From Sulfurimonas sp. (GTDB lineage: Bacteria > Campylobacterota > Campylobacteria > Campylobacterales > Sulfurimonadaceae), in contig JALSLR010000063.1 in NCBI GenBank assembly GCA_026988245.1, forward strand, positions 1-47,172: a DNA stretch of 47,172 nt, given 5' to 3'. Made by a program: the position numbers and the translations under genes. The notes beneath the pieces were generated by a model. It did no database searches. It had not been told where the DNA came from and saw only the letters and a list, made by a program, of their open reading frames with translations. Shown here piece by piece: positions 1 to 47,172 of the stretch. Position 1 is the stretch's first letter; each line of letters starts with the position of its first letter.

Positions 1-1
1 A

Positions 2-70
2 AGTGGCTTCATAGACAAAACTAAATCACACAATGTAATACCCCTAATAATAGACGTAATGAACGCTTAG
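2..70 (+). CDS. Possible 3' end of a rightward gene (partial)
   Basis: One rightward frame is open from the left edge to a TAG at 68-70. It encodes about 22 residues of plausible protein composition, ending IIDVMNA. The other two rightward frames hit stops within the first 24 bases. The product cannot be recognised from so short a tail, and chance opening is possible at this length. The hairpins that begin about 10 bases later would suit the end of a transcript. Confidence 0.3.
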   Translation, partial: SGFIDKTKSHNVIPLIIDVMNA

Positions 71-75
71 AAATA

Positions 76-251
76 AAATAGCGACGTATTTGCGTCGTTA
101 GTTCTTCGTCACTCTTTTAATTCTAAATCAACCATGAACTCTTTATCAACTTTTATAAAATTTAAAGAGTAGTGTAGATTCAAGGCGCTTAGTAAGGAAG
201 CGTACATTAGTACGTGACGAACGTAGCAACGCAGAAGATGCGCTGCTATTT
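76..251. repeat. Imperfect palindromic element, REP/MITE-like
   Basis: The left end (about 76-113) and the reverse complement of the right end (about 214-251) resemble each other. Both begin AAATAGC, continue through a GC-rich block containing TGCG, and finish with TTCGTCAC (105-112, matched by GTGACGAA at 214-221). Each end can also fold alone: GCGACG/CGTCGT at 81-98, and a 9-bp stem at 225-233/239-247 with one mismatch. Inside are a second inverted repeat (ACTCTTTA 138-145, TAAAGAGT 163-170) and a CGTAC-ATTA-GTACG hairpin (201-214). No coding capacity or clear target-site duplication is seen. It lies just past the 3' end of oadB, so it could also act as a transcript terminator. Repetitive status is inferred from structure only. 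Confidence 0.5.
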
Positions 252-264
252 AAATTTTCAAAAA

Positions 265-1593
265 CTATTGAAAAAGTGAGATAAGAACACCAGCGGCTAC
301 TGCTGAACCGATTACTCCGGCTACATTTGGACCCATAGCATGCATTAAAAGCATATTATTTCTATCATATTCCATACCAACTTTATTTGATACACGAGCT
401 GCCATTGGAACGGCTGAAACTCCAGCTGAACCAATTAATGGATTAATTTTATGCCCTGGGAACATATTCATTATCTTAGCCATGATAACACCAGCTGCAG
501 TCCCTACTGAAAAAGCAATGATACCAAGAGCCATAATGAACATAGTATCTGGCACGAGAAATTGATCAGCTGCTAGCTTAGAACCAACACCAAGACCTAA
601 GAAGATCGTTACAGTATTGATAAGTGAGTTTTGAAGAGTATCATTAAGACGTTCAACTACACCTGATTCTTTTAAGAAATTACCAAACATAAACGCACCT
701 ATAAGTGGTGTAGACTCCGGTAGAACCATAATAGCAAGAGTTAGAACCATCACTGGGAAGATTAACTTTTCTAAGCGAGAAACATGGCGAAGTGTAGTCA
801 TTTTTATACGACGTTCCGCATCTGTTGTTAAGGCTTTCATAATTGGAGGCTGTATGATAGGAACCATCGCCATATAACTATATGAAGCAACTGCAATTGC
901 ACCTAAAAGCTCAGGAGCAAGCTTTGTTGCAATAAAGATTGATGTTGGACCATCAGCCCCACCAATGATAGAAATAGCACTTGCTTGTTGCAATGTAAAA
1001 TCTACAAAACCAGCTTGGGAAAGTGCAACTGCACCTACTAGTGTTCCAAAGATACCAAACTGTGCAGCTCCACCTAGAAGTGCTGTTTTAGGGTTTGATA
1101 ACAATGGACCAAAGTCAGTCATAGCTCCAACACCCATAAATATAATGATAGGAAACATCTCATTTGAGAGCCCCATGCTATAGATAACACCCAAGAAACC
1201 ATGAGGCCCAGCAATATTAGCTACTGGGATGTTGGCTAAAAGACCACCAAATGCGATAGGTAAAAGCAATAAGGGTTCAAACCCCTTTTTAATAGCTAAC
1301 CAAAAAAGAAAAAATGTTAATAAAATCATAAGGACACGTCCCCATGACTTATGAAAATCACTCATTTTTTCACCATGAGCATCTAGTTCATTAGGGTTAG
1401 GATTCATTACGGCATTGATACCAGTAGAAGCTAAAAAACCACTGATCATCTCTGAAAATGGCTTTGTTTTATAATTCTCTTCTTTGTGAGCAGAAGAGGC
1501 TCCCCCTTCAGCATGCGCAGAAGTATTTGCGAAAACAGAAGTCATACCTAAAAGCATAAAAACTGCTAAAAATTTAATTAGAAAAGATTTCAT
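265..1593 (-). CDS. oadB: Na+-translocating oxaloacetate decarboxylase, beta subunit
   Basis: Membrane subunit that decarboxylates carboxybiotin and couples this to Na+ export. The family core is present: [15 protein letters not shown] (about residues 156-170), GGADGPTS with the conserved Asp (about 213-220), and a C-terminal [15 protein letters not shown]. Multiple membrane segments cover about residue 87 to the end. The N-terminus carries an extra signal-like segment ending near AHA (about residue 30) and a hydrophilic stretch before the first core helix, longer than classical OadB. An upstream ATG at 1597-1599 overlaps the oadA stop by one base, but AGGA lies only 2 bases before it and 8 bases before the ATG at 1591-1593, so I chose the latter. 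Last gene of oadG-oadA-oadB. Confidence 0.93.
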
Positions 1594-1598
1594 CCACA

Positions 1599-3398
1599 TT
1601 ATCCTATTACAGCTACTACTTGACCTTCAACAACTTTATCATTAGTTGCTACATTGATTGACTTGATAACTCCACCTTTGGGTGCAATAACATCAATTTC
1701 CATTTTCATAGATTCTAATATCATAATTACATCACCCTCGTTCACGCTCTGACCTGGATTCATAACTATTTTCCATACGTTACCCGGAAGAAGTGCTTTA
1801 ATCTCTATATCGTTTCCTGAAGCTGCTGGTGTTTCTACTGGAGCAGTTGATGTCGCTGCTTCCCCATTTACTTCTGTAACTTGAATATTCGCATCACCTT
1901 CTGCAACTTGAACACTAAACTTTTGACCATCTACTACTACTGTATAATTTCCATTACCCATTGAATTTCCTTCACAATCGTTTTTCATTTCTGATATTTT
2001 ACGTACGTTTAATTCGCCTTTTCCTAATAGAAATGCGATTCCTTTTTCTTGACATGCTGCTGCTATAAAGATATTTTCTTCACTTATCTCTATATCATTT
2101 GCTTTTAACTCATCTATAGCATGCTGTAAAGATTTTGTTTCATCAGCGCAAGCAAGATCTAGTGCATTTTCAGTAGTTGGCTCTAGTCCTAACTTCTCAG
2201 ATGCAATTTTAACTATTTCTGGATCTGGCGCAACTGGAGTTTTTCCAAAATAACCAAGTACCATTTTTCCATATCCTGGTGCTATCGCATTCCAAGGACC
2301 TTGCATAACATTGTTAAGTGCTTGTTGAAAGTAAAACTGAGAAACAGGAGTTACAGATGTGCCATAACCACCTTTTTCAACTACCTCTTGCATAGCTGCT
2401 ATAACTTCTGGAAATTTATCTAAGATGTCATTATCACGCATCATTTGAGTATTTGCAGTTAAAGCTCCACCTGGCATTGGAGAAAATGGAATTATAGGAG
2501 ATACCATGGTTGCTTCTGGTGGCATAAAATAATCACTTAAACATGATTGTAACTCTTTTTCATAGGTTAATATTTTACCAATCTCTAGACCACCCAGATC
2601 AAAATCCATACCTTTTGTAGCATGAAGCATAGTTAAAATATCTGGTTGAGATGTTCCACCACTTACTGGGTTAGCAGCCATATCTATACCATCAATGCCA
2701 GCCTCAAGAGCTGCCATATAAGCAGACACAGATACACCAGCTGTTTCATGTGTGTGGAGACGAAGGTGCGTACCTTCTGGAACTAATTTACGTGCCATTT
2801 TAATAGTTTCAAAAACTTTTTGAGGATTTGAAGTTCCAGATGCATCTTTAAAGCAGATGCTATTATATGGAATGTCGCTATCTAGTATCTCACGTAATGT
2901 TTTTTCATAAAAGTCTACTTCATGAGCACCATGGCATCCTGGTGGTAGGTCCATCATTGTAACTACTATTTCATGTTTAAGTCCATGATGCGATATTCTT
3001 TCACCTGAGTACTTTAAGTTTTCAACATCATTCAATGCATCAAAGTTACGAATAGTAGTAGTTCCATGTTTTTTGAAAAGTTTTGCATGTAAATCAATGA
3101 GTTCTTTTGAACCAGTATCAAGCATAACTGTATTAACACCACGAGCAAGTGTTTGAAGATTTGCATCTGGACCAACTATCTTGCGAAACTTATCCATCAT
3201 CTCAAATGCATCTTCACGAAGATAAAAGTATAATGATTGAAATCTAGCTCCACCACCAAATTCAAAGTGATTTATACCAGCAGTCTTTGCAGCTTCTACA
3301 GCCGGGAAGAAGTCGTTCATTAATACACGACCACCATAAACTGACTGAAAACCATCTCTAAAAGTTGTATCCATTATATCTATAAATTTTTTAGCCAT
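1599..3398 (-). CDS. oadA: Oxaloacetate decarboxylase alpha / pyruvate carboxylase subunit B (biotin protein)
   Basis: Carboxyltransferase that moves CO2 between oxaloacetate and its own biotin. The N-terminal TIM barrel (about 1-300) starts with [11 protein letters not shown] and has the metal-binding LHTHETAG stretch. A PYC/OADA conserved domain follows (about 300-480). After a Pro/Ala-rich linker comes a biotinyl domain with ESMKM, whose lysine (about K565) is the biotinylation site. It sits between oadG and oadB, overlapping oadB by at most one base, which favours the Na+ pump. In Campylobacterota a close relative works as pyruvate carboxylase subunit B with a separate biotin carboxylase; no such gene is in this window, so a dual or anaplerotic role remains possible. 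Confidence 0.93.
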
Positions 3399-3406
3399 TG
3401 TAATCC

Positions 3407-3637
3407 TTAACCTTCTCTATGATGAGTTATTGCAGCTGTTATAGCTGCAATAGTCTTTTTATTGTCTTTTTTAGTGCCCGAAGACCCTGCATTACTCGCT
3501 TGAGGTTCAGGGAAATATTTATGAATAATAATTGACATTAGATTCATTGCCAATATCATTATAATTAAGAATGAAAAAACCGTTCCCATTCCTAAACCCA
3601 TAAATTTAAAGCCCTCTAGTATGAGGTTAGTTTCCAT
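3407..3637 (-). CDS. oadG: Oxaloacetate decarboxylase gamma subunit
   Basis: Small membrane anchor of 76 residues that holds the alpha subunit to the beta subunit in the Na+ pump. It has one strongly hydrophobic segment (about residues 14-38), preceded by GLGMGTVFSFL, which is typical of OadG. A Pro/Ser/Lys-rich cytoplasmic tail follows. OadG tails often end in metal-binding histidines, and here the last residues include HH (ITHHREG). It is the first gene of the operon, 8 bases before oadA. The call rests on size, topology and context. Confidence 0.85.
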   Translation of the reverse strand: METNLILEGFKFMGLGMGTVFSFLIIMILAMNLMSIIIHKYFPEPQASNAGSSGTKKDNKKTIAAITAAITHHREG

Positions 3638-3670
3638 AAATTCTACCTTTTATAACTATAATTTCGCGCT

Positions 3671-3676
3671 AGTATA
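3671..3676 (-). promoter_or_regulatory. Candidate -10 element of the oad operon
   Basis: On the minus strand TATACT lies about 35 bases upstream of the oadG start. AAGG precedes that ATG at ribosome-binding distance. No convincing -35 is seen, as is common for housekeeping promoters in this phylum. Confidence 0.4.
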
Positions 3677-3752
3677 TACTAAAGATGTTTAAAAAGAGTT
3701 TTGAGTTAATTTTATTATTGTTAAATAATATCAAATTGTTACTTTTTGATTA

Positions 3753-3758
3753 TATAAT
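3753..3758 (+). promoter_or_regulatory. Candidate -10 element for the DUF3817 gene
   Basis: A perfect TATAAT lies 21 bases upstream of the ATG at 3780. An AGGA ribosome-binding site (3771-3774) sits 5 bases before the ATG. It is divergent from the oad promoter. Confidence 0.5.
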
Positions 3759-3779
3759 GCGTAAAAATCTAGGATTATT

Positions 3780-4094
3780 ATGAAAAACTCTATTATTAAA
3801 CAATTTGGACTTATTAACACGATTGAAGGGTATTCTTACCTTGCATTGCTTTTTATTGCTATGCCAATGAAGTATTTACTTGGGTTTTCTATGGCAGTTA
3901 AAGTTGTAGGAATGACACACGGAGTACTTTTTATCATGTTTTTAACCTTAGGGCTAATGGCTTGGAAGCAAACACGATGGTCTCTTAATCAAACTATAGT
4001 ATTTTTTCTTGCTTCGCTCATACCTTTTGGAACCTTTTTTACAAAAAGTAAAATTGCTTCTTATGAAAATACAAGCATTAATTCGGTAAAATAA
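3780..4094 (+). CDS. DUF3817-family integral membrane protein
   Basis: A 104-residue protein with about three hydrophobic segments. It has the recognisable DUF3817 pattern: an early IEGYSYLALLFIAMPMKY block, then GMTHGVLFI, then a final helix ending in a short basic/polar tail. The family is widespread and often annotated only as an integral membrane protein, with no established function. Start chosen for its AGGA site 5 bases upstream. It is followed 27 bases later by another small membrane-protein gene on the same strand, so the two may be co-transcribed. Confidence 0.8.
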   Translation: MKNSIIKQFGLINTIEGYSYLALLFIAMPMKYLLGFSMAVKVVGMTHGVLFIMFLTLGLMAWKQTRWSLNQTIVFFLASLIPFGTFFTKSKIASYENTSINSVK

Positions 4095-4121
4095 AACATA
4101 TAATTTAACTTTGGAGTATTT

Positions 4122-4415
4122 ATGATTGGTGGTATGCTAGAACAAGATTTTATAGCCTATATAATATTTGGATTAACACTGAACTTTGCATTTTCTATAT
4201 TATTTGGTATTTATTTATCTAAAAATATTGGACTTGATGAGATGATGCAATCAAAGGGTGATAAAGAACAATCAACCTTGGTAAGCCTAAGTCTCTTTGT
4301 ACCTTTTGCTAAAATGCTTATAACTCTTTACAGAGTTACAATATTACAAATTTATTTTTTAAATAAAGGCTATTCACACAAAGAATACTGGATATACATG
4401 ACACACAATCGTTAA
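4122..4415 (+). CDS. Small membrane protein of unknown function
   Basis: A 97-residue protein with a hydrophobic segment at about residues 10-32 and a weaker one at about 52-75. The linker is acidic and polar (DEMMQSKGDKEQ). The C-terminus is rich in aromatic residues and Lys/His. TTGGAG lies just upstream of the ATG, which supports the start. I recognise no family. Its stop overlaps the stop of the convergent nuclease-like gene by a few bases. Confidence 0.65.
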   Translation: MIGGMLEQDFIAYIIFGLTLNFAFSILFGIYLSKNIGLDEMMQSKGDKEQSTLVSLSLFVPFAKMLITLYRVTILQIYFLNKGYSHKEYWIYMTHNR

Positions 4416-4942
4416 GGATTTTTCTGCTCAATAGCAAATAATTCTGCGATGCATTTATATTTAATTTTATTTTTATACATCCCTAAATTATTTTCTTTTG
4501 CTTCTATTTGCGCTTTTTCAAATACTTGATTAAACTCTTCATCTTTAAATATTGTTTTTTTAATAGCTAAACCTTGAGCGAGCAATAATTCCGATAAAGT
4601 GTTTAGCCCTTTTGCATAAATGATGCATCTATTATTTTTAAATTCCACATGATACATTTGTCTTAGTTTAAGTAATCTTGCACTATAATATTTTGCGCGT
4701 GGATTTTGTCTATAAAATGCATCTATACCCTTTTTACAAGCAGAATTTTGTTTTGATTCTTGATATAATTCATCAACACTAATCACTCCATATGCTTTGC
4801 ACATAAAATGAGACTGTCTTAAGCTGAACTTTTGATTTGAATTTGAATATACAGTTTGTAGCATAGCTAAGGTAGGCTCATAAGCAAATAGATGCAAAAT
4901 ATAAAAGTTAGTTATCATTAAAAAAAATAAAATCTTATTCAT
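4412..4942 (-). CDS. Secreted thermonuclease-like (SNase-fold) protein
   Basis: A 176-residue protein with an N-terminal signal peptide (about residues 1-20, ending near LFAYE). The second half fits the staphylococcal nuclease fold. VEFKNNRCIIYAKG aligns with the nuclease strand carrying the catalytic Arg (Arg retained in NNRC). SELLLAQGLAI, then EFNQVFEKAQIEAKENNLGMY, match the terminal helices. The Asp/Glu calcium and catalytic motifs expected in the first half are not recognisable. Cysteines (CKAYGV, SACKKG, NRC, YKC) suggest disulfides in the periplasm. Activity is uncertain. Its start is only 29 bases from the start of the divergent small gene at 4972. Confidence 0.7.
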   Translation of the reverse strand: MNKILFFLMITNFYILHLFAYEPTLAMLQTVYSNSNQKFSLRQSHFMCKAYGVISVDELYQESKQNSACKKGIDAFYRQNPRAKYYSARLLKLRQMYHVEFKNNRCIIYAKGLNTLSELLLAQGLAIKKTIFKDEEFNQVFEKAQIEAKENNLGMYKNKIKYKCIAELFAIEQKNP

Positions 4943-4959
4943 ATGACATCATATCATGT

Positions 4960-4965
4960 TATAAT
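4960..4965 (+). promoter_or_regulatory. TATAAT -10 element 6 bases before a start codon
   Basis: A perfect TATAAT ends 6 bases before the ATG at 4972, so transcription would begin at or near the start codon and the mRNA would be leaderless. It lies in a 29-base gap between divergent genes, so any promoter for the nuclease-like gene must overlap it. Confidence 0.5.
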
Positions 4966-4971
4966 AGGAAT

Positions 4972-5133
4972 ATGAAAGACTATAAATTAAAAATAATACT
5001 TAGTATGTTAGCTGGTGTTGTCTTTTCGTTTGTATTTATTTTTCTGGCATTTATTTTACCAGTAAAAAAACATGAACAAATAAGAAAACTACCCCAAGGG
5101 ATGCTTGAAAAAGTTTCTGAACATCTTAAGTAA
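4972..5133 (+). CDS. Small single-pass membrane protein (53 residues)
   Basis: A 53-codon reading frame with a clear topology: a short basic N-terminus (MKDYKLK), a long hydrophobic helix (about residues 8-31) ending at a Pro, then a charged tail. The pattern is typical of small inner-membrane proteins and unlikely by chance. AGGA lies very close to the ATG (2-base spacing), and a TATAAT sits 6 bases upstream. It ends 16 bases before the secreted-protein gene at 5150, suggesting co-transcription. Function unknown. Confidence 0.6.
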   Translation: MKDYKLKIILSMLAGVVFSFVFIFLAFILPVKKHEQIRKLPQGMLEKVSEHLK

Positions 5134-5149
5134 ATAAAAAAGGACTACT

Positions 5150-5902
5150 ATGTTAAAAAAAGCTCTCCTGCTCAGCTTATTAACCCTCTCTCTAACTGCC
5201 AATTCATGTTGGTCATCTTTAGAAGTATCAAATTTTGCACAAGATGAGTTTAGTGATTATGCTCGATTTTCAATCAAAGATGCTATAACCTGTGAACCCC
5301 TAGAAGGTGTGCTTATAAAGTTAGGTGAAAACATTTACAAGACTGATAAAAACGGACAGATAAAAGTCCCCTTACCAGATACAACTATAGATAAGCGAGT
5401 ATCTATTAAAATGAGGAAAAAAGGCTATATAGCGGCGGATGAAAAAGTGATGACAGTCTTTGGTTCCTATTGGAATAACTTATTTTTAATGAGTAAAGAC
5501 TTACCTCTTGAGAGTACTCGCATAGTACTAAGCTGGGGAAGTTCTCCTCAAGACTTAGACTTACATCTTATTTCCAATACTACACATATAAGTTATAGAC
5601 ATACAAGAAGCATTAGTGGAGAGATGAAACTAGATCGTGATGCTAAGAGAGGCTATGGTCCAGAAACAATCACCGCAAAAAATTTAAAGAAAAATGACAC
5701 TTATAAAGTTGTAATTTATAAATATACTTCAGGTGGAAACATAAATGATAAAGGGCAAGTAAGAATATATGCAAACTCAAGATTAAATAAGATTATAAGA
5801 CTTCCAAATACACAATCAAGGTGTATAGAAGTAGCAAGTATTCATGATAACAAAATTACTTATCAAACAAAAGTTTTAGATGATTCTATTTGCAGAAAAT
5901 AA
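5150..5902 (+). CDS. Secreted protein with YfaP/DUF2135-like domain
   Basis: A 250-residue exported protein. The signal peptide covers about residues 1-19; Cys20 (TANSC) could be a lipobox, but Ala at -3 is atypical, so a soluble or lipidated form is open. The middle (about 44-105) resembles a carboxypeptidase-regulatory/Ig-like repeat with a KTDKNGQIKVPLP turn. The next part (about 120-205) has LSWGSSPQDLDLHL, the hallmark of the YfaP/DUF2135-type beta domain, followed by a conserved GPETI. Four cysteines, including the ICRK terminus, may form disulfides. AGGA lies 5 bases upstream of the ATG. Enzymatic activity is not suggested; a surface or binding role is inference. Confidence 0.7.
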   Translation: MLKKALLLSLLTLSLTANSCWSSLEVSNFAQDEFSDYARFSIKDAITCEPLEGVLIKLGENIYKTDKNGQIKVPLPDTTIDKRVSIKMRKKGYIAADEKVMTVFGSYWNNLFLMSKDLPLESTRIVLSWGSSPQDLDLHLISNTTHISYRHTRSISGEMKLDRDAKRGYGPETITAKNLKKNDTYKVVIYKYTSGGNINDKGQVRIYANSRLNKIIRLPNTQSRCIEVASIHDNKITYQTKVLDDSICRK

Positions 5903-5903
5903 C

Positions 5904-6419
5904 TTAAAAAGAGCTCTTTAGTTTCATAACTTGAAGCAGGTTGAATGCGTGCGGAGGGTTTAGTTTAAAGGCACAAACTTCAAGTGCCTTTACGCAGTCT
6001 TCTAGATGCTCAATATCATCTTTGTTCATCAAGTCATTTAAAAAAATTTTTGCATCTTCAATACGTAAATTTTTAGCTACCCCTAAATTTTTATGTGCCA
6101 AATTTTTTAATTCAAGTTTCTTCGCTTCTCTATCTATACTTTTAAGCTCTCGTATATTACTTATAATATTATCAAACTGGTGTATAGTGTTGAAAATTTG
6201 TGATATATAATCATTTATCAGCTCCCCTACGAGTTCATCATCAAGTCCGAGTTCACGAGATGCTATAGATGGGTCATATTTATAATTTTTTAACTTATCG
6301 TTATTAAACCGATAGATAAATACTCGATGAGATATTTTGATAGCTTCACTTAAAAGAAGTTGAATTTTTCTTTCTTTGGAGAGAGCAGAATCTAACTTAA
6401 GTGTTTTTAACAGTAACAT
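5904..6419 (-). CDS. Cytoplasmic helical protein with an HPt-like segment
   Basis: A 171-residue, mostly helical, charged protein without signal peptide or membrane segment. The stretch LAHKNLGVAKNLRIEDA (about residues 109-125) resembles the histidine-phosphotransfer motif (typically AHxLKGxAxNLRIExL), with the histidine kept but the following Lys-Gly altered. An HPt-type helical bundle is therefore possible, with phosphotransfer not assured. The ribosome-binding site is strong (AGGAGG, 4 bases before the ATG). It lies downstream of htpG on the same strand, separated by a hairpin. No two-component partner is adjacent. Confidence 0.55.
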   Translation of the reverse strand: MLLLKTLKLDSALSKERKIQLLLSEAIKISHRVFIYRFNNDKLKNYKYDPSIASRELGLDDELVGELINDYISQIFNTIHQFDNIISNIRELKSIDREAKKLELKNLAHKNLGVAKNLRIEDAKIFLNDLMNKDDIEHLEDCVKALEVCAFKLNPPHAFNLLQVMKLKSSF

Positions 6420-6501
6420 AGGCCCTCCTCAATAATAATTGCATAACTTAACATAATTGATTTGCTAAATTATGAAATATCACTTATTGGAGATATAATA
6501 A

Positions 6502-6530
6502 TATATAAGTGCTACAAAAGCACTCATATA
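6502..6530 (-). terminator. Strong hairpin just after htpG
   Basis: Eight bases after the htpG stop the minus-strand RNA can form a 12-bp stem: AGTGCT/AGCACT extended by six further A-U/G-U pairs, with a 5-base loop. The sequence after the stem is AT-rich but not a clean U-run. It may be a terminator or an mRNA-stabilising hairpin. Confidence 0.45.
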
Positions 6531-6538
6531 ATACTTAT

Positions 6539-8434
6539 TTATAAAGCCTTAACTATGATTCTATTTAAACGAGAGATGAAGTCTGCAGTATCAGGCAACT
6601 CTTGACCATCAAATAACTTTGCTTGATCTAGAAGTACATGAGCAGCATCATTAATAAGGTTTTGATCAGCAGAATCTTTTAATTTTATAAGTAATTCATG
6701 CTTAGGGTTAATCATAAAAATTGGCGCTGGTTCCGGAGCACCTGAATCTTGTCCCATCTGTTTCATCATCTGAGCCATCATATAAGAAGGATCTTCTTTA
6801 TCAACTTTGATAGCTACAGGGGAATCAGTTAAGTCAGATGTAGTTTCTACAGACTTCACAGCATCACCAAGTGCATCTTTAAATTCTTTAGCAAGACCTT
6901 CATAAGTTTTTGCGACTTCTTCTTCAGCTTTTTTCTCTTCTTCACTCTCTTCAAACTTAGCATCTGCTACTGGAACTAGTTTAAAATCTTTATAATCAGT
7001 CACCATAGGAAAAATAATAGTATCTACTTCTTCATTTAGTACTAATACATCAAGACCCTTCGCCTTAAATCTCTCTAGTGCAGGAGAAGCTTTAAGCATA
7101 GCTAATGAACTTTTACCAGTTATGTAATAAATCTCTTTTTTCTCTTCATCTATATTTTTAACAAACTCTTCTATCATAACTGTTTCATCAGAGTTAAGAG
7201 TATTAAACTGCATAAGTTCTAAGATTTTCTCACGATTATCGAAGTCATTATAAAGACCTTCTTTAAGAACATTTCCAAATTCAGCATAAAAGGTATTATA
7301 TTTTTCTTTATCTTTTTTAGCCATTTTAGCTAGTTCTGATAAAACTTTTTTCACTGATGTTTTTTTGATTTTATCCATAATTGGATTAGACTGTAAAATT
7401 TCACGAGATACATTTAAAGGTAAATCTTTAGAGTCTATAACACCACGCAAGAAGCGTAAATAAGTTGGCATCAACTCTTTTTCATCATCAGTAATAAATA
7501 CACGGTTAATATAAAGTTTAATACCAGTTTGATAATCTACACGGAACAAGTCCATCGGTGCTTTGCTAGGGATGTAAAAAAGTGTAGTGTACTCTATTGC
7601 CCCTTCTGCTTTGTTGTGCATCCAAGCAAGAGGTTCTTCTGAAGAATGTGCTATAGAGCTATAAAAATCTTTATATTCATCATCTTTAATCTCTTTCTTA
7701 CTTATTGTCCAAAGTGCATTAGCTTTATTTATTTGTTCATTTTCTATCTCTGTACGACTTGGCTCTAGCTCTTCTTTGCCCTCCTCATCCATAACAGCAG
7801 ATATATGTTTTTCTTTATCCATAAAGATTGGAAAAGGAATATGATTTGAGTATTTTTTTATAATTGTTTCTATTCTATGTGTCTCTAAAAACTCATCTTC
7901 ATCATCCTTGAGATGCATCACTATAGTAGTGCCATGTCCATCTTGAGTAGCATTATCTATCTCAAAGCTCCCATCACCCGCGCTAGTCCAAGTGAATGCT
8001 TGTTCCTCTCCAGCTTTCTTAGTAGTAACTTCTACTTTATCTGCTACCATAAAACAAGCATAAAAACCTACGCCAAACTGACCGATAAGGTTGGAATCTT
8101 CTTTTTGATCACCAGTTAAGTTTTCTAAGAATGCTTTCGTTCCAGACTTCGCAATAGTTCCGAGATTATTCATCAAGTCTTCTTCGTTCATACCGATACC
8201 AGAATCTTTAATAGTCAAAGTCTTAGCTTCTTTGTTTGCTACGATGTCAATACGCGGTGCAAATTTCACATCTTTATATTTATCTTCTGTAAGTACCAAC
8301 ATATTGAGTTTATCTAGTGCATCTGATGCGTTAGATACTAACTCTCTTATAAAAATCTCTTTATTTGAGTATAGTGAGTGAATCATTAAGTGTAATATTT
8401 GATTTGCTTCTGTTTGAAACTGATGTTTTGCCAT
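6539..8434 (-). CDS. htpG: Molecular chaperone HtpG (Hsp90 family)
   Basis: Cytosolic ATP-dependent chaperone, 631 residues, the usual length for bacterial HtpG. The N-terminal GHKL ATPase domain shows the catalytic Glu and Mg-binding Asn in RELVSNASDALDKL (E31, N35). The nucleotide-contacting Asp is in DSGIGM (about 77-82), and the lid glycines are GQFGVGF (118-124). The middle domain has FYIPSKAPMDLF and LPLNVSREILQ, and the C-terminal dimerisation domain ends in LNRIIVKAL. AAAGGA lies 7 bases before the ATG. It is monocistronic or followed weakly by the gene at 5904. The upstream region holds repeats that could be regulatory. Confidence 0.97.
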   Translation of the reverse strand: MAKHQFQTEANQILHLMIHSLYSNKEIFIRELVSNASDALDKLNMLVLTEDKYKDVKFAPRIDIVANKEAKTLTIKDSGIGMNEEDLMNNLGTIAKSGTKAFLENLTGDQKEDSNLIGQFGVGFYACFMVADKVEVTTKKAGEEQAFTWTSAGDGSFEIDNATQDGHGTTIVMHLKDDEDEFLETHRIETIIKKYSNHIPFPIFMDKEKHISAVMDEEGKEELEPSRTEIENEQINKANALWTISKKEIKDDEYKDFYSSIAHSSEEPLAWMHNKAEGAIEYTTLFYIPSKAPMDLFRVDYQTGIKLYINRVFITDDEKELMPTYLRFLRGVIDSKDLPLNVSREILQSNPIMDKIKKTSVKKVLSELAKMAKKDKEKYNTFYAEFGNVLKEGLYNDFDNREKILELMQFNTLNSDETVMIEEFVKNIDEEKKEIYYITGKSSLAMLKASPALERFKAKGLDVLVLNEEVDTIIFPMVTDYKDFKLVPVADAKFEESEEEKKAEEEVAKTYEGLAKEFKDALGDAVKSVETTSDLTDSPVAIKVDKEDPSYMMAQMMKQMGQDSGAPEPAPIFMINPKHELLIKLKDSADQNLINDAAHVLLDQAKLFDGQELPDTADFISRLNRIIVKAL

Positions 8435-8502
8435 TTCAAAATCCTTTTCTAATTAATTTAGCGAATTTTATCAAAAAAAAGTTAATAGGTATATTTTATA
8501 TC

Positions 8503-8539
8503 AACTTATCTTAGTCACTTAGACTAAACTTATCTTAGT
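8503..8539. promoter_or_regulatory. Paired direct repeats flanking an inverted repeat (operator candidate)
   Basis: AACTTATCTTAGT occurs twice, at 8503-8515 and 8527-8539, exactly 24 bases apart. Between them TTAGTC (8511-8516) and GACTAA (8522-8527) form an inverted repeat with a 5-base spacer. The block lies between the divergent htpG and 8577 genes, upstream of both. It does not match the CIRCE or HAIR heat-shock operators. Confidence 0.4.
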
Positions 8540-8562
8540 ATCCATACATACTTATATAATTT

Positions 8563-8571
8563 TGCTATAAT
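8563..8571 (+). promoter_or_regulatory. Extended -10 element (TGCTATAAT)
   Basis: A TG plus one base before a perfect TATAAT forms an extended -10. It ends 5 bases before the ATG at 8577, so the transcript would start at or near that codon. A second TATAAT lies at 8555-8560. Confidence 0.5.
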
Positions 8572-8576
8572 TACAC

Positions 8577-8906
8577 ATGGAAAATAATTTTATAGATATG
8601 ATACGAGAAACACCAATGCTTCATTCTAAGAAGTGTAGATTTATTTCATTTATGCTTTTAATGATGCTAAGGTATAGTGTCTATCTAATCACAATAATGG
8701 TATGGATGAAATATGATTTCTTTATCGCTTTTTTCATTTTAATACTATCCTTTATAGTTGTTGGTATAATTCGTGCAAAACTTAGAAATATCGCTATTCC
8801 ACTACAACAACAAGAGTATCAATATAGCGATAAAGAGATTGCTGATTGGTATACTGCACGTGAAATATGTAACGATGCATTAGAAAAAGAACTAGAAAGA
8901 ATATAA
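8577..8906 (+). CDS. Small membrane protein co-transcribed with the ABC-F gene
   Basis: A 109-residue protein with two hydrophobic segments (about residues 22-43 and 48-65) and a charged C-terminal helix rich in Glu. No family is recognised. The first ATG has no ribosome-binding site and sits directly behind an extended -10, suggesting leaderless translation; Met8 or Met13 could be the true start. Its TAA shares a base with the ATG of the ABC-F gene (TAATG), so translation is coupled. Confidence 0.6.
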   Translation: MENNFIDMIRETPMLHSKKCRFISFMLLMMLRYSVYLITIMVWMKYDFFIAFFILILSFIVVGIIRAKLRNIAIPLQQQEYQYSDKEIADWYTAREICNDALEKELERI

Positions 8907-10855
8907 TGGCACTCATAGACCTACAAAACATCTCAAAACACTACTCTGCGCAAAAAATACTTACAGAAGTAAACTTTCATATAGATGAGGGTGAACGTAT
9001 CGTTATCATTGGTAAAAATGGGAGCGGTAAGTCTACTCTCATGAAAATTGTAAATGGAACGTTAACTCAAGATGCAGGTGAGCGTATCATCCAGAGAGGC
9101 TTACAAGTAAAGATGCTAGATCAACGACCTAACTTTAAAGAGGGTCACACAGTAAGAGAAGCTGTTGAAGATGGGCTTGTCGAACTTAATGATGCTAAGG
9201 ACAAGTACAACGAGTTATCTCTAAAACTAGCTGATGATTTTGAGAACAAAAACTTACTTGACGCTCATGAAAAACTCTCTGCCTTCATAGACCACCATAA
9301 TGCTTGGAACTTAGATGATAAGATAGAACGTATCATCCAACATTTTAATTTAAAACAGTATGAACATAAGCCTATTGATTTACTAAGTGGTGGAGAACAA
9401 CGCCGTGTTGCCTTAGCATCACTACTACTACAAAAACCAGATGTACTTTTGCTAGATGAACCTACCAACCACCTTGATGTCTATATGGTTGAGTTTTTAG
9501 AAGAGTTAATATTAAAAGAAAAATTTACCCTTATATTCATATCGCATGATAGATATTTTATAGATACGATTGCTACTAAAAGTATAGAGGTTGATGAATG
9601 TGCCTTACGTGAATATAGTGGTGGGTACTCAAATTACCTCACACAAAAAGCTGAGTATATGCGTACACTTCAAAAACAACATGATAACTTACTAGATATA
9701 CTAAAAAGAGAAAATGCTTGGTATGCCAGAGGTGTCCGTGCTAGACTCAAGCGAAATGAAGGTCGAAAAGAAAGACTGATGCAACTTCGCAATGATGCTA
9801 AGAACAACCCAGCCAAGATAAGAAAAATGTCAGTTGAACTCCAACGTGAAGCTAAACATTTTAACCGTGACAAGAGCATCAACAAACAAAAAATGCTCTT
9901 TGAAGTAGAAAATGTAGGGCTTACCCTTGGCAACAAAGAGCTCCTAAAAAACTTCACTACTCGCATACTTCAAAAAGATGTTATAGCAATAGTGGGACCA
10001 AATGGTAGTGGGAAATCAACACTCCTAAAAGCATTACTTGGAAGAATAAAACCAACAAATGGAAAAATAAAACAAGGCGAATTTAAAATAGGCTACTTTG
10101 ACCAGCATAGAGAGATGCTAGATGATGACAAAAACCTTATGGAGACCTTTTGTCCACATGGTGGCGATAGAGTAAGTGTTCGTGGGAAAGATATGCATGT
10201 CTATGGCTACTTGAAAAACTTTTTGTTTCCTAGAGAATTTTTAGAAAAAAAGATAGGTGTACTTAGTGGTGGAGAAAAAAACCGTATAGCCCTTGCCCTA
10301 CTTTTCACCCTCGAGGTAGATATACTCATACTTGATGAGCCTACAAATGACCTAGACATCCCCACTATAAACATTCTAGAAGAACAACTCACAAATTTTG
10401 CAGGAGCGGTTATCATAGTAAGTCACGATAGGTATTTCGTAGACAAGATTGCAAAAAAACTCTTTATATTTAAAGAAAATAAAGAGATAGAAGAGTCCTA
10501 CCAAAACTATTCTGAGTATTTAGAACTTGAAAAAGAACTTAAAGAACTAGACTCAATGGAGCATGATGCTAAGAAAAACAATGATGCTAAGAGTATCGGA
10601 ACAAAAAGCATTAAAAACAAAACAATAAAACTTACATATAAAGAGACTCTCGCCTTAGAACAATTACCAAAAGATATAGAACTCTTAGAGTCACAAATAG
10701 AAGAAAAAAACAAATGCCTTGCAAGCAAGTCATGTTATGAGGAAATAGGGTTAACAGCCTTAGCATCACAACTCCAAAAACTTGAAGAAGTTTACGAAGC
10801 TAAGGTTGAAGAACTCTTAGATATAGAAGAAAAAGCCGAGTCTATTTTAAGTTAG
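8906..10855 (+). CDS. uup: ABC-F family ATPase, Uup-like
   Basis: Soluble protein of two tandem ABC ATPase domains without membrane segments, 649 residues. Domain 1: Walker A GKNGSGKST (36-44), signature LSGGE (160-164), Walker B with LLLDEPTNHLD (181-191). An arginine-rich interdomain linker contains WYARGVRARLKRNEGRKER. Domain 2: Walker A GPNGSGKST (about 363-371), signature LSGGEKNR (about 452), Walker B with LILDEPTNDLD. The C-terminal ~95 residues form a coiled coil with KLTYKETLALEQLPKDIE, as in Uup. Family members act on ribosomes; Uup is linked to ribosome and DNA-transposon phenotypes. No sign of the antibiotic-resistance subtype. The last 14 bases overlap the convergent TPR gene. 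Confidence 0.85.
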   Translation: MALIDLQNISKHYSAQKILTEVNFHIDEGERIVIIGKNGSGKSTLMKIVNGTLTQDAGERIIQRGLQVKMLDQRPNFKEGHTVREAVEDGLVELNDAKDKYNELSLKLADDFENKNLLDAHEKLSAFIDHHNAWNLDDKIERIIQHFNLKQYEHKPIDLLSGGEQRRVALASLLLQKPDVLLLDEPTNHLDVYMVEFLEELILKEKFTLIFISHDRYFIDTIATKSIEVDECALREYSGGYSNYLTQKAEYMRTLQKQHDNLLDILKRENAWYARGVRARLKRNEGRKERLMQLRNDAKNNPAKIRKMSVELQREAKHFNRDKSINKQKMLFEVENVGLTLGNKELLKNFTTRILQKDVIAIVGPNGSGKSTLLKALLGRIKPTNGKIKQGEFKIGYFDQHREMLDDDKNLMETFCPHGGDRVSVRGKDMHVYGYLKNFLFPREFLEKKIGVLSGGEKNRIALALLFTLEVDILILDEPTNDLDIPTINILEEQLTNFAGAVIIVSHDRYFVDKIAKKLFIFKENKEIEESYQNYSEYLELEKELKELDSMEHDAKKNNDAKSIGTKSIKNKTIKLTYKETLALEQLPKDIELLESQIEEKNKCLASKSCYEEIGLTALASQLQKLEEVYEAKVEELLDIEEKAESILS

Positions 10856-11441
10856 ACCTCACATATACATTGTTTGGGTCTAACACTAAGATATCTTCAT
10901 ATAATTTTTCTAAATATGGAGAATTTGTTTGCTTATAAACTACAGATAAAAGTTCTAAGAATGAAATATCTGTTGGATATAAAGCTAACATTTTTTGAAT
11001 AATTTTTATTGATATATCATATTTTCCTTGGGCATTAAGTGATTGAATCATATAAATATTTGCATAGTAATTATAATAATCTATTTTTAAAAGTTCGTTT
11101 GCTACTTTTTCTGCTTCTTTATATGAGTGTGTATCAAGATAAACCCTCATAAGTCCTAGTCTTGGATCGAGAGCATAAGAGTTTATCAGAGATGCTTTTT
11201 TATAATACTTTATAGCATCAGCATAGTTTTTATTGAGATAAAACAACCATGCAAAACGAAGATTAAGTGTATAGCCTTTTGGATATTTACTATATAATGG
11301 AGACAAAACCTTTATTGCTTCTTTATACTTCCCCAAAAGTTCGTAATCATAAGATTTAAAATACTGAGACTTTACCTCATCAAAACTATCACTTGCAATA
11401 CTTAACGATAAGCTTACTAAAAGTACAAGTAAATATTTCAT
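10842..11441 (-). CDS. Exported TPR protein, last gene of the six-gene operon
   Basis: A 199-residue protein with a signal peptide (about residues 1-17, MKYLLVLLVSLSLSIAS). It is followed by tetratricopeptide-type helical repeats with the usual Gly/Ala/Tyr/Pro spacing: a repeat ending LSPLYSKYPKG, one with FYLNKNYADAIKYYKKA, one with SYKEAEKVANELLKIDYYN, one with GKYDISIKIIQKMLALYP. It is probably periplasmic and acts in protein-protein interaction, perhaps with the outer-membrane protein encoded just upstream (1-base gap). No catalytic motif. Its 3' end overlaps the convergent uup gene by 14 bases. Confidence 0.75.
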   Translation of the reverse strand: MKYLLVLLVSLSLSIASDSFDEVKSQYFKSYDYELLGKYKEAIKVLSPLYSKYPKGYTLNLRFAWLFYLNKNYADAIKYYKKASLINSYALDPRLGLMRVYLDTHSYKEAEKVANELLKIDYYNYYANIYMIQSLNAQGKYDISIKIIQKMLALYPTDISFLELLSVVYKQTNSPYLEKLYEDILVLDPNNVYVRSNLK

Positions 11442-11442
11442 A

Positions 11443-12339
11443 TTAAAACCTATAATTTACACTAGCGGTGTAAATCTCATTTTTTGCTTCATCAATGAGT
11501 GCGTATTCTACATAAGTATTTTGTGCATAAGAAAGATCCACAATGAAATCTTTTGAGAGGTAGTATCCAAGCTTTGACTTAACTCCATTTTTTTGTAAAT
11601 CAAGAGAGTTAAAAACACTCATTCCTCCATCTTTTACACCACTTCGCATCTCGCCTAAGTATCCAGAGAGCTCAATAAACAAACTTTTATAATAAAAAGT
11701 ATCAGAGATACCATATGAATAGTACTCTTTTTGAATATAATCCTCTGTTGTCTGATAATTAAACTCCAAACTTACAAAATTACTCATAGTATAACTTATA
11801 CTTTTAAAATAAGAAAAGTAAGGACTGTACTGAATAATACCTATTTGCGATGAGGCATCCGTAATATCACTATTTTCATTGCGTCCTTTGTTGTAGTAAC
11901 TATAGTAAAAATTCAATCCATACGAATACTTATCATAATCAACGTAGTTGTATCCACCTAAACTGACAATAGCTACTACCCCATCATCGAGTATTAAATC
12001 ATTTGTAGCTATGTAGTGTCCACCAAGTTTAAACATAAAGTTAGCATAGTAACTAGAGTAGGCTAAACTTATATCATGTTGCGTTAAGTTGGGTATCTCA
12101 GTTTCAAGTCCTGTTTGCGAAGCTTTTTTGTAGGTAGTATCTATATATCCGTACGAACCCTCAAGTAGGTAACTCAAGTTCCCTACATTTGCATACACAC
12201 CAAGTAAGGAACTACTCTCTTTATATGATTCATTTACATTATCACTATACGAAATATTGCCCACATAAGGCACAACCCTAGCTACATCTGCAAAAAGAGA
12301 TATAAGGCTCACAACTAAACCTAAAATAATTTTCTTCAT
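11443..12339 (-). CDS. Predicted outer-membrane beta-barrel protein
   Basis: A 298-residue protein with a signal peptide (about residues 1-17, ending near LFADV). The body consists of alternating, Tyr/Ser/Asn-rich amphipathic strands throughout, such as GLNFYYSYYNKG and LGYYLSKDFIVDLSYAQ. The final residues, SVNYRF, end in the C-terminal aromatic recognised by outer-membrane assembly machinery. No specific porin family is identified. The ATG overlaps the stop of the transporter-peptidase gene (ATGA) and has a strong AAGGAGAG site. In context it could be the outer-membrane exit or surface component of the operon's product. Confidence 0.7.
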   Translation of the reverse strand: MKKIILGLVVSLISLFADVARVVPYVGNISYSDNVNESYKESSSLLGVYANVGNLSYLLEGSYGYIDTTYKKASQTGLETEIPNLTQHDISLAYSSYYANFMFKLGGHYIATNDLILDDGVVAIVSLGGYNYVDYDKYSYGLNFYYSYYNKGRNENSDITDASSQIGIIQYSPYFSYFKSISYTMSNFVSLEFNYQTTEDYIQKEYYSYGISDTFYYKSLFIELSGYLGEMRSGVKDGGMSVFNSLDLQKNGVKSKLGYYLSKDFIVDLSYAQNTYVEYALIDEAKNEIYTASVNYRF

Positions 12340-14363
12340 AACACTCTCCTTAATTCTATATTTTTATATTTAATCAAACTAAAACCTTTAGCATTTGCTT
12401 CTATATGAACCTCTCCATCCAATGATGACACACAAGAGTTATCAAATGTATATTCCTTCTGCGCCTTATAAAAGTTTTTATTTACAGTTGATGCCAATTC
12501 TATAAGACTTGTTTGCATTTTTGACTTGAGCAAATACAAGGGAAGATAGTCTTTGTAGCGTACACCCTGTTTATTTATAAAAGGTATCCTCGGCGCCAAA
12601 ATAAACAACTCTTTTAAGAAAGATGCCTTACCCTCATACTTGTAAAAATAAAATTGCTTTAAATCGTTGTAAAAATATAATTTATTATTTTTTACATCAT
12701 TAAAATAAAACTCTCCAAAGCTATTCATCTTGACACTAAAGAGAACTATCTCTTTTTTAATGCCCTCTTCATATACCTCATATCTATACTCATCATCTAA
12801 GATAAAAAGAAGTCTTGAGCTGATGCTTCTGTCATTTACAACACTACTTACTACATCACCTCGTAGAAGCTTAGAGTTAAAAACGAGTAAATCATCTTGA
12901 AAAAATTCACTAAAACAAAACTCTCTTGTAAAAGCACCTATTACACCTAAATCTTGCACTTGAATATGTATATGGGGCTCAGGAGAGTAACCACTGTTCC
13001 CACACTTCGCTATAATTTCATTTACTTTTACATAATCCCCAACGTTAAGTTTAATGCTATACTGCATAAGATGACTTATCTCCACATAAAAGCCTAAATC
13101 ACTTTTAATGATGATGTAGTTCCCCCAGTTGTTTACTCTATCAACCTCACCTATGATGTTATCAACCAAGTCATGCCTAGAATCAACTATATAACCATTC
13201 ACAGGACTTAAAACAGACTCTCCAAAACAATAATAATCATCAAGATACAAACCTTCTTTCTCGTAACTTAGTCCATCTTTTTTTTGTACAAAATCATAGG
13301 CATATTTGTATTTTCCCTTATGTGTCCACTCGTCATCCTCACTTTGGTATACAGTCCAATCTCCACTAAAAGGTAAAGATATTTTAGTATAGAGTTCACC
13401 AAACCTAAATATACTAGATAGATATGAGGACAAAGACTCTTCTGGTGTTGATTTGATGTTTAGATTGAACTCTTTATAGTAAATAATAGAGAGTATAAAT
13501 ATAAAAACTATAACCGTAATGTTAAATGGTATAGTAAACACAGGAATAGCATAATAGTTAAACAATACAGCGATAGCATCTGTTAAAAAAACACTAATAG
13601 CTACCCCTATAAGTGCAAGGAAGAAGTTCTTTATAGTTGGCAAAAGAAATATACCACATAATGCTATGGCTACTAATATGTAGTTAAAAGAATATGGGTC
13701 GCTAACAGCTTGAACATAGGAACCTAAAAGATAACTATGAACTAAGACACCAAAGTAATATCCTACAAGTGACATTATCGCAATGATTCTAGAACTATAC
13801 AAAAGAAGTAAAAATATTAAAATACCTGCTATATTTGTCGGCAGAAAAAAGATAGTGCCAAGGGATTTTAAATAACCACTCAAAACTAATGGAAGCATTA
13901 TGTCAAAAACTGTAGAGTTATTTACAAGTGATGAGAGTAAACCGGAGTATTTCAATGATGCTAAGTATAAAAACATTGTTACTATGGAAAATGGTAAGGA
14001 TAAAATTGGAATTTTATGTACACTAAAGAGTTTGTTAAACATAAACGAAAGCATAAAAGTAAAAGATGCTGCAATGGCAATAAGAGATATACTCAAAACA
14101 GAGGGATAAAATATATACCCAATACCCATTCCAACTAAGAGTGAATTGTAGATATAAAATCCCTGAGATAGATATGCCTCTTGTAGCGATAATAGCTCAG
14201 CAAAAAGAATGGTAAAGATAACTGCGGCAATACCACTAAGTGCCACAGATGGATTTACAAAGGTAATAAGCAACATAGCTAAGCCTATATATTTATTGTT
14301 TAAAAATAGTATAGAACTATATGGCTTTAAAACCACATTTATAAAATTTGTATATTTTTGCAT
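12336..14363 (-). CDS. Urea-transporter-like membrane domain fused to M23 metallopeptidase
   Basis: A 675-residue two-part protein. The first ~300 residues are about ten membrane segments resembling bacterial urea transporters (UT family): an early NPSVALSGIAAVIFTILFAELL block, then GFYIYNSLLVGMGIGYIF, which matches the UT half-repeat pattern, echoed later by DPYSFNYILVAIALCGIF. The second part is an M23/LytM endopeptidase: HKGKYKYAYDF gives the first zinc His and Asp, ISHL the catalytic His, and PHIHIQ the last zinc ligand, so the active site looks complete. The peptidase domain should face the periplasm and act on peptidoglycan or a peptide. No ribosome-binding site is obvious, so it is probably translated by coupling to the decarboxylase gene 8 bases upstream. 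Confidence 0.8.
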   Translation of the reverse strand: MQKYTNFINVVLKPYSSILFLNNKYIGLAMLLITFVNPSVALSGIAAVIFTILFAELLSLQEAYLSQGFYIYNSLLVGMGIGYIFYPSVLSISLIAIAASFTFMLSFMFNKLFSVHKIPILSLPFSIVTMFLYLASLKYSGLLSSLVNNSTVFDIMLPLVLSGYLKSLGTIFFLPTNIAGILIFLLLLYSSRIIAIMSLVGYYFGVLVHSYLLGSYVQAVSDPYSFNYILVAIALCGIFLLPTIKNFFLALIGVAISVFLTDAIAVLFNYYAIPVFTIPFNITVIVFIFILSIIYYKEFNLNIKSTPEESLSSYLSSIFRFGELYTKISLPFSGDWTVYQSEDDEWTHKGKYKYAYDFVQKKDGLSYEKEGLYLDDYYCFGESVLSPVNGYIVDSRHDLVDNIIGEVDRVNNWGNYIIIKSDLGFYVEISHLMQYSIKLNVGDYVKVNEIIAKCGNSGYSPEPHIHIQVQDLGVIGAFTREFCFSEFFQDDLLVFNSKLLRGDVVSSVVNDRSISSRLLFILDDEYRYEVYEEGIKKEIVLFSVKMNSFGEFYFNDVKNNKLYFYNDLKQFYFYKYEGKASFLKELFILAPRIPFINKQGVRYKDYLPLYLLKSKMQTSLIELASTVNKNFYKAQKEYTFDNSCVSSLDGEVHIEANAKGFSLIKYKNIELRRVL

Positions 14364-14371
14364 AGGATTTT

Positions 14372-15700
14372 CTATACTTCTTTATAATTTATAGTAGCCA
14401 AATCATCGACCTCTTTTATATACCTAGCTTCTCCCTCTTTGTCTATAAGAACAACAGCTGGTTTATAACGAATAAATTGCATAGCTTGAGTGTAGTTGTA
14501 TGCACCAACAGGAGATATAGTTATAACACTTCCTCTATCAAGCGGTGGTAGCATTACGTTTTCTTCTATAATATCTATATTCATACAAAGTGGCCCATTA
14601 AGCATAGATGGCTCATTGTCACCATCGTATCGTTTATCTAACTCTATATTGAAGTTATACCAAGTAGAGGTGTAGAGTAGATTTACTCCAGCATCTAAGA
14701 TATACCCTTTTTTAGCATCAGGAAATCGTTTATGTCCCCAAACTGAAGTGAGAAGATATCCAGCTTCATCTATAAGGTGTCTTCCTGTTTCAAGATAGAG
14801 CTTAGGTAGCTTTTCACTTTTGTTATATTCGTAGATAGCATTTGTAATAGCTTCTGCATAATCATCAGCAGTAGGAACTACAACTTCAGCAGACTGGTAT
14901 ATACCCTTCAAGTTACTCTTAGAAGCAAATCCACCTCCAAGGTCTATGTACTCTATCTCTGAGTTAAAGTCCATCTCAACTCTCTCTTTTAGTTGCATTA
15001 TTTTTATAGTCGCTAACTTGTATGCATTAGCATCTAACATAAATGTACCTATGTGTGAGTGAAGCCCAACAAGATAAAGTTTCCCACCATCATACATTCT
15101 ATTTATAGCCTCATATGCATCACCATTTTCATAGTTAAACCCAAATCTACTCCACTGAGGGTATACACCTGTATCCATATTTATACGAATTGCAACTGCT
15201 ATGCGAATCCCGAGTTCATCAGCAATCTCTTCAAGGTCATTTATCTCAAATAGATTATCTACATGAATTTTTGCACCCTCCTCTACTGCTATTTTCAAAT
15301 CAGCCTTTGGTTTATAGGGACCATTAAAAATTATATCTTTGCCCTCTACACCTAAGGCTCTTGCTTTTTGATACTCAAACTCACTTACAACTTCTGCAAC
15401 AGAGCCTAAGTTGTGATATATTTTACATATTTCATTTAAGTAGTTAGTCTTATATGACCAGCCAAAAGTTACATCTGGATAACGAGATGAAAAAGCAGAA
15501 TAAAGAGTATTGTACTTTTGCTCTATTTGACGCTGTGAAAATACAAATATAGGGCTACCAAATTTTTGTATCAACGTGCTTATTTCTACACCATCTATCT
15601 CAGTACGAATTTTTTGACTTTTTACAGGACTTCCATATTTTGAAGCCATTGCAAAATCTATTTTATTTATGGTTGGTATTTCATATTGTAATTTACTCAT
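14372..15700 (-). CDS. Fold-III PLP-dependent decarboxylase, LysA-like
   Basis: A 442-residue enzyme of the diaminopimelate/ornithine/arginine decarboxylase fold. The PLP lysine is K84 in GWSYKTN, where LysA has YAVKAN. GLHSHIGT corresponds to LysA GLHCHIGS, and YIDLGGGFAS is the phosphate-binding glycine loop. LETGR replaces the substrate-contacting EPGR. GPLCMNID keeps the catalytic Cys (C372) and Asp of the CESxD motif but differs between them. Late VGAYNYTQAMQF corresponds to AGAY. It is therefore likely active, with a substrate other than plain diaminopimelate. An N-terminal ~45-residue extension precedes the core. AAGGA lies 8 bases before the ATG, one base after the ATP-grasp stop. The true lysA is not in this window. 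Confidence 0.85.
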   Translation of the reverse strand: MSKLQYEIPTINKIDFAMASKYGSPVKSQKIRTEIDGVEISTLIQKFGSPIFVFSQRQIEQKYNTLYSAFSSRYPDVTFGWSYKTNYLNEICKIYHNLGSVAEVVSEFEYQKARALGVEGKDIIFNGPYKPKADLKIAVEEGAKIHVDNLFEINDLEEIADELGIRIAVAIRINMDTGVYPQWSRFGFNYENGDAYEAINRMYDGGKLYLVGLHSHIGTFMLDANAYKLATIKIMQLKERVEMDFNSEIEYIDLGGGFASKSNLKGIYQSAEVVVPTADDYAEAITNAIYEYNKSEKLPKLYLETGRHLIDEAGYLLTSVWGHKRFPDAKKGYILDAGVNLLYTSTWYNFNIELDKRYDGDNEPSMLNGPLCMNIDIIEENVMLPPLDRGSVITISPVGAYNYTQAMQFIRYKPAVVLIDKEGEARYIKEVDDLATINYKEV

Positions 15701-15701
15701 T

Positions 15702-16718
15702 TTATAATTCCTTTGTCGATAACAATTTCATAAAATCTGTAAAATCAGTTACAAATTCACCTGTATATCTTACATACATCTTATTTTGAGGATATGTCAA
15801 ATTGACTTGAATATCTTTTTCGTTCATTATATCTACAACCATTTGCGGTAAGTTGACACCTAATTCAGTTGCAAAATAGACCCATGCAGGAAAACGAGGA
15901 TTTATCTCTATCATATAGATTTGATTCATGTTAACCATACATTCAAGTTCAAAAGGTCCCTTCCAACTAGTAAAGGCAACAAAGTCTTTTGCTATTTGCA
16001 TAAGTTTTTCATTTTGTATAGTTACACCGGTCCAGATTTTTCCTATCTCAGTAGTTGTAAGTTTTTTTATGGCTACTGCGCCACAAAGTTCACCCTTACC
16101 ATCGCCAACTCCTACAAGGTTTATCTCTTCACCTTTGACTACTTCTTGTATAAGTATAGGAAAACCCCATTCGTTTGATATTTTGTAAAAACTCTCTATA
16201 GCACTCTCTAAGTTCTGTGCCATATATGCCTTGTAGTAATTACCTTTGACCATAAGAGGAAAGTTTGATGTTTTGGTTATTTTTTCAAGTTCTGCTACTG
16301 AACTTATCTCATAAGTTTTAGGATATGTGATGTTTAACTCTTTAGATAAACTATCTAACTTATTTTTATTTCTTAATTCAAAATTTTCACTAGTTGGAAG
16401 ACAAAGTTTAATACCCATAGACTCAATCTCTTTTTGATATTTTATGTACAAAGGAAGTTCAGCATCAAGATTTGGGATAATTACTTCAATATTTTCTTTT
16501 TCTTTAATCTCAATAAGTCTATTTTTCAACTCTTCAAAACCCAAAGAAGGAAAAGGCATAAGATATGTTTTACGAACCATATCTGACATATAGTTTCCAG
16601 GTTCATTTGGATCATAAGCAAAACCTATAAGGGTATTCTTAGCTTGTAAACTTTTTATGACTGGTATACCTGGTGCGGGGTTATCTGTATTGTTTAAACC
16701 ACTGACTGCTACTATCAT
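15702..16718 (-). CDS. ATP-grasp carboxylate-amine ligase-like enzyme
   Basis: A 338-residue protein of the CarB-like ATP-grasp superfamily, whose members activate a carboxylate as acyl phosphate for attack by an amine or thiol. The N-terminal pre-ATP domain starts MIVAVSGLNNTDNP. FPLMVKGNYY carries the ATP-binding lysine strand. ILIQEVVKGEEINLVGVG is the adenine/hinge strand. FELECMV followed by EINPRFPAW (E271, N273) supplies the Mg ligands. The substrate cannot be read from sequence. Its start shares a base with the stop of the PqqD-like gene (TAATG), and the decarboxylase follows after one base. This suggests the three proteins act together on an amino acid or peptide. Confidence 0.85.
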   Translation of the reverse strand: MIVAVSGLNNTDNPAPGIPVIKSLQAKNTLIGFAYDPNEPGNYMSDMVRKTYLMPFPSLGFEELKNRLIEIKEKENIEVIIPNLDAELPLYIKYQKEIESMGIKLCLPTSENFELRNKNKLDSLSKELNITYPKTYEISSVAELEKITKTSNFPLMVKGNYYKAYMAQNLESAIESFYKISNEWGFPILIQEVVKGEEINLVGVGDGKGELCGAVAIKKLTTTEIGKIWTGVTIQNEKLMQIAKDFVAFTSWKGPFELECMVNMNQIYMIEINPRFPAWVYFATELGVNLPQMVVDIMNEKDIQVNLTYPQNKMYVRYTGEFVTDFTDFMKLLSTKEL

Positions 16719-16954
16719 TAGAGGAGTCCATAAACTTTTAATTTTGTGTAGAAATCACTTACATCTATAAAAAGCTCCTCCTTATTTACATCATATTTTC
16801 CATAGAGCGCATCGATTATTTCATTTTTATTTTTATTTGACTTTAATAAACTAATAATCTCTTTAGCTAAAAAATTCAATTGATAAGAGTTTCCCATCAT
16901 TGGGTGAAATGCTACATTGTTTTCATCTAAAATTAATTCTGAAATTTGCTTCAT
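16718..16954 (-). CDS. PqqD-like small protein, first gene of the operon
   Basis: A 78-residue protein matching the PqqD/RRE fold. It has a strand with Phe-His, GNSYQLNFLAKEIISLL, a helix with NEIIDALYGKY, then DVNKEELFIDVSDFYTKLKVYGLL, the usual closing helix. PqqD proteins bind leader peptides of RiPP precursors or serve as small partner domains for modifying enzymes. No precursor peptide is seen next to it, and the neighbouring enzymes are an ATP-grasp ligase and a PLP decarboxylase instead of a radical-SAM protein. AAAGG lies 8 bases before the ATG. Confidence 0.75.
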   Translation of the reverse strand: MKQISELILDENNVAFHPMMGNSYQLNFLAKEIISLLKSNKNKNEIIDALYGKYDVNKEELFIDVSDFYTKLKVYGLL

Positions 16955-16985
16955 TTTTGTTGCCTTTTACTTGAAAGATAACAAA

Positions 16986-16991
16986 AGTATA
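16986..16991 (-). promoter_or_regulatory. Candidate -10 element of the six-gene operon
   Basis: On the minus strand TATACT lies about 30 bases upstream of the PqqD-like start, downstream of the DAHP synthase terminator. It is the best -10 match in this short gap; TTATCTTT slightly downstream is an alternative. Confidence 0.35.
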
Positions 16992-17030
16992 TAGGGTTTG
17001 CGTTAGTGGAGTATTAGTAGCAGAGAGATA

Positions 17031-17053
17031 ATCTTACGCTTAATGCGTAAGAT
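17031..17053 (-). terminator. Hairpin terminator after DAHP synthase
   Basis: A perfect 9-bp stem (ATCTTACGC / GCGTAAGAT) with a 5-base loop lies 22 bases past the DAHP synthase stop. It is followed on the minus strand by a T-rich stretch (TATCTCTCT). It separates that gene from the six-gene operon. Confidence 0.65.
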
Positions 17054-17075
17054 GTTATTAAGGGAACCTCGAAAG

Positions 17076-18425
17076 TTATTTTTTAGCTTCTTTAAGAGTA
17101 TCAGCTATTAAAAATGCTAACTCTAATGATTGGTCAGCGTTTAGTCTTGGGTCACAATGCGTATGATAACGAGAGCTCAGATCTTCTTCTGTAACAGTAA
17201 AGCTACCACCGATACACTCAGTAACATTTTTACCAGTCATCTCTAAGTGAACACCGCCACCATAACTTCCCTCAGCTTTATGAACTTGGAAAAACTGTTT
17301 CATCTCAGTCAAAATTGCATCAACTGGACGAGTTTTATAGTTGTTTGAAGATTTGATAGTATTTCCATGCATTGGATCACAAGACCAAACTACATTCATC
17401 CCCTCAGCTTCGATAGCACGTATCAGTTTAGGCATACCATCGCCAACTTTATCTGCACCCATACGAACGATAATGTTCATACGACCAGCTTCATTTTTAG
17501 GGTTAAGAGTATTACAAAGTTTTACTAAATCTTCAGGGTCCATAGATGGTCCAGCTTTTACACCAATAGGGTTATTTATGCCCTTCATATATTCTATATG
17601 CGCACCATCAAGCTGACGTGTTCTATCGCCTATCCAGACCATATGCGCAGCAGTGTTGTACCATTCACCAGTTAAGGAATCTTTTCTAGTAAAAGCTTCT
17701 TCATAAGGAAGGAGTAAGGCTTCATGAGATGTATAAAAATCTGTTTCGCGTAAATTTCTATATGTTTTAGAAGTGATACCACAAGCCTTCATAAATTTTA
17801 ATGAACGTTCTATCTCTTGAGCTAGTTTTTCATACTGTTCTGCAACTTCACTTTTATGTGCAAAGTCTAAATTCCACGAATGTACTTGGTGCAAATCTGC
17901 CATACCACCTGTAGCAAAAGCACGAAGTAAATTTTGAGTAGCTGATGCTTGATTATACGCTTGTATCATACGCTCTGGATCAGGTATTCGTGCTTCTTTT
18001 GTGAACTCTACACCATTAATAATATCTCCACGATAGGAAGCCAACTCTATACCATCAAATGTTTCAGTATCGCTTGAACGAGGTTTAGCAAACTGCCCAG
18101 CTAATCTTCCTACTTTTACAACAGGTACACCTGCTGAGTAAGTCATAACAACTGCCATCTGCATTAAAACCTTAAAAGTATCACGAATATTGTTGGCATG
18201 AAACTCAGAAAAACTCTCAGCACAGTCCCCACCTTGAAGTAAAAAAGCATCACCATTTGCCACATCTGCAAGTTGTTCTTTTAAACGTCGAGCTTCACCA
18301 GCAAAAACTAATGGTGGATAAGATTTTAACTCTTTTAGAACCTTGTTTAATGCTACTTCATCTGTATATGTTGGTTGTTGTAAAATCGGCTTATTTTTCC
18401 AGCTATCTGGTGTCCAAGTACTCAT
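17076..18425 (-). CDS. aroG: Class II 3-deoxy-7-phosphoheptulonate (DAHP) synthase
   Basis: First enzyme of the shikimate pathway, condensing phosphoenolpyruvate and erythrose 4-phosphate; cytosolic and metal-dependent. The 449-residue length and [17 protein letters not shown] start are those of the plant-type class II family. Recognisable motifs are [10 protein letters not shown] (metal-site Cys), [34 protein letters not shown] and CDPMHGNT. No fused chorismate mutase or distinct regulatory domain is seen. AAGG lies 7 bases before the ATG. It appears monocistronic, with its own terminator. The symbol follows common usage in this phylum; aroF or aroH labels are also seen. Confidence 0.95.
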
Positions 18426-18499
18426 ATTCTTGCCTTAAATGTATTATTTTTGACATTCTACAAAAAAGTACCTAAAAGCTTACTTTATGCTTTAGATAG

Positions 18500-18505
18500 T
18501 ATAAT
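18500..18505 (+). promoter_or_regulatory. Candidate -10 element of the dgc-cvpA-fur-lysS operon
   Basis: A perfect TATAAT lies 29 bases upstream of the diguanylate cyclase ATG, in the divergent gap with DAHP synthase. Confidence 0.45.
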
Positions 18506-18534
18506 GGCAATAATAATTTTCATAAGAAGCAGAA

Positions 18535-19452
18535 ATGGCAAAAATAAAATTTCAATCACTTATCCAAGAGATGTGTACAAATATACATAATTTTGTAAAC
18601 GAAAATGAGCAGATTTCAAAAGAGCATATTGTTGATTATCTGAAACACACGGCAGATCTAATCTCAAGTATTTCAAATGAAGAAATCAATTCATATCAAA
18701 CGAGCAACCATAATTTTGTAGAAGACTACAAAGAGATTGCCAAACAAACTCTCTCTTCTTATCAAGCAACAAATATAAAATTTACTGAACTTTCATCTCT
18801 ACAAGAGGAAGTGATTACAGAGTGTTCAAATGTTTCACATATAGACTTACCAAAACTTACTAGTAAATTCACAGATATACAAACAAACATGATAGATGAA
18901 GTAAATAAAGCAAACTCTATAATAACACAACTTTCAGCTCAAGTAAAAGAACTAGAAGAAAAATCAAACCTAGATTCCCTTACAAAAGTATTTAACCGTG
19001 GTGCCTTAGATACTTACCTTAACAAGTTGTGTTCACAAGAAAATATAAAGTACAACTTCCATCTTCTTATCTTAGATATAGATGATTTTAAACTTATAAA
19101 TGATCAATTTGGTCATGTCGCTGGGGATAAAATATTGATTTTCATCGCAAATATTCTGAAGAAAACTCTTCGTGATGGAGATAAAGTCTTTAGATATGGT
19201 GGTGAAGAGTTTGTCATCATCTTAAACCGTATAGAAGATGAACAATGTCAAATGATAACAAATAGAATACTTAAACTCATCAGTGGAAACAAGTTGATAT
19301 ATAAGGGACAAAACATTGGAGTAACTATCAGTATGGGTACCACTAAGTATGTAAATTCTGATACACAAGACACCATTATACATCGCGCAGATAAAGCCTT
19401 ATGTAAAGCTAAAAACAATGGAAAAAACCAAGTAGTAGTGGAGTTAGCATAA
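18535..19452 (+). CDS. Diguanylate cyclase (GGDEF protein)
   Basis: Makes the second messenger c-di-GMP from two GTP. Residues 1-145 are a helical, mostly polar region without membrane segments, ending in a coiled-coil-like linker that probably mediates dimerisation or sensing. The GGDEF domain starts at DSLTKVFNR (147-155). It carries the metal site DIDDFKLIND (181-190) and the active loop GGEEF (222-226). RDGD (213-216), five residues before that loop, is the RxxD inhibitory site, so product feedback is expected. There is no EAL domain. cvpA starts one base after its stop, so its expression is tied to cvpA, fur and lysS. Confidence 0.92.
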   Translation: MAKIKFQSLIQEMCTNIHNFVNENEQISKEHIVDYLKHTADLISSISNEEINSYQTSNHNFVEDYKEIAKQTLSSYQATNIKFTELSSLQEEVITECSNVSHIDLPKLTSKFTDIQTNMIDEVNKANSIITQLSAQVKELEEKSNLDSLTKVFNRGALDTYLNKLCSQENIKYNFHLLILDIDDFKLINDQFGHVAGDKILIFIANILKKTLRDGDKVFRYGGEEFVIILNRIEDEQCQMITNRILKLISGNKLIYKGQNIGVTISMGTTKYVNSDTQDTIIHRADKALCKAKNNGKNQVVVELA

Positions 19453-19453
19453 T

Positions 19454-20116
19454 ATGGAATTAAATTATTTTGACTTAGGTTCTATAGCAATTATTTTGCT
19501 ATTGGGCTTAAAGGGTATCATTAATGGATTTTTTAAGGAACTTTTTGGTCTTGTAGGCATAATAGGTGGTATATTTATAGCTTCAAGATTTGGTTCTAGC
19601 GTAGGCGGATATCTCAATGAAGCTATATTTAACTTTGATAATGAGGGTGCGATTAGTTTTACTGGATTTTTAGCTACATTAGCATTTTTTTGGCTTCTCA
19701 TGGTATCAGTAGGGTATGCATTTAAGAAGCTCTCAAAACTTAGTGGACTAGGTATTTACGACCGAATCTTAGGTTTTTTATTTGGGGCAAGTAAATTTTT
19801 TCTTATAGCCGCGGTCATTGTTCATGCTATGTATAATATAGCGGCATTAAGACCAAGTATAGACTCTTTTATGAGTACAAGTAAACTTTTTCCTGCTTTT
19901 GTTGCTACAGGCAGATTTATTATGAAACTAGACCCTATCGAGATTAGTGATGACATAAATGCGACTGTCGACAAGGGTACAGAACTGATTGAAGAGCAAA
20001 CACAAACGATGATTGATGAAAACTCAAAAAGTATTATTAAAGATGTAAAAGAACAAATAGCAAAACAGTTTGAAAATAATGTATCAATAAGTAATATCAT
20101 AAATAAGGAAAATTAG
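19454..20116 (+). CDS. cvpA: CvpA family membrane protein
   Basis: A 220-residue inner-membrane protein with four hydrophobic segments in the first ~135 residues. It has the CvpA pattern FDLGSIAIILLLGLKGIINGFFKELFGLVGIIGG, then GFLATLAFFWL, then ILGFLFGASKFFLIAAVI. A long acidic, helical cytoplasmic tail follows. In Escherichia coli CvpA is linked to colicin V production and bile/envelope stress; the exact role is unclear. The gene directly precedes fur, an arrangement also found in Campylobacter. It is one base from the upstream cyclase gene and abuts fur with no gap. Confidence 0.85.
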   Translation: MELNYFDLGSIAIILLLGLKGIINGFFKELFGLVGIIGGIFIASRFGSSVGGYLNEAIFNFDNEGAISFTGFLATLAFFWLLMVSVGYAFKKLSKLSGLGIYDRILGFLFGASKFFLIAAVIVHAMYNIAALRPSIDSFMSTSKLFPAFVATGRFIMKLDPIEISDDINATVDKGTELIEEQTQTMIDENSKSIIKDVKEQIAKQFENNVSISNIINKEN

Positions 20117-20587
20117 ATGTCAAACATCTCAACTAATTTTACAGAACGAACAATAGAATATGAACAACTTTTAGGTGACTTTAAAGTTTTACTCAAAAAA
20201 AATAATTTAAAATTTACGATTCAACGCGAAGTGATACTTGAGAGTCTCTATAACTCAGATGAACATCTCACTCCAGAATCACTGCACCACCTATTACAAG
20301 ATAAATTTTCAGAATTAAAAATAGGTATAGCAACCGTATACAGAACGCTTTCTCTTCTTGAAGACTCCAACATGGTTACCTCTCTCTCTTTTGGAGCACA
20401 AGGTAAAAAGTATGAATTAGGTGCGAAAGATCACCATGACCATTTGATATGTACAGAGTGTGGCTCTATAACAGAGTTTGTTGATGAAGAGATTGAGAGC
20501 AGACAACATAGTATAGCTGATGAATTAGGCTTCATAATGAAAGATCACTCTATGCAAATCTATGGTATCTGTAAAGATTGTAAATAA
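20117..20587 (+). CDS. fur: Ferric uptake regulator (Fur)
   Basis: Iron-responsive DNA-binding repressor, 156 residues. The N-terminal winged helix contains FTIQREVILESL and the recognition segment IGIATVYRTLSLL. The C-terminal dimerisation/metal domain contains HHDH (106-109) and two structural zinc pairs, CTEC (112-115) and CKDC (152-155). Fur and PerR are close relatives. I choose Fur because the cvpA-fur-lysS order matches the Campylobacter fur locus and because of the DHHDHLICTECG motif. AAGGA lies 7 bases before the ATG, which abuts the cvpA stop. No typical Fur box is evident in the gap before the operon. Confidence 0.88.
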   Translation: MSNISTNFTERTIEYEQLLGDFKVLLKKNNLKFTIQREVILESLYNSDEHLTPESLHHLLQDKFSELKIGIATVYRTLSLLEDSNMVTSLSFGAQGKKYELGAKDHHDHLICTECGSITEFVDEEIESRQHSIADELGFIMKDHSMQIYGICKDCK

Positions 20588-20616
20588 AAATAAATTAACT
20601 TAATTAAGGATAACGA

Positions 20617-22128
20617 TTGGCTTTTGAAAATAAATATGTGCAACAAAGAATTGAAAAAGCACAGCTACTCAAAGAGGCAGGTTTTAACCCCTACTCTAAC
20701 GACTCTCAAAGAAATACTACTATTGAGAAATATTTAAATGTAAATGAAGACATAGAAAATAAAGAAAATAAAAGAGATGAAAACCGTCATTACATTGTAA
20801 GTGGACGCATTAAACTTCTTCGAATTATGGGAAAAGCTAGTTTTGTCAAGATAGAAGATGAAAGTGGAATGCTTCAAGTATATGTAGCTCGTGACAATCT
20901 TCCCCAAGATTTTTATAATACTATTTTTAAGAAACATATTGAAGTTGGAGATATCATAGAAGTTGAGGGTTATCCTTTTATCACAGGTAAAGGTGAACTT
21001 TCCATCCATGCAACTGCACTTAAACTTCTTACAAAAGCAATTGCTCCACTTCCTGAAAAATTTCACGGGGTAACAGATAAAGAGATTCGATACAGAAAAA
21101 GATATCTAGACCTTATTATGAACGCAGAGGTACGTAAAACTTTTCAAACTCGTTCAAAAGTCATCTCTTTAACAAGAAGATTTTTTGAGGATAAAGGCTT
21201 TTTGGAAGTGGAAACTCCTATGATGCATCCTATACCAGGTGGAGCGAACGCTAAACCATTTGTAACTCATCATAATGCATTATCTATTGATAGATACTTA
21301 AGAATTGCCCCTGAGCTTTATCTCAAAAGACTTATAGTAGGTGGCTTTGAAGCTGTGTTTGAGATAAACCGTAACTTTAGAAACGAAGGTATGGATGCTA
21401 CACATAACCCTGAATTTACCTCAATAGAATTTTATTGGGCTTATAAAACCTATAAAGATTTAATAGAAATTACCAAAGAGTATTTTCAGTACCTCTTTGA
21501 ACATTTAGACCTTCCATCTCGTTTACCATATGGCGAATTGGAAGTTAATTTCAATAATTTTATGGAGATACCTCTCATAGAATCATTAACAAGTGTTGGC
21601 GGGGTTCCTGCAGAAGTAACAAATGACAAAGAAAAAATAATAAACTTCTTAAAATCAAAAAATATTACTGTTAAACCTAAACTCAACTTAGGGCAACTTC
21701 AAGGTGAACTTTTTGATGAATTTGTTGAAGAAAAACTCATTGACCCTACATTTATAACAGAGTACCCAGTAGAGATTTCTCCTCTTGCTCGTCGTAGCGA
21801 TGATAATCCAGCTATCACTGAAAGATTTGAACTTTTTATTGCTGGACGTGAGATTGCTAATGCTTTTAGTGAACTTAATGACCCTATTGACCAATATGAA
21901 CGTTTCAAAGGTCAGGTTGATGCTAAGGATGCTGGTGATGATGAGGCACATGAGATGGATGAAGACTTTATAGATGCTCTTAGCTATGGAATGGCTCCAA
22001 CTGCAGGTCAAGGAATCGGTATTGATAGACTTGTTATGTTACTGACAAATGAGCATAGCATAAGAGATGTACTTTTATTTCCTGCGATGAAACCTATTAG
22101 TAATGAAAAAGAAGAAGAAGAAAAATAA
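20617..22128 (+). CDS. lysS: Lysyl-tRNA synthetase (class II)
   Basis: Charges tRNA-Lys; cytosolic, 503 residues, normal length. The N-terminal OB-fold anticodon domain (about 50-150) includes [18 protein letters not shown]. The class II core shows motif 1 near [17 protein letters not shown]. Motif 2 is in [20 protein letters not shown] and motif 3 in [19 protein letters not shown]. The start is TTG at 20617-20619, supported by AAGGA at 20606-20610, 6 bases upstream; no ATG fits the N-terminus better. It is preceded by fur with a 29-base gap. In Campylobacter glyA normally follows lysS; here a terminator and the convergent serA follow. Confidence 0.97.
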
Positions 22129-22143
22129 ATCTATTAATCGTTA

Positions 22144-22163
22144 TCCATGCACTTATGCATGGA
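22144..22163. terminator. Convergent terminator between lysS and serA
   Basis: A perfect stem TCCATGCA/TGCATGGA (8 bp) with a CTTA loop lies 15 bases after the lysS stop and just after the serA stop. AT-rich sequence follows on both strands, with ATTTTT on the plus side. It may serve both genes. Confidence 0.6.
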
Positions 22164-22170
22164 CAATGAT

Positions 22171-23763
22171 TTAAATTTTTGCGTAATTTACAGTTATTGT
22201 TGCTTCAAGAGTATCCAAGGCTGTCATAGTATTTTCACTTACTGCACCGTCAACCAAGATAACTGCAAGAGCCTCACCCTTATCATTTCTCGATAATGAA
22301 AAGTCTGAAATATTAACATTATTATTTGCTAAAATGGTACCAACGCTTCCTATAACACCAGGAACGTCAGTATTTTTCACCATAACCATATCACCACGAA
22401 GAGCAACCTCAATATCGAAACCATTGATGGCTACAATACGTTGTACATTATCATCAAAGATAGTAGCACTTATAGTGGTTGTGCCTTCAGATGTGGTAAG
22501 TTTAATAGTAATGAGATTTTTAAATACACTTGAATCTCCACCATTCTCAGCTTCAATATTAATACCTTTTTCTTTAGCAACAAACTCTGCATTTACATAA
22601 TTAATAGTATCGCTAGAGTTTTGACTCATTGCACCAACAGCAACAAAGGTAGAAAGAGACTCAACATACTCAGCTATTTCACCGTAACCACTTACTTTGA
22701 TGCTAATGATTTGGCTTTTATTCATCTGAGACTCTAAGAAACCAATCCTTTGTCCCATCTCTAAAAATGGTTTAACAAAGGAAGGGATGGTACTTTCATC
22801 TATTGGTAAGTTCATAGCATGAGCATAAGAGATACCTTTAGCAGCAGCAATAGCATTTTGGGCTGCTTGTGTACCGATATTATACTGAGACTCAAAAGTA
22901 TTAGCACCTAAGTGCGGAGATACAGTCACATTGTCAAGATCTAAAAGAGGATGATTTATAGCAGGCTCCTTGATAAATACATCAATACCAGCAAAACGGA
23001 TTTTACCAGAAGTCAAACCTTTATAAAGTGCATCTTCATTATAAAGACCACCACGTGCACAGTTTATAAGAACTACACCATCTTTCATCTGAGCTATCTC
23101 AGCATCATTGATAATATCTAGTGTTTCTTTATTTTTTGGTGTATGGATAGTAATAATATCACATGCCAATATATCTGCAAAATCTTTTGTATATGTCATA
23201 TCTAAGTCAGTTACCTTAGATGGATGGATGTAGGGATCAAATGCAACAATATCCATTTCAAAAGCAGCTGCACGTTTTGCGACACGACTTCCTATATTAC
23301 CAAAACCGATAACACCTAGTTTTTTGCCTTTAAGCTCATAACCATACCACTTTTCGCGTTTCCAGATTCTATCAGTTTTTAAATGATTATGCGAATACGG
23401 AAACATTCTCATACAAGAGAGCATGTGTGTCATAGTAAGTTCAACTGCAGCTATAGTATTAGCTGTTGGTACATTCATAACTATAATACCCTCTTTTGAG
23501 CACCCTGGCATATCTACATTATCAACACCTACCCCAGCACGAACAATTGCTTTCATGTTTGTAGCTTTAGCGATAAACTTAGCATCAACGTCTGTTGAAC
23601 TTCTAGTAATCGCTACATCAGCTGTAGGAATAATTTTTTCAATTAACTCTGTTTTATCAACATCAGCTGCCATGATAAAATTAATATTTTCATCATTTTC
23701 AAGCATCTCAAGTCCAGCTTGGTGAATATGGTCACACACTACTACGTTATATTTTTTTTGCAT
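22171..23763 (-). CDS. serA: D-3-phosphoglycerate dehydrogenase
   Basis: First step of serine synthesis, oxidising 3-phosphoglycerate with NAD. It is the long 530-residue form. The catalytic/NAD domain has GVIGFGNIGSRVA (Rossmann glycines). The catalytic set is Arg in NCARGGL, Glu in FIKEPA, and His in SPHLGAN. This is followed by an allosteric substrate-binding domain (about 320-445) and a C-terminal ACT domain containing DVPGVIGSVGTILANNNVNI, which usually binds serine for feedback control. It lies at the end of the pheS-to-serA cluster and abuts the upstream small-protein gene. A hairpin terminator follows. Confidence 0.97.
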   Translation of the reverse strand: MQKKYNVVVCDHIHQAGLEMLENDENINFIMAADVDKTELIEKIIPTADVAITRSSTDVDAKFIAKATNMKAIVRAGVGVDNVDMPGCSKEGIIVMNVPTANTIAAVELTMTHMLSCMRMFPYSHNHLKTDRIWKREKWYGYELKGKKLGVIGFGNIGSRVAKRAAAFEMDIVAFDPYIHPSKVTDLDMTYTKDFADILACDIITIHTPKNKETLDIINDAEIAQMKDGVVLINCARGGLYNEDALYKGLTSGKIRFAGIDVFIKEPAINHPLLDLDNVTVSPHLGANTFESQYNIGTQAAQNAIAAAKGISYAHAMNLPIDESTIPSFVKPFLEMGQRIGFLESQMNKSQIISIKVSGYGEIAEYVESLSTFVAVGAMSQNSSDTINYVNAEFVAKEKGINIEAENGGDSSVFKNLITIKLTTSEGTTTISATIFDDNVQRIVAINGFDIEVALRGDMVMVKNTDVPGVIGSVGTILANNNVNISDFSLSRNDKGEALAVILVDGAVSENTMTALDTLEATITVNYAKI

Positions 23764-24243
23764 CTATTTATCCTCTTTATGCAGCCTAACTTCGGCTATA
23801 ATTTGGTAATTTTTCAGTACGCTAACTAAAGAATTTAGCTTTTTTATATCTTTTGAGTAAATATCCAACTCTACTCCTAGTTTATCGCGTTTAAGATAGT
23901 ACTTCAATTCATGTTGGGTTAGCTCCTCTTTTAAACAAAAGAGTTGATATGGGTCAATAAGAGAAGCGGATAATTTATAAATTATATTGCTAGTTATTTT
24001 TTCATCAAGGGAGGTTTCAACATAAACCTCATTAACAGGATAAAAATACCCTAGTCTTTGTGTTTTTGAAAAATGATTAAGCCAAATTTTTGCTTTATCT
24101 TTCGTAGATATAGCATTTTGAAGCTCAAGTGGTTCTAAATTATTAATTTTTTTTGAAGCATTAATGTTTATTAAAAACATTACTATAAAAATGGCAACCC
24201 CTACCCCAATAAGGGGAGTTAGCCACTTTAAAAGAGTATGCAT
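23764..24243 (-). CDS. Membrane-anchored protein of unknown function
   Basis: A 159-residue protein with one N-terminal membrane segment (about residues 8-27) and a soluble domain, likely periplasmic, with FYPVNEVYVETSLDEK and YYLKRDKLGVELDIYSKDIKKL. It contains one cysteine. No catalytic motif is recognised. A protein of similar size and topology sits between rpsA and serA in Campylobacter, so it is a conserved, uncharacterised Campylobacterota gene. It starts one base after the rpsA stop and abuts serA. Confidence 0.75.
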   Translation of the reverse strand: MHTLLKWLTPLIGVGVAIFIVMFLININASKKINNLEPLELQNAISTKDKAKIWLNHFSKTQRLGYFYPVNEVYVETSLDEKITSNIIYKLSASLIDPYQLFCLKEELTQHELKYYLKRDKLGVELDIYSKDIKKLNSLVSVLKNYQIIAEVRLHKEDK

Positions 24244-24244
24244 C

Positions 24245-25903
24245 TTACTTTATTTTGTCTTTAATTAAATCACCTAAAGAGTGTGATTCATTATCATTGA
24301 TTTCTTCAAGCATTTCTTGAGATTTAATATAGTCTAATTTTTTAACACTTAAACGGATACGGTCACGACGTGTATCAATAACAGCGATAGCAGCTTCTAT
24401 CTCTTGACCAGCTTCTAATTCTTCTTTAACTAATGGAGTCAAGTCTTCATCACGAATAAGGGCATCAACACCATCTTCAAGTGAAACAAATACGCCAAAG
24501 TCTTTAATATCACGGATAGTTCCAGTGATAGCAGTGTTTACTTTATGAGTTTTAGCAAATGCATCGATTGGTGACTCAAGTAAAGTTTTACGATTAAGTG
24601 AAATCTTTTGATCTTCTTCATTAATTTTTGCAATTTTTACTTCTATCTCATCACCAGATTTAAGAACATCTTTACATTTAGTATTTTTATCCCATGAGAT
24701 ATCTTGGTTATGTAAAAGACCTTCAACGCCTTCGATACGAACAAAAGCTCCAAAATCAGTTAAAGATGTTATCTCTCCAGTAACAACGTCACCTTCTGAG
24801 AATTTTTTCATAAACTCGTCAAATGGTTTTGGAAGTAATTTTTTAAGAGATACTCTTAATTTATGAGTTTTAGGGTTAATTTCTATAACTTCAACATCAA
24901 TTTCTTGACCAACTTCTAAGTAATCATTTGGATTTTTTACATTTTTATTCCAGCTTATTTCAGAGATATGTAAGAAACCTTCTATATCATTTCCTAGGTC
25001 AACAAATACACCATACGCTTCTACATTAGAAACTGTTACAGTGATTGTATCACCTTCATCTAATTCAGACTCAACCTCTTCCCATGGATCGGGATGAACA
25101 GCTTTAATAGAAAGAGATAAATGACGTTTATCTTTGTCGTATGAAATAGCCTTAACAGTTACTACATCGCCTTCATTGTAAAGCTTAGAAGGATTTACTG
25201 GACCCTTATAAGAAATCTCATTATAATGCACAAGACCATCAGCTCCACCAACATCAACAAACATACCATAAGAAGTAATTTTCTTGATAGTACCTTCAAC
25301 GATAGTATCTTCTTCCATAAGTTTATCAATAATCTCTTTTTTACGCTTACGCTCTTCATTGAAAAGTTTACGACGAGAAACTACTATCGAGTTTTCTTTT
25401 TCATCTACTTTAATAACTTGCGCTTTAATCTTACGACCAACAACTTCATCTGTATCTTTAAATGCTGCCAATGAACGTGGCATAAAGAAAGAAACTGCAT
25501 CTGCTTCAACAACATATCCACCACGATTTTTCTTTGTGATTATACCTTCGATGATTAACTCTTCAAAGTCATCTTTATGTGCATCAATAAACTCAATAGT
25601 TTTTTCTTGCTCTAAAACTTTTTTATATGAAATTTTTGGACGTTCATTATAGTATCCAATTATCATGACTTTAATCTTATCGCCCGTACCAAACTTAAGT
25701 TCACCAGATTCGTCACGAATCTCATCAAGGTTTAAAATACCTTCTAGCTTATCACCAACACCAACAAGTGCTCTATTGTCTTCTGCTTGCATCTCAACAA
25801 TCTCACCCTCAACTATACGGCTTGATTCTTGTTTCTTTTCTGTTGCAGCAAACATCTCTGCAAAATTTTCTTCTTCTTCAAATGATTCGTTATCGAACGC
25901 CAT
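24245..25903 (-). CDS. rpsA: 30S ribosomal protein S1
   Basis: Ribosomal protein that binds mRNA and helps start translation on structured leaders. 552 residues with six S1/OB repeats: about 28-85 (divergent), 104-170, 187-255, 272-342, 359-428 and 444-515. The later repeats carry the classic pattern YGMFVDVGGADGLVHYNEIS, YGVFVDLGNDIEGFLHISEISW, FGAFVRIEGVEGLLHNQDISW, and FGVFVSLEDGVDALI. An acidic N-terminal tail (ESFEEEENFAEMF) binds the ribosome. AGAGG precedes the ATG, and the 60-base gap to ispH holds an extended -10, so it has its own promoter as well as read-through. Confidence 0.96.
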   Translation of the reverse strand: MAFDNESFEEEENFAEMFAATEKKQESSRIVEGEIVEMQAEDNRALVGVGDKLEGILNLDEIRDESGELKFGTGDKIKVMIIGYYNERPKISYKKVLEQEKTIEFIDAHKDDFEELIIEGIITKKNRGGYVVEADAVSFFMPRSLAAFKDTDEVVGRKIKAQVIKVDEKENSIVVSRRKLFNEERKRKKEIIDKLMEEDTIVEGTIKKITSYGMFVDVGGADGLVHYNEISYKGPVNPSKLYNEGDVVTVKAISYDKDKRHLSLSIKAVHPDPWEEVESELDEGDTITVTVSNVEAYGVFVDLGNDIEGFLHISEISWNKNVKNPNDYLEVGQEIDVEVIEINPKTHKLRVSLKKLLPKPFDEFMKKFSEGDVVTGEITSLTDFGAFVRIEGVEGLLHNQDISWDKNTKCKDVLKSGDEIEVKIAKINEEDQKISLNRKTLLESPIDAFAKTHKVNTAITGTIRDIKDFGVFVSLEDGVDALIRDEDLTPLVKEELEAGQEIEAAIAVIDTRRDRIRLSVKKLDYIKSQEMLEEINDNESHSLGDLIKDKIK

Positions 25904-25934
25904 TACCTATACCTCTGTGTTTAAAAATTGCGTG

Positions 25935-25943
25935 ATTATACCA
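25935..25943 (-). promoter_or_regulatory. Extended -10 promoter for rpsA
   Basis: On the minus strand TGGTATAAT (TG, one base, perfect TATAAT) ends 31 bases before the rpsA ATG. It lies in the only sizeable gap of the pheS-to-serA cluster. Confidence 0.55.
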
Positions 25944-25963
25944 AAAATTTCATTATATAGGTA

Positions 25964-26809
25964 TTAATTAGAAAGATTTTTATTGATGTTTTTTTCTATC
26001 GCGTGGACTACGTTTTGAATTATCCAATCAGGAGTAGATGCTCCTGCACTGATTCCACAAAAATGCTTGCCTTTAAACCAAGAAAAGTCTAAGTCGTTTT
26101 CATCTTCGATATGGTAAGAATCTTGACAATTATCATGAGATATACTAAATAACTGTTTTGTATTAGAGGAGTTTTTTCCACCAATAACAAGCATGATATC
26201 AGCTTGTTTAGAAATATTTAGAACTGCTTCTTGATTTTCAAATGTTGCATTGCAAATAGTATTAAAAACTCTAACCTCTTTATAGCGAGGTATCAAGTAG
26301 TTTGCAACTTCCATATAATCTTCAACTTTTCTCGTTGTTTGTGCTATAAGAGCAATTTTTTCTTTTAATTTTAAATCTTTTAATTCTTTTGAACAAGTAA
26401 CTACCAATGCACCATGCGTAGCGTAAGATTTAACACCCTTGATCTCAGGATGAGCTTCATCTCCAAATATAACTACACTATACCCAGCTTCACTCATCTC
26501 TTGAGCTATCTCTTGAGGTTTTGTTACATATGGACAAGTTGCGTCTACTACATTTACTTTATTTTTTTTAAGTTCTGCAAGTTCATTTTTTTGTATTCCA
26601 TGTGTACGTACTATTGCTTTATCACCCTCTTTAAACACATTAAAATCATCTGTTAAGCCTACTTGGAAATCTGCATCAAGTCTTGCTATCTCTTTAGAGT
26701 TATGAATTAAAGGACCATAGGTTGAAGCATTTTTATTTTCTTCGGCTATCTTAATTGCACGTTTCACACCAAAACAAAAACCATAATTTTCAGCTAACTG
26801 TATCTTCAT
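25964..26809 (-). CDS. ispH: 4-hydroxy-3-methylbut-2-enyl diphosphate reductase
   Basis: Last step of the MEP isoprenoid pathway, an iron-sulfur enzyme making IPP and DMAPP. 281 residues. The three cluster-binding cysteines are visible: C12 (YGFCFGV), C92 (DATCPYV) and C186 (NTICNAT). Substrate-binding histidines are H36 (LIHNSKE), H70 (RTHG) and H120 (DEAHPE), with catalytic E122. SSNTKQL and the final GISAGASTPDWII are typical. Its ATG overlaps the aroA stop by 4 bases (ATGA). Products feed IspB, encoded later in this window. Confidence 0.97.
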   Translation of the reverse strand: MKIQLAENYGFCFGVKRAIKIAEENKNASTYGPLIHNSKEIARLDADFQVGLTDDFNVFKEGDKAIVRTHGIQKNELAELKKNKVNVVDATCPYVTKPQEIAQEMSEAGYSVVIFGDEAHPEIKGVKSYATHGALVVTCSKELKDLKLKEKIALIAQTTRKVEDYMEVANYLIPRYKEVRVFNTICNATFENQEAVLNISKQADIMLVIGGKNSSNTKQLFSISHDNCQDSYHIEDENDLDFSWFKGKHFCGISAGASTPDWIIQNVVHAIEKNINKNLSN

Positions 26810-28089
26810 TTGTTTAACTCTACTTTCGTAATCTTTTGTAAAAGTTCAAAAAAATTAGGAAAAGATGTATTGATACAATCTAAGTCAGTCACTTGCATTC
26901 CACACCTTAAGCCTGCGATGATAAAACTCATCGCTATACGATGATCACCATCACTATCTACAATTGCAGATTTTAAAATACCACCAGTTACTGTATAACC
27001 ATCTTGATATTCAGTTGTTGTGATACCACACGCATTGAGTCCATCCACAACAGTTGATATTCTGTCAGACTCTTTGACCCGTAACTCCTCAGCATTTTTA
27101 ACTACACTCACACCATCTGCACATGCAAACGCAATACTAAGTGCTGGAAGTTCATCTATAAGCCAAGAGATATTATCTTCTATGGTTATCGCTCGTAGAG
27201 GGGCATATTCTACATGAATGTTTCCTATAGGCTCATATTTATCATCTGTAAGTTCATACCGAATAATTGCACCCATACGCTCTAAGGCTTTAAAAGCTTC
27301 TATTCGTGTTTCATTGAGAGTTACACCCTCTAATACTATCTTAGCATCAGGAGTAATAGCAGTAGCTACTGCAAAGAAAAATGCAGAAGAAGGATCAGCT
27401 GGAATTCTAATATTAAGAGGGGACAAAAGTTGTTTCATAGGGGTTATAGTAGTTTTTAAGCCATCAACTTTAATATCCGCACCCATCCCTTTTAACATTC
27501 TTTCAGTATGATCACGAGAAAGTTCTGGTTCAGTATACGTACACACACCATCAGCACGTAGAGCTGCTAGTATCATACAAGACTTGACCTGTGCTGAAGC
27601 TATTTTAGATTGATAATTAAAAGCTTTTAAGGAGGAACCTCTGATGCTAAGAGGTGCTAAATTTGCATCATCTCTTCCATCAAATATTGCACCAATATCA
27701 CGCAAAGGCATTGTCACTCTCTTCATGGGACGCGAACGAAGATATTTATCTCCAGTTAAAACGAAATGTCCCTTTGCAGAGGAGAGTAAGCCACAAAAAA
27801 GTCTCATACCGGTTCCAGAATTTCCACAATCAAGTATCTCAAATGGCTCTTTTATTCCATCAGAAGATATTTTTATAGTCTCTCCATCATCATAAACTTT
27901 TGCACCAAGGTTTTTTACAATTTTTAAAGAGTTAAGTGTATCTTCTGCTCGTAAAAAATTCTTAATTTCACTTGTACCATTAGCAAGCATAGAAAACATT
28001 ACACTTCGATGTGAAATAGACTTGTCTGGTGCAATTGTAGCTATACTAAGAGAAAAACCTTGTGCTACATCTACCTTAACATTACTCAT
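26806..28089 (-). CDS. aroA: 3-phosphoshikimate 1-carboxyvinyltransferase (EPSP synthase)
   Basis: Joins shikimate 3-phosphate and phosphoenolpyruvate in the shikimate pathway. 427 residues in a two-domain repeat. PDKSISHRSVMFS (21-33) holds the conserved Lys-Ser. GNSGTGMRLFCGLL, SAQVKSCMILAAL, PADPSSAFFFAVA and LRVKESDRI are the known substrate-binding stretches. GDHRIAMSF lies near the end. GNSGTGMRL, with Gly at the position that is Ala in some tolerant enzymes, matches common bacterial forms; I make no resistance claim. It overlaps ispH by 4 bases and follows pheT after 2 bases. Confidence 0.97.
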   Translation of the reverse strand: MSNVKVDVAQGFSLSIATIAPDKSISHRSVMFSMLANGTSEIKNFLRAEDTLNSLKIVKNLGAKVYDDGETIKISSDGIKEPFEILDCGNSGTGMRLFCGLLSSAKGHFVLTGDKYLRSRPMKRVTMPLRDIGAIFDGRDDANLAPLSIRGSSLKAFNYQSKIASAQVKSCMILAALRADGVCTYTEPELSRDHTERMLKGMGADIKVDGLKTTITPMKQLLSPLNIRIPADPSSAFFFAVATAITPDAKIVLEGVTLNETRIEAFKALERMGAIIRYELTDDKYEPIGNIHVEYAPLRAITIEDNISWLIDELPALSIAFACADGVSVVKNAEELRVKESDRISTVVDGLNACGITTTEYQDGYTVTGGILKSAIVDSDGDHRIAMSFIIAGLRCGMQVTDLDCINTSFPNFFELLQKITKVELNK

Positions 28090-28091
28090 AG

Positions 28092-30431
28092 TTATCTAAG
28101 ACCTATCTCTAACTTAGATTTTAAAGCTTCTAAAACTGTTTCCATAGATGAAGTTATGTCTTCTTCTTCTAAAGTTCTATCATCTCTTTGAAGTGTAAAA
28201 CGGATAGTCAAACTCATGGCATCACCTAAAGACTCATCACTATACATATCAACTGCATCAAACGCTATAATTTCATTTGTTTTAGCAGTCTCAATGACAG
28301 ATTTAACACTAGAATATTTCATGGACTTTGGCATTATGATGCTAAGATCTCTTTGCGAAGTTTGATATTTTGAAGTTTTCACTGCCGTTTTTAACTCAGT
28401 TGATAGTTTATCAAATGAAAGCTCACACAAAAAAGTAGTATCTAAATCATAATCAGTTTCTACATTTGGATGGACTCGAAAAAGTTCGCCAATCACTTCT
28501 CCATTTAAAATCACATTTGCACATTGATACTTGTGTGATAAGGAGTGAGATGTTTCAAATGCCTCTAATTCAAAAGAACCTATAATATCCGTTACTTTTT
28601 GAACAAAATAGGCAAAATCAATCTTTGCTGGCTTTCCAGAGTTTGCTAAAGAATATTTTGTTTGAAACCCACTAAAAAGCATAGACATTTTTACACTTTC
28701 TGTACGTTCCTTATCAAAAACAGAACCAATTTCAAATAACTTGATAGATGAATAACCATTCTTCGCATTCGCAGATGCCGCCTTTAACATTCCAGTTAAA
28801 AGTGTTGGTCTCAAGGTATCTAGCGTATTGACAATGGGATTCAGTAACTCTTTTTGTGACACTAAAATTTCAAAGCCGTAACTATCTAATACTTTTTTCT
28901 CATCAAATACAAAGTGAAGAGATTCAAAAAATCCGCTATTGGCTGCTTTATGTCTATATGTTTTACGTTTTTTATACCAAAAGTAGTCATCTTCTAAACG
29001 ATTTTCTTCTTTTAATTCAAATGGTTTTGAAGGGATGTTATCTATACCTACTAGCCGAACTATCTCTTCAACTATATCTTGCTTGTTCTTAATATCATGG
29101 CGATACCTTGGTACCGATATAACATAAGAATCACCTTGAGACTTCGAAGTGTCAAAACCTAAATTTTTAAGTAGTTTAGTAATCTCTGATTTATCAACAC
29201 TAAAGCCTATAATTGCATCTATTTCATCTTTAGAAATTGTAACAATTGAGTTTTCATAATTATCACAAAGTTCTATAACTCCACCATAAATGTCTGATTC
29301 TGAATTCATCTCTATCATTTTCATACAATAATCAAGACCTTGATTTAATTCAGGTTCACTTCCACGTGATGTTTTGTAATAAAGTGGTCCTGACTTTATT
29401 TTAGATTCTTGCATCTGCTTAGATATAATTTCTGGAGGGATATAGCTCGCTTCAATTAGGACTATTCCAGTATCAATTTTTGCTAAAGAATCATCTTCTT
29501 GAATAATTCCTACAGTAGATGCTTTTTTCTTATCAGTGGTATAGATACATGCAAAATTATTTTCACATTCAGCTAAATCTATTTTAGCCATACTCTCTTT
29601 ATCACATTGAAAAAAACTATGTTCATAAGCCCTTAAAATAACTCCACTGCTATGTGTAGCATAAAGCATTAAAGCAAGGATACAAGACTCTCTTGTTTCC
29701 TCTATTTGAGATAATCTAAGTTTAATAACTAAAGGAAGTACTAAGTTATTTAAATCAACTGCCTTATACCGAAGATTTACATGATAGTCTTTATCGTGAG
29801 AAAGGTTTAATATGCGACCTATTCCAACACGTTTATCTTCATTTGTATTAATAACTACATCTTTTAATGGACGATTAAATGCTGCACTTAGATCACGAGC
29901 AACTCCGCGTATACTTAAGCAGTCTCCACGATTTGCAGTCAACTCTATTTCTATTAAGTCATCACTAAAAAGAGGATGCTTGTTTACTTCATCCCCGAGC
30001 TTTACATTTTGAACAGATTCATCTATTTCTATAATTCCATCCATAAAATCTGGTAACCCTATTTCAGATGCTGAACATATCATACCTTCAGACTCTACAC
30101 CACGAAGCTTAACCGGCTTAATAGTTAAACCACTAGGCATTTGAGCACCTATTGTTGCAACAACTACTTGCAAGCCTTCTCTTACATTCGAAGCTCCACA
30201 AACAATTTGACGGATGCTTGTTCCGATATCTACTTTACATACATTCAGCTTATCAGCATCCGGATGCTTTTCACACTCAAGGACTTTTCCAAAAATTATC
30301 TTCTTGGGGACAGCATATGTTAAAAGTCTATCTACTTCTAACCCAATAGAATTAAAAGTTTTACACAATGTATCTGTAGCAATATCTTCTAAATCAATCC
30401 ACTCATTTAACCAACTTCTAGTAACTATCAT
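28092..30431 (-). CDS. pheT: Phenylalanyl-tRNA synthetase beta subunit
   Basis: Forms the alpha2-beta2 enzyme that charges tRNA-Phe. 779 residues. It has an N-terminal tRNA-binding EMAP-like domain (about 40-150) with [20 protein letters not shown], then the B3/B4 editing region with [20 protein letters not shown]5 domain follows, and a catalytic-like core with LFEIGSVF. The C-terminal ferredoxin-fold anticodon-binding domain (about 690-779) has [18 protein letters not shown] and [19 protein letters not shown]. Its ATG overlaps the pheS stop (ATGA). Confidence 0.97.
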
Positions 30432-31429
30432 CTAAATTGCTCCAATAGCTTTATATCACCCTCAAACAAAGAGCGTAAATCACCTATTTGGTGTATGAGC
30501 ATAGCAAAACGCTCTACTCCTAGACCAAAGGCATATCCACTTACATTTTCATATTTTACCGCTTCAAAAACGTTTGGATCGACGATACCACAACCTAAAA
30601 CTTCAAGCCAACCAGTATGTGAACATACACGACAACCATCACCTTTACAAAATACACATGAGATATCAGCCTCTGCTGATGGCTCTGTAAAAGGGAAAAA
30701 AGATGGGCGAAATCGCACCTCTACTTCTCCAAACATAAACTTTAAAAAATCTTCAAGTATAAACTTTAAATTTGCAAAAGACACCTTCCCTTTTTCATCC
30801 ACTAAAAGTCCCTCTATCTGATGAAACATAGGAGTATGCGTTATATCGTAGTCACGACGGAATACTGCTCCAGGAGCTATCATACGAATAGGAGGTTTTT
30901 GTGCCATCATGGTTCTTATCTGAACAGGAGAAGTATGTGTACGAAGAAGCATCTCATCTTTAAAATAAAATGTATCTTGCATATCTCTAGCTGGATGGTA
31001 TTTTGGAAGGTTAAGTGCTTCAAAATTATTAAAATCATCTTCTACCATACCACCAGTTTTCACTGCAAAATTCAAGGCTGCAAAATACTCAACTATTCTA
31101 TCCATCGTTTCCATCACAGGATGCAATGCACCTGCTTCACTTGAGGTGCTATACAAAGAAACATCTAGACCCTCTGCTTGCATTGCTAATTCTAGCTCTT
31201 GTGTTTGTAGCTCAGTTTTTTTAACGCTAAGCTCATTCATTAGTGCACTTTTATGAGTATTTAACTCTTTTGCTATCTTTGATTTGTCTTCATTTGATGC
31301 TGTTTTCATCTTAGCAAACTCTGTTGCTAAGACTCCTTTTTTACCAAATATAGAGATTCTTATCTCTTCAATTGCGTCAACGTTAGTAGCGTTGTTTATC
31401 GCATCATACCACTCTTTCAATAGTCTCAC
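30428..31429 (-). CDS. pheS: Phenylalanyl-tRNA synthetase alpha subunit
   Basis: Catalytic subunit of PheRS. 333 residues. An N-terminal coiled coil (about 1-85) is followed by the class II core. [19 protein letters not shown] is motif 1, the [15 protein letters not shown] and [10 protein letters not shown] stretches lie around motif 2, and [18 protein letters not shown] is motif 3. A CxxC cluster, [13 protein letters not shown], sits in the middle, as in many bacterial PheS. The chosen start is GTG at 31427-31429; a TTG three codons later with GGTGAG just upstream is an alternative. A TATAAT (31454-31459, minus) lies upstream, so it probably opens the long operon running to serA. Confidence 0.96.
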
Positions 31430-31453
31430 CCGTATGTTATAAATTTTAAAAGG

Positions 31454-31459
31454 ATTATA
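31454..31459 (-). promoter_or_regulatory. Candidate -10 element of the pheS operon
   Basis: A perfect TATAAT on the minus strand, 24 bases upstream of the pheS GTG, in the divergent gap with the HIT gene. Confidence 0.5.
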
Positions 31460-31499
31460 TCTAAATATATTTACAAACAGCTTTGTTTATCATTTTATA

Positions 31500-31508
31500 T
31501 GATACAAT
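31500..31508 (+). promoter_or_regulatory. Candidate extended -10 for the HIT gene
   Basis: TGATACAAT (TG, one base, TACAAT) lies 47 bases upstream of the HIT ATG. Overlapping AT-rich sequence makes this a tentative call. Confidence 0.3.
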
Positions 31509-31555
31509 TATATACGTAAGAGTATTAAATAATTTCACCTATCAAAGGAAAAAAT

Positions 31556-31912
31556 ATGTGTTTGTTTTGTAAAATAATAAATGGAGAAATTCCATCAAAT
31601 AAAGAGCTTGAAGATGATAACTTTCTCGCCTTCCATGATATAAATCCTAAAGCTCCTGTTCATATCTTAGTCATTCCAAAAAAACATATTGAGAGTTTCA
31701 ACGATGTGAACGCAAAAACTATGGCTAGCGCTACACCATTTATACAAAAATTAGTAAAAAAACTAAATATTGACAAAAGTGGATACCGAGTTATTACAAA
31801 TATTGGGGACAATGGAGGGCAAGAAGTGAAACACTTGCACTTTCATGTTCTGGGTGGGAGTAAACTAAAATGGGGACATTTTACAGACTCTGATCCAAAG
31901 GGTAGTTTTTAA
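31556..31912 (+). CDS. hinT: HIT-family nucleotide hydrolase (HinT-like)
   Basis: A small cytosolic protein of 118 residues of the histidine-triad superfamily, whose HinT members hydrolyse purine nucleoside phosphoramidates. The N-terminal CLFCKIINGEIPS with two cysteines and FHDINPKAPVHILVIPKKH are typical. The triad HLHFHVL has H93, H95 and H97, and the C-terminus ends GGSKLKWGHF. AAAGGA lies 7 bases before the ATG. It is divergent from pheS, the same neighbour as in Campylobacter. Confidence 0.93.
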   Translation: MCLFCKIINGEIPSNKELEDDNFLAFHDINPKAPVHILVIPKKHIESFNDVNAKTMASATPFIQKLVKKLNIDKSGYRVITNIGDNGGQEVKHLHFHVLGGSKLKWGHFTDSDPKGSF

Positions 31913-31932
31913 CTACTCTTTAGTCAAGATTA

Positions 31933-32046
31933 TTAAAAAAAACCTCTACTATTTTCTCCCCATCTTCTAGTCTTGTTCGCAGAAATTTCATATGCCATTA
32001 TCACTAAAATACTACTTGATACTAATACTATTGCCATCTCTATCAT
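31933..32046 (-). CDS. Very small membrane protein (37 residues)
   Basis: A 37-codon gene starting MIEMAIVLVSSSILVIMAYE: a single hydrophobic helix followed by a basic, glycine-rich tail (NKTRRWGENSRGFF). The open frame extends upstream to 32130, but AAGGA lies exactly 7 bases before the ATG at 32044-32046, and the upstream part would have to cross a palindromic regulatory-looking site. I therefore take the short form. No family is recognised. It ends 20 bases from the convergent HIT gene stop. Confidence 0.55.
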   Translation of the reverse strand: MIEMAIVLVSSSILVIMAYEISANKTRRWGENSRGFF

Positions 32047-32098
32047 AATTAAATCCTTATTTTTATTTATGATAGAGTATATTAAGAATAAATGTAGA

Positions 32099-32130
32099 AA
32101 ATATGTCAAATTGACATATTTATGTGTCAA
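32099..32130. promoter_or_regulatory. Palindromic operator candidate with three TTGACA/TGTCAA half-sites
   Basis: Two 11-base arms (AAATATGTCAA at 32099-32109 and TTGACATATTT at 32111-32121) form a perfect inverted repeat around one central base. A third half-site, TGTCAA (32125-32130), makes a second inverted pair with TTGACA (32111-32116) at an 8-base spacing. The block lies between the argH stop (32135) and the small membrane gene start (32046). On the minus strand TTGACA is also a -35 consensus. A regulator site for the small gene is the simplest reading. Confidence 0.5.
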
Positions 32131-32134
32131 TTAA

Positions 32135-33514
32135 CTATCCCTTTAAAAAATCTTTAAAAAATTTCAACTGTTCTATTGTTCTAATAGTAGCAGTTCCACC
32201 AGCTGACTTTCTTGCATTCATAGAATTACGAAGAACCAAGAATTCCATTACATCTTCATTAATTCTTGCATCAATTTTTTTAAGTTCACTAAAATCAATT
32301 GAACTTAAATCAATATTCAATTCTTCACTTTTTGCTACTGCATGTCCTGTAATAAAATGCGCTTCACGAAATGGAATATTACATTTTTCAACTAAATAAT
32401 CAGCTAAATCTGTAGCAGCTAGATGACCTACTGCACATGCTGCTTCCATGTTATCTGCTTTTACATCCATCGTTTTAATAGCTTCAGCTAATATTTCTAA
32501 AGAAATTTCAGCAGTTTTCACTGCATCAAACACACCCTCTTTATCTTCTTGGGTATCCTTATTATATGCAAGTGGTAAACCTTTCATCACAGTTAAGAGT
32601 CCCATCAATGAGCCATATACTCTGCCAGTTTTTCCACGTAGTAATTCTGGAACATCTGGGTTTTTCTTTTGTGGCATGATAGAACTACCCGTTGAATACT
32701 CATCACTTAACTCAACAAAACCAAATTCATATGATGACCACATAACTAATTCTTCACTTAAACGAGAAATATGCATCATCATGGTAGATATATTAAATAA
32801 AATCTCTAAAGCAAAATCTCTATCACTTACTGTATCTAAACAGTTTGTTGATACACTATCAAAACCTAAAAGCGTTGCTGTCATATCTCTATCGAGATTA
32901 TGAGGTGTCCCTGCAAGTGCAGCACAACCTAGCGGTGAAATATTATTTCTTTTATAAGAATCTTCAAACCGAGCTATATCACGCTTGAACATAGCTAAAT
33001 ATGCACCAAGATGAAAACCAAAGTTTGTAGGTTGTGCATGTTGCAAGTGAGTCATCCCAGGGATTAAAGTTTCTGTATGCTTGCTTGCTACAACTAACAC
33101 CTCATGCATGAGATTCTTAAGAGCATCAACAATTTGCAAATTCTTCTTTAATGTCCAACGGCGAAAATCAACAGCAACTTGATCATTTCTACTTCTACCT
33201 GTGTGCAGCTTCTTTCCTGCATCCCCAATAAGAGCTGTGAGACGTTTTTCAATGCCCATATGAAGATCTTCATCTGCAATATTCCATTCAAACGTACCCT
33301 CTTCTATCTCTTGCTTGACAGTATTAAGACCATTAATAATATCTTTTAATTCTTCAGTAGTTAAAATAGCTTGCTTAGCAAGCATAGAAGCATGCGCTAA
33401 AGAACCTTCTATATCTTCTATATAAAGCTCTCTATCATACATAATTGACGCATTAAATTCATCTAAAAGACTTGAAGCATTCGCACTAAAACGACCAGAC
33501 CACATTTTTGACAT
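32135..33514 (-). CDS. argH: Argininosuccinate lyase
   Basis: Splits argininosuccinate into arginine and fumarate in arginine synthesis. 459 residues, usual length. It belongs to the fumarase/aspartase superfamily, with the signature [12 protein letters not shown] (about 275-286), catalytic-loop serines within it, an early [11 protein letters not shown] start, [15 protein letters not shown] and [16 protein letters not shown]. The C-terminal domain ends with [19 protein letters not shown]. It appears to be transcribed alone. argB of the same pathway is at 42735 in another cluster. Confidence 0.97.
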
Positions 33515-33595
33515 AGAATTTTCCTTATTAAATAATAATTAAAGTTTGGTATTTTAGCTAAATAAGGTTAAATAGGAGTTTATAAAAGAGAGTGA

Positions 33596-33949
33596 TTAAT
33601 TACAAGCAGGGACGTTACCACTATCTTTTGCATATTCTATTACGAATTGTTTTAAGTGTCTAACTTTCTTTTTAAATTTTTTACTTGTAAAATATTTTTT
33701 ATATTTTTTATATTTTTTATGTTCTTTAAATTTTATTGATTTAAGATGAACACTAGAAAGTTTTTTCCCTTTCTTTTTCATATATTTTTTCCAAGTACGT
33801 TTCTTCATTGATGAAACAAAGGCTTCACCATCTATATGGCATTTCATGCATACTTTACTAAACTCCCTTTGACCTTTATATAAGGCGGCTTGAGAAGGTA
33901 TAGCTATAAATAAAACAAGTAACATAAATATAAAAATTATTTTTTTCAT
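33596..33949 (-). CDS. Lysine-rich periplasmic monohaem cytochrome c-like protein
   Basis: A 117-residue exported protein. The signal peptide is about residues 1-21 (ending PSQAA). The haem site is CMKCH (C34, C37, H38) soon after the mature start. The rest is extremely basic, with about a third lysine in the second half and repeated KKYKKYKK-type stretches. Methionine and histidine residues that could be the distal ligand follow, but none is clearly assigned. A second cysteine-containing end, NVPACN, closes the protein. The charge suggests electron transfer with an acidic partner or association with polyanions; this is inference. A palindrome sits at its promoter. Confidence 0.75.
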   Translation of the reverse strand: MKKIIFIFMLLVLFIAIPSQAALYKGQREFSKVCMKCHIDGEAFVSSMKKRTWKKYMKKKGKKLSSVHLKSIKFKEHKKYKKYKKYFTSKKFKKKVRHLKQFVIEYAKDSGNVPACN

Positions 33950-33963
33950 TAAGAACCTTAAAC

Positions 33964-33989
33964 TTTACTAATCATATTACATTAGTAAA
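33964..33989. promoter_or_regulatory. Palindrome at the cytochrome promoter (operator candidate)
   Basis: TTTACTAAT (33964-33972) and ATTAGTAAA (33981-33989) form a perfect 9-base inverted repeat with an 8-base spacer. It starts one base downstream of a minus-strand TATAAT (33991-33996), so it covers the expected transcription start and leader of the cytochrome gene. A repressor site or leader hairpin are both possible. Confidence 0.5.
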
Positions 33990-33990
33990 T

Positions 33991-33996
33991 ATTATA
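33991..33996 (-). promoter_or_regulatory. Candidate -10 element of the cytochrome gene
   Basis: A perfect TATAAT on the minus strand, 41 bases upstream of the ATG and immediately next to the palindrome. Confidence 0.5.
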
Positions 33997-34042
33997 TTTA
34001 GCTTATACATCACGAAATTTTGTTACATTTGAATGATGTTAT

Positions 34043-35857
34043 TTATAATTGATACCTTTTATATATAGATTCATCTAAATCCCAAATACCACGGTTCTTT
34101 AAGGACTCTACAATGTGAGGGGTACATTCAACATCATCAGGCCACTCTCTGTCAAAATTATCTAATGCATTTTTATTGGTTGCGTCAATACCAACCATGA
34201 GGCCTGACACAAAAATATCACGCTGTGCATCTATGTTATTTGATACACGCCAAAGAGTCATATAGGAGTTTTCTATATCATTATTTTCAGCATCAATAAA
34301 TATAACTATGCGAATATTTGTACTTAAATTTATAATATTATCAAAACACTTTTTAAGATTTTTAGTTTTATTTATACTAATAACTGTAATAGGATTCTTC
34401 GTTCTTCTCATAAACTGATGCAGATCTTGTACCTCAGGGATAAGCTCTTTTACATATGTAAGTAATTCTTTATCACCAAGTAGATGTGGAGCTTCTACTT
34501 TATGAGCTATAGTAGCATCTATACCCAATTTTCCACCAACTAAGCTTTCAGGGGAGGAGTGATCTAAAGCATCTAAAATTCCTTCAGAAATGAACATAGA
34601 CTTAGGAGAGAATCGATTAAGGATATATGTAGTTAAGGCCTCATAGTTTTCTAACCTTGGAGCAAATTCATCTAAAAAAATTGCATGTTTCACAAAGCTC
34701 ATCTGTCCTACACCCCAAAAGGCATGCATAAACTGTTTTGCATGACCCTTATAAAGAGGTTTCATTTTCGCTAAGATAAGATTATGAAAACCAGCATTTT
34801 CTGGCATATGATAGTCTATTAAATCAGGCGTCGTAGTTTTTAGTAAAGGAAAAAATATCTTTCCAGTAGCCCAACCCATATACTTATCTTCTAAAGGTGG
34901 TTTTCCAACTACTGTAGCTAAAAATGCACGCTCTTTTTTCATAGTTATTGCACTTACATTCATATAAGGGTATGGCTCTTTTAAAGTATAGTATCCAGTG
35001 TGATCACCAAAGGGACCCTCTGTTTTTAAAGTTTGGGTTTCTACCCATCCTTCGATTACATAATCAACATCTTGAGGAATATACAAAGGCGTAGTAAGAG
35101 ATTTTACCAATCTCGCTGGTTTTTTAGTAATTAAACCATACATTAACAGTTCATTTACTCCATATGGGAGGGGAGCTGTTGCACACCAAGTATAGAGTGG
35201 ATTACCACCAATCGCTATAGATACTGGCATTTTTTTACCAGCTTTTTGATACTGATCAAAAAAGTGAGAAGAGTCTTTATGCACTTGCCAGTGCATACCT
35301 AAAGTATTTTTATCATAAACTTGAAGTCTATACATACCAAGATTTACCATCTCGCCATCAAAACTTTGAGTATAAACCTGTCCCATAGTTATGAAAGGAC
35401 CACCATCTTGTTCCCATGTAGTTAATACTGGCAATTTGTAAAGGTCTACATCCTCATCTAAATATTTAACTTGTTGACATTCACCCTCCCCTTTTAAACG
35501 CTTAGGAAAAATATTTTTCAAAGAAAACAACTCTTTTGCCATTGATATTTTTTCACCAAAGCCTGATGGTGGTTTCATATGAAGAAGTTTAGTAATCTCT
35601 TCAGAGATAGATTCTATTGTGCGGCCAAAAAGTATTTCACATCTTTTATAAGAGGAAAAAACATTCATTACAATTGGCTCTTCAAATTTAGTTCCAGATT
35701 TTCTATCAACTACATTTGTAAAAACAAGCGCATAACCCCCATCTTTTTTCTTCACTTCAGCATAGGCTAAATGAGGAATTTCAAGATATATATCTAGTTC
35801 ATCATCAATAAATCTTACTTCATTATATTTTTCTAATAATTGAATAGTTTTTTTCAT
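34043..35857 (-). CDS. ubiD: UbiD-family decarboxylase (menaquinone biosynthesis)
   Basis: A prenylated-FMN-dependent decarboxylase, 604 residues. The family core is visible: WQVHKDSSHFF, PLPYGVNELLMYGLI, VDYVIEGWVETQTLKTEGPFGDHTGYYT (about 260-295, with the catalytic Glu/Asp region), and GKPPLEDKYMGWATG. The length fits the longer UbiD-like proteins of organisms that use the futalosine route to menaquinone, which Campylobacterota do; the assignment to that pathway is inference. hemC is nearby, as in Campylobacter. An extended -10 lies in the 46-base gap before its start, so it can be transcribed independently of the upstream operon. Confidence 0.88.
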   Translation of the reverse strand: MKKTIQLLEKYNEVRFIDDELDIYLEIPHLAYAEVKKKDGGYALVFTNVVDRKSGTKFEEPIVMNVFSSYKRCEILFGRTIESISEEITKLLHMKPPSGFGEKISMAKELFSLKNIFPKRLKGEGECQQVKYLDEDVDLYKLPVLTTWEQDGGPFITMGQVYTQSFDGEMVNLGMYRLQVYDKNTLGMHWQVHKDSSHFFDQYQKAGKKMPVSIAIGGNPLYTWCATAPLPYGVNELLMYGLITKKPARLVKSLTTPLYIPQDVDYVIEGWVETQTLKTEGPFGDHTGYYTLKEPYPYMNVSAITMKKERAFLATVVGKPPLEDKYMGWATGKIFFPLLKTTTPDLIDYHMPENAGFHNLILAKMKPLYKGHAKQFMHAFWGVGQMSFVKHAIFLDEFAPRLENYEALTTYILNRFSPKSMFISEGILDALDHSSPESLVGGKLGIDATIAHKVEAPHLLGDKELLTYVKELIPEVQDLHQFMRRTKNPITVISINKTKNLKKCFDNIINLSTNIRIVIFIDAENNDIENSYMTLWRVSNNIDAQRDIFVSGLMVGIDATNKNALDNFDREWPDDVECTPHIVESLKNRGIWDLDESIYKRYQL

Positions 35858-35890
35858 ATATTTTAATTTTTCCTGTTTATGTGATAAAAG

Positions 35891-35899
35891 ATTATAGCA
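35891..35899 (-). promoter_or_regulatory. Extended -10 element for ubiD
   Basis: On the minus strand TGCTATAAT lies 33 bases before the ubiD ATG, in the gap after the 138-residue gene. Confidence 0.5.
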
Positions 35900-35903
35900 T
35901 ATA

Positions 35904-36320
35904 CTATACTAGTATATTACTAAACCTTAGCAGTGCCTCTATCTGTTTTTTTTCTAACACTTCTAAGATAACTTCTACAAGCGACTTAAAGTCATAATTT
36001 GCTTCTTGTTTATCTAAACGAATTTCATCATATTCATCTTTTAGGTTTATATTATCCGGCTCTTTCAATATTTGTTTTTTTAAATCTGCTTGTTTCGTTG
36101 CAAACTCTTTGTCTAAGTCTAGTAATGCTAAGTAGGAGAAACGCAATGCTTCTAATAGATCTTTTTGTTTTGCATCAAGGTCTAATTCTATCTCTTCAAA
36201 TATAAGATTATGTAAAACTTTTGGAATATTAAACGGTACCGGCAATGAAAGAGTATTTTTATGGTTAAGAGCATGATGAAAAGTTGATCCTGCAGAAGAG
36301 TTACCAAAACCAGCTATCAT
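35904..36320 (-). CDS. Uncharacterised helical protein between hemC and ubiD
   Basis: A 138-residue cytosolic protein. The first ~30 residues are Gly/Ser/His-rich (GFGNSSAGSTFHHALNHKN), and the rest is charged and helical with likely coiled-coil stretches (FATKQADLKKQILKEPDNINLKDEYDE). There is no cysteine, signal peptide or known motif. The ATG is 10 bases after the hemC stop, so it is in the hemC operon. It is not part of the classic Campylobacter hemC-ubiD arrangement as I know it. A role in haem or quinone metabolism is only guilt by location. Confidence 0.6.
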   Translation of the reverse strand: MIAGFGNSSAGSTFHHALNHKNTLSLPVPFNIPKVLHNLIFEEIELDLDAKQKDLLEALRFSYLALLDLDKEFATKQADLKKQILKEPDNINLKDEYDEIRLDKQEANYDFKSLVEVILEVLEKKQIEALLRFSNILV

Positions 36321-36330
36321 TTAACCCACC

Positions 36331-37290
36331 TTATAGTCTTTGAGGCATCTCTTCTTTAAAAGCGATATCTTCTGCATTTTTTAGTAACTCTATGGCGCCA
36401 TTGCTAATCATCTTTTTTGCGATATCAAAACCAAGCCCTTTAGCATCATCAATACTTACAACAACTCTTTCTTTCATGATGTTTGTTCCATCTGGAAACC
36501 CTAGCATCACTCTGAAAATAATTTCATCACCAACTTTTACTGCATTACAAGCAACAGGAGCGGAACATCCAGCACCTATACTTGATATAAAATCTCTTTC
36601 TATTTGTGTACAAATAAAAGTTGCATCATCTTTTAAAAATTCGGCTATCTCTAACAGTTTAGCATCACCCTTTACTATTTCTATACCAAGGGCAGCTTGT
36701 CCCATAGGTGGTATCATTATATCTAAAGATAGTTTTTGTGTAAATGGAATATCTTTTAATAAATCTAGCCTAAATAAACCAATATATGCCAAAATGATAG
36801 CATCATACTGCCCCTCTGCAAGCTTTCTTAATCTTGTATTTACATTCCCGCGTAAATCTTTCACTTTAAGATCAGGGCGTAGTTGCAGTAGTTGCATCCG
36901 TCGTCGAAGACTAGTTGTTCCAACAACCGCACCCTTTGGTAAATCTTCTAATGATTTATATTTGTGAGATAAAAAAACATCACTTTGGTCTTGTCTTTGC
37001 GTCACTGAAGCTAACTCTAATCCGTCTGGAATATAGGTTGGTACATCTTTAAGAGAGTGAACAGCCATCTCAGCATTTCCAGCTAACATTTCATCTTCTA
37101 ACTCTTTTGTAAAGTGACCCTTCCCTCCGATGAGGGCTAATGGTTTATCTAATACCTTATCCCCATTACTAACTATCTTATTGAGTTGTACCTTTATTTC
37201 AGGATATTTAGCTTCTACTCTATCTTTAATATGGTATGCTTGCCAGAGTGCTAAATCTGAAACTCTTGTTGCAATTGTTAAGCTAGTCAT
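36331..37290 (-). CDS. hemC: Porphobilinogen deaminase (hydroxymethylbilane synthase)
   Basis: Polymerises four porphobilinogens in tetrapyrrole synthesis. 319 residues. The start TIATRVSDLALWQAYHIKDRVE, GKGHFTKELEDEML, AVHSLKDVPT, TSLRRRMQL and RGNVNTRLRKL are all family motifs. The cofactor-carrying Cys is in SIGAGCSAPVA (about 241). It follows the thioredoxin-fold gene after 3 bases. hemA, the pathway's first step, lies three genes upstream in the same cluster, so the two may be co-regulated. Confidence 0.97.
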   Translation of the reverse strand: MTSLTIATRVSDLALWQAYHIKDRVEAKYPEIKVQLNKIVSNGDKVLDKPLALIGGKGHFTKELEDEMLAGNAEMAVHSLKDVPTYIPDGLELASVTQRQDQSDVFLSHKYKSLEDLPKGAVVGTTSLRRRMQLLQLRPDLKVKDLRGNVNTRLRKLAEGQYDAIILAYIGLFRLDLLKDIPFTQKLSLDIMIPPMGQAALGIEIVKGDAKLLEIAEFLKDDATFICTQIERDFISSIGAGCSAPVACNAVKVGDEIIFRVMLGFPDGTNIMKERVVVSIDDAKGLGFDIAKKMISNGAIELLKNAEDIAFKEEMPQRL

Positions 37291-37293
37291 TTA

Positions 37294-38127
37294 TTATTTA
37301 ACTTTCATATATTTATTTTTAGATTTATCAATTTTTCCATCAAAAAATACAGTTGGAGTACCTTGAACCATAAGCGTATCAGCTAAATCTAAGTCATTTT
37401 TATAATGTGTTAGAACTGCCTTTGATTTAATGTCTGATGGTTTTACGTTTGTATTAAAAGTTTTATTAAATGCTTGTAATATTTTATATACATCACGTTC
37501 TCTTGGATTATCTAGTTTTACATTATATAGATAAAGTACAACATCTCTTAGACCTTGCTTTTGAGCCACATGGGCAGCTTTAACTAGTTCTACAGATGCT
37601 GGGTGAAGAGAAGCTAATGGAAAATGATAATAATATACAGCAAACTTTTTAGGATATTTTTTCATATATTTTATGGCATTAGGAACATAAGATTTACAAA
37701 ATGGGCATAATGGATCTGAAAATATCACTATCTTATGTTTAGCATCAGCATTTCCGTATATCAAATTATCTTTGTTATAATATTCATCTTTAAAAACTGG
37801 TGACACCAAATCTTTTAAAGTTTGCCCTGTTTTTATATCTATCAAATCTTGCGTAATAACTTGGCCATTTGAAAACCATATCATCTTTTGTTTTACTTTT
37901 CTGTTACCTTTTTTTAATACAGCATTCATCTCAACTATGAAAGCTCTCCAACCTTTGATAGTTTGCACATCCATGCTAGATACTACTTGTATATTTATAG
38001 ACTTAATATTTCTATTATTTGAAAAAGATTTGTTTAAAAAATCCTCTACTGCCTTATTGGTAACTCCTGCTTGTAGTGAACTACTTAGTAGTAGCCCTAT
38101 CACTAATGATTTCAACATCAATAACAT
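37294..38127 (-). CDS. DsbC/DsbG-like periplasmic thiol oxidoreductase
   Basis: A 277-residue exported protein. The signal peptide is about residues 1-20 (ending SLQAG). An N-terminal domain (about 25-110) resembles the dimerisation region of DsbC/G. A thioredoxin-fold domain follows with IFSDPLCPFCKSYVP (C141-P-F-C144), a HFPLASLHPAS segment, and a cis-Pro loop VQGTPTVFFDG. The active site supports disulfide isomerase or reductase work in the periplasm, possibly for cytochrome c maturation. AAGGA 5 bases before the ATG at 38125-38127 supports a start that overlaps the fxsA 3' end by 47 bases. Confidence 0.85.
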   Translation of the reverse strand: MLLMLKSLVIGLLLSSSLQAGVTNKAVEDFLNKSFSNNRNIKSINIQVVSSMDVQTIKGWRAFIVEMNAVLKKGNRKVKQKMIWFSNGQVITQDLIDIKTGQTLKDLVSPVFKDEYYNKDNLIYGNADAKHKIVIFSDPLCPFCKSYVPNAIKYMKKYPKKFAVYYYHFPLASLHPASVELVKAAHVAQKQGLRDVVLYLYNVKLDNPRERDVYKILQAFNKTFNTNVKPSDIKSKAVLTHYKNDLDLADTLMVQGTPTVFFDGKIDKSKNKYMKVK

Positions 38128-38524
38128 CTGATTCCTTTATATAGTTTTCATTTTTTTGCTTGTAGCTTGCATTTACTATGTCACATTTTTGTGAATGCAT
38201 ATTGTACTTATTGACTAGCATCGTAGTAAAAACACTAAACTGCATCAGTACACCGAGTATATCTGTCATAAAACCGGGAACAATCAAAAGTATAGCTCCA
38301 AAGAGTGTAAATAAATTTAACTTTTGAAACTCTTCTAAGTCTATGCAGTTATACGATACCGCAGTTAAATTCTCTTTTAAAGATTCTTTAAAATTTAACA
38401 ATATCATTATACCAAAAGCTGCACTCAAAAGTATTTCGAAGAAAGTAGCGAAACCACCAATAGATGATGATATATTCACAGAGATTAAAACTTCAAAAAA
38501 AAGATACACCACAAAGTAAATCAT
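38081..38524 (-). CDS. fxsA: FxsA family membrane protein
   Basis: A 147-residue inner-membrane protein with hydrophobic segments at about 1-22, 26-45 and 67-95. It carries the FxsA pattern FFEVLISVNISSSIGGFATFFEILLSAAFGIMIL and LLIVPGFMTDILGVLM. The soluble tail is polar and acidic. In Escherichia coli FxsA overexpression relieves phage T7 exclusion by F plasmid; the native role is unknown. Its ATG follows the proS stop with no gap, and its last 47 bases overlap the DsbC-like gene. A membrane protein occupies the same place between proS and hemC in Campylobacter. Confidence 0.85.
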   Translation of the reverse strand: MIYFVVYLFFEVLISVNISSSIGGFATFFEILLSAAFGIMILLNFKESLKENLTAVSYNCIDLEEFQKLNLFTLFGAILLIVPGFMTDILGVLMQFSVFTTMLVNKYNMHSQKCDIVNASYKQKNENYIKESDVIDVEIISDRATTK

Positions 38525-39832
38525 CTACATTAGCTCCATTATTTTCTTATAAATCTCACCAGTTGAAACTGTTGTTTTAAGAGTAGTTTTTCTATCATAA
38601 ATCTCAACTGTTCCATTTGCTAATTCTTTGCCAATTATAACAGTGTAAGGAAAACCAATCAACTCAGCATCTTTCATTTTAAAGCCAAACCTCTCTTTTC
38701 TATCGTCTATCATAACTTCTATATTTTCACCTAAAAGTTTTAAATATAATTCCTCGCCCAAGGTGTTTTGTGCCTCATCTTTGATATTTGAAATCATAAT
38801 ATTTACCATATACGGAGCAGTCTCTTTTGTCCAAATACATCCATTCTCATCATGGTGCTGTTCTATTACAGCGGCAACTAAACGAGAGACACCCATACCA
38901 TATGTACCCATGATAAAAGACTGACTTTGTCCATTTTCATCTAAGTACTTCGCTTTTAATGCATCTGAATAGGTAGTACCAAGCTTAAATATATGCCCTA
39001 CTTCTATACCCTTAGTAAGGCTAAGCTTCCCTGCGCAATGGGGGCAATTATCATCACCTTTAATAGTTTTAATATCTGTAATAGAGTTAGCATCAAAATC
39101 TTCATCTAACTCATCCATATTAAGAAAAACTTCGATATTTGCTCCATATTCACACGTATCACAAACTGCTATATTATCCTCACCAGAGTCAGCTATAACC
39201 ATAATCTCTTTAGAACCACTACCACCAATGGCACCACTGTCAGCTTCAACTACACGAAAATCAAGTCCAAGTCTGGTAATGATTTTTTTATATGCTACTT
39301 CAAGTGCATCAAACTCTCTATCCAAGTCCTCAGTCGATGTATGAAAACTATAACCATCTTTCATGATAAATTCACGCCCACGCATCAAACCATAACGAGG
39401 TCTTACTTCATCACGAAATTTAGTTTTGATTTGGTAAAGGTTTAAGGGTAAATTTTTGTATGAAACCACACGATTACGAACTAAGTCTACCATCATCTCT
39501 TCATGAGTAGGTCCTAAAACAAAAAGTTTTTCTTTTCTATCATAAAACCGTAAAAGTTCTTTTCCAAACTTATCTATTCTTCCACTTTCTATCCATAAAT
39601 CTGAGGGTGCTACAAATGAAAGTTCAACCTCTTGTGCCCCAACTTGAGCCATCTCATCATGAATTATATTTTCAATTTTACGAATAACTTTTTTTGCTAG
39701 TGGCATATAAGAGTAAAGACCCGATGCCACTTGAGAGATAAACCCTGCACGTGATAAAAATATATGACTTGCTAGCACCGCATCAGAAGGCACCTCTTTT
39801 GTTGTTGGGATAAATGCTTTACTTCTTCTCAT
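38525..39832 (-). CDS. proS: Prolyl-tRNA synthetase, short form without the editing insertion
   Basis: Charges tRNA-Pro. The class II core is intact: [28 protein letters not shown] (107-112), [26 protein letters not shown] (motif 2), [28 protein letters not shown] (motif 3), and a C-terminal anticodon-binding domain. At only 435 residues it lacks the ~180-residue INS domain that usually removes mischarged alanine. After IADSGED the chain goes through CDTC (224-227), a ~35-residue acidic linker and CPHC (263-266), straight to [12 protein letters not shown]. The Cys pairs could bind zinc. The frame is continuous, so this is not an assembly break. It overlaps hemA by 14 bases and abuts fxsA. Confidence 0.95.
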
Positions 39833-41078
39833 TGTTTTCCTTCATATCTTTGATTACATACTGCATTACAGTTGAAAGTTTATCTGTTTTTGCTTCATGA
39901 GATACATTACGCATATTTTTAGTCATATCGTGTAAAAACCTTTTTACTGTTTGCTCGGCTAACTTATGCACTTGTTTCTCGTATTGCTTAGGAATAAATC
40001 CCTTCTCCAAAACTCTTTTTGATTCAATTTTAGCAGATTTATAAGCTTTTTGGTATATCTCTTTTATGAGTGGCTCCATGTTTAATGTGTCTAAAAACTC
40101 AAAAAAATCAACAACACTTCTACCTATAATACCATGTGCCTTTCTAGCTTCCATCTCTCGTTCTTGTTTATTACCATCAGCTATAGCTTTTAAATCATCT
40201 ATCACATAAAGATTTATTTTTTCACCCTTATGATAGCTTATATCACGAGGTAAAGCTAAATCAAACCAATACCTGTTAAAATCACAGCGCTCTATAATCT
40301 CATCTGTAATAATAGGATCATTAGATGATGTAGCACTAAAGAGAATCTCACACTCATTGATAGCACTCTGTAACTCTCCATATGGTAAAACTTTTGCACC
40401 TAATTCTTCTGCTAATATTTCAGCCTTATGCAATGTTCTATTCATGATAAAAACTTCAGCACCATCTGCTATCATATTTTTAGCAGTAATCTCACTCATA
40501 TCACCTACACCTATGATAAGTGTTTTTTTATCTTTCACATCATCTAAAACAGACTTGAGTTTTGCAACTGCTACACTTGCTATTGAAACTGGTTTAGTTG
40601 ATATATTTGTAGCATTTCTTACATTTGCTGCGCATTTAAAAGCTTTTTGCATAACTCTAGCTATCTTTTTTCCTGCATATCCGTTGTCATATGCATGACG
40701 AAAAGCATCTTTTAACTGCCCTGCTATTTGTGTCTCACCCACAACCATAGAGTCAAGTGAAGATGCTACTGAAAAGAGATGGTGAATAGCGGAGGCGTTA
40801 TCATAAATATCTGCACGTCCTTGTAGTTCTTCTAAAGAAATTCCTGCTCTATCGCATAACATCTCAAAGATATGCGTCGTCGCAGTTTCAATATCATTAC
40901 ACGAACAAAATATTTCCATTCTATTGCAAGTAGAGATAAGCATCGTTTCATTAACTGCACCACTTTTATTAAGTTTAGTTAAACAACCATTTTTATGTTT
41001 ATCATCTGGATAAGTTAATTTTTCTCTTATCTCTAGAGATGAATTTTTATGAGAAAAACTTATATTTAAATAATGCAT
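39819..41078 (-). CDS. hemA: Glutamyl-tRNA reductase
   Basis: First committed step of C5 tetrapyrrole synthesis, reducing glutamyl-tRNA to glutamate-1-semialdehyde with NADPH. 419 residues. The catalytic cysteine is C51 in [31 protein letters not shown] and [13 protein letters not shown] are classic. The NADPH domain starts [19 protein letters not shown]-terminal helical dimerisation domain follows. It shares one base with the ispB stop and overlaps proS by 14 bases. The order ispB-hemA-proS is conserved in Campylobacter and Helicobacter. Confidence 0.97.
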
Positions 41079-41965
41079 TAGAAAGTTCTTTTTATCATGG
41101 TATCTAAAATAGCAACTAAATCGCTATCCTCATGCATAACACTCTTTGCTTCATTAGAAAGTTTAAGAGCAAGTTCAAATGATTTTTCAACTGTTTTATA
41201 TTTTTTCATAATATCTTTTATCCATATAGTATCTACTTCATCTAATTCTTTTTTATGTAAAGAAATAAGCCTACTCTTTGCATCATCCTCAAGTTGTTGA
41301 TAAAGATAAATATATGGAAGGGTACATTTACCTTCTACAAAGTCATTTAAAGCTGGTTTTCCCAAGGTCTTAGCATCAGCTGTAATATCAAGGATATCAT
41401 CAATAATTTGAAAACTCAAACCTAGATTTCTTCCATAAGTTGCGTACTTACTTGCATCTTTATCAACAAGAAGAGCACTTGCTTTTGCGGCAGCTTCTAT
41501 AAGCGTCGCTGTTTTTAGATAGAGCATATCAAGATACAACTTTTCATCATAATTGAAACTCTCTGACATCTTTACATCCATCATCTCACCTTTAGAAAGT
41601 GCTGTTACACAAGAGGCTATAGTACGGGCTACTTCCTTATCAAAAGAGACTAATTCGGTAAATGCTTTTGAGTAAAGAATATCCCCTAGCATCACAGCTG
41701 TTTTAGAGTCCTCTGTAGCATTGACAGATGGCACACCACGACGAAGCTCGGCGTCATCAATAACATCATCATGAAGTAAAGATGCCGCGTGAATAAGTTC
41801 TACAATGGCTGCTAAGAGTGGTGCATCTTTATGATTTTGTGCTATTTTTAAGATTAATTTTGCACGCAGTCTTTTACCACCACTCAAAGTACTAAAGAGT
41901 CGCGTAACTTCTTTATAGTCACATTCATCTATTAATCTAGCTATCTCTTGTTCTACTCTTTGCAT
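41078..41965 (-). CDS. ispB: Polyprenyl diphosphate synthase
   Basis: Makes the long isoprenoid chain for the quinone side chain from farnesyl or geranylgeranyl diphosphate and IPP. 295 residues, slightly short for IspB. The first Asp-rich motif is LLHDDVIDDAELRRG (DDVIDD, 66-71). The second is LSFQIIDDILDI, with GKPALNDFVEGKCTLPYIY following. GGKRLRAKL (29-37) binds IPP. The product length cannot be read with certainty; menaquinone side-chain synthesis fits the nearby ubiD. It starts 18 bases after the gene at 41984 and overlaps hemA by one base. Confidence 0.9.
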   Translation of the reverse strand: MQRVEQEIARLIDECDYKEVTRLFSTLSGGKRLRAKLILKIAQNHKDAPLLAAIVELIHAASLLHDDVIDDAELRRGVPSVNATEDSKTAVMLGDILYSKAFTELVSFDKEVARTIASCVTALSKGEMMDVKMSESFNYDEKLYLDMLYLKTATLIEAAAKASALLVDKDASKYATYGRNLGLSFQIIDDILDITADAKTLGKPALNDFVEGKCTLPYIYLYQQLEDDAKSRLISLHKKELDEVDTIWIKDIMKKYKTVEKSFELALKLSNEAKSVMHEDSDLVAILDTMIKRTF

Positions 41966-41983
41966 CTCACCTCTTTATAAAAT

Positions 41984-42391
41984 CTATATATACTTTAAAT
42001 TTATTTGAGCTTTTCTATCAGACAAAAGAAGTTCAAAAACTGCTTCTCTTGTCTCATAGTTAAACTCTTTAAATTTTACTAACAGATATGGAGTTGTAAA
42101 TATATCTGCACCACGGGACTTAAGTTCTTGTTTAACAAATTGATTTTTATACTTTAAATACAATATATTTTGAAAGACATATTTATCATACGAATGAAAA
42201 ACAACTAAACCATCATTTTTATACAAGGTCCATCGCAAAGTAAAAAGTTTAGAATATGTCCCATAATTTACAAGAATTTTTTGTTGTTTATCTTTTTTCA
42301 ATTTAATAACTTTGACCTCCTTAAACTCACTCGCTTCAAGAGAGTTTAAAAAAAGGCCTAAAAGAAAAACTACTTGTAAGATAAGTTTCAT
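41984..42391 (-). CDS. Exported protein of unknown function
   Basis: A 135-residue protein with a signal peptide (about residues 1-20, ending SLEAS) and a beta-rich, basic mature part (FKEVKVIKLKKDKQQKILVNYGTYSKLFTLRWTLYKND). It has no cysteine and no known catalytic motif. It lies between the DUF2018 gene and ispB; a hypothetical gene holds this position in Helicobacter too, which suggests a conserved Campylobacterota periplasmic protein. It is 6 bases downstream of the DUF2018 gene. Confidence 0.7.
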   Translation of the reverse strand: MKLILQVVFLLGLFLNSLEASEFKEVKVIKLKKDKQQKILVNYGTYSKLFTLRWTLYKNDGLVVFHSYDKYVFQNILYLKYKNQFVKQELKSRGADIFTTPYLLVKFKEFNYETREAVFELLLSDRKAQINLKYI

Positions 42392-42397
42392 TATTTC

Positions 42398-42688
42398 TTA
42401 TTCACTCTTAGAAACAATTTCACCCGTTAATTCTATAGCTAAACTTTTTGTTTTATTTTCAAGTTCATCTGCTCTTTGAACTTCTAACATTTTCATTTTA
42501 TCAAAGTAGTCCTCGCCTACACTCTCTTCTAATAACATCTCCATAGCAGCTCTCTGACGAATAAAATTTTCTAAATCAAATCTTACGACATCATTATTTG
42601 CAGTAAATATTATATCCATTAACTTGCTCACTGGTGAGCCTAAAAACACATCATCTTCATCTTCAAATAAAGCACTATATTTACTCAT
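42398..42688 (-). CDS. DUF2018 family protein
   Basis: A 96-residue, acidic, helical cytosolic protein. It matches the small Campylobacterota-specific DUF2018 family (Helicobacter HP0242-like) in size, composition and position upstream of ispB-hemA-proS. Typical is the start SKYSALFEDEDDVFLGSP, followed by helices with FDLENFIRQRAAMEMLLEE and YFDKMKMLEVQRADELENKTKSLAIEL. The Helicobacter homologue forms an intertwined dimer; its cellular role is unknown. AAGGA lies 7 bases before the ATG, and a TATAAT lies further upstream, so this gene opens the ispB-hemA-proS operon. Confidence 0.82.
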   Translation of the reverse strand: MSKYSALFEDEDDVFLGSPVSKLMDIIFTANNDVVRFDLENFIRQRAAMEMLLEESVGEDYFDKMKMLEVQRADELENKTKSLAIELTGEIVSKSE

Positions 42689-42713
42689 ATTAAATTCCTT
42701 GTATTGATTTGGG

Positions 42714-42719
42714 ATTATA
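42714..42719 (-). promoter_or_regulatory. Candidate -10 of the DUF2018-ispB-hemA-proS operon
   Basis: A perfect TATAAT on the minus strand, 25 bases upstream of the DUF2018 ATG, in the 46-base gap after argB. Confidence 0.5.
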
Positions 42720-42734
42720 TCTAATAATGGTTAA

Positions 42735-43595
42735 TTAAGACTTGTTGGCTATTATTTGAGTGCCTACACCCGCAGATGTAAAGAGTTCAAGTAACATAGA
42801 GTGTTCTAACCTACCATCAATAATATGTGCTTTTTGCACTCCCCCATCAATAGCTTCTAAACAAGCATCCACCTTTGGCACCATCCCACCATGGATAGTA
42901 CCATCTAGTTTAAGAGCTTCAACTTCTTTCTTTGTTAAAGTAGAAAGTAACTCTTTATCTTTGTTAAGTACCCCTGGAGTATCTGTCAAAAATATAATCT
43001 TATTTGCACCAATTGCCTTGGCAACTTGAGATGCACACAAATCTGCATTTATATTGTAACCAGGGTGACCCATCTCATTGCCAGCTGCTATAGGAGCAAT
43101 CACAGGCACAAATTTTTCCGCTATAAGGTTCGAAACCACTTTTTCATCTACACTAGTGATATTTCCCGTAAGTCCCCATTTTGAAAAATCTTTGGCTTTG
43201 GCTTTTATAAAGTGTGCATCTTTTCCACTTACACCTATCGCTTTAGCTCCGTGTGTGTTTAAGAGGGAGACTATCTCTTTATTTATCTCACCACTTAAAA
43301 TCATCTCTGCTATACGCATCACCTCTTTAGTGGTTACTCTTTGTCCATCTATAAACTTAGTTTGGATTTTTAAAGCATCTAACATATCGGTAATTTTTTT
43401 ACCACCACCATGGACTATAACCGGTTTTATCCCTACTAAGTACATAAGTAGAATATCTTCAGCAAATTTTTCTTTTAACTGTGGTGAAGTTTGAGCGGAA
43501 CCACCATACTTTATAACTATAGTTTCTTTGTTAAACTCTTTGATAAATGGGAGAGCTTCAAGTAATGTTTGTACTGTTTCAATCTTTTTTTGCAC
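42735..43595 (-). CDS. argB: Acetylglutamate kinase
   Basis: Phosphorylates N-acetylglutamate in arginine synthesis. 286 residues, amino-acid-kinase fold. It has IVIKYGGSAQTS (phosphate-binding), KPVIVHGGGKKI (substrate-binding), GINADLCASQVAKAIGANKIIFLTDTPGVL, and HGGMVPKVDACLEAIDGGVQKAHIIDGR near the end. The N-terminal helix with LLEALPFIKEF suggests the hexameric, arginine-inhibited form; this is an inference. Its start overlaps the lpxK 3' end by 17 bases, and it ends the nadE-to-argB cluster. Confidence 0.97.
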   Translation of the reverse strand: MQKKIETVQTLLEALPFIKEFNKETIVIKYGGSAQTSPQLKEKFAEDILLMYLVGIKPVIVHGGGKKITDMLDALKIQTKFIDGQRVTTKEVMRIAEMILSGEINKEIVSLLNTHGAKAIGVSGKDAHFIKAKAKDFSKWGLTGNITSVDEKVVSNLIAEKFVPVIAPIAAGNEMGHPGYNINADLCASQVAKAIGANKIIFLTDTPGVLNKDKELLSTLTKKEVEALKLDGTIHGGMVPKVDACLEAIDGGVQKAHIIDGRLEHSMLLELFTSAGVGTQIIANKS

Positions 43596-44490
43596 GGTAG
43601 TCCTCTATGTATGTGTATATTTTTTCATCTACTTCCACCTCTAAATCTAAAAGAGAAAGCTTTATATTAAATTTTTCTAATTTTACATAATCTTTATATG
43701 TCACTAATGCCGATTCTGTTTTATCTTTTTGCAGAATTGACTCTACCTCATTTTTTGTAAAGTTATGATGATCTTCAAAATAGTTCTTACTCACTACTTT
43801 TGGTAAAAATGAATCTAGTCTTTGCGGTCTTGCAATAGCAGTTATAAGTGACATTTTATCACATCTATCTTTAAGTGTAGTTTTTCTAAAAAAATCTATA
43901 CCATCCACTAGCACCAAAGCTTTTTTTGAGTGCCATAATCTTTCTCTAAATGCACCAGAAGGTAAACATCTATTGTTTTTTGTTTTAACCTCTATAAGAA
44001 GGTCACATTTTTTTATATCATGTTTTGAATAGGCATCATCTAAAAAGATAATATCTACACCCATCCTCTTCGCTTGTTGTATCGCTATCTTTCTGTTTTC
44101 ACTTACAATTACTATGGCATGAGGAATCTTTTGTGCATATATCATAGCTTCATCACCGCTAACATCTACATCTTGTAATATATTTTTACCATCACTTACT
44201 ATATACATTCCTTGTGAATTTCGTCCATATCCGCGTAATATAATGGCTACATTTTTATAGTGTGATGCTAAGGTAGTTGTTAATGGTGTTTTACCACTTC
44301 CTCCTACACTAAGGTTTCCTATACTAATAATATCAACGCCAAAATCTATCTCTGAACTTATTTTATACCTTATAAGCATAATGGCACAGTAAAGCCAAGA
44401 GAGGGGAAGTAATACTAAGGATAATAAATTTTGAAAAAATGTGGGGTTAAAAAGATATCTCTCACCCCAAAATATAAAATACTTACTCAC
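43579..44490 (-). CDS. lpxK: Tetraacyldisaccharide 4'-kinase
   Basis: Inner-membrane-associated kinase that adds the 4'-phosphate in lipid A synthesis, so the cell has lipopolysaccharide. 303 residues, a little short for the family. The N-terminal membrane segment spans about 20-42. The Walker A loop is GNLSVGGSGKTPLT (58-71). AIILRGYGRNSQG and GDEAMIYAQ are typical, with DIIFLDDAYSKHDIKKCDLLIE carrying the catalytic Asp region. It abuts the DegT-like gene and overlaps argB by 17 bases. Confidence 0.93.
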   Translation of the reverse strand: MSKYFIFWGERYLFNPTFFQNLLSLVLLPLSWLYCAIMLIRYKISSEIDFGVDIISIGNLSVGGSGKTPLTTTLASHYKNVAIILRGYGRNSQGMYIVSDGKNILQDVDVSGDEAMIYAQKIPHAIVIVSENRKIAIQQAKRMGVDIIFLDDAYSKHDIKKCDLLIEVKTKNNRCLPSGAFRERLWHSKKALVLVDGIDFFRKTTLKDRCDKMSLITAIARPQRLDSFLPKVVSKNYFEDHHNFTKNEVESILQKDKTESALVTYKDYVKLEKFNIKLSLLDLEVEVDEKIYTYIEDYRAKKD

Positions 44491-45612
44491 CTAAACTCTA
44501 GTTTTTGCAACTTTTTTAATAGTCTCTATTACAAATTTAACTTCAGCATCACTCATGCTTCCATAAATAGGGAGAGAAAGTACTTGTTGGTAAGAACGAA
44601 GAGCTACACCAAAAGCATTAACCTTTAATGAATATTTCGACTTATAGTAACTTATTAAGTGAAGAGGGATGTAGTGAAGCCCCGTATGCACACCAGCATT
44701 TTTTAACTCTAATGCAAATGAATCACGATTTTTATCTACTTTTATGATAAATAAAGTAAAAGGGTCTTCACTTGTGTAGACACTTGGCATAGTGATGTGT
44801 GGAGTATCGCTTAATTCTTTTTTATATGTAGAAGCAATCTCTTGAGTTCTGTCTATGCATTTATCTTGTTTTTGAATCAGTGCACGGATATATGCCGCAT
44901 CAAGTTGACTCATAGAATAGTCATTCCCAATATCTACAATATCATAAATATAGTCTAATTCACCTTCTGATTTCACCAATGCATGATTATTTAAAAGTTT
45001 TGCTCTTGTCATAATCTCTTCATTATTCGTTACTAACATTCCACCATTACATATATTTTCTCTCATATGAGATGAAAAATTAAAACATGTTATATCTGCC
45101 CCAGTGGAGCCAATTTTATTTCCTTTGTATGTAGCACCAAGAGCATCACAAGCATCTTCAACTATTTTAACATTATAAAGTTTTCCCATACTATAGAGTC
45201 TTTCTAAGTCAACAGTAACGCCAGCTATATGTGTAACTATAACCGCTTTTAATTTTTTAGATTGATTTTCTTCTAAGAAAGCTTCTAGTTTGTCTAGATT
45301 AATATTATAAAACTTTTCATCAATATCTATAAAAATAGGTTCAGCATCAAAGTGCCTTACTACTTCGGGAACATTTGGATGTGAGTTCACTGAGCAAACC
45401 ACTTTATCTCCACGCTTCAAGTCTAATGCTAACATAGCAAGGTGAAGAGCTGATGTTCCGTGCGAAGTAGCTACACTATATTCTGCACCAATATATTCAC
45501 AAAATTCTGATTCTAACTCTTCTACTTGGTTAAGTTGCTCACCATCTAACACATCACTCACATTGGAGTGCTCGTTTACACCATTTTCATACTTACTAAA
45601 TAATACTTCCAT
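44491..45612 (-). CDS. DegT/DnrJ/EryC1-fold protein lacking the PLP lysine
   Basis: A 373-residue protein of the sugar aminotransferase/dehydratase fold-I family. The fold markers are present: SVATSHGTSALHLAMLAL (cofactor phosphate loop), VEDACDALGATYKGNKIGSTGADI with the pyridine-contacting Asp (D153). The active-site strand reads FNFSSHMRENICNGGML. Where family members have F-x-F-H-P-x-K and then GEGG, this protein has Met at the lysine position (183) and Arg next to it. It cannot form the usual internal aldimine. It may be a dehydratase-like variant (ColD uses His), a non-enzymatic partner, or a regulator. It lies between nadE and lpxK, and GGGTGAT precedes the ATG. Confidence 0.85.
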   Translation of the reverse strand: MEVLFSKYENGVNEHSNVSDVLDGEQLNQVEELESEFCEYIGAEYSVATSHGTSALHLAMLALDLKRGDKVVCSVNSHPNVPEVVRHFDAEPIFIDIDEKFYNINLDKLEAFLEENQSKKLKAVIVTHIAGVTVDLERLYSMGKLYNVKIVEDACDALGATYKGNKIGSTGADITCFNFSSHMRENICNGGMLVTNNEEIMTRAKLLNNHALVKSEGELDYIYDIVDIGNDYSMSQLDAAYIRALIQKQDKCIDRTQEIASTYKKELSDTPHITMPSVYTSEDPFTLFIIKVDKNRDSFALELKNAGVHTGLHYIPLHLISYYKSKYSLKVNAFGVALRSYQQVLSLPIYGSMSDAEVKFVIETIKKVAKTRV

Positions 45613-45636
45613 TTATCACCCTTTTAAATGTAATTT

Positions 45637-46443
45637 TTATAACCTTATATCCCTAGGATAATTAAAGTCATGATTGATAGTTCTTGATGTTAATTTAGCG
45701 ATAACTGGCATTTTTCTTTTAAAATGGTTCCGAAAAATTCTCTCAATTATCATATCTAACATATCACTATCAATTCCCTTTTTAACTATCTCCTCTTTGT
45801 CTAATCTATCTTCAACATATAGCTTTAGTGCCTCATCTAACTGAGCATATGTGTAACCCAAGTCATCTTCATCACTTTGCCCATCCCACAAATCTGCTGA
45901 AGGTGGCTTTTTGATAATTGACTTGTTTACACCAAGATACTCTGCTAACTCAAAGACTTCACTTTTATACAAATCTCCTATAGGATTTATAGCACTTGAG
46001 AGATCTCCATACAGAGTCCCATAACCAAGCATAAGCTCACTCTTATTACTTGTTCCCAAGACTAAAGCATTTTCTCTAGCTGAAATATCAAATAAAGTAG
46101 CCATTCTTAATCTTGCAGAGAGATTACCACGTCGTAGATTATTCATCTGAGGGTGTAGATTCTCGTATGGCTTTAACATTTCATCTATTGATACTGTTAT
46201 AGACGGCATTGAAAACAACTTGCACAACTCTTGTGCATCATTGAGTGAACTTGAAGAAGAATAATGAGATGGCATTTTCACACAAAGAAGTTTATCTTGA
46301 AATACCTTGTGTGCCAAAACTGCTACAACTGCAGAATCTAAACCACCACTCAAACCAACAACAACACTATTTATACCCGTTTTATTGACTTCATTTTCTA
46401 AAAAATGCTCTAAATATGATGCGATTTGACTGTACTTACTCAA
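45637..46443 (-). CDS. nadE: NH3-dependent NAD+ synthetase
   Basis: Last step of NAD synthesis, amidating nicotinate adenine dinucleotide with ammonia and ATP. 268 residues, the short form without a glutaminase domain. The PP-loop is VVVGLSGGLDSAVVA (SGGLDS, 32-37). LGTSNKSELMLGYGTLYGDLSSAINPIGDLYKSEVF is the conserved synthetase core, and KPPSADLWDGQSDEDDLG closes the active site. The start is TTG at 46441-46443, supported by AAAGG 6 bases upstream. A TATAAT lies at 46475-46480 (minus), so nadE opens the cluster to argB. Confidence 0.96.
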   Translation of the reverse strand: MSKYSQIASYLEHFLENEVNKTGINSVVVGLSGGLDSAVVAVLAHKVFQDKLLCVKMPSHYSSSSSLNDAQELCKLFSMPSITVSIDEMLKPYENLHPQMNNLRRGNLSARLRMATLFDISARENALVLGTSNKSELMLGYGTLYGDLSSAINPIGDLYKSEVFELAEYLGVNKSIIKKPPSADLWDGQSDEDDLGYTYAQLDEALKLYVEDRLDKEEIVKKGIDSDMLDMIIERIFRNHFKRKMPVIAKLTSRTINHDFNYPRDIRL

Positions 46444-46474
46444 CTATAACCTTTGATAAACATTAACAAAATAA

Positions 46475-46480
46475 ATTATA
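46475..46480 (-). promoter_or_regulatory. Candidate -10 of the nadE operon
   Basis: A perfect TATAAT on the minus strand, 31 bases upstream of the nadE TTG. Upstream of it GTAACA-ATTA-TGTTAC (46491-46506) forms a short palindrome close to the end of the chemoreceptor gene, usable as an operator or a weak terminator. Confidence 0.45.
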
Positions 46481-46513
46481 TCTAAGTTTAGTAACAATTA
46501 TGTTACAAATAGT

Positions 46514-47172
46514 TTAAACACTAAAGACAGAAACTTTTTTATCTAATTCTTTAGCTGTATCCCTTAAATTATTTGAAACTTCTGAAATACTTTCTACACT
46601 TATTAAGTTAATTTTAGAAGAACTTTCGATTTTTTCTATCTCTGCGATAATTTCCATAATTTTGTCAGAAAGGTTGTGTGAAATCTCAGATGATTTTTCA
46701 CTCATTCGTACAGCCTCATTCATTACACTTTCAACAGAGTTTGCTTTTTCTTTTATATTTTGAGTCACACCCGCTAAATCTTCATAATCCTTTTTATTCA
46801 CAACCATATCAGCATTTGCAGTTGCAATTGACTCCATAAATACAGATATCACACTATTAATTTCGTTTAAAGAACTTTGCGTTTTTTCTGCAAGCTTTCT
46901 GACCTCATCAGCAACGACAGCAAAACCTCGACCATGTTCACCCGCTCTTGCAGCTTCTATGGCCGCATTTAAAGCTAATAGATTCGTTTGATCAGCAATA
47001 TCATTAATAGATCCTACTACATCTTTTATACTTTGCATTTGCGATGAAAGTTGCTCTAGTTTATCAACGATAGCTTGTTCTTGAACTAAGCCTTTTTCAA
47101 CTGTTTCACCCATATGAGATATCCTCTCATCCATCTCATTTAGTGATGACTGCGCATGAAGTATATTCTCTT
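46514..47172 (-). CDS. Methyl-accepting chemotaxis protein, C-terminal part (cut by window edge)
   Basis: The C-terminal signalling domain of a chemoreceptor, which controls CheA kinase and so flagellar motion. The highly conserved hairpin tip is intact: [43 protein letters not shown]. The frame is open right through the edge with MCP-like residues ([15 protein letters not shown]), so the apparent first Met at 47134 is internal and the gene continues outside the window. Sensor and membrane parts are not visible. No C-terminal NWETF-like CheR tether is seen; it ends [10 protein letters not shown]. Confidence 0.93.

Follow-up and report, generated by a model that had tools for sequence, protein, structure and literature searches.

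The window, the whole 47,172-nucleotide stretch of Sulfurimonas sp. DNA analysed here, contains on its minus strand (12336..14363) a gene for a 675-residue protein, with an ATG start and no internal stop, in which a urea-transporter (UT) domain is joined to an M23 peptidase domain. The original prediction had placed this reading frame exactly and had read its first ~300 residues as UT-like, which the searches bear out: residues 8–290 (13494..14342) match PF03253 over profile positions 1–290 of 292 (E 1.5e-62; 211.8 bits, cut-off 25), and homology to solved structures of human UT-A (8blo, E 5.5e-34) and dvUT (3k3f, E 6.8e-19) suggests a pore of ten transmembrane segments. Its description of the remainder as a complete M23 peptidase holds for the active site. 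Peptidase_M23 (PF01551) matches residues 381–471 (E 6.4e-10; 39.5 bits, cut-off 28.7), a profile search against solved structures finds lysostaphin (4qp5, E 6.8e-8), and the five metal/catalytic residues are intact; both Pfam matches in the frame are far beyond chance. We draw the M23 domain at residues ~318–492 (12888..13412) so as to take in the first His/Asp motif. Residues 493–675 (12339..12887), however, which the original prediction had included in M23, form a third domain.

This C-terminal domain (~183 residues, beta-rich, with an FYFYxYxG motif) is conserved in the 19 homologues, less so than any other part of the protein, and has no convincing Pfam or PDB match. The window’s copy matches no Pfam family, those of the homologues give only scattered marginal matches, and we take the best PDB match, to a designed repeat protein (E 0.022), as chance. 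Structure prediction from a five-row alignment gave AlphaFold pLDDT values of 36.6 for the full-length protein and 36.5 for the M23 domain alone, too poor to use.

The family search that the original prediction had proposed for the fusion and its neighbours returned 18 full-length homologues and a conserved six-gene operon. The same UT–M23 architecture is thus found in 19 full-length proteins, including the window’s, with pairwise identity in the UT part falling to 37%; because so many complete proteins share it, the fusion is no artefact of assembly. A search of an open-access library, which lacks most subscription journals, turned up no description of either the fusion or its operon, and a defence-system library gave no match. 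The novelty lies in the unreported combination and context of a known UT-fold channel and a known M23 domain. UT–M23 is real and conserved, and its operon is more interesting than the fusion alone; indeed, the conserved set of PqqD, ATP-grasp, decarboxylase, TPR and outer-membrane genes is the most informative evidence on the protein.

All six genes of the window’s operon lie on the minus strand. The first (16718..16954) encodes a 78-residue PqqD-like protein (PF05402, E 1.4e-9; 38.6 bits, cut-off 23.4), the second (15702..16718) a 338-residue ATP-grasp ligase of carbamoyl-phosphate-synthase-like or PylC-like type (ATPgrasp_Ter, E 3.8e-8; ATP-grasp_3, E 1.2e-5) and the third (14372..15700) a 442-residue PLP-dependent fold-III decarboxylase (Orn_Arg_deC_N, E 3.2e-30). 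UT–M23 is fourth, followed across loci by two further genes in either order. One encodes a 298-residue protein without a Pfam match (11443..12339), predicted from its signal-peptide-like N-terminus and general sequence character to be an outer-membrane protein; the other encodes a 199-residue TPR protein (10842..11441; TPR_14, E 4.9e-14), also with a signal-peptide-like N-terminus and predicted to be periplasmic. The TPR protein gives weak matches to TPR_Slam and to PgaA-type TPR models, which come from outer-membrane export systems, and these matches likely reflect generic TPR similarity.

Every complete locus examined, in 18 genomes and three MAG loci, has all six genes; one further locus (L004) stops inside UT–M23, and in three loci the outer-membrane gene lies upstream or behind an intervening gene. 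The first four genes overlap or lie a few bases apart, with gaps mostly of −38 to +16 bases. Distances among homologues of the UT, M23 and C-terminal domains, the decarboxylase and the ATP-grasp ligase correlate with one another (r 0.77–0.90), as expected of genes inherited together. We consider it highly probable that UT–M23 belongs to a conserved biosynthetic cassette.

In a sample of 397 genomes of the phylum Campylobacterota, a UT that passes the family cut-off is present in 20. Nineteen of these, and no other genomes of the sample, carry one copy each of the UT with its full operon, the ATP-grasp ligase and this M23 subtype (hypergeometric value for UT and ATP-grasp co-occurrence 1.6e-31, with shared ancestry ignored), and the twentieth, G334, has an unfused 273-residue UT outside any such operon, the only other full-length UT found. 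The distribution is patchy: among 21 genomes of the same genus listed, the window’s own alone has the cassette. A contig scan with close peptides as queries, which distant fusions would escape, also found it in four MAGs named Sulfurovum or Helicobacteraceae, plus one Sulfurimonas MAG with a fragment of it. Two of the 19 carriers (G053 and G224; loci L049 and L050) have decarboxylase and UT–M23 frames that are split by frameshifts; some neighbouring genes are split too, so that decay and assembly errors are inseparable there. Beyond Campylobacterota the search covered plasmids, and the plasmid collection held no UT–M23 fusion and no comparable cluster around its relatives of the ligase and decarboxylase.

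What might the channel carry? One reading is that it simply moves urea in or out to supply nitrogen, and that M23 rides along as a passenger. The original prediction had proposed inspecting the urea-selectivity residues, and the 14 urea-contact residues reported for dvUT (PMC5311045) were mapped onto the 19 homologues. The UT domain is complete, and seven contact positions (F27, L84, L129, F190, F243, L247 and T294) are identical throughout. By contrast, all 19 have Y for F80, S for T130 and one of S, A or E for Q24. At the E187 position 14 have T, two have A and three keep E, a replacement in 16 of 19; in the window’s protein, S17 and T170 take the places of Q24 and E187. The L293 equivalent is mostly F or Y. 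In the LPxxTxPF-type signature, the first half-repeat reads IPILSLPF, with a T-to-S change invariant in the homologues, and the second reads IPVFTIPF. Against the urea-transporter equivalog TIGR03441 (yut), the domain scores 118 bits, below the cut-off of 274.6. As read from these residues, the fused pore keeps the narrow frame and has lost the usual urea anchors, Q24 and mostly E187. Loss of urea transport is likely, and we grade it no higher because vertebrate UTs also vary at E187 and at some other contact sites (PMC5311045).

Genomic context points the same way. The original prediction noted that the window has no urease genes; this is correct, and neither urease alpha nor an arginase-family gene was found in the window’s genome (assembly ~94% complete). 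Across the 19 carriers, no arginase-family gene was found and nothing convincing emerged for urease alpha; the partial matches in three genomes cover 35–49 positions within frames of 399–426 residues and are probably other amidohydrolases. The sole unfused UT in the sample, that of G334, keeps Q24 and has Q at 187 in a near-canonical pore; an arginase-family gene precedes it by three genes on its contig. Together with the strict linkage of UT–M23 to a ligase and a decarboxylase, these observations make an ordinary urea transporter improbable. Relative to the UT family (PF03253; dvUT 3K3F, human UT-A and UT-B), the fused protein has the full-length domain match and pore frame in common, and differs in the Q24/E187 loss, the F80Y and T130S changes, the added M23 and further domains, and the absence of linkage to urea genes. 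As a contrast to the fused form, the stand-alone 273-residue UT and its arginase-family neighbour can be inspected at 6426–7247 and 9561–10622 of locus L043.

On which side of the membrane does the peptidase lie? With loop limits set by hand from the hydropathy profile and the dvUT alignment, the loops on the side of the N-terminus and C-tail carry a mean of 10.4 K+R in the 19 homologues, versus 1.9 on the other side. The bias runs in the same direction in 19/19 sequences (Wilcoxon p 1.2e-4, for sequences that are not independent). The UT C-tail that bears the M23 domain (K-x-TPExSL) aligns with the C-tail of dvUT, which in the UT fold is cytoplasmic, and the hydropathy profile has no eleventh hydrophobic segment ahead of M23. 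From the positive-inside count and the C-tail homology, we predict with good confidence that the M23 domain faces the cytosol.

This placement bears on the proposal, made in the original prediction, of a wall enzyme: a periplasmic M23 domain that cuts murein and uses the UT as its anchor. Peptidoglycan is the substrate of most characterised M23 enzymes, the profile matches here are lysostaphin and murein endopeptidases, and the operon encodes two proteins with signal-like N-termini. The predicted orientation, the dvUT-like C-tail and the missing eleventh segment all argue against it, however, as do two features of the domain itself. First, C454 is invariant and unpaired in the 19 homologues, which fits a reducing compartment. 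Second, the closest M23 relatives outside the phylum, found in the plasmid collection, are from haloarchaea and Thermus and have the RYAxDF motif and the Cys in common with UT–M23; haloarchaea lack murein, and therefore members of this M23 subtype may have targets other than murein. A wall enzyme is, in our assessment, very improbable. The second proposal of the original prediction, a peptide or amide channel that cleavage would gate, is conceivable. The domain itself appears to be a working peptidase, as H348, D357, H431, H464 and H466 are likewise invariant in the homologues, which argues for activity. It resembles M23 metallopeptidases such as lysostaphin, LytM, MepM and ShyA in its HxH, catalytic His and first-motif His/Asp, and departs from them in the spacing of that first motif (H-x8-D, versus the usual H-x3-D) and in its predicted cytosolic location.

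The biosynthetic enzymes of the operon have recognizable relatives. The closest PDB entry to the decarboxylase is the N-citrylornithine decarboxylase FslC (7kh2, E 5.4e-59), and BtrK (2j66) is also matched; against the FslC equivalog the score is 236.3 bits, short of the cut-off of 500. The PLP lysine K84, H216, C372 and Y401 are among the residues invariant in 20 homologues, which argue for an active enzyme. The residue after the Cys is Met here and in FslC and Glu in the archaeal diaminopimelate decarboxylase 1twi, a pattern that fits a substituted amino acid as the substrate. For the ATP-grasp ligase, the closest structure is 2pn1 (E 1.2e-8). The 78-residue protein belongs through PF05402 to the PqqD family, among which are many RiPP recognition elements (PMC12710340). 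The 800 bases ahead of PqqD were searched in 22 loci for a linked precursor peptide, and no conserved small ORF was found; the few small ORFs shared there are confined to loci whose upstream genes are the same, and look like shadow frames of those genes. We also considered a LysW-like carrier, in which the product would be attached to the PqqD-like C-terminus, and dropped the idea because its final residues differ among homologues (L, LS, LIQ, LIDESGN), although the GL motif just ahead of them is fixed.

Taken together, these features suggest a pathway for making and exporting a small amide or amine, with UT–M23 as its inner-membrane component. The PqqD-like protein would bind or present a substrate, to which the ATP-grasp enzyme would link an amino acid by an amide bond; the PLP decarboxylase would then strip the carboxyl group from the linked amino acid. 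The cytosolic M23 domain could cut this conjugate at the mouth of the pore, and the small product would leave through a UT-type pore with non-urea selectivity, after which the TPR and outer-membrane proteins may carry it over the periplasm and outer membrane. The scheme builds on the domains, operon conservation, co-occurrence, invariant catalytic residues and altered pore residues observed here, and on an M23 orientation predicted by rule; from these we infer the kinds of substrate and product, the sequence of steps and the export direction. It is the most likely of the readings weighed, and as a whole chain one that we advance tentatively. It gains from the closest solved decarboxylase, 7kh2, which acts on an N-acylated amino acid, and from BtrK, a member of the same family that pairs with an ATP-grasp enzyme to modify a substrate on a carrier protein. 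Three points count against it. To our knowledge, the M23 enzymes whose function has been established cut murein, and do so outside the cytoplasm. Neither a precursor peptide nor a carrier attachment residue was found in the loci. Finally, the UT pore is narrow, 2–3 Å in solved structures (PMC10541013), which would restrict the product to something very small.

The same parts could in principle run in reverse, with a compound entering through the pore, M23 cleaving it, and the ligase and decarboxylase processing the pieces; outer-membrane and TPR proteins serve uptake as well. ATP-grasp ligases, however, build bonds at the cost of ATP, and linkage of the operon to a catabolic oxidoreductase or aminotransferase is absent, so we regard degradation coupled to import as rather improbable. 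A different kind of alternative is a sensor or transceptor, in which a small solute detected by the UT would set the activity of the cytosolic M23 protease, whose target would be a regulator or the enzymes of the pathway. Here the enzyme domain sits directly behind the channel, ammonium channels fused to signalling domains offer a comparison, and many relatives have a Trans_reg_C response-regulator gene in or beside the operon, some with a histidine kinase too. The window’s own operon has no such regulator, however, and linkage to biosynthetic enzymes and to signal-like TPR and outer-membrane proteins suits production and export better; we judge a sensor unlikely. Examples of such additional genes are at 8899–9513 of locus L002 and 10354–11418 of L036.

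Among known systems, the proposed production-and-export pathway comes closest in its enzymes to FslC of the rhizoferrin pathway and to BtrI, BtrJ and BtrK, which make the butirosin side chain, with a decarboxylase of the same family and the same logic of ligase plus decarboxylase. It differs in that its PqqD-like protein is no acyl carrier and that it has no NIS synthetase, and we know of no UT–M23 protein in either pathway. In its coupling of a cytosolic peptidase to a membrane exit route, UT–M23 is like the PCAT ABC transporters by analogy only: PCATs join a C39 cysteine protease to an ABC exporter, folds unrelated to an M23 zinc enzyme and a UT pore, and the UT–M23 system has no ATPase and no precursor peptide that we could find. 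More broadly, UT–M23 might represent a new peptidase-coupled exporter, a re-tuned UT-fold channel whose cytosolic M23 domain frees a solute from a ligase-made, decarboxylated conjugate, within a natural-product pathway of Campylobacterota, so far undescribed, that combines PqqD, ATP-grasp and decarboxylase proteins. We hold this fuller proposal to be doubtful. If true, it would give a UT-fold channel its first non-urea function within a defined pathway, show an M23 enzyme active inside the cell on a non-murein target, and point to an unknown small molecule from some free-living-type Campylobacterota.

Two minor observations concern relatives of the operon’s genes. A Nitratiruptor transcriptome paper names an ATP-grasp gene in connection with Cd/Cu stress (PMC10092412), a link that we set aside: by our estimate its locus tag lies elsewhere, and the text of the paper contains no tag within the range estimated for the UT–M23 operon. 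Plasmid-borne M23 proteins of a haloarchaeon (L051, 4563–5636), Thermus (L052, 3641–4600) and Listeria (L053, 2656–3531) have a hydrophobic N-terminus followed by an M23 domain with an RYAxDF-like first motif, and they possibly belong to a wider group of membrane M23 proteins with a non-murein role.
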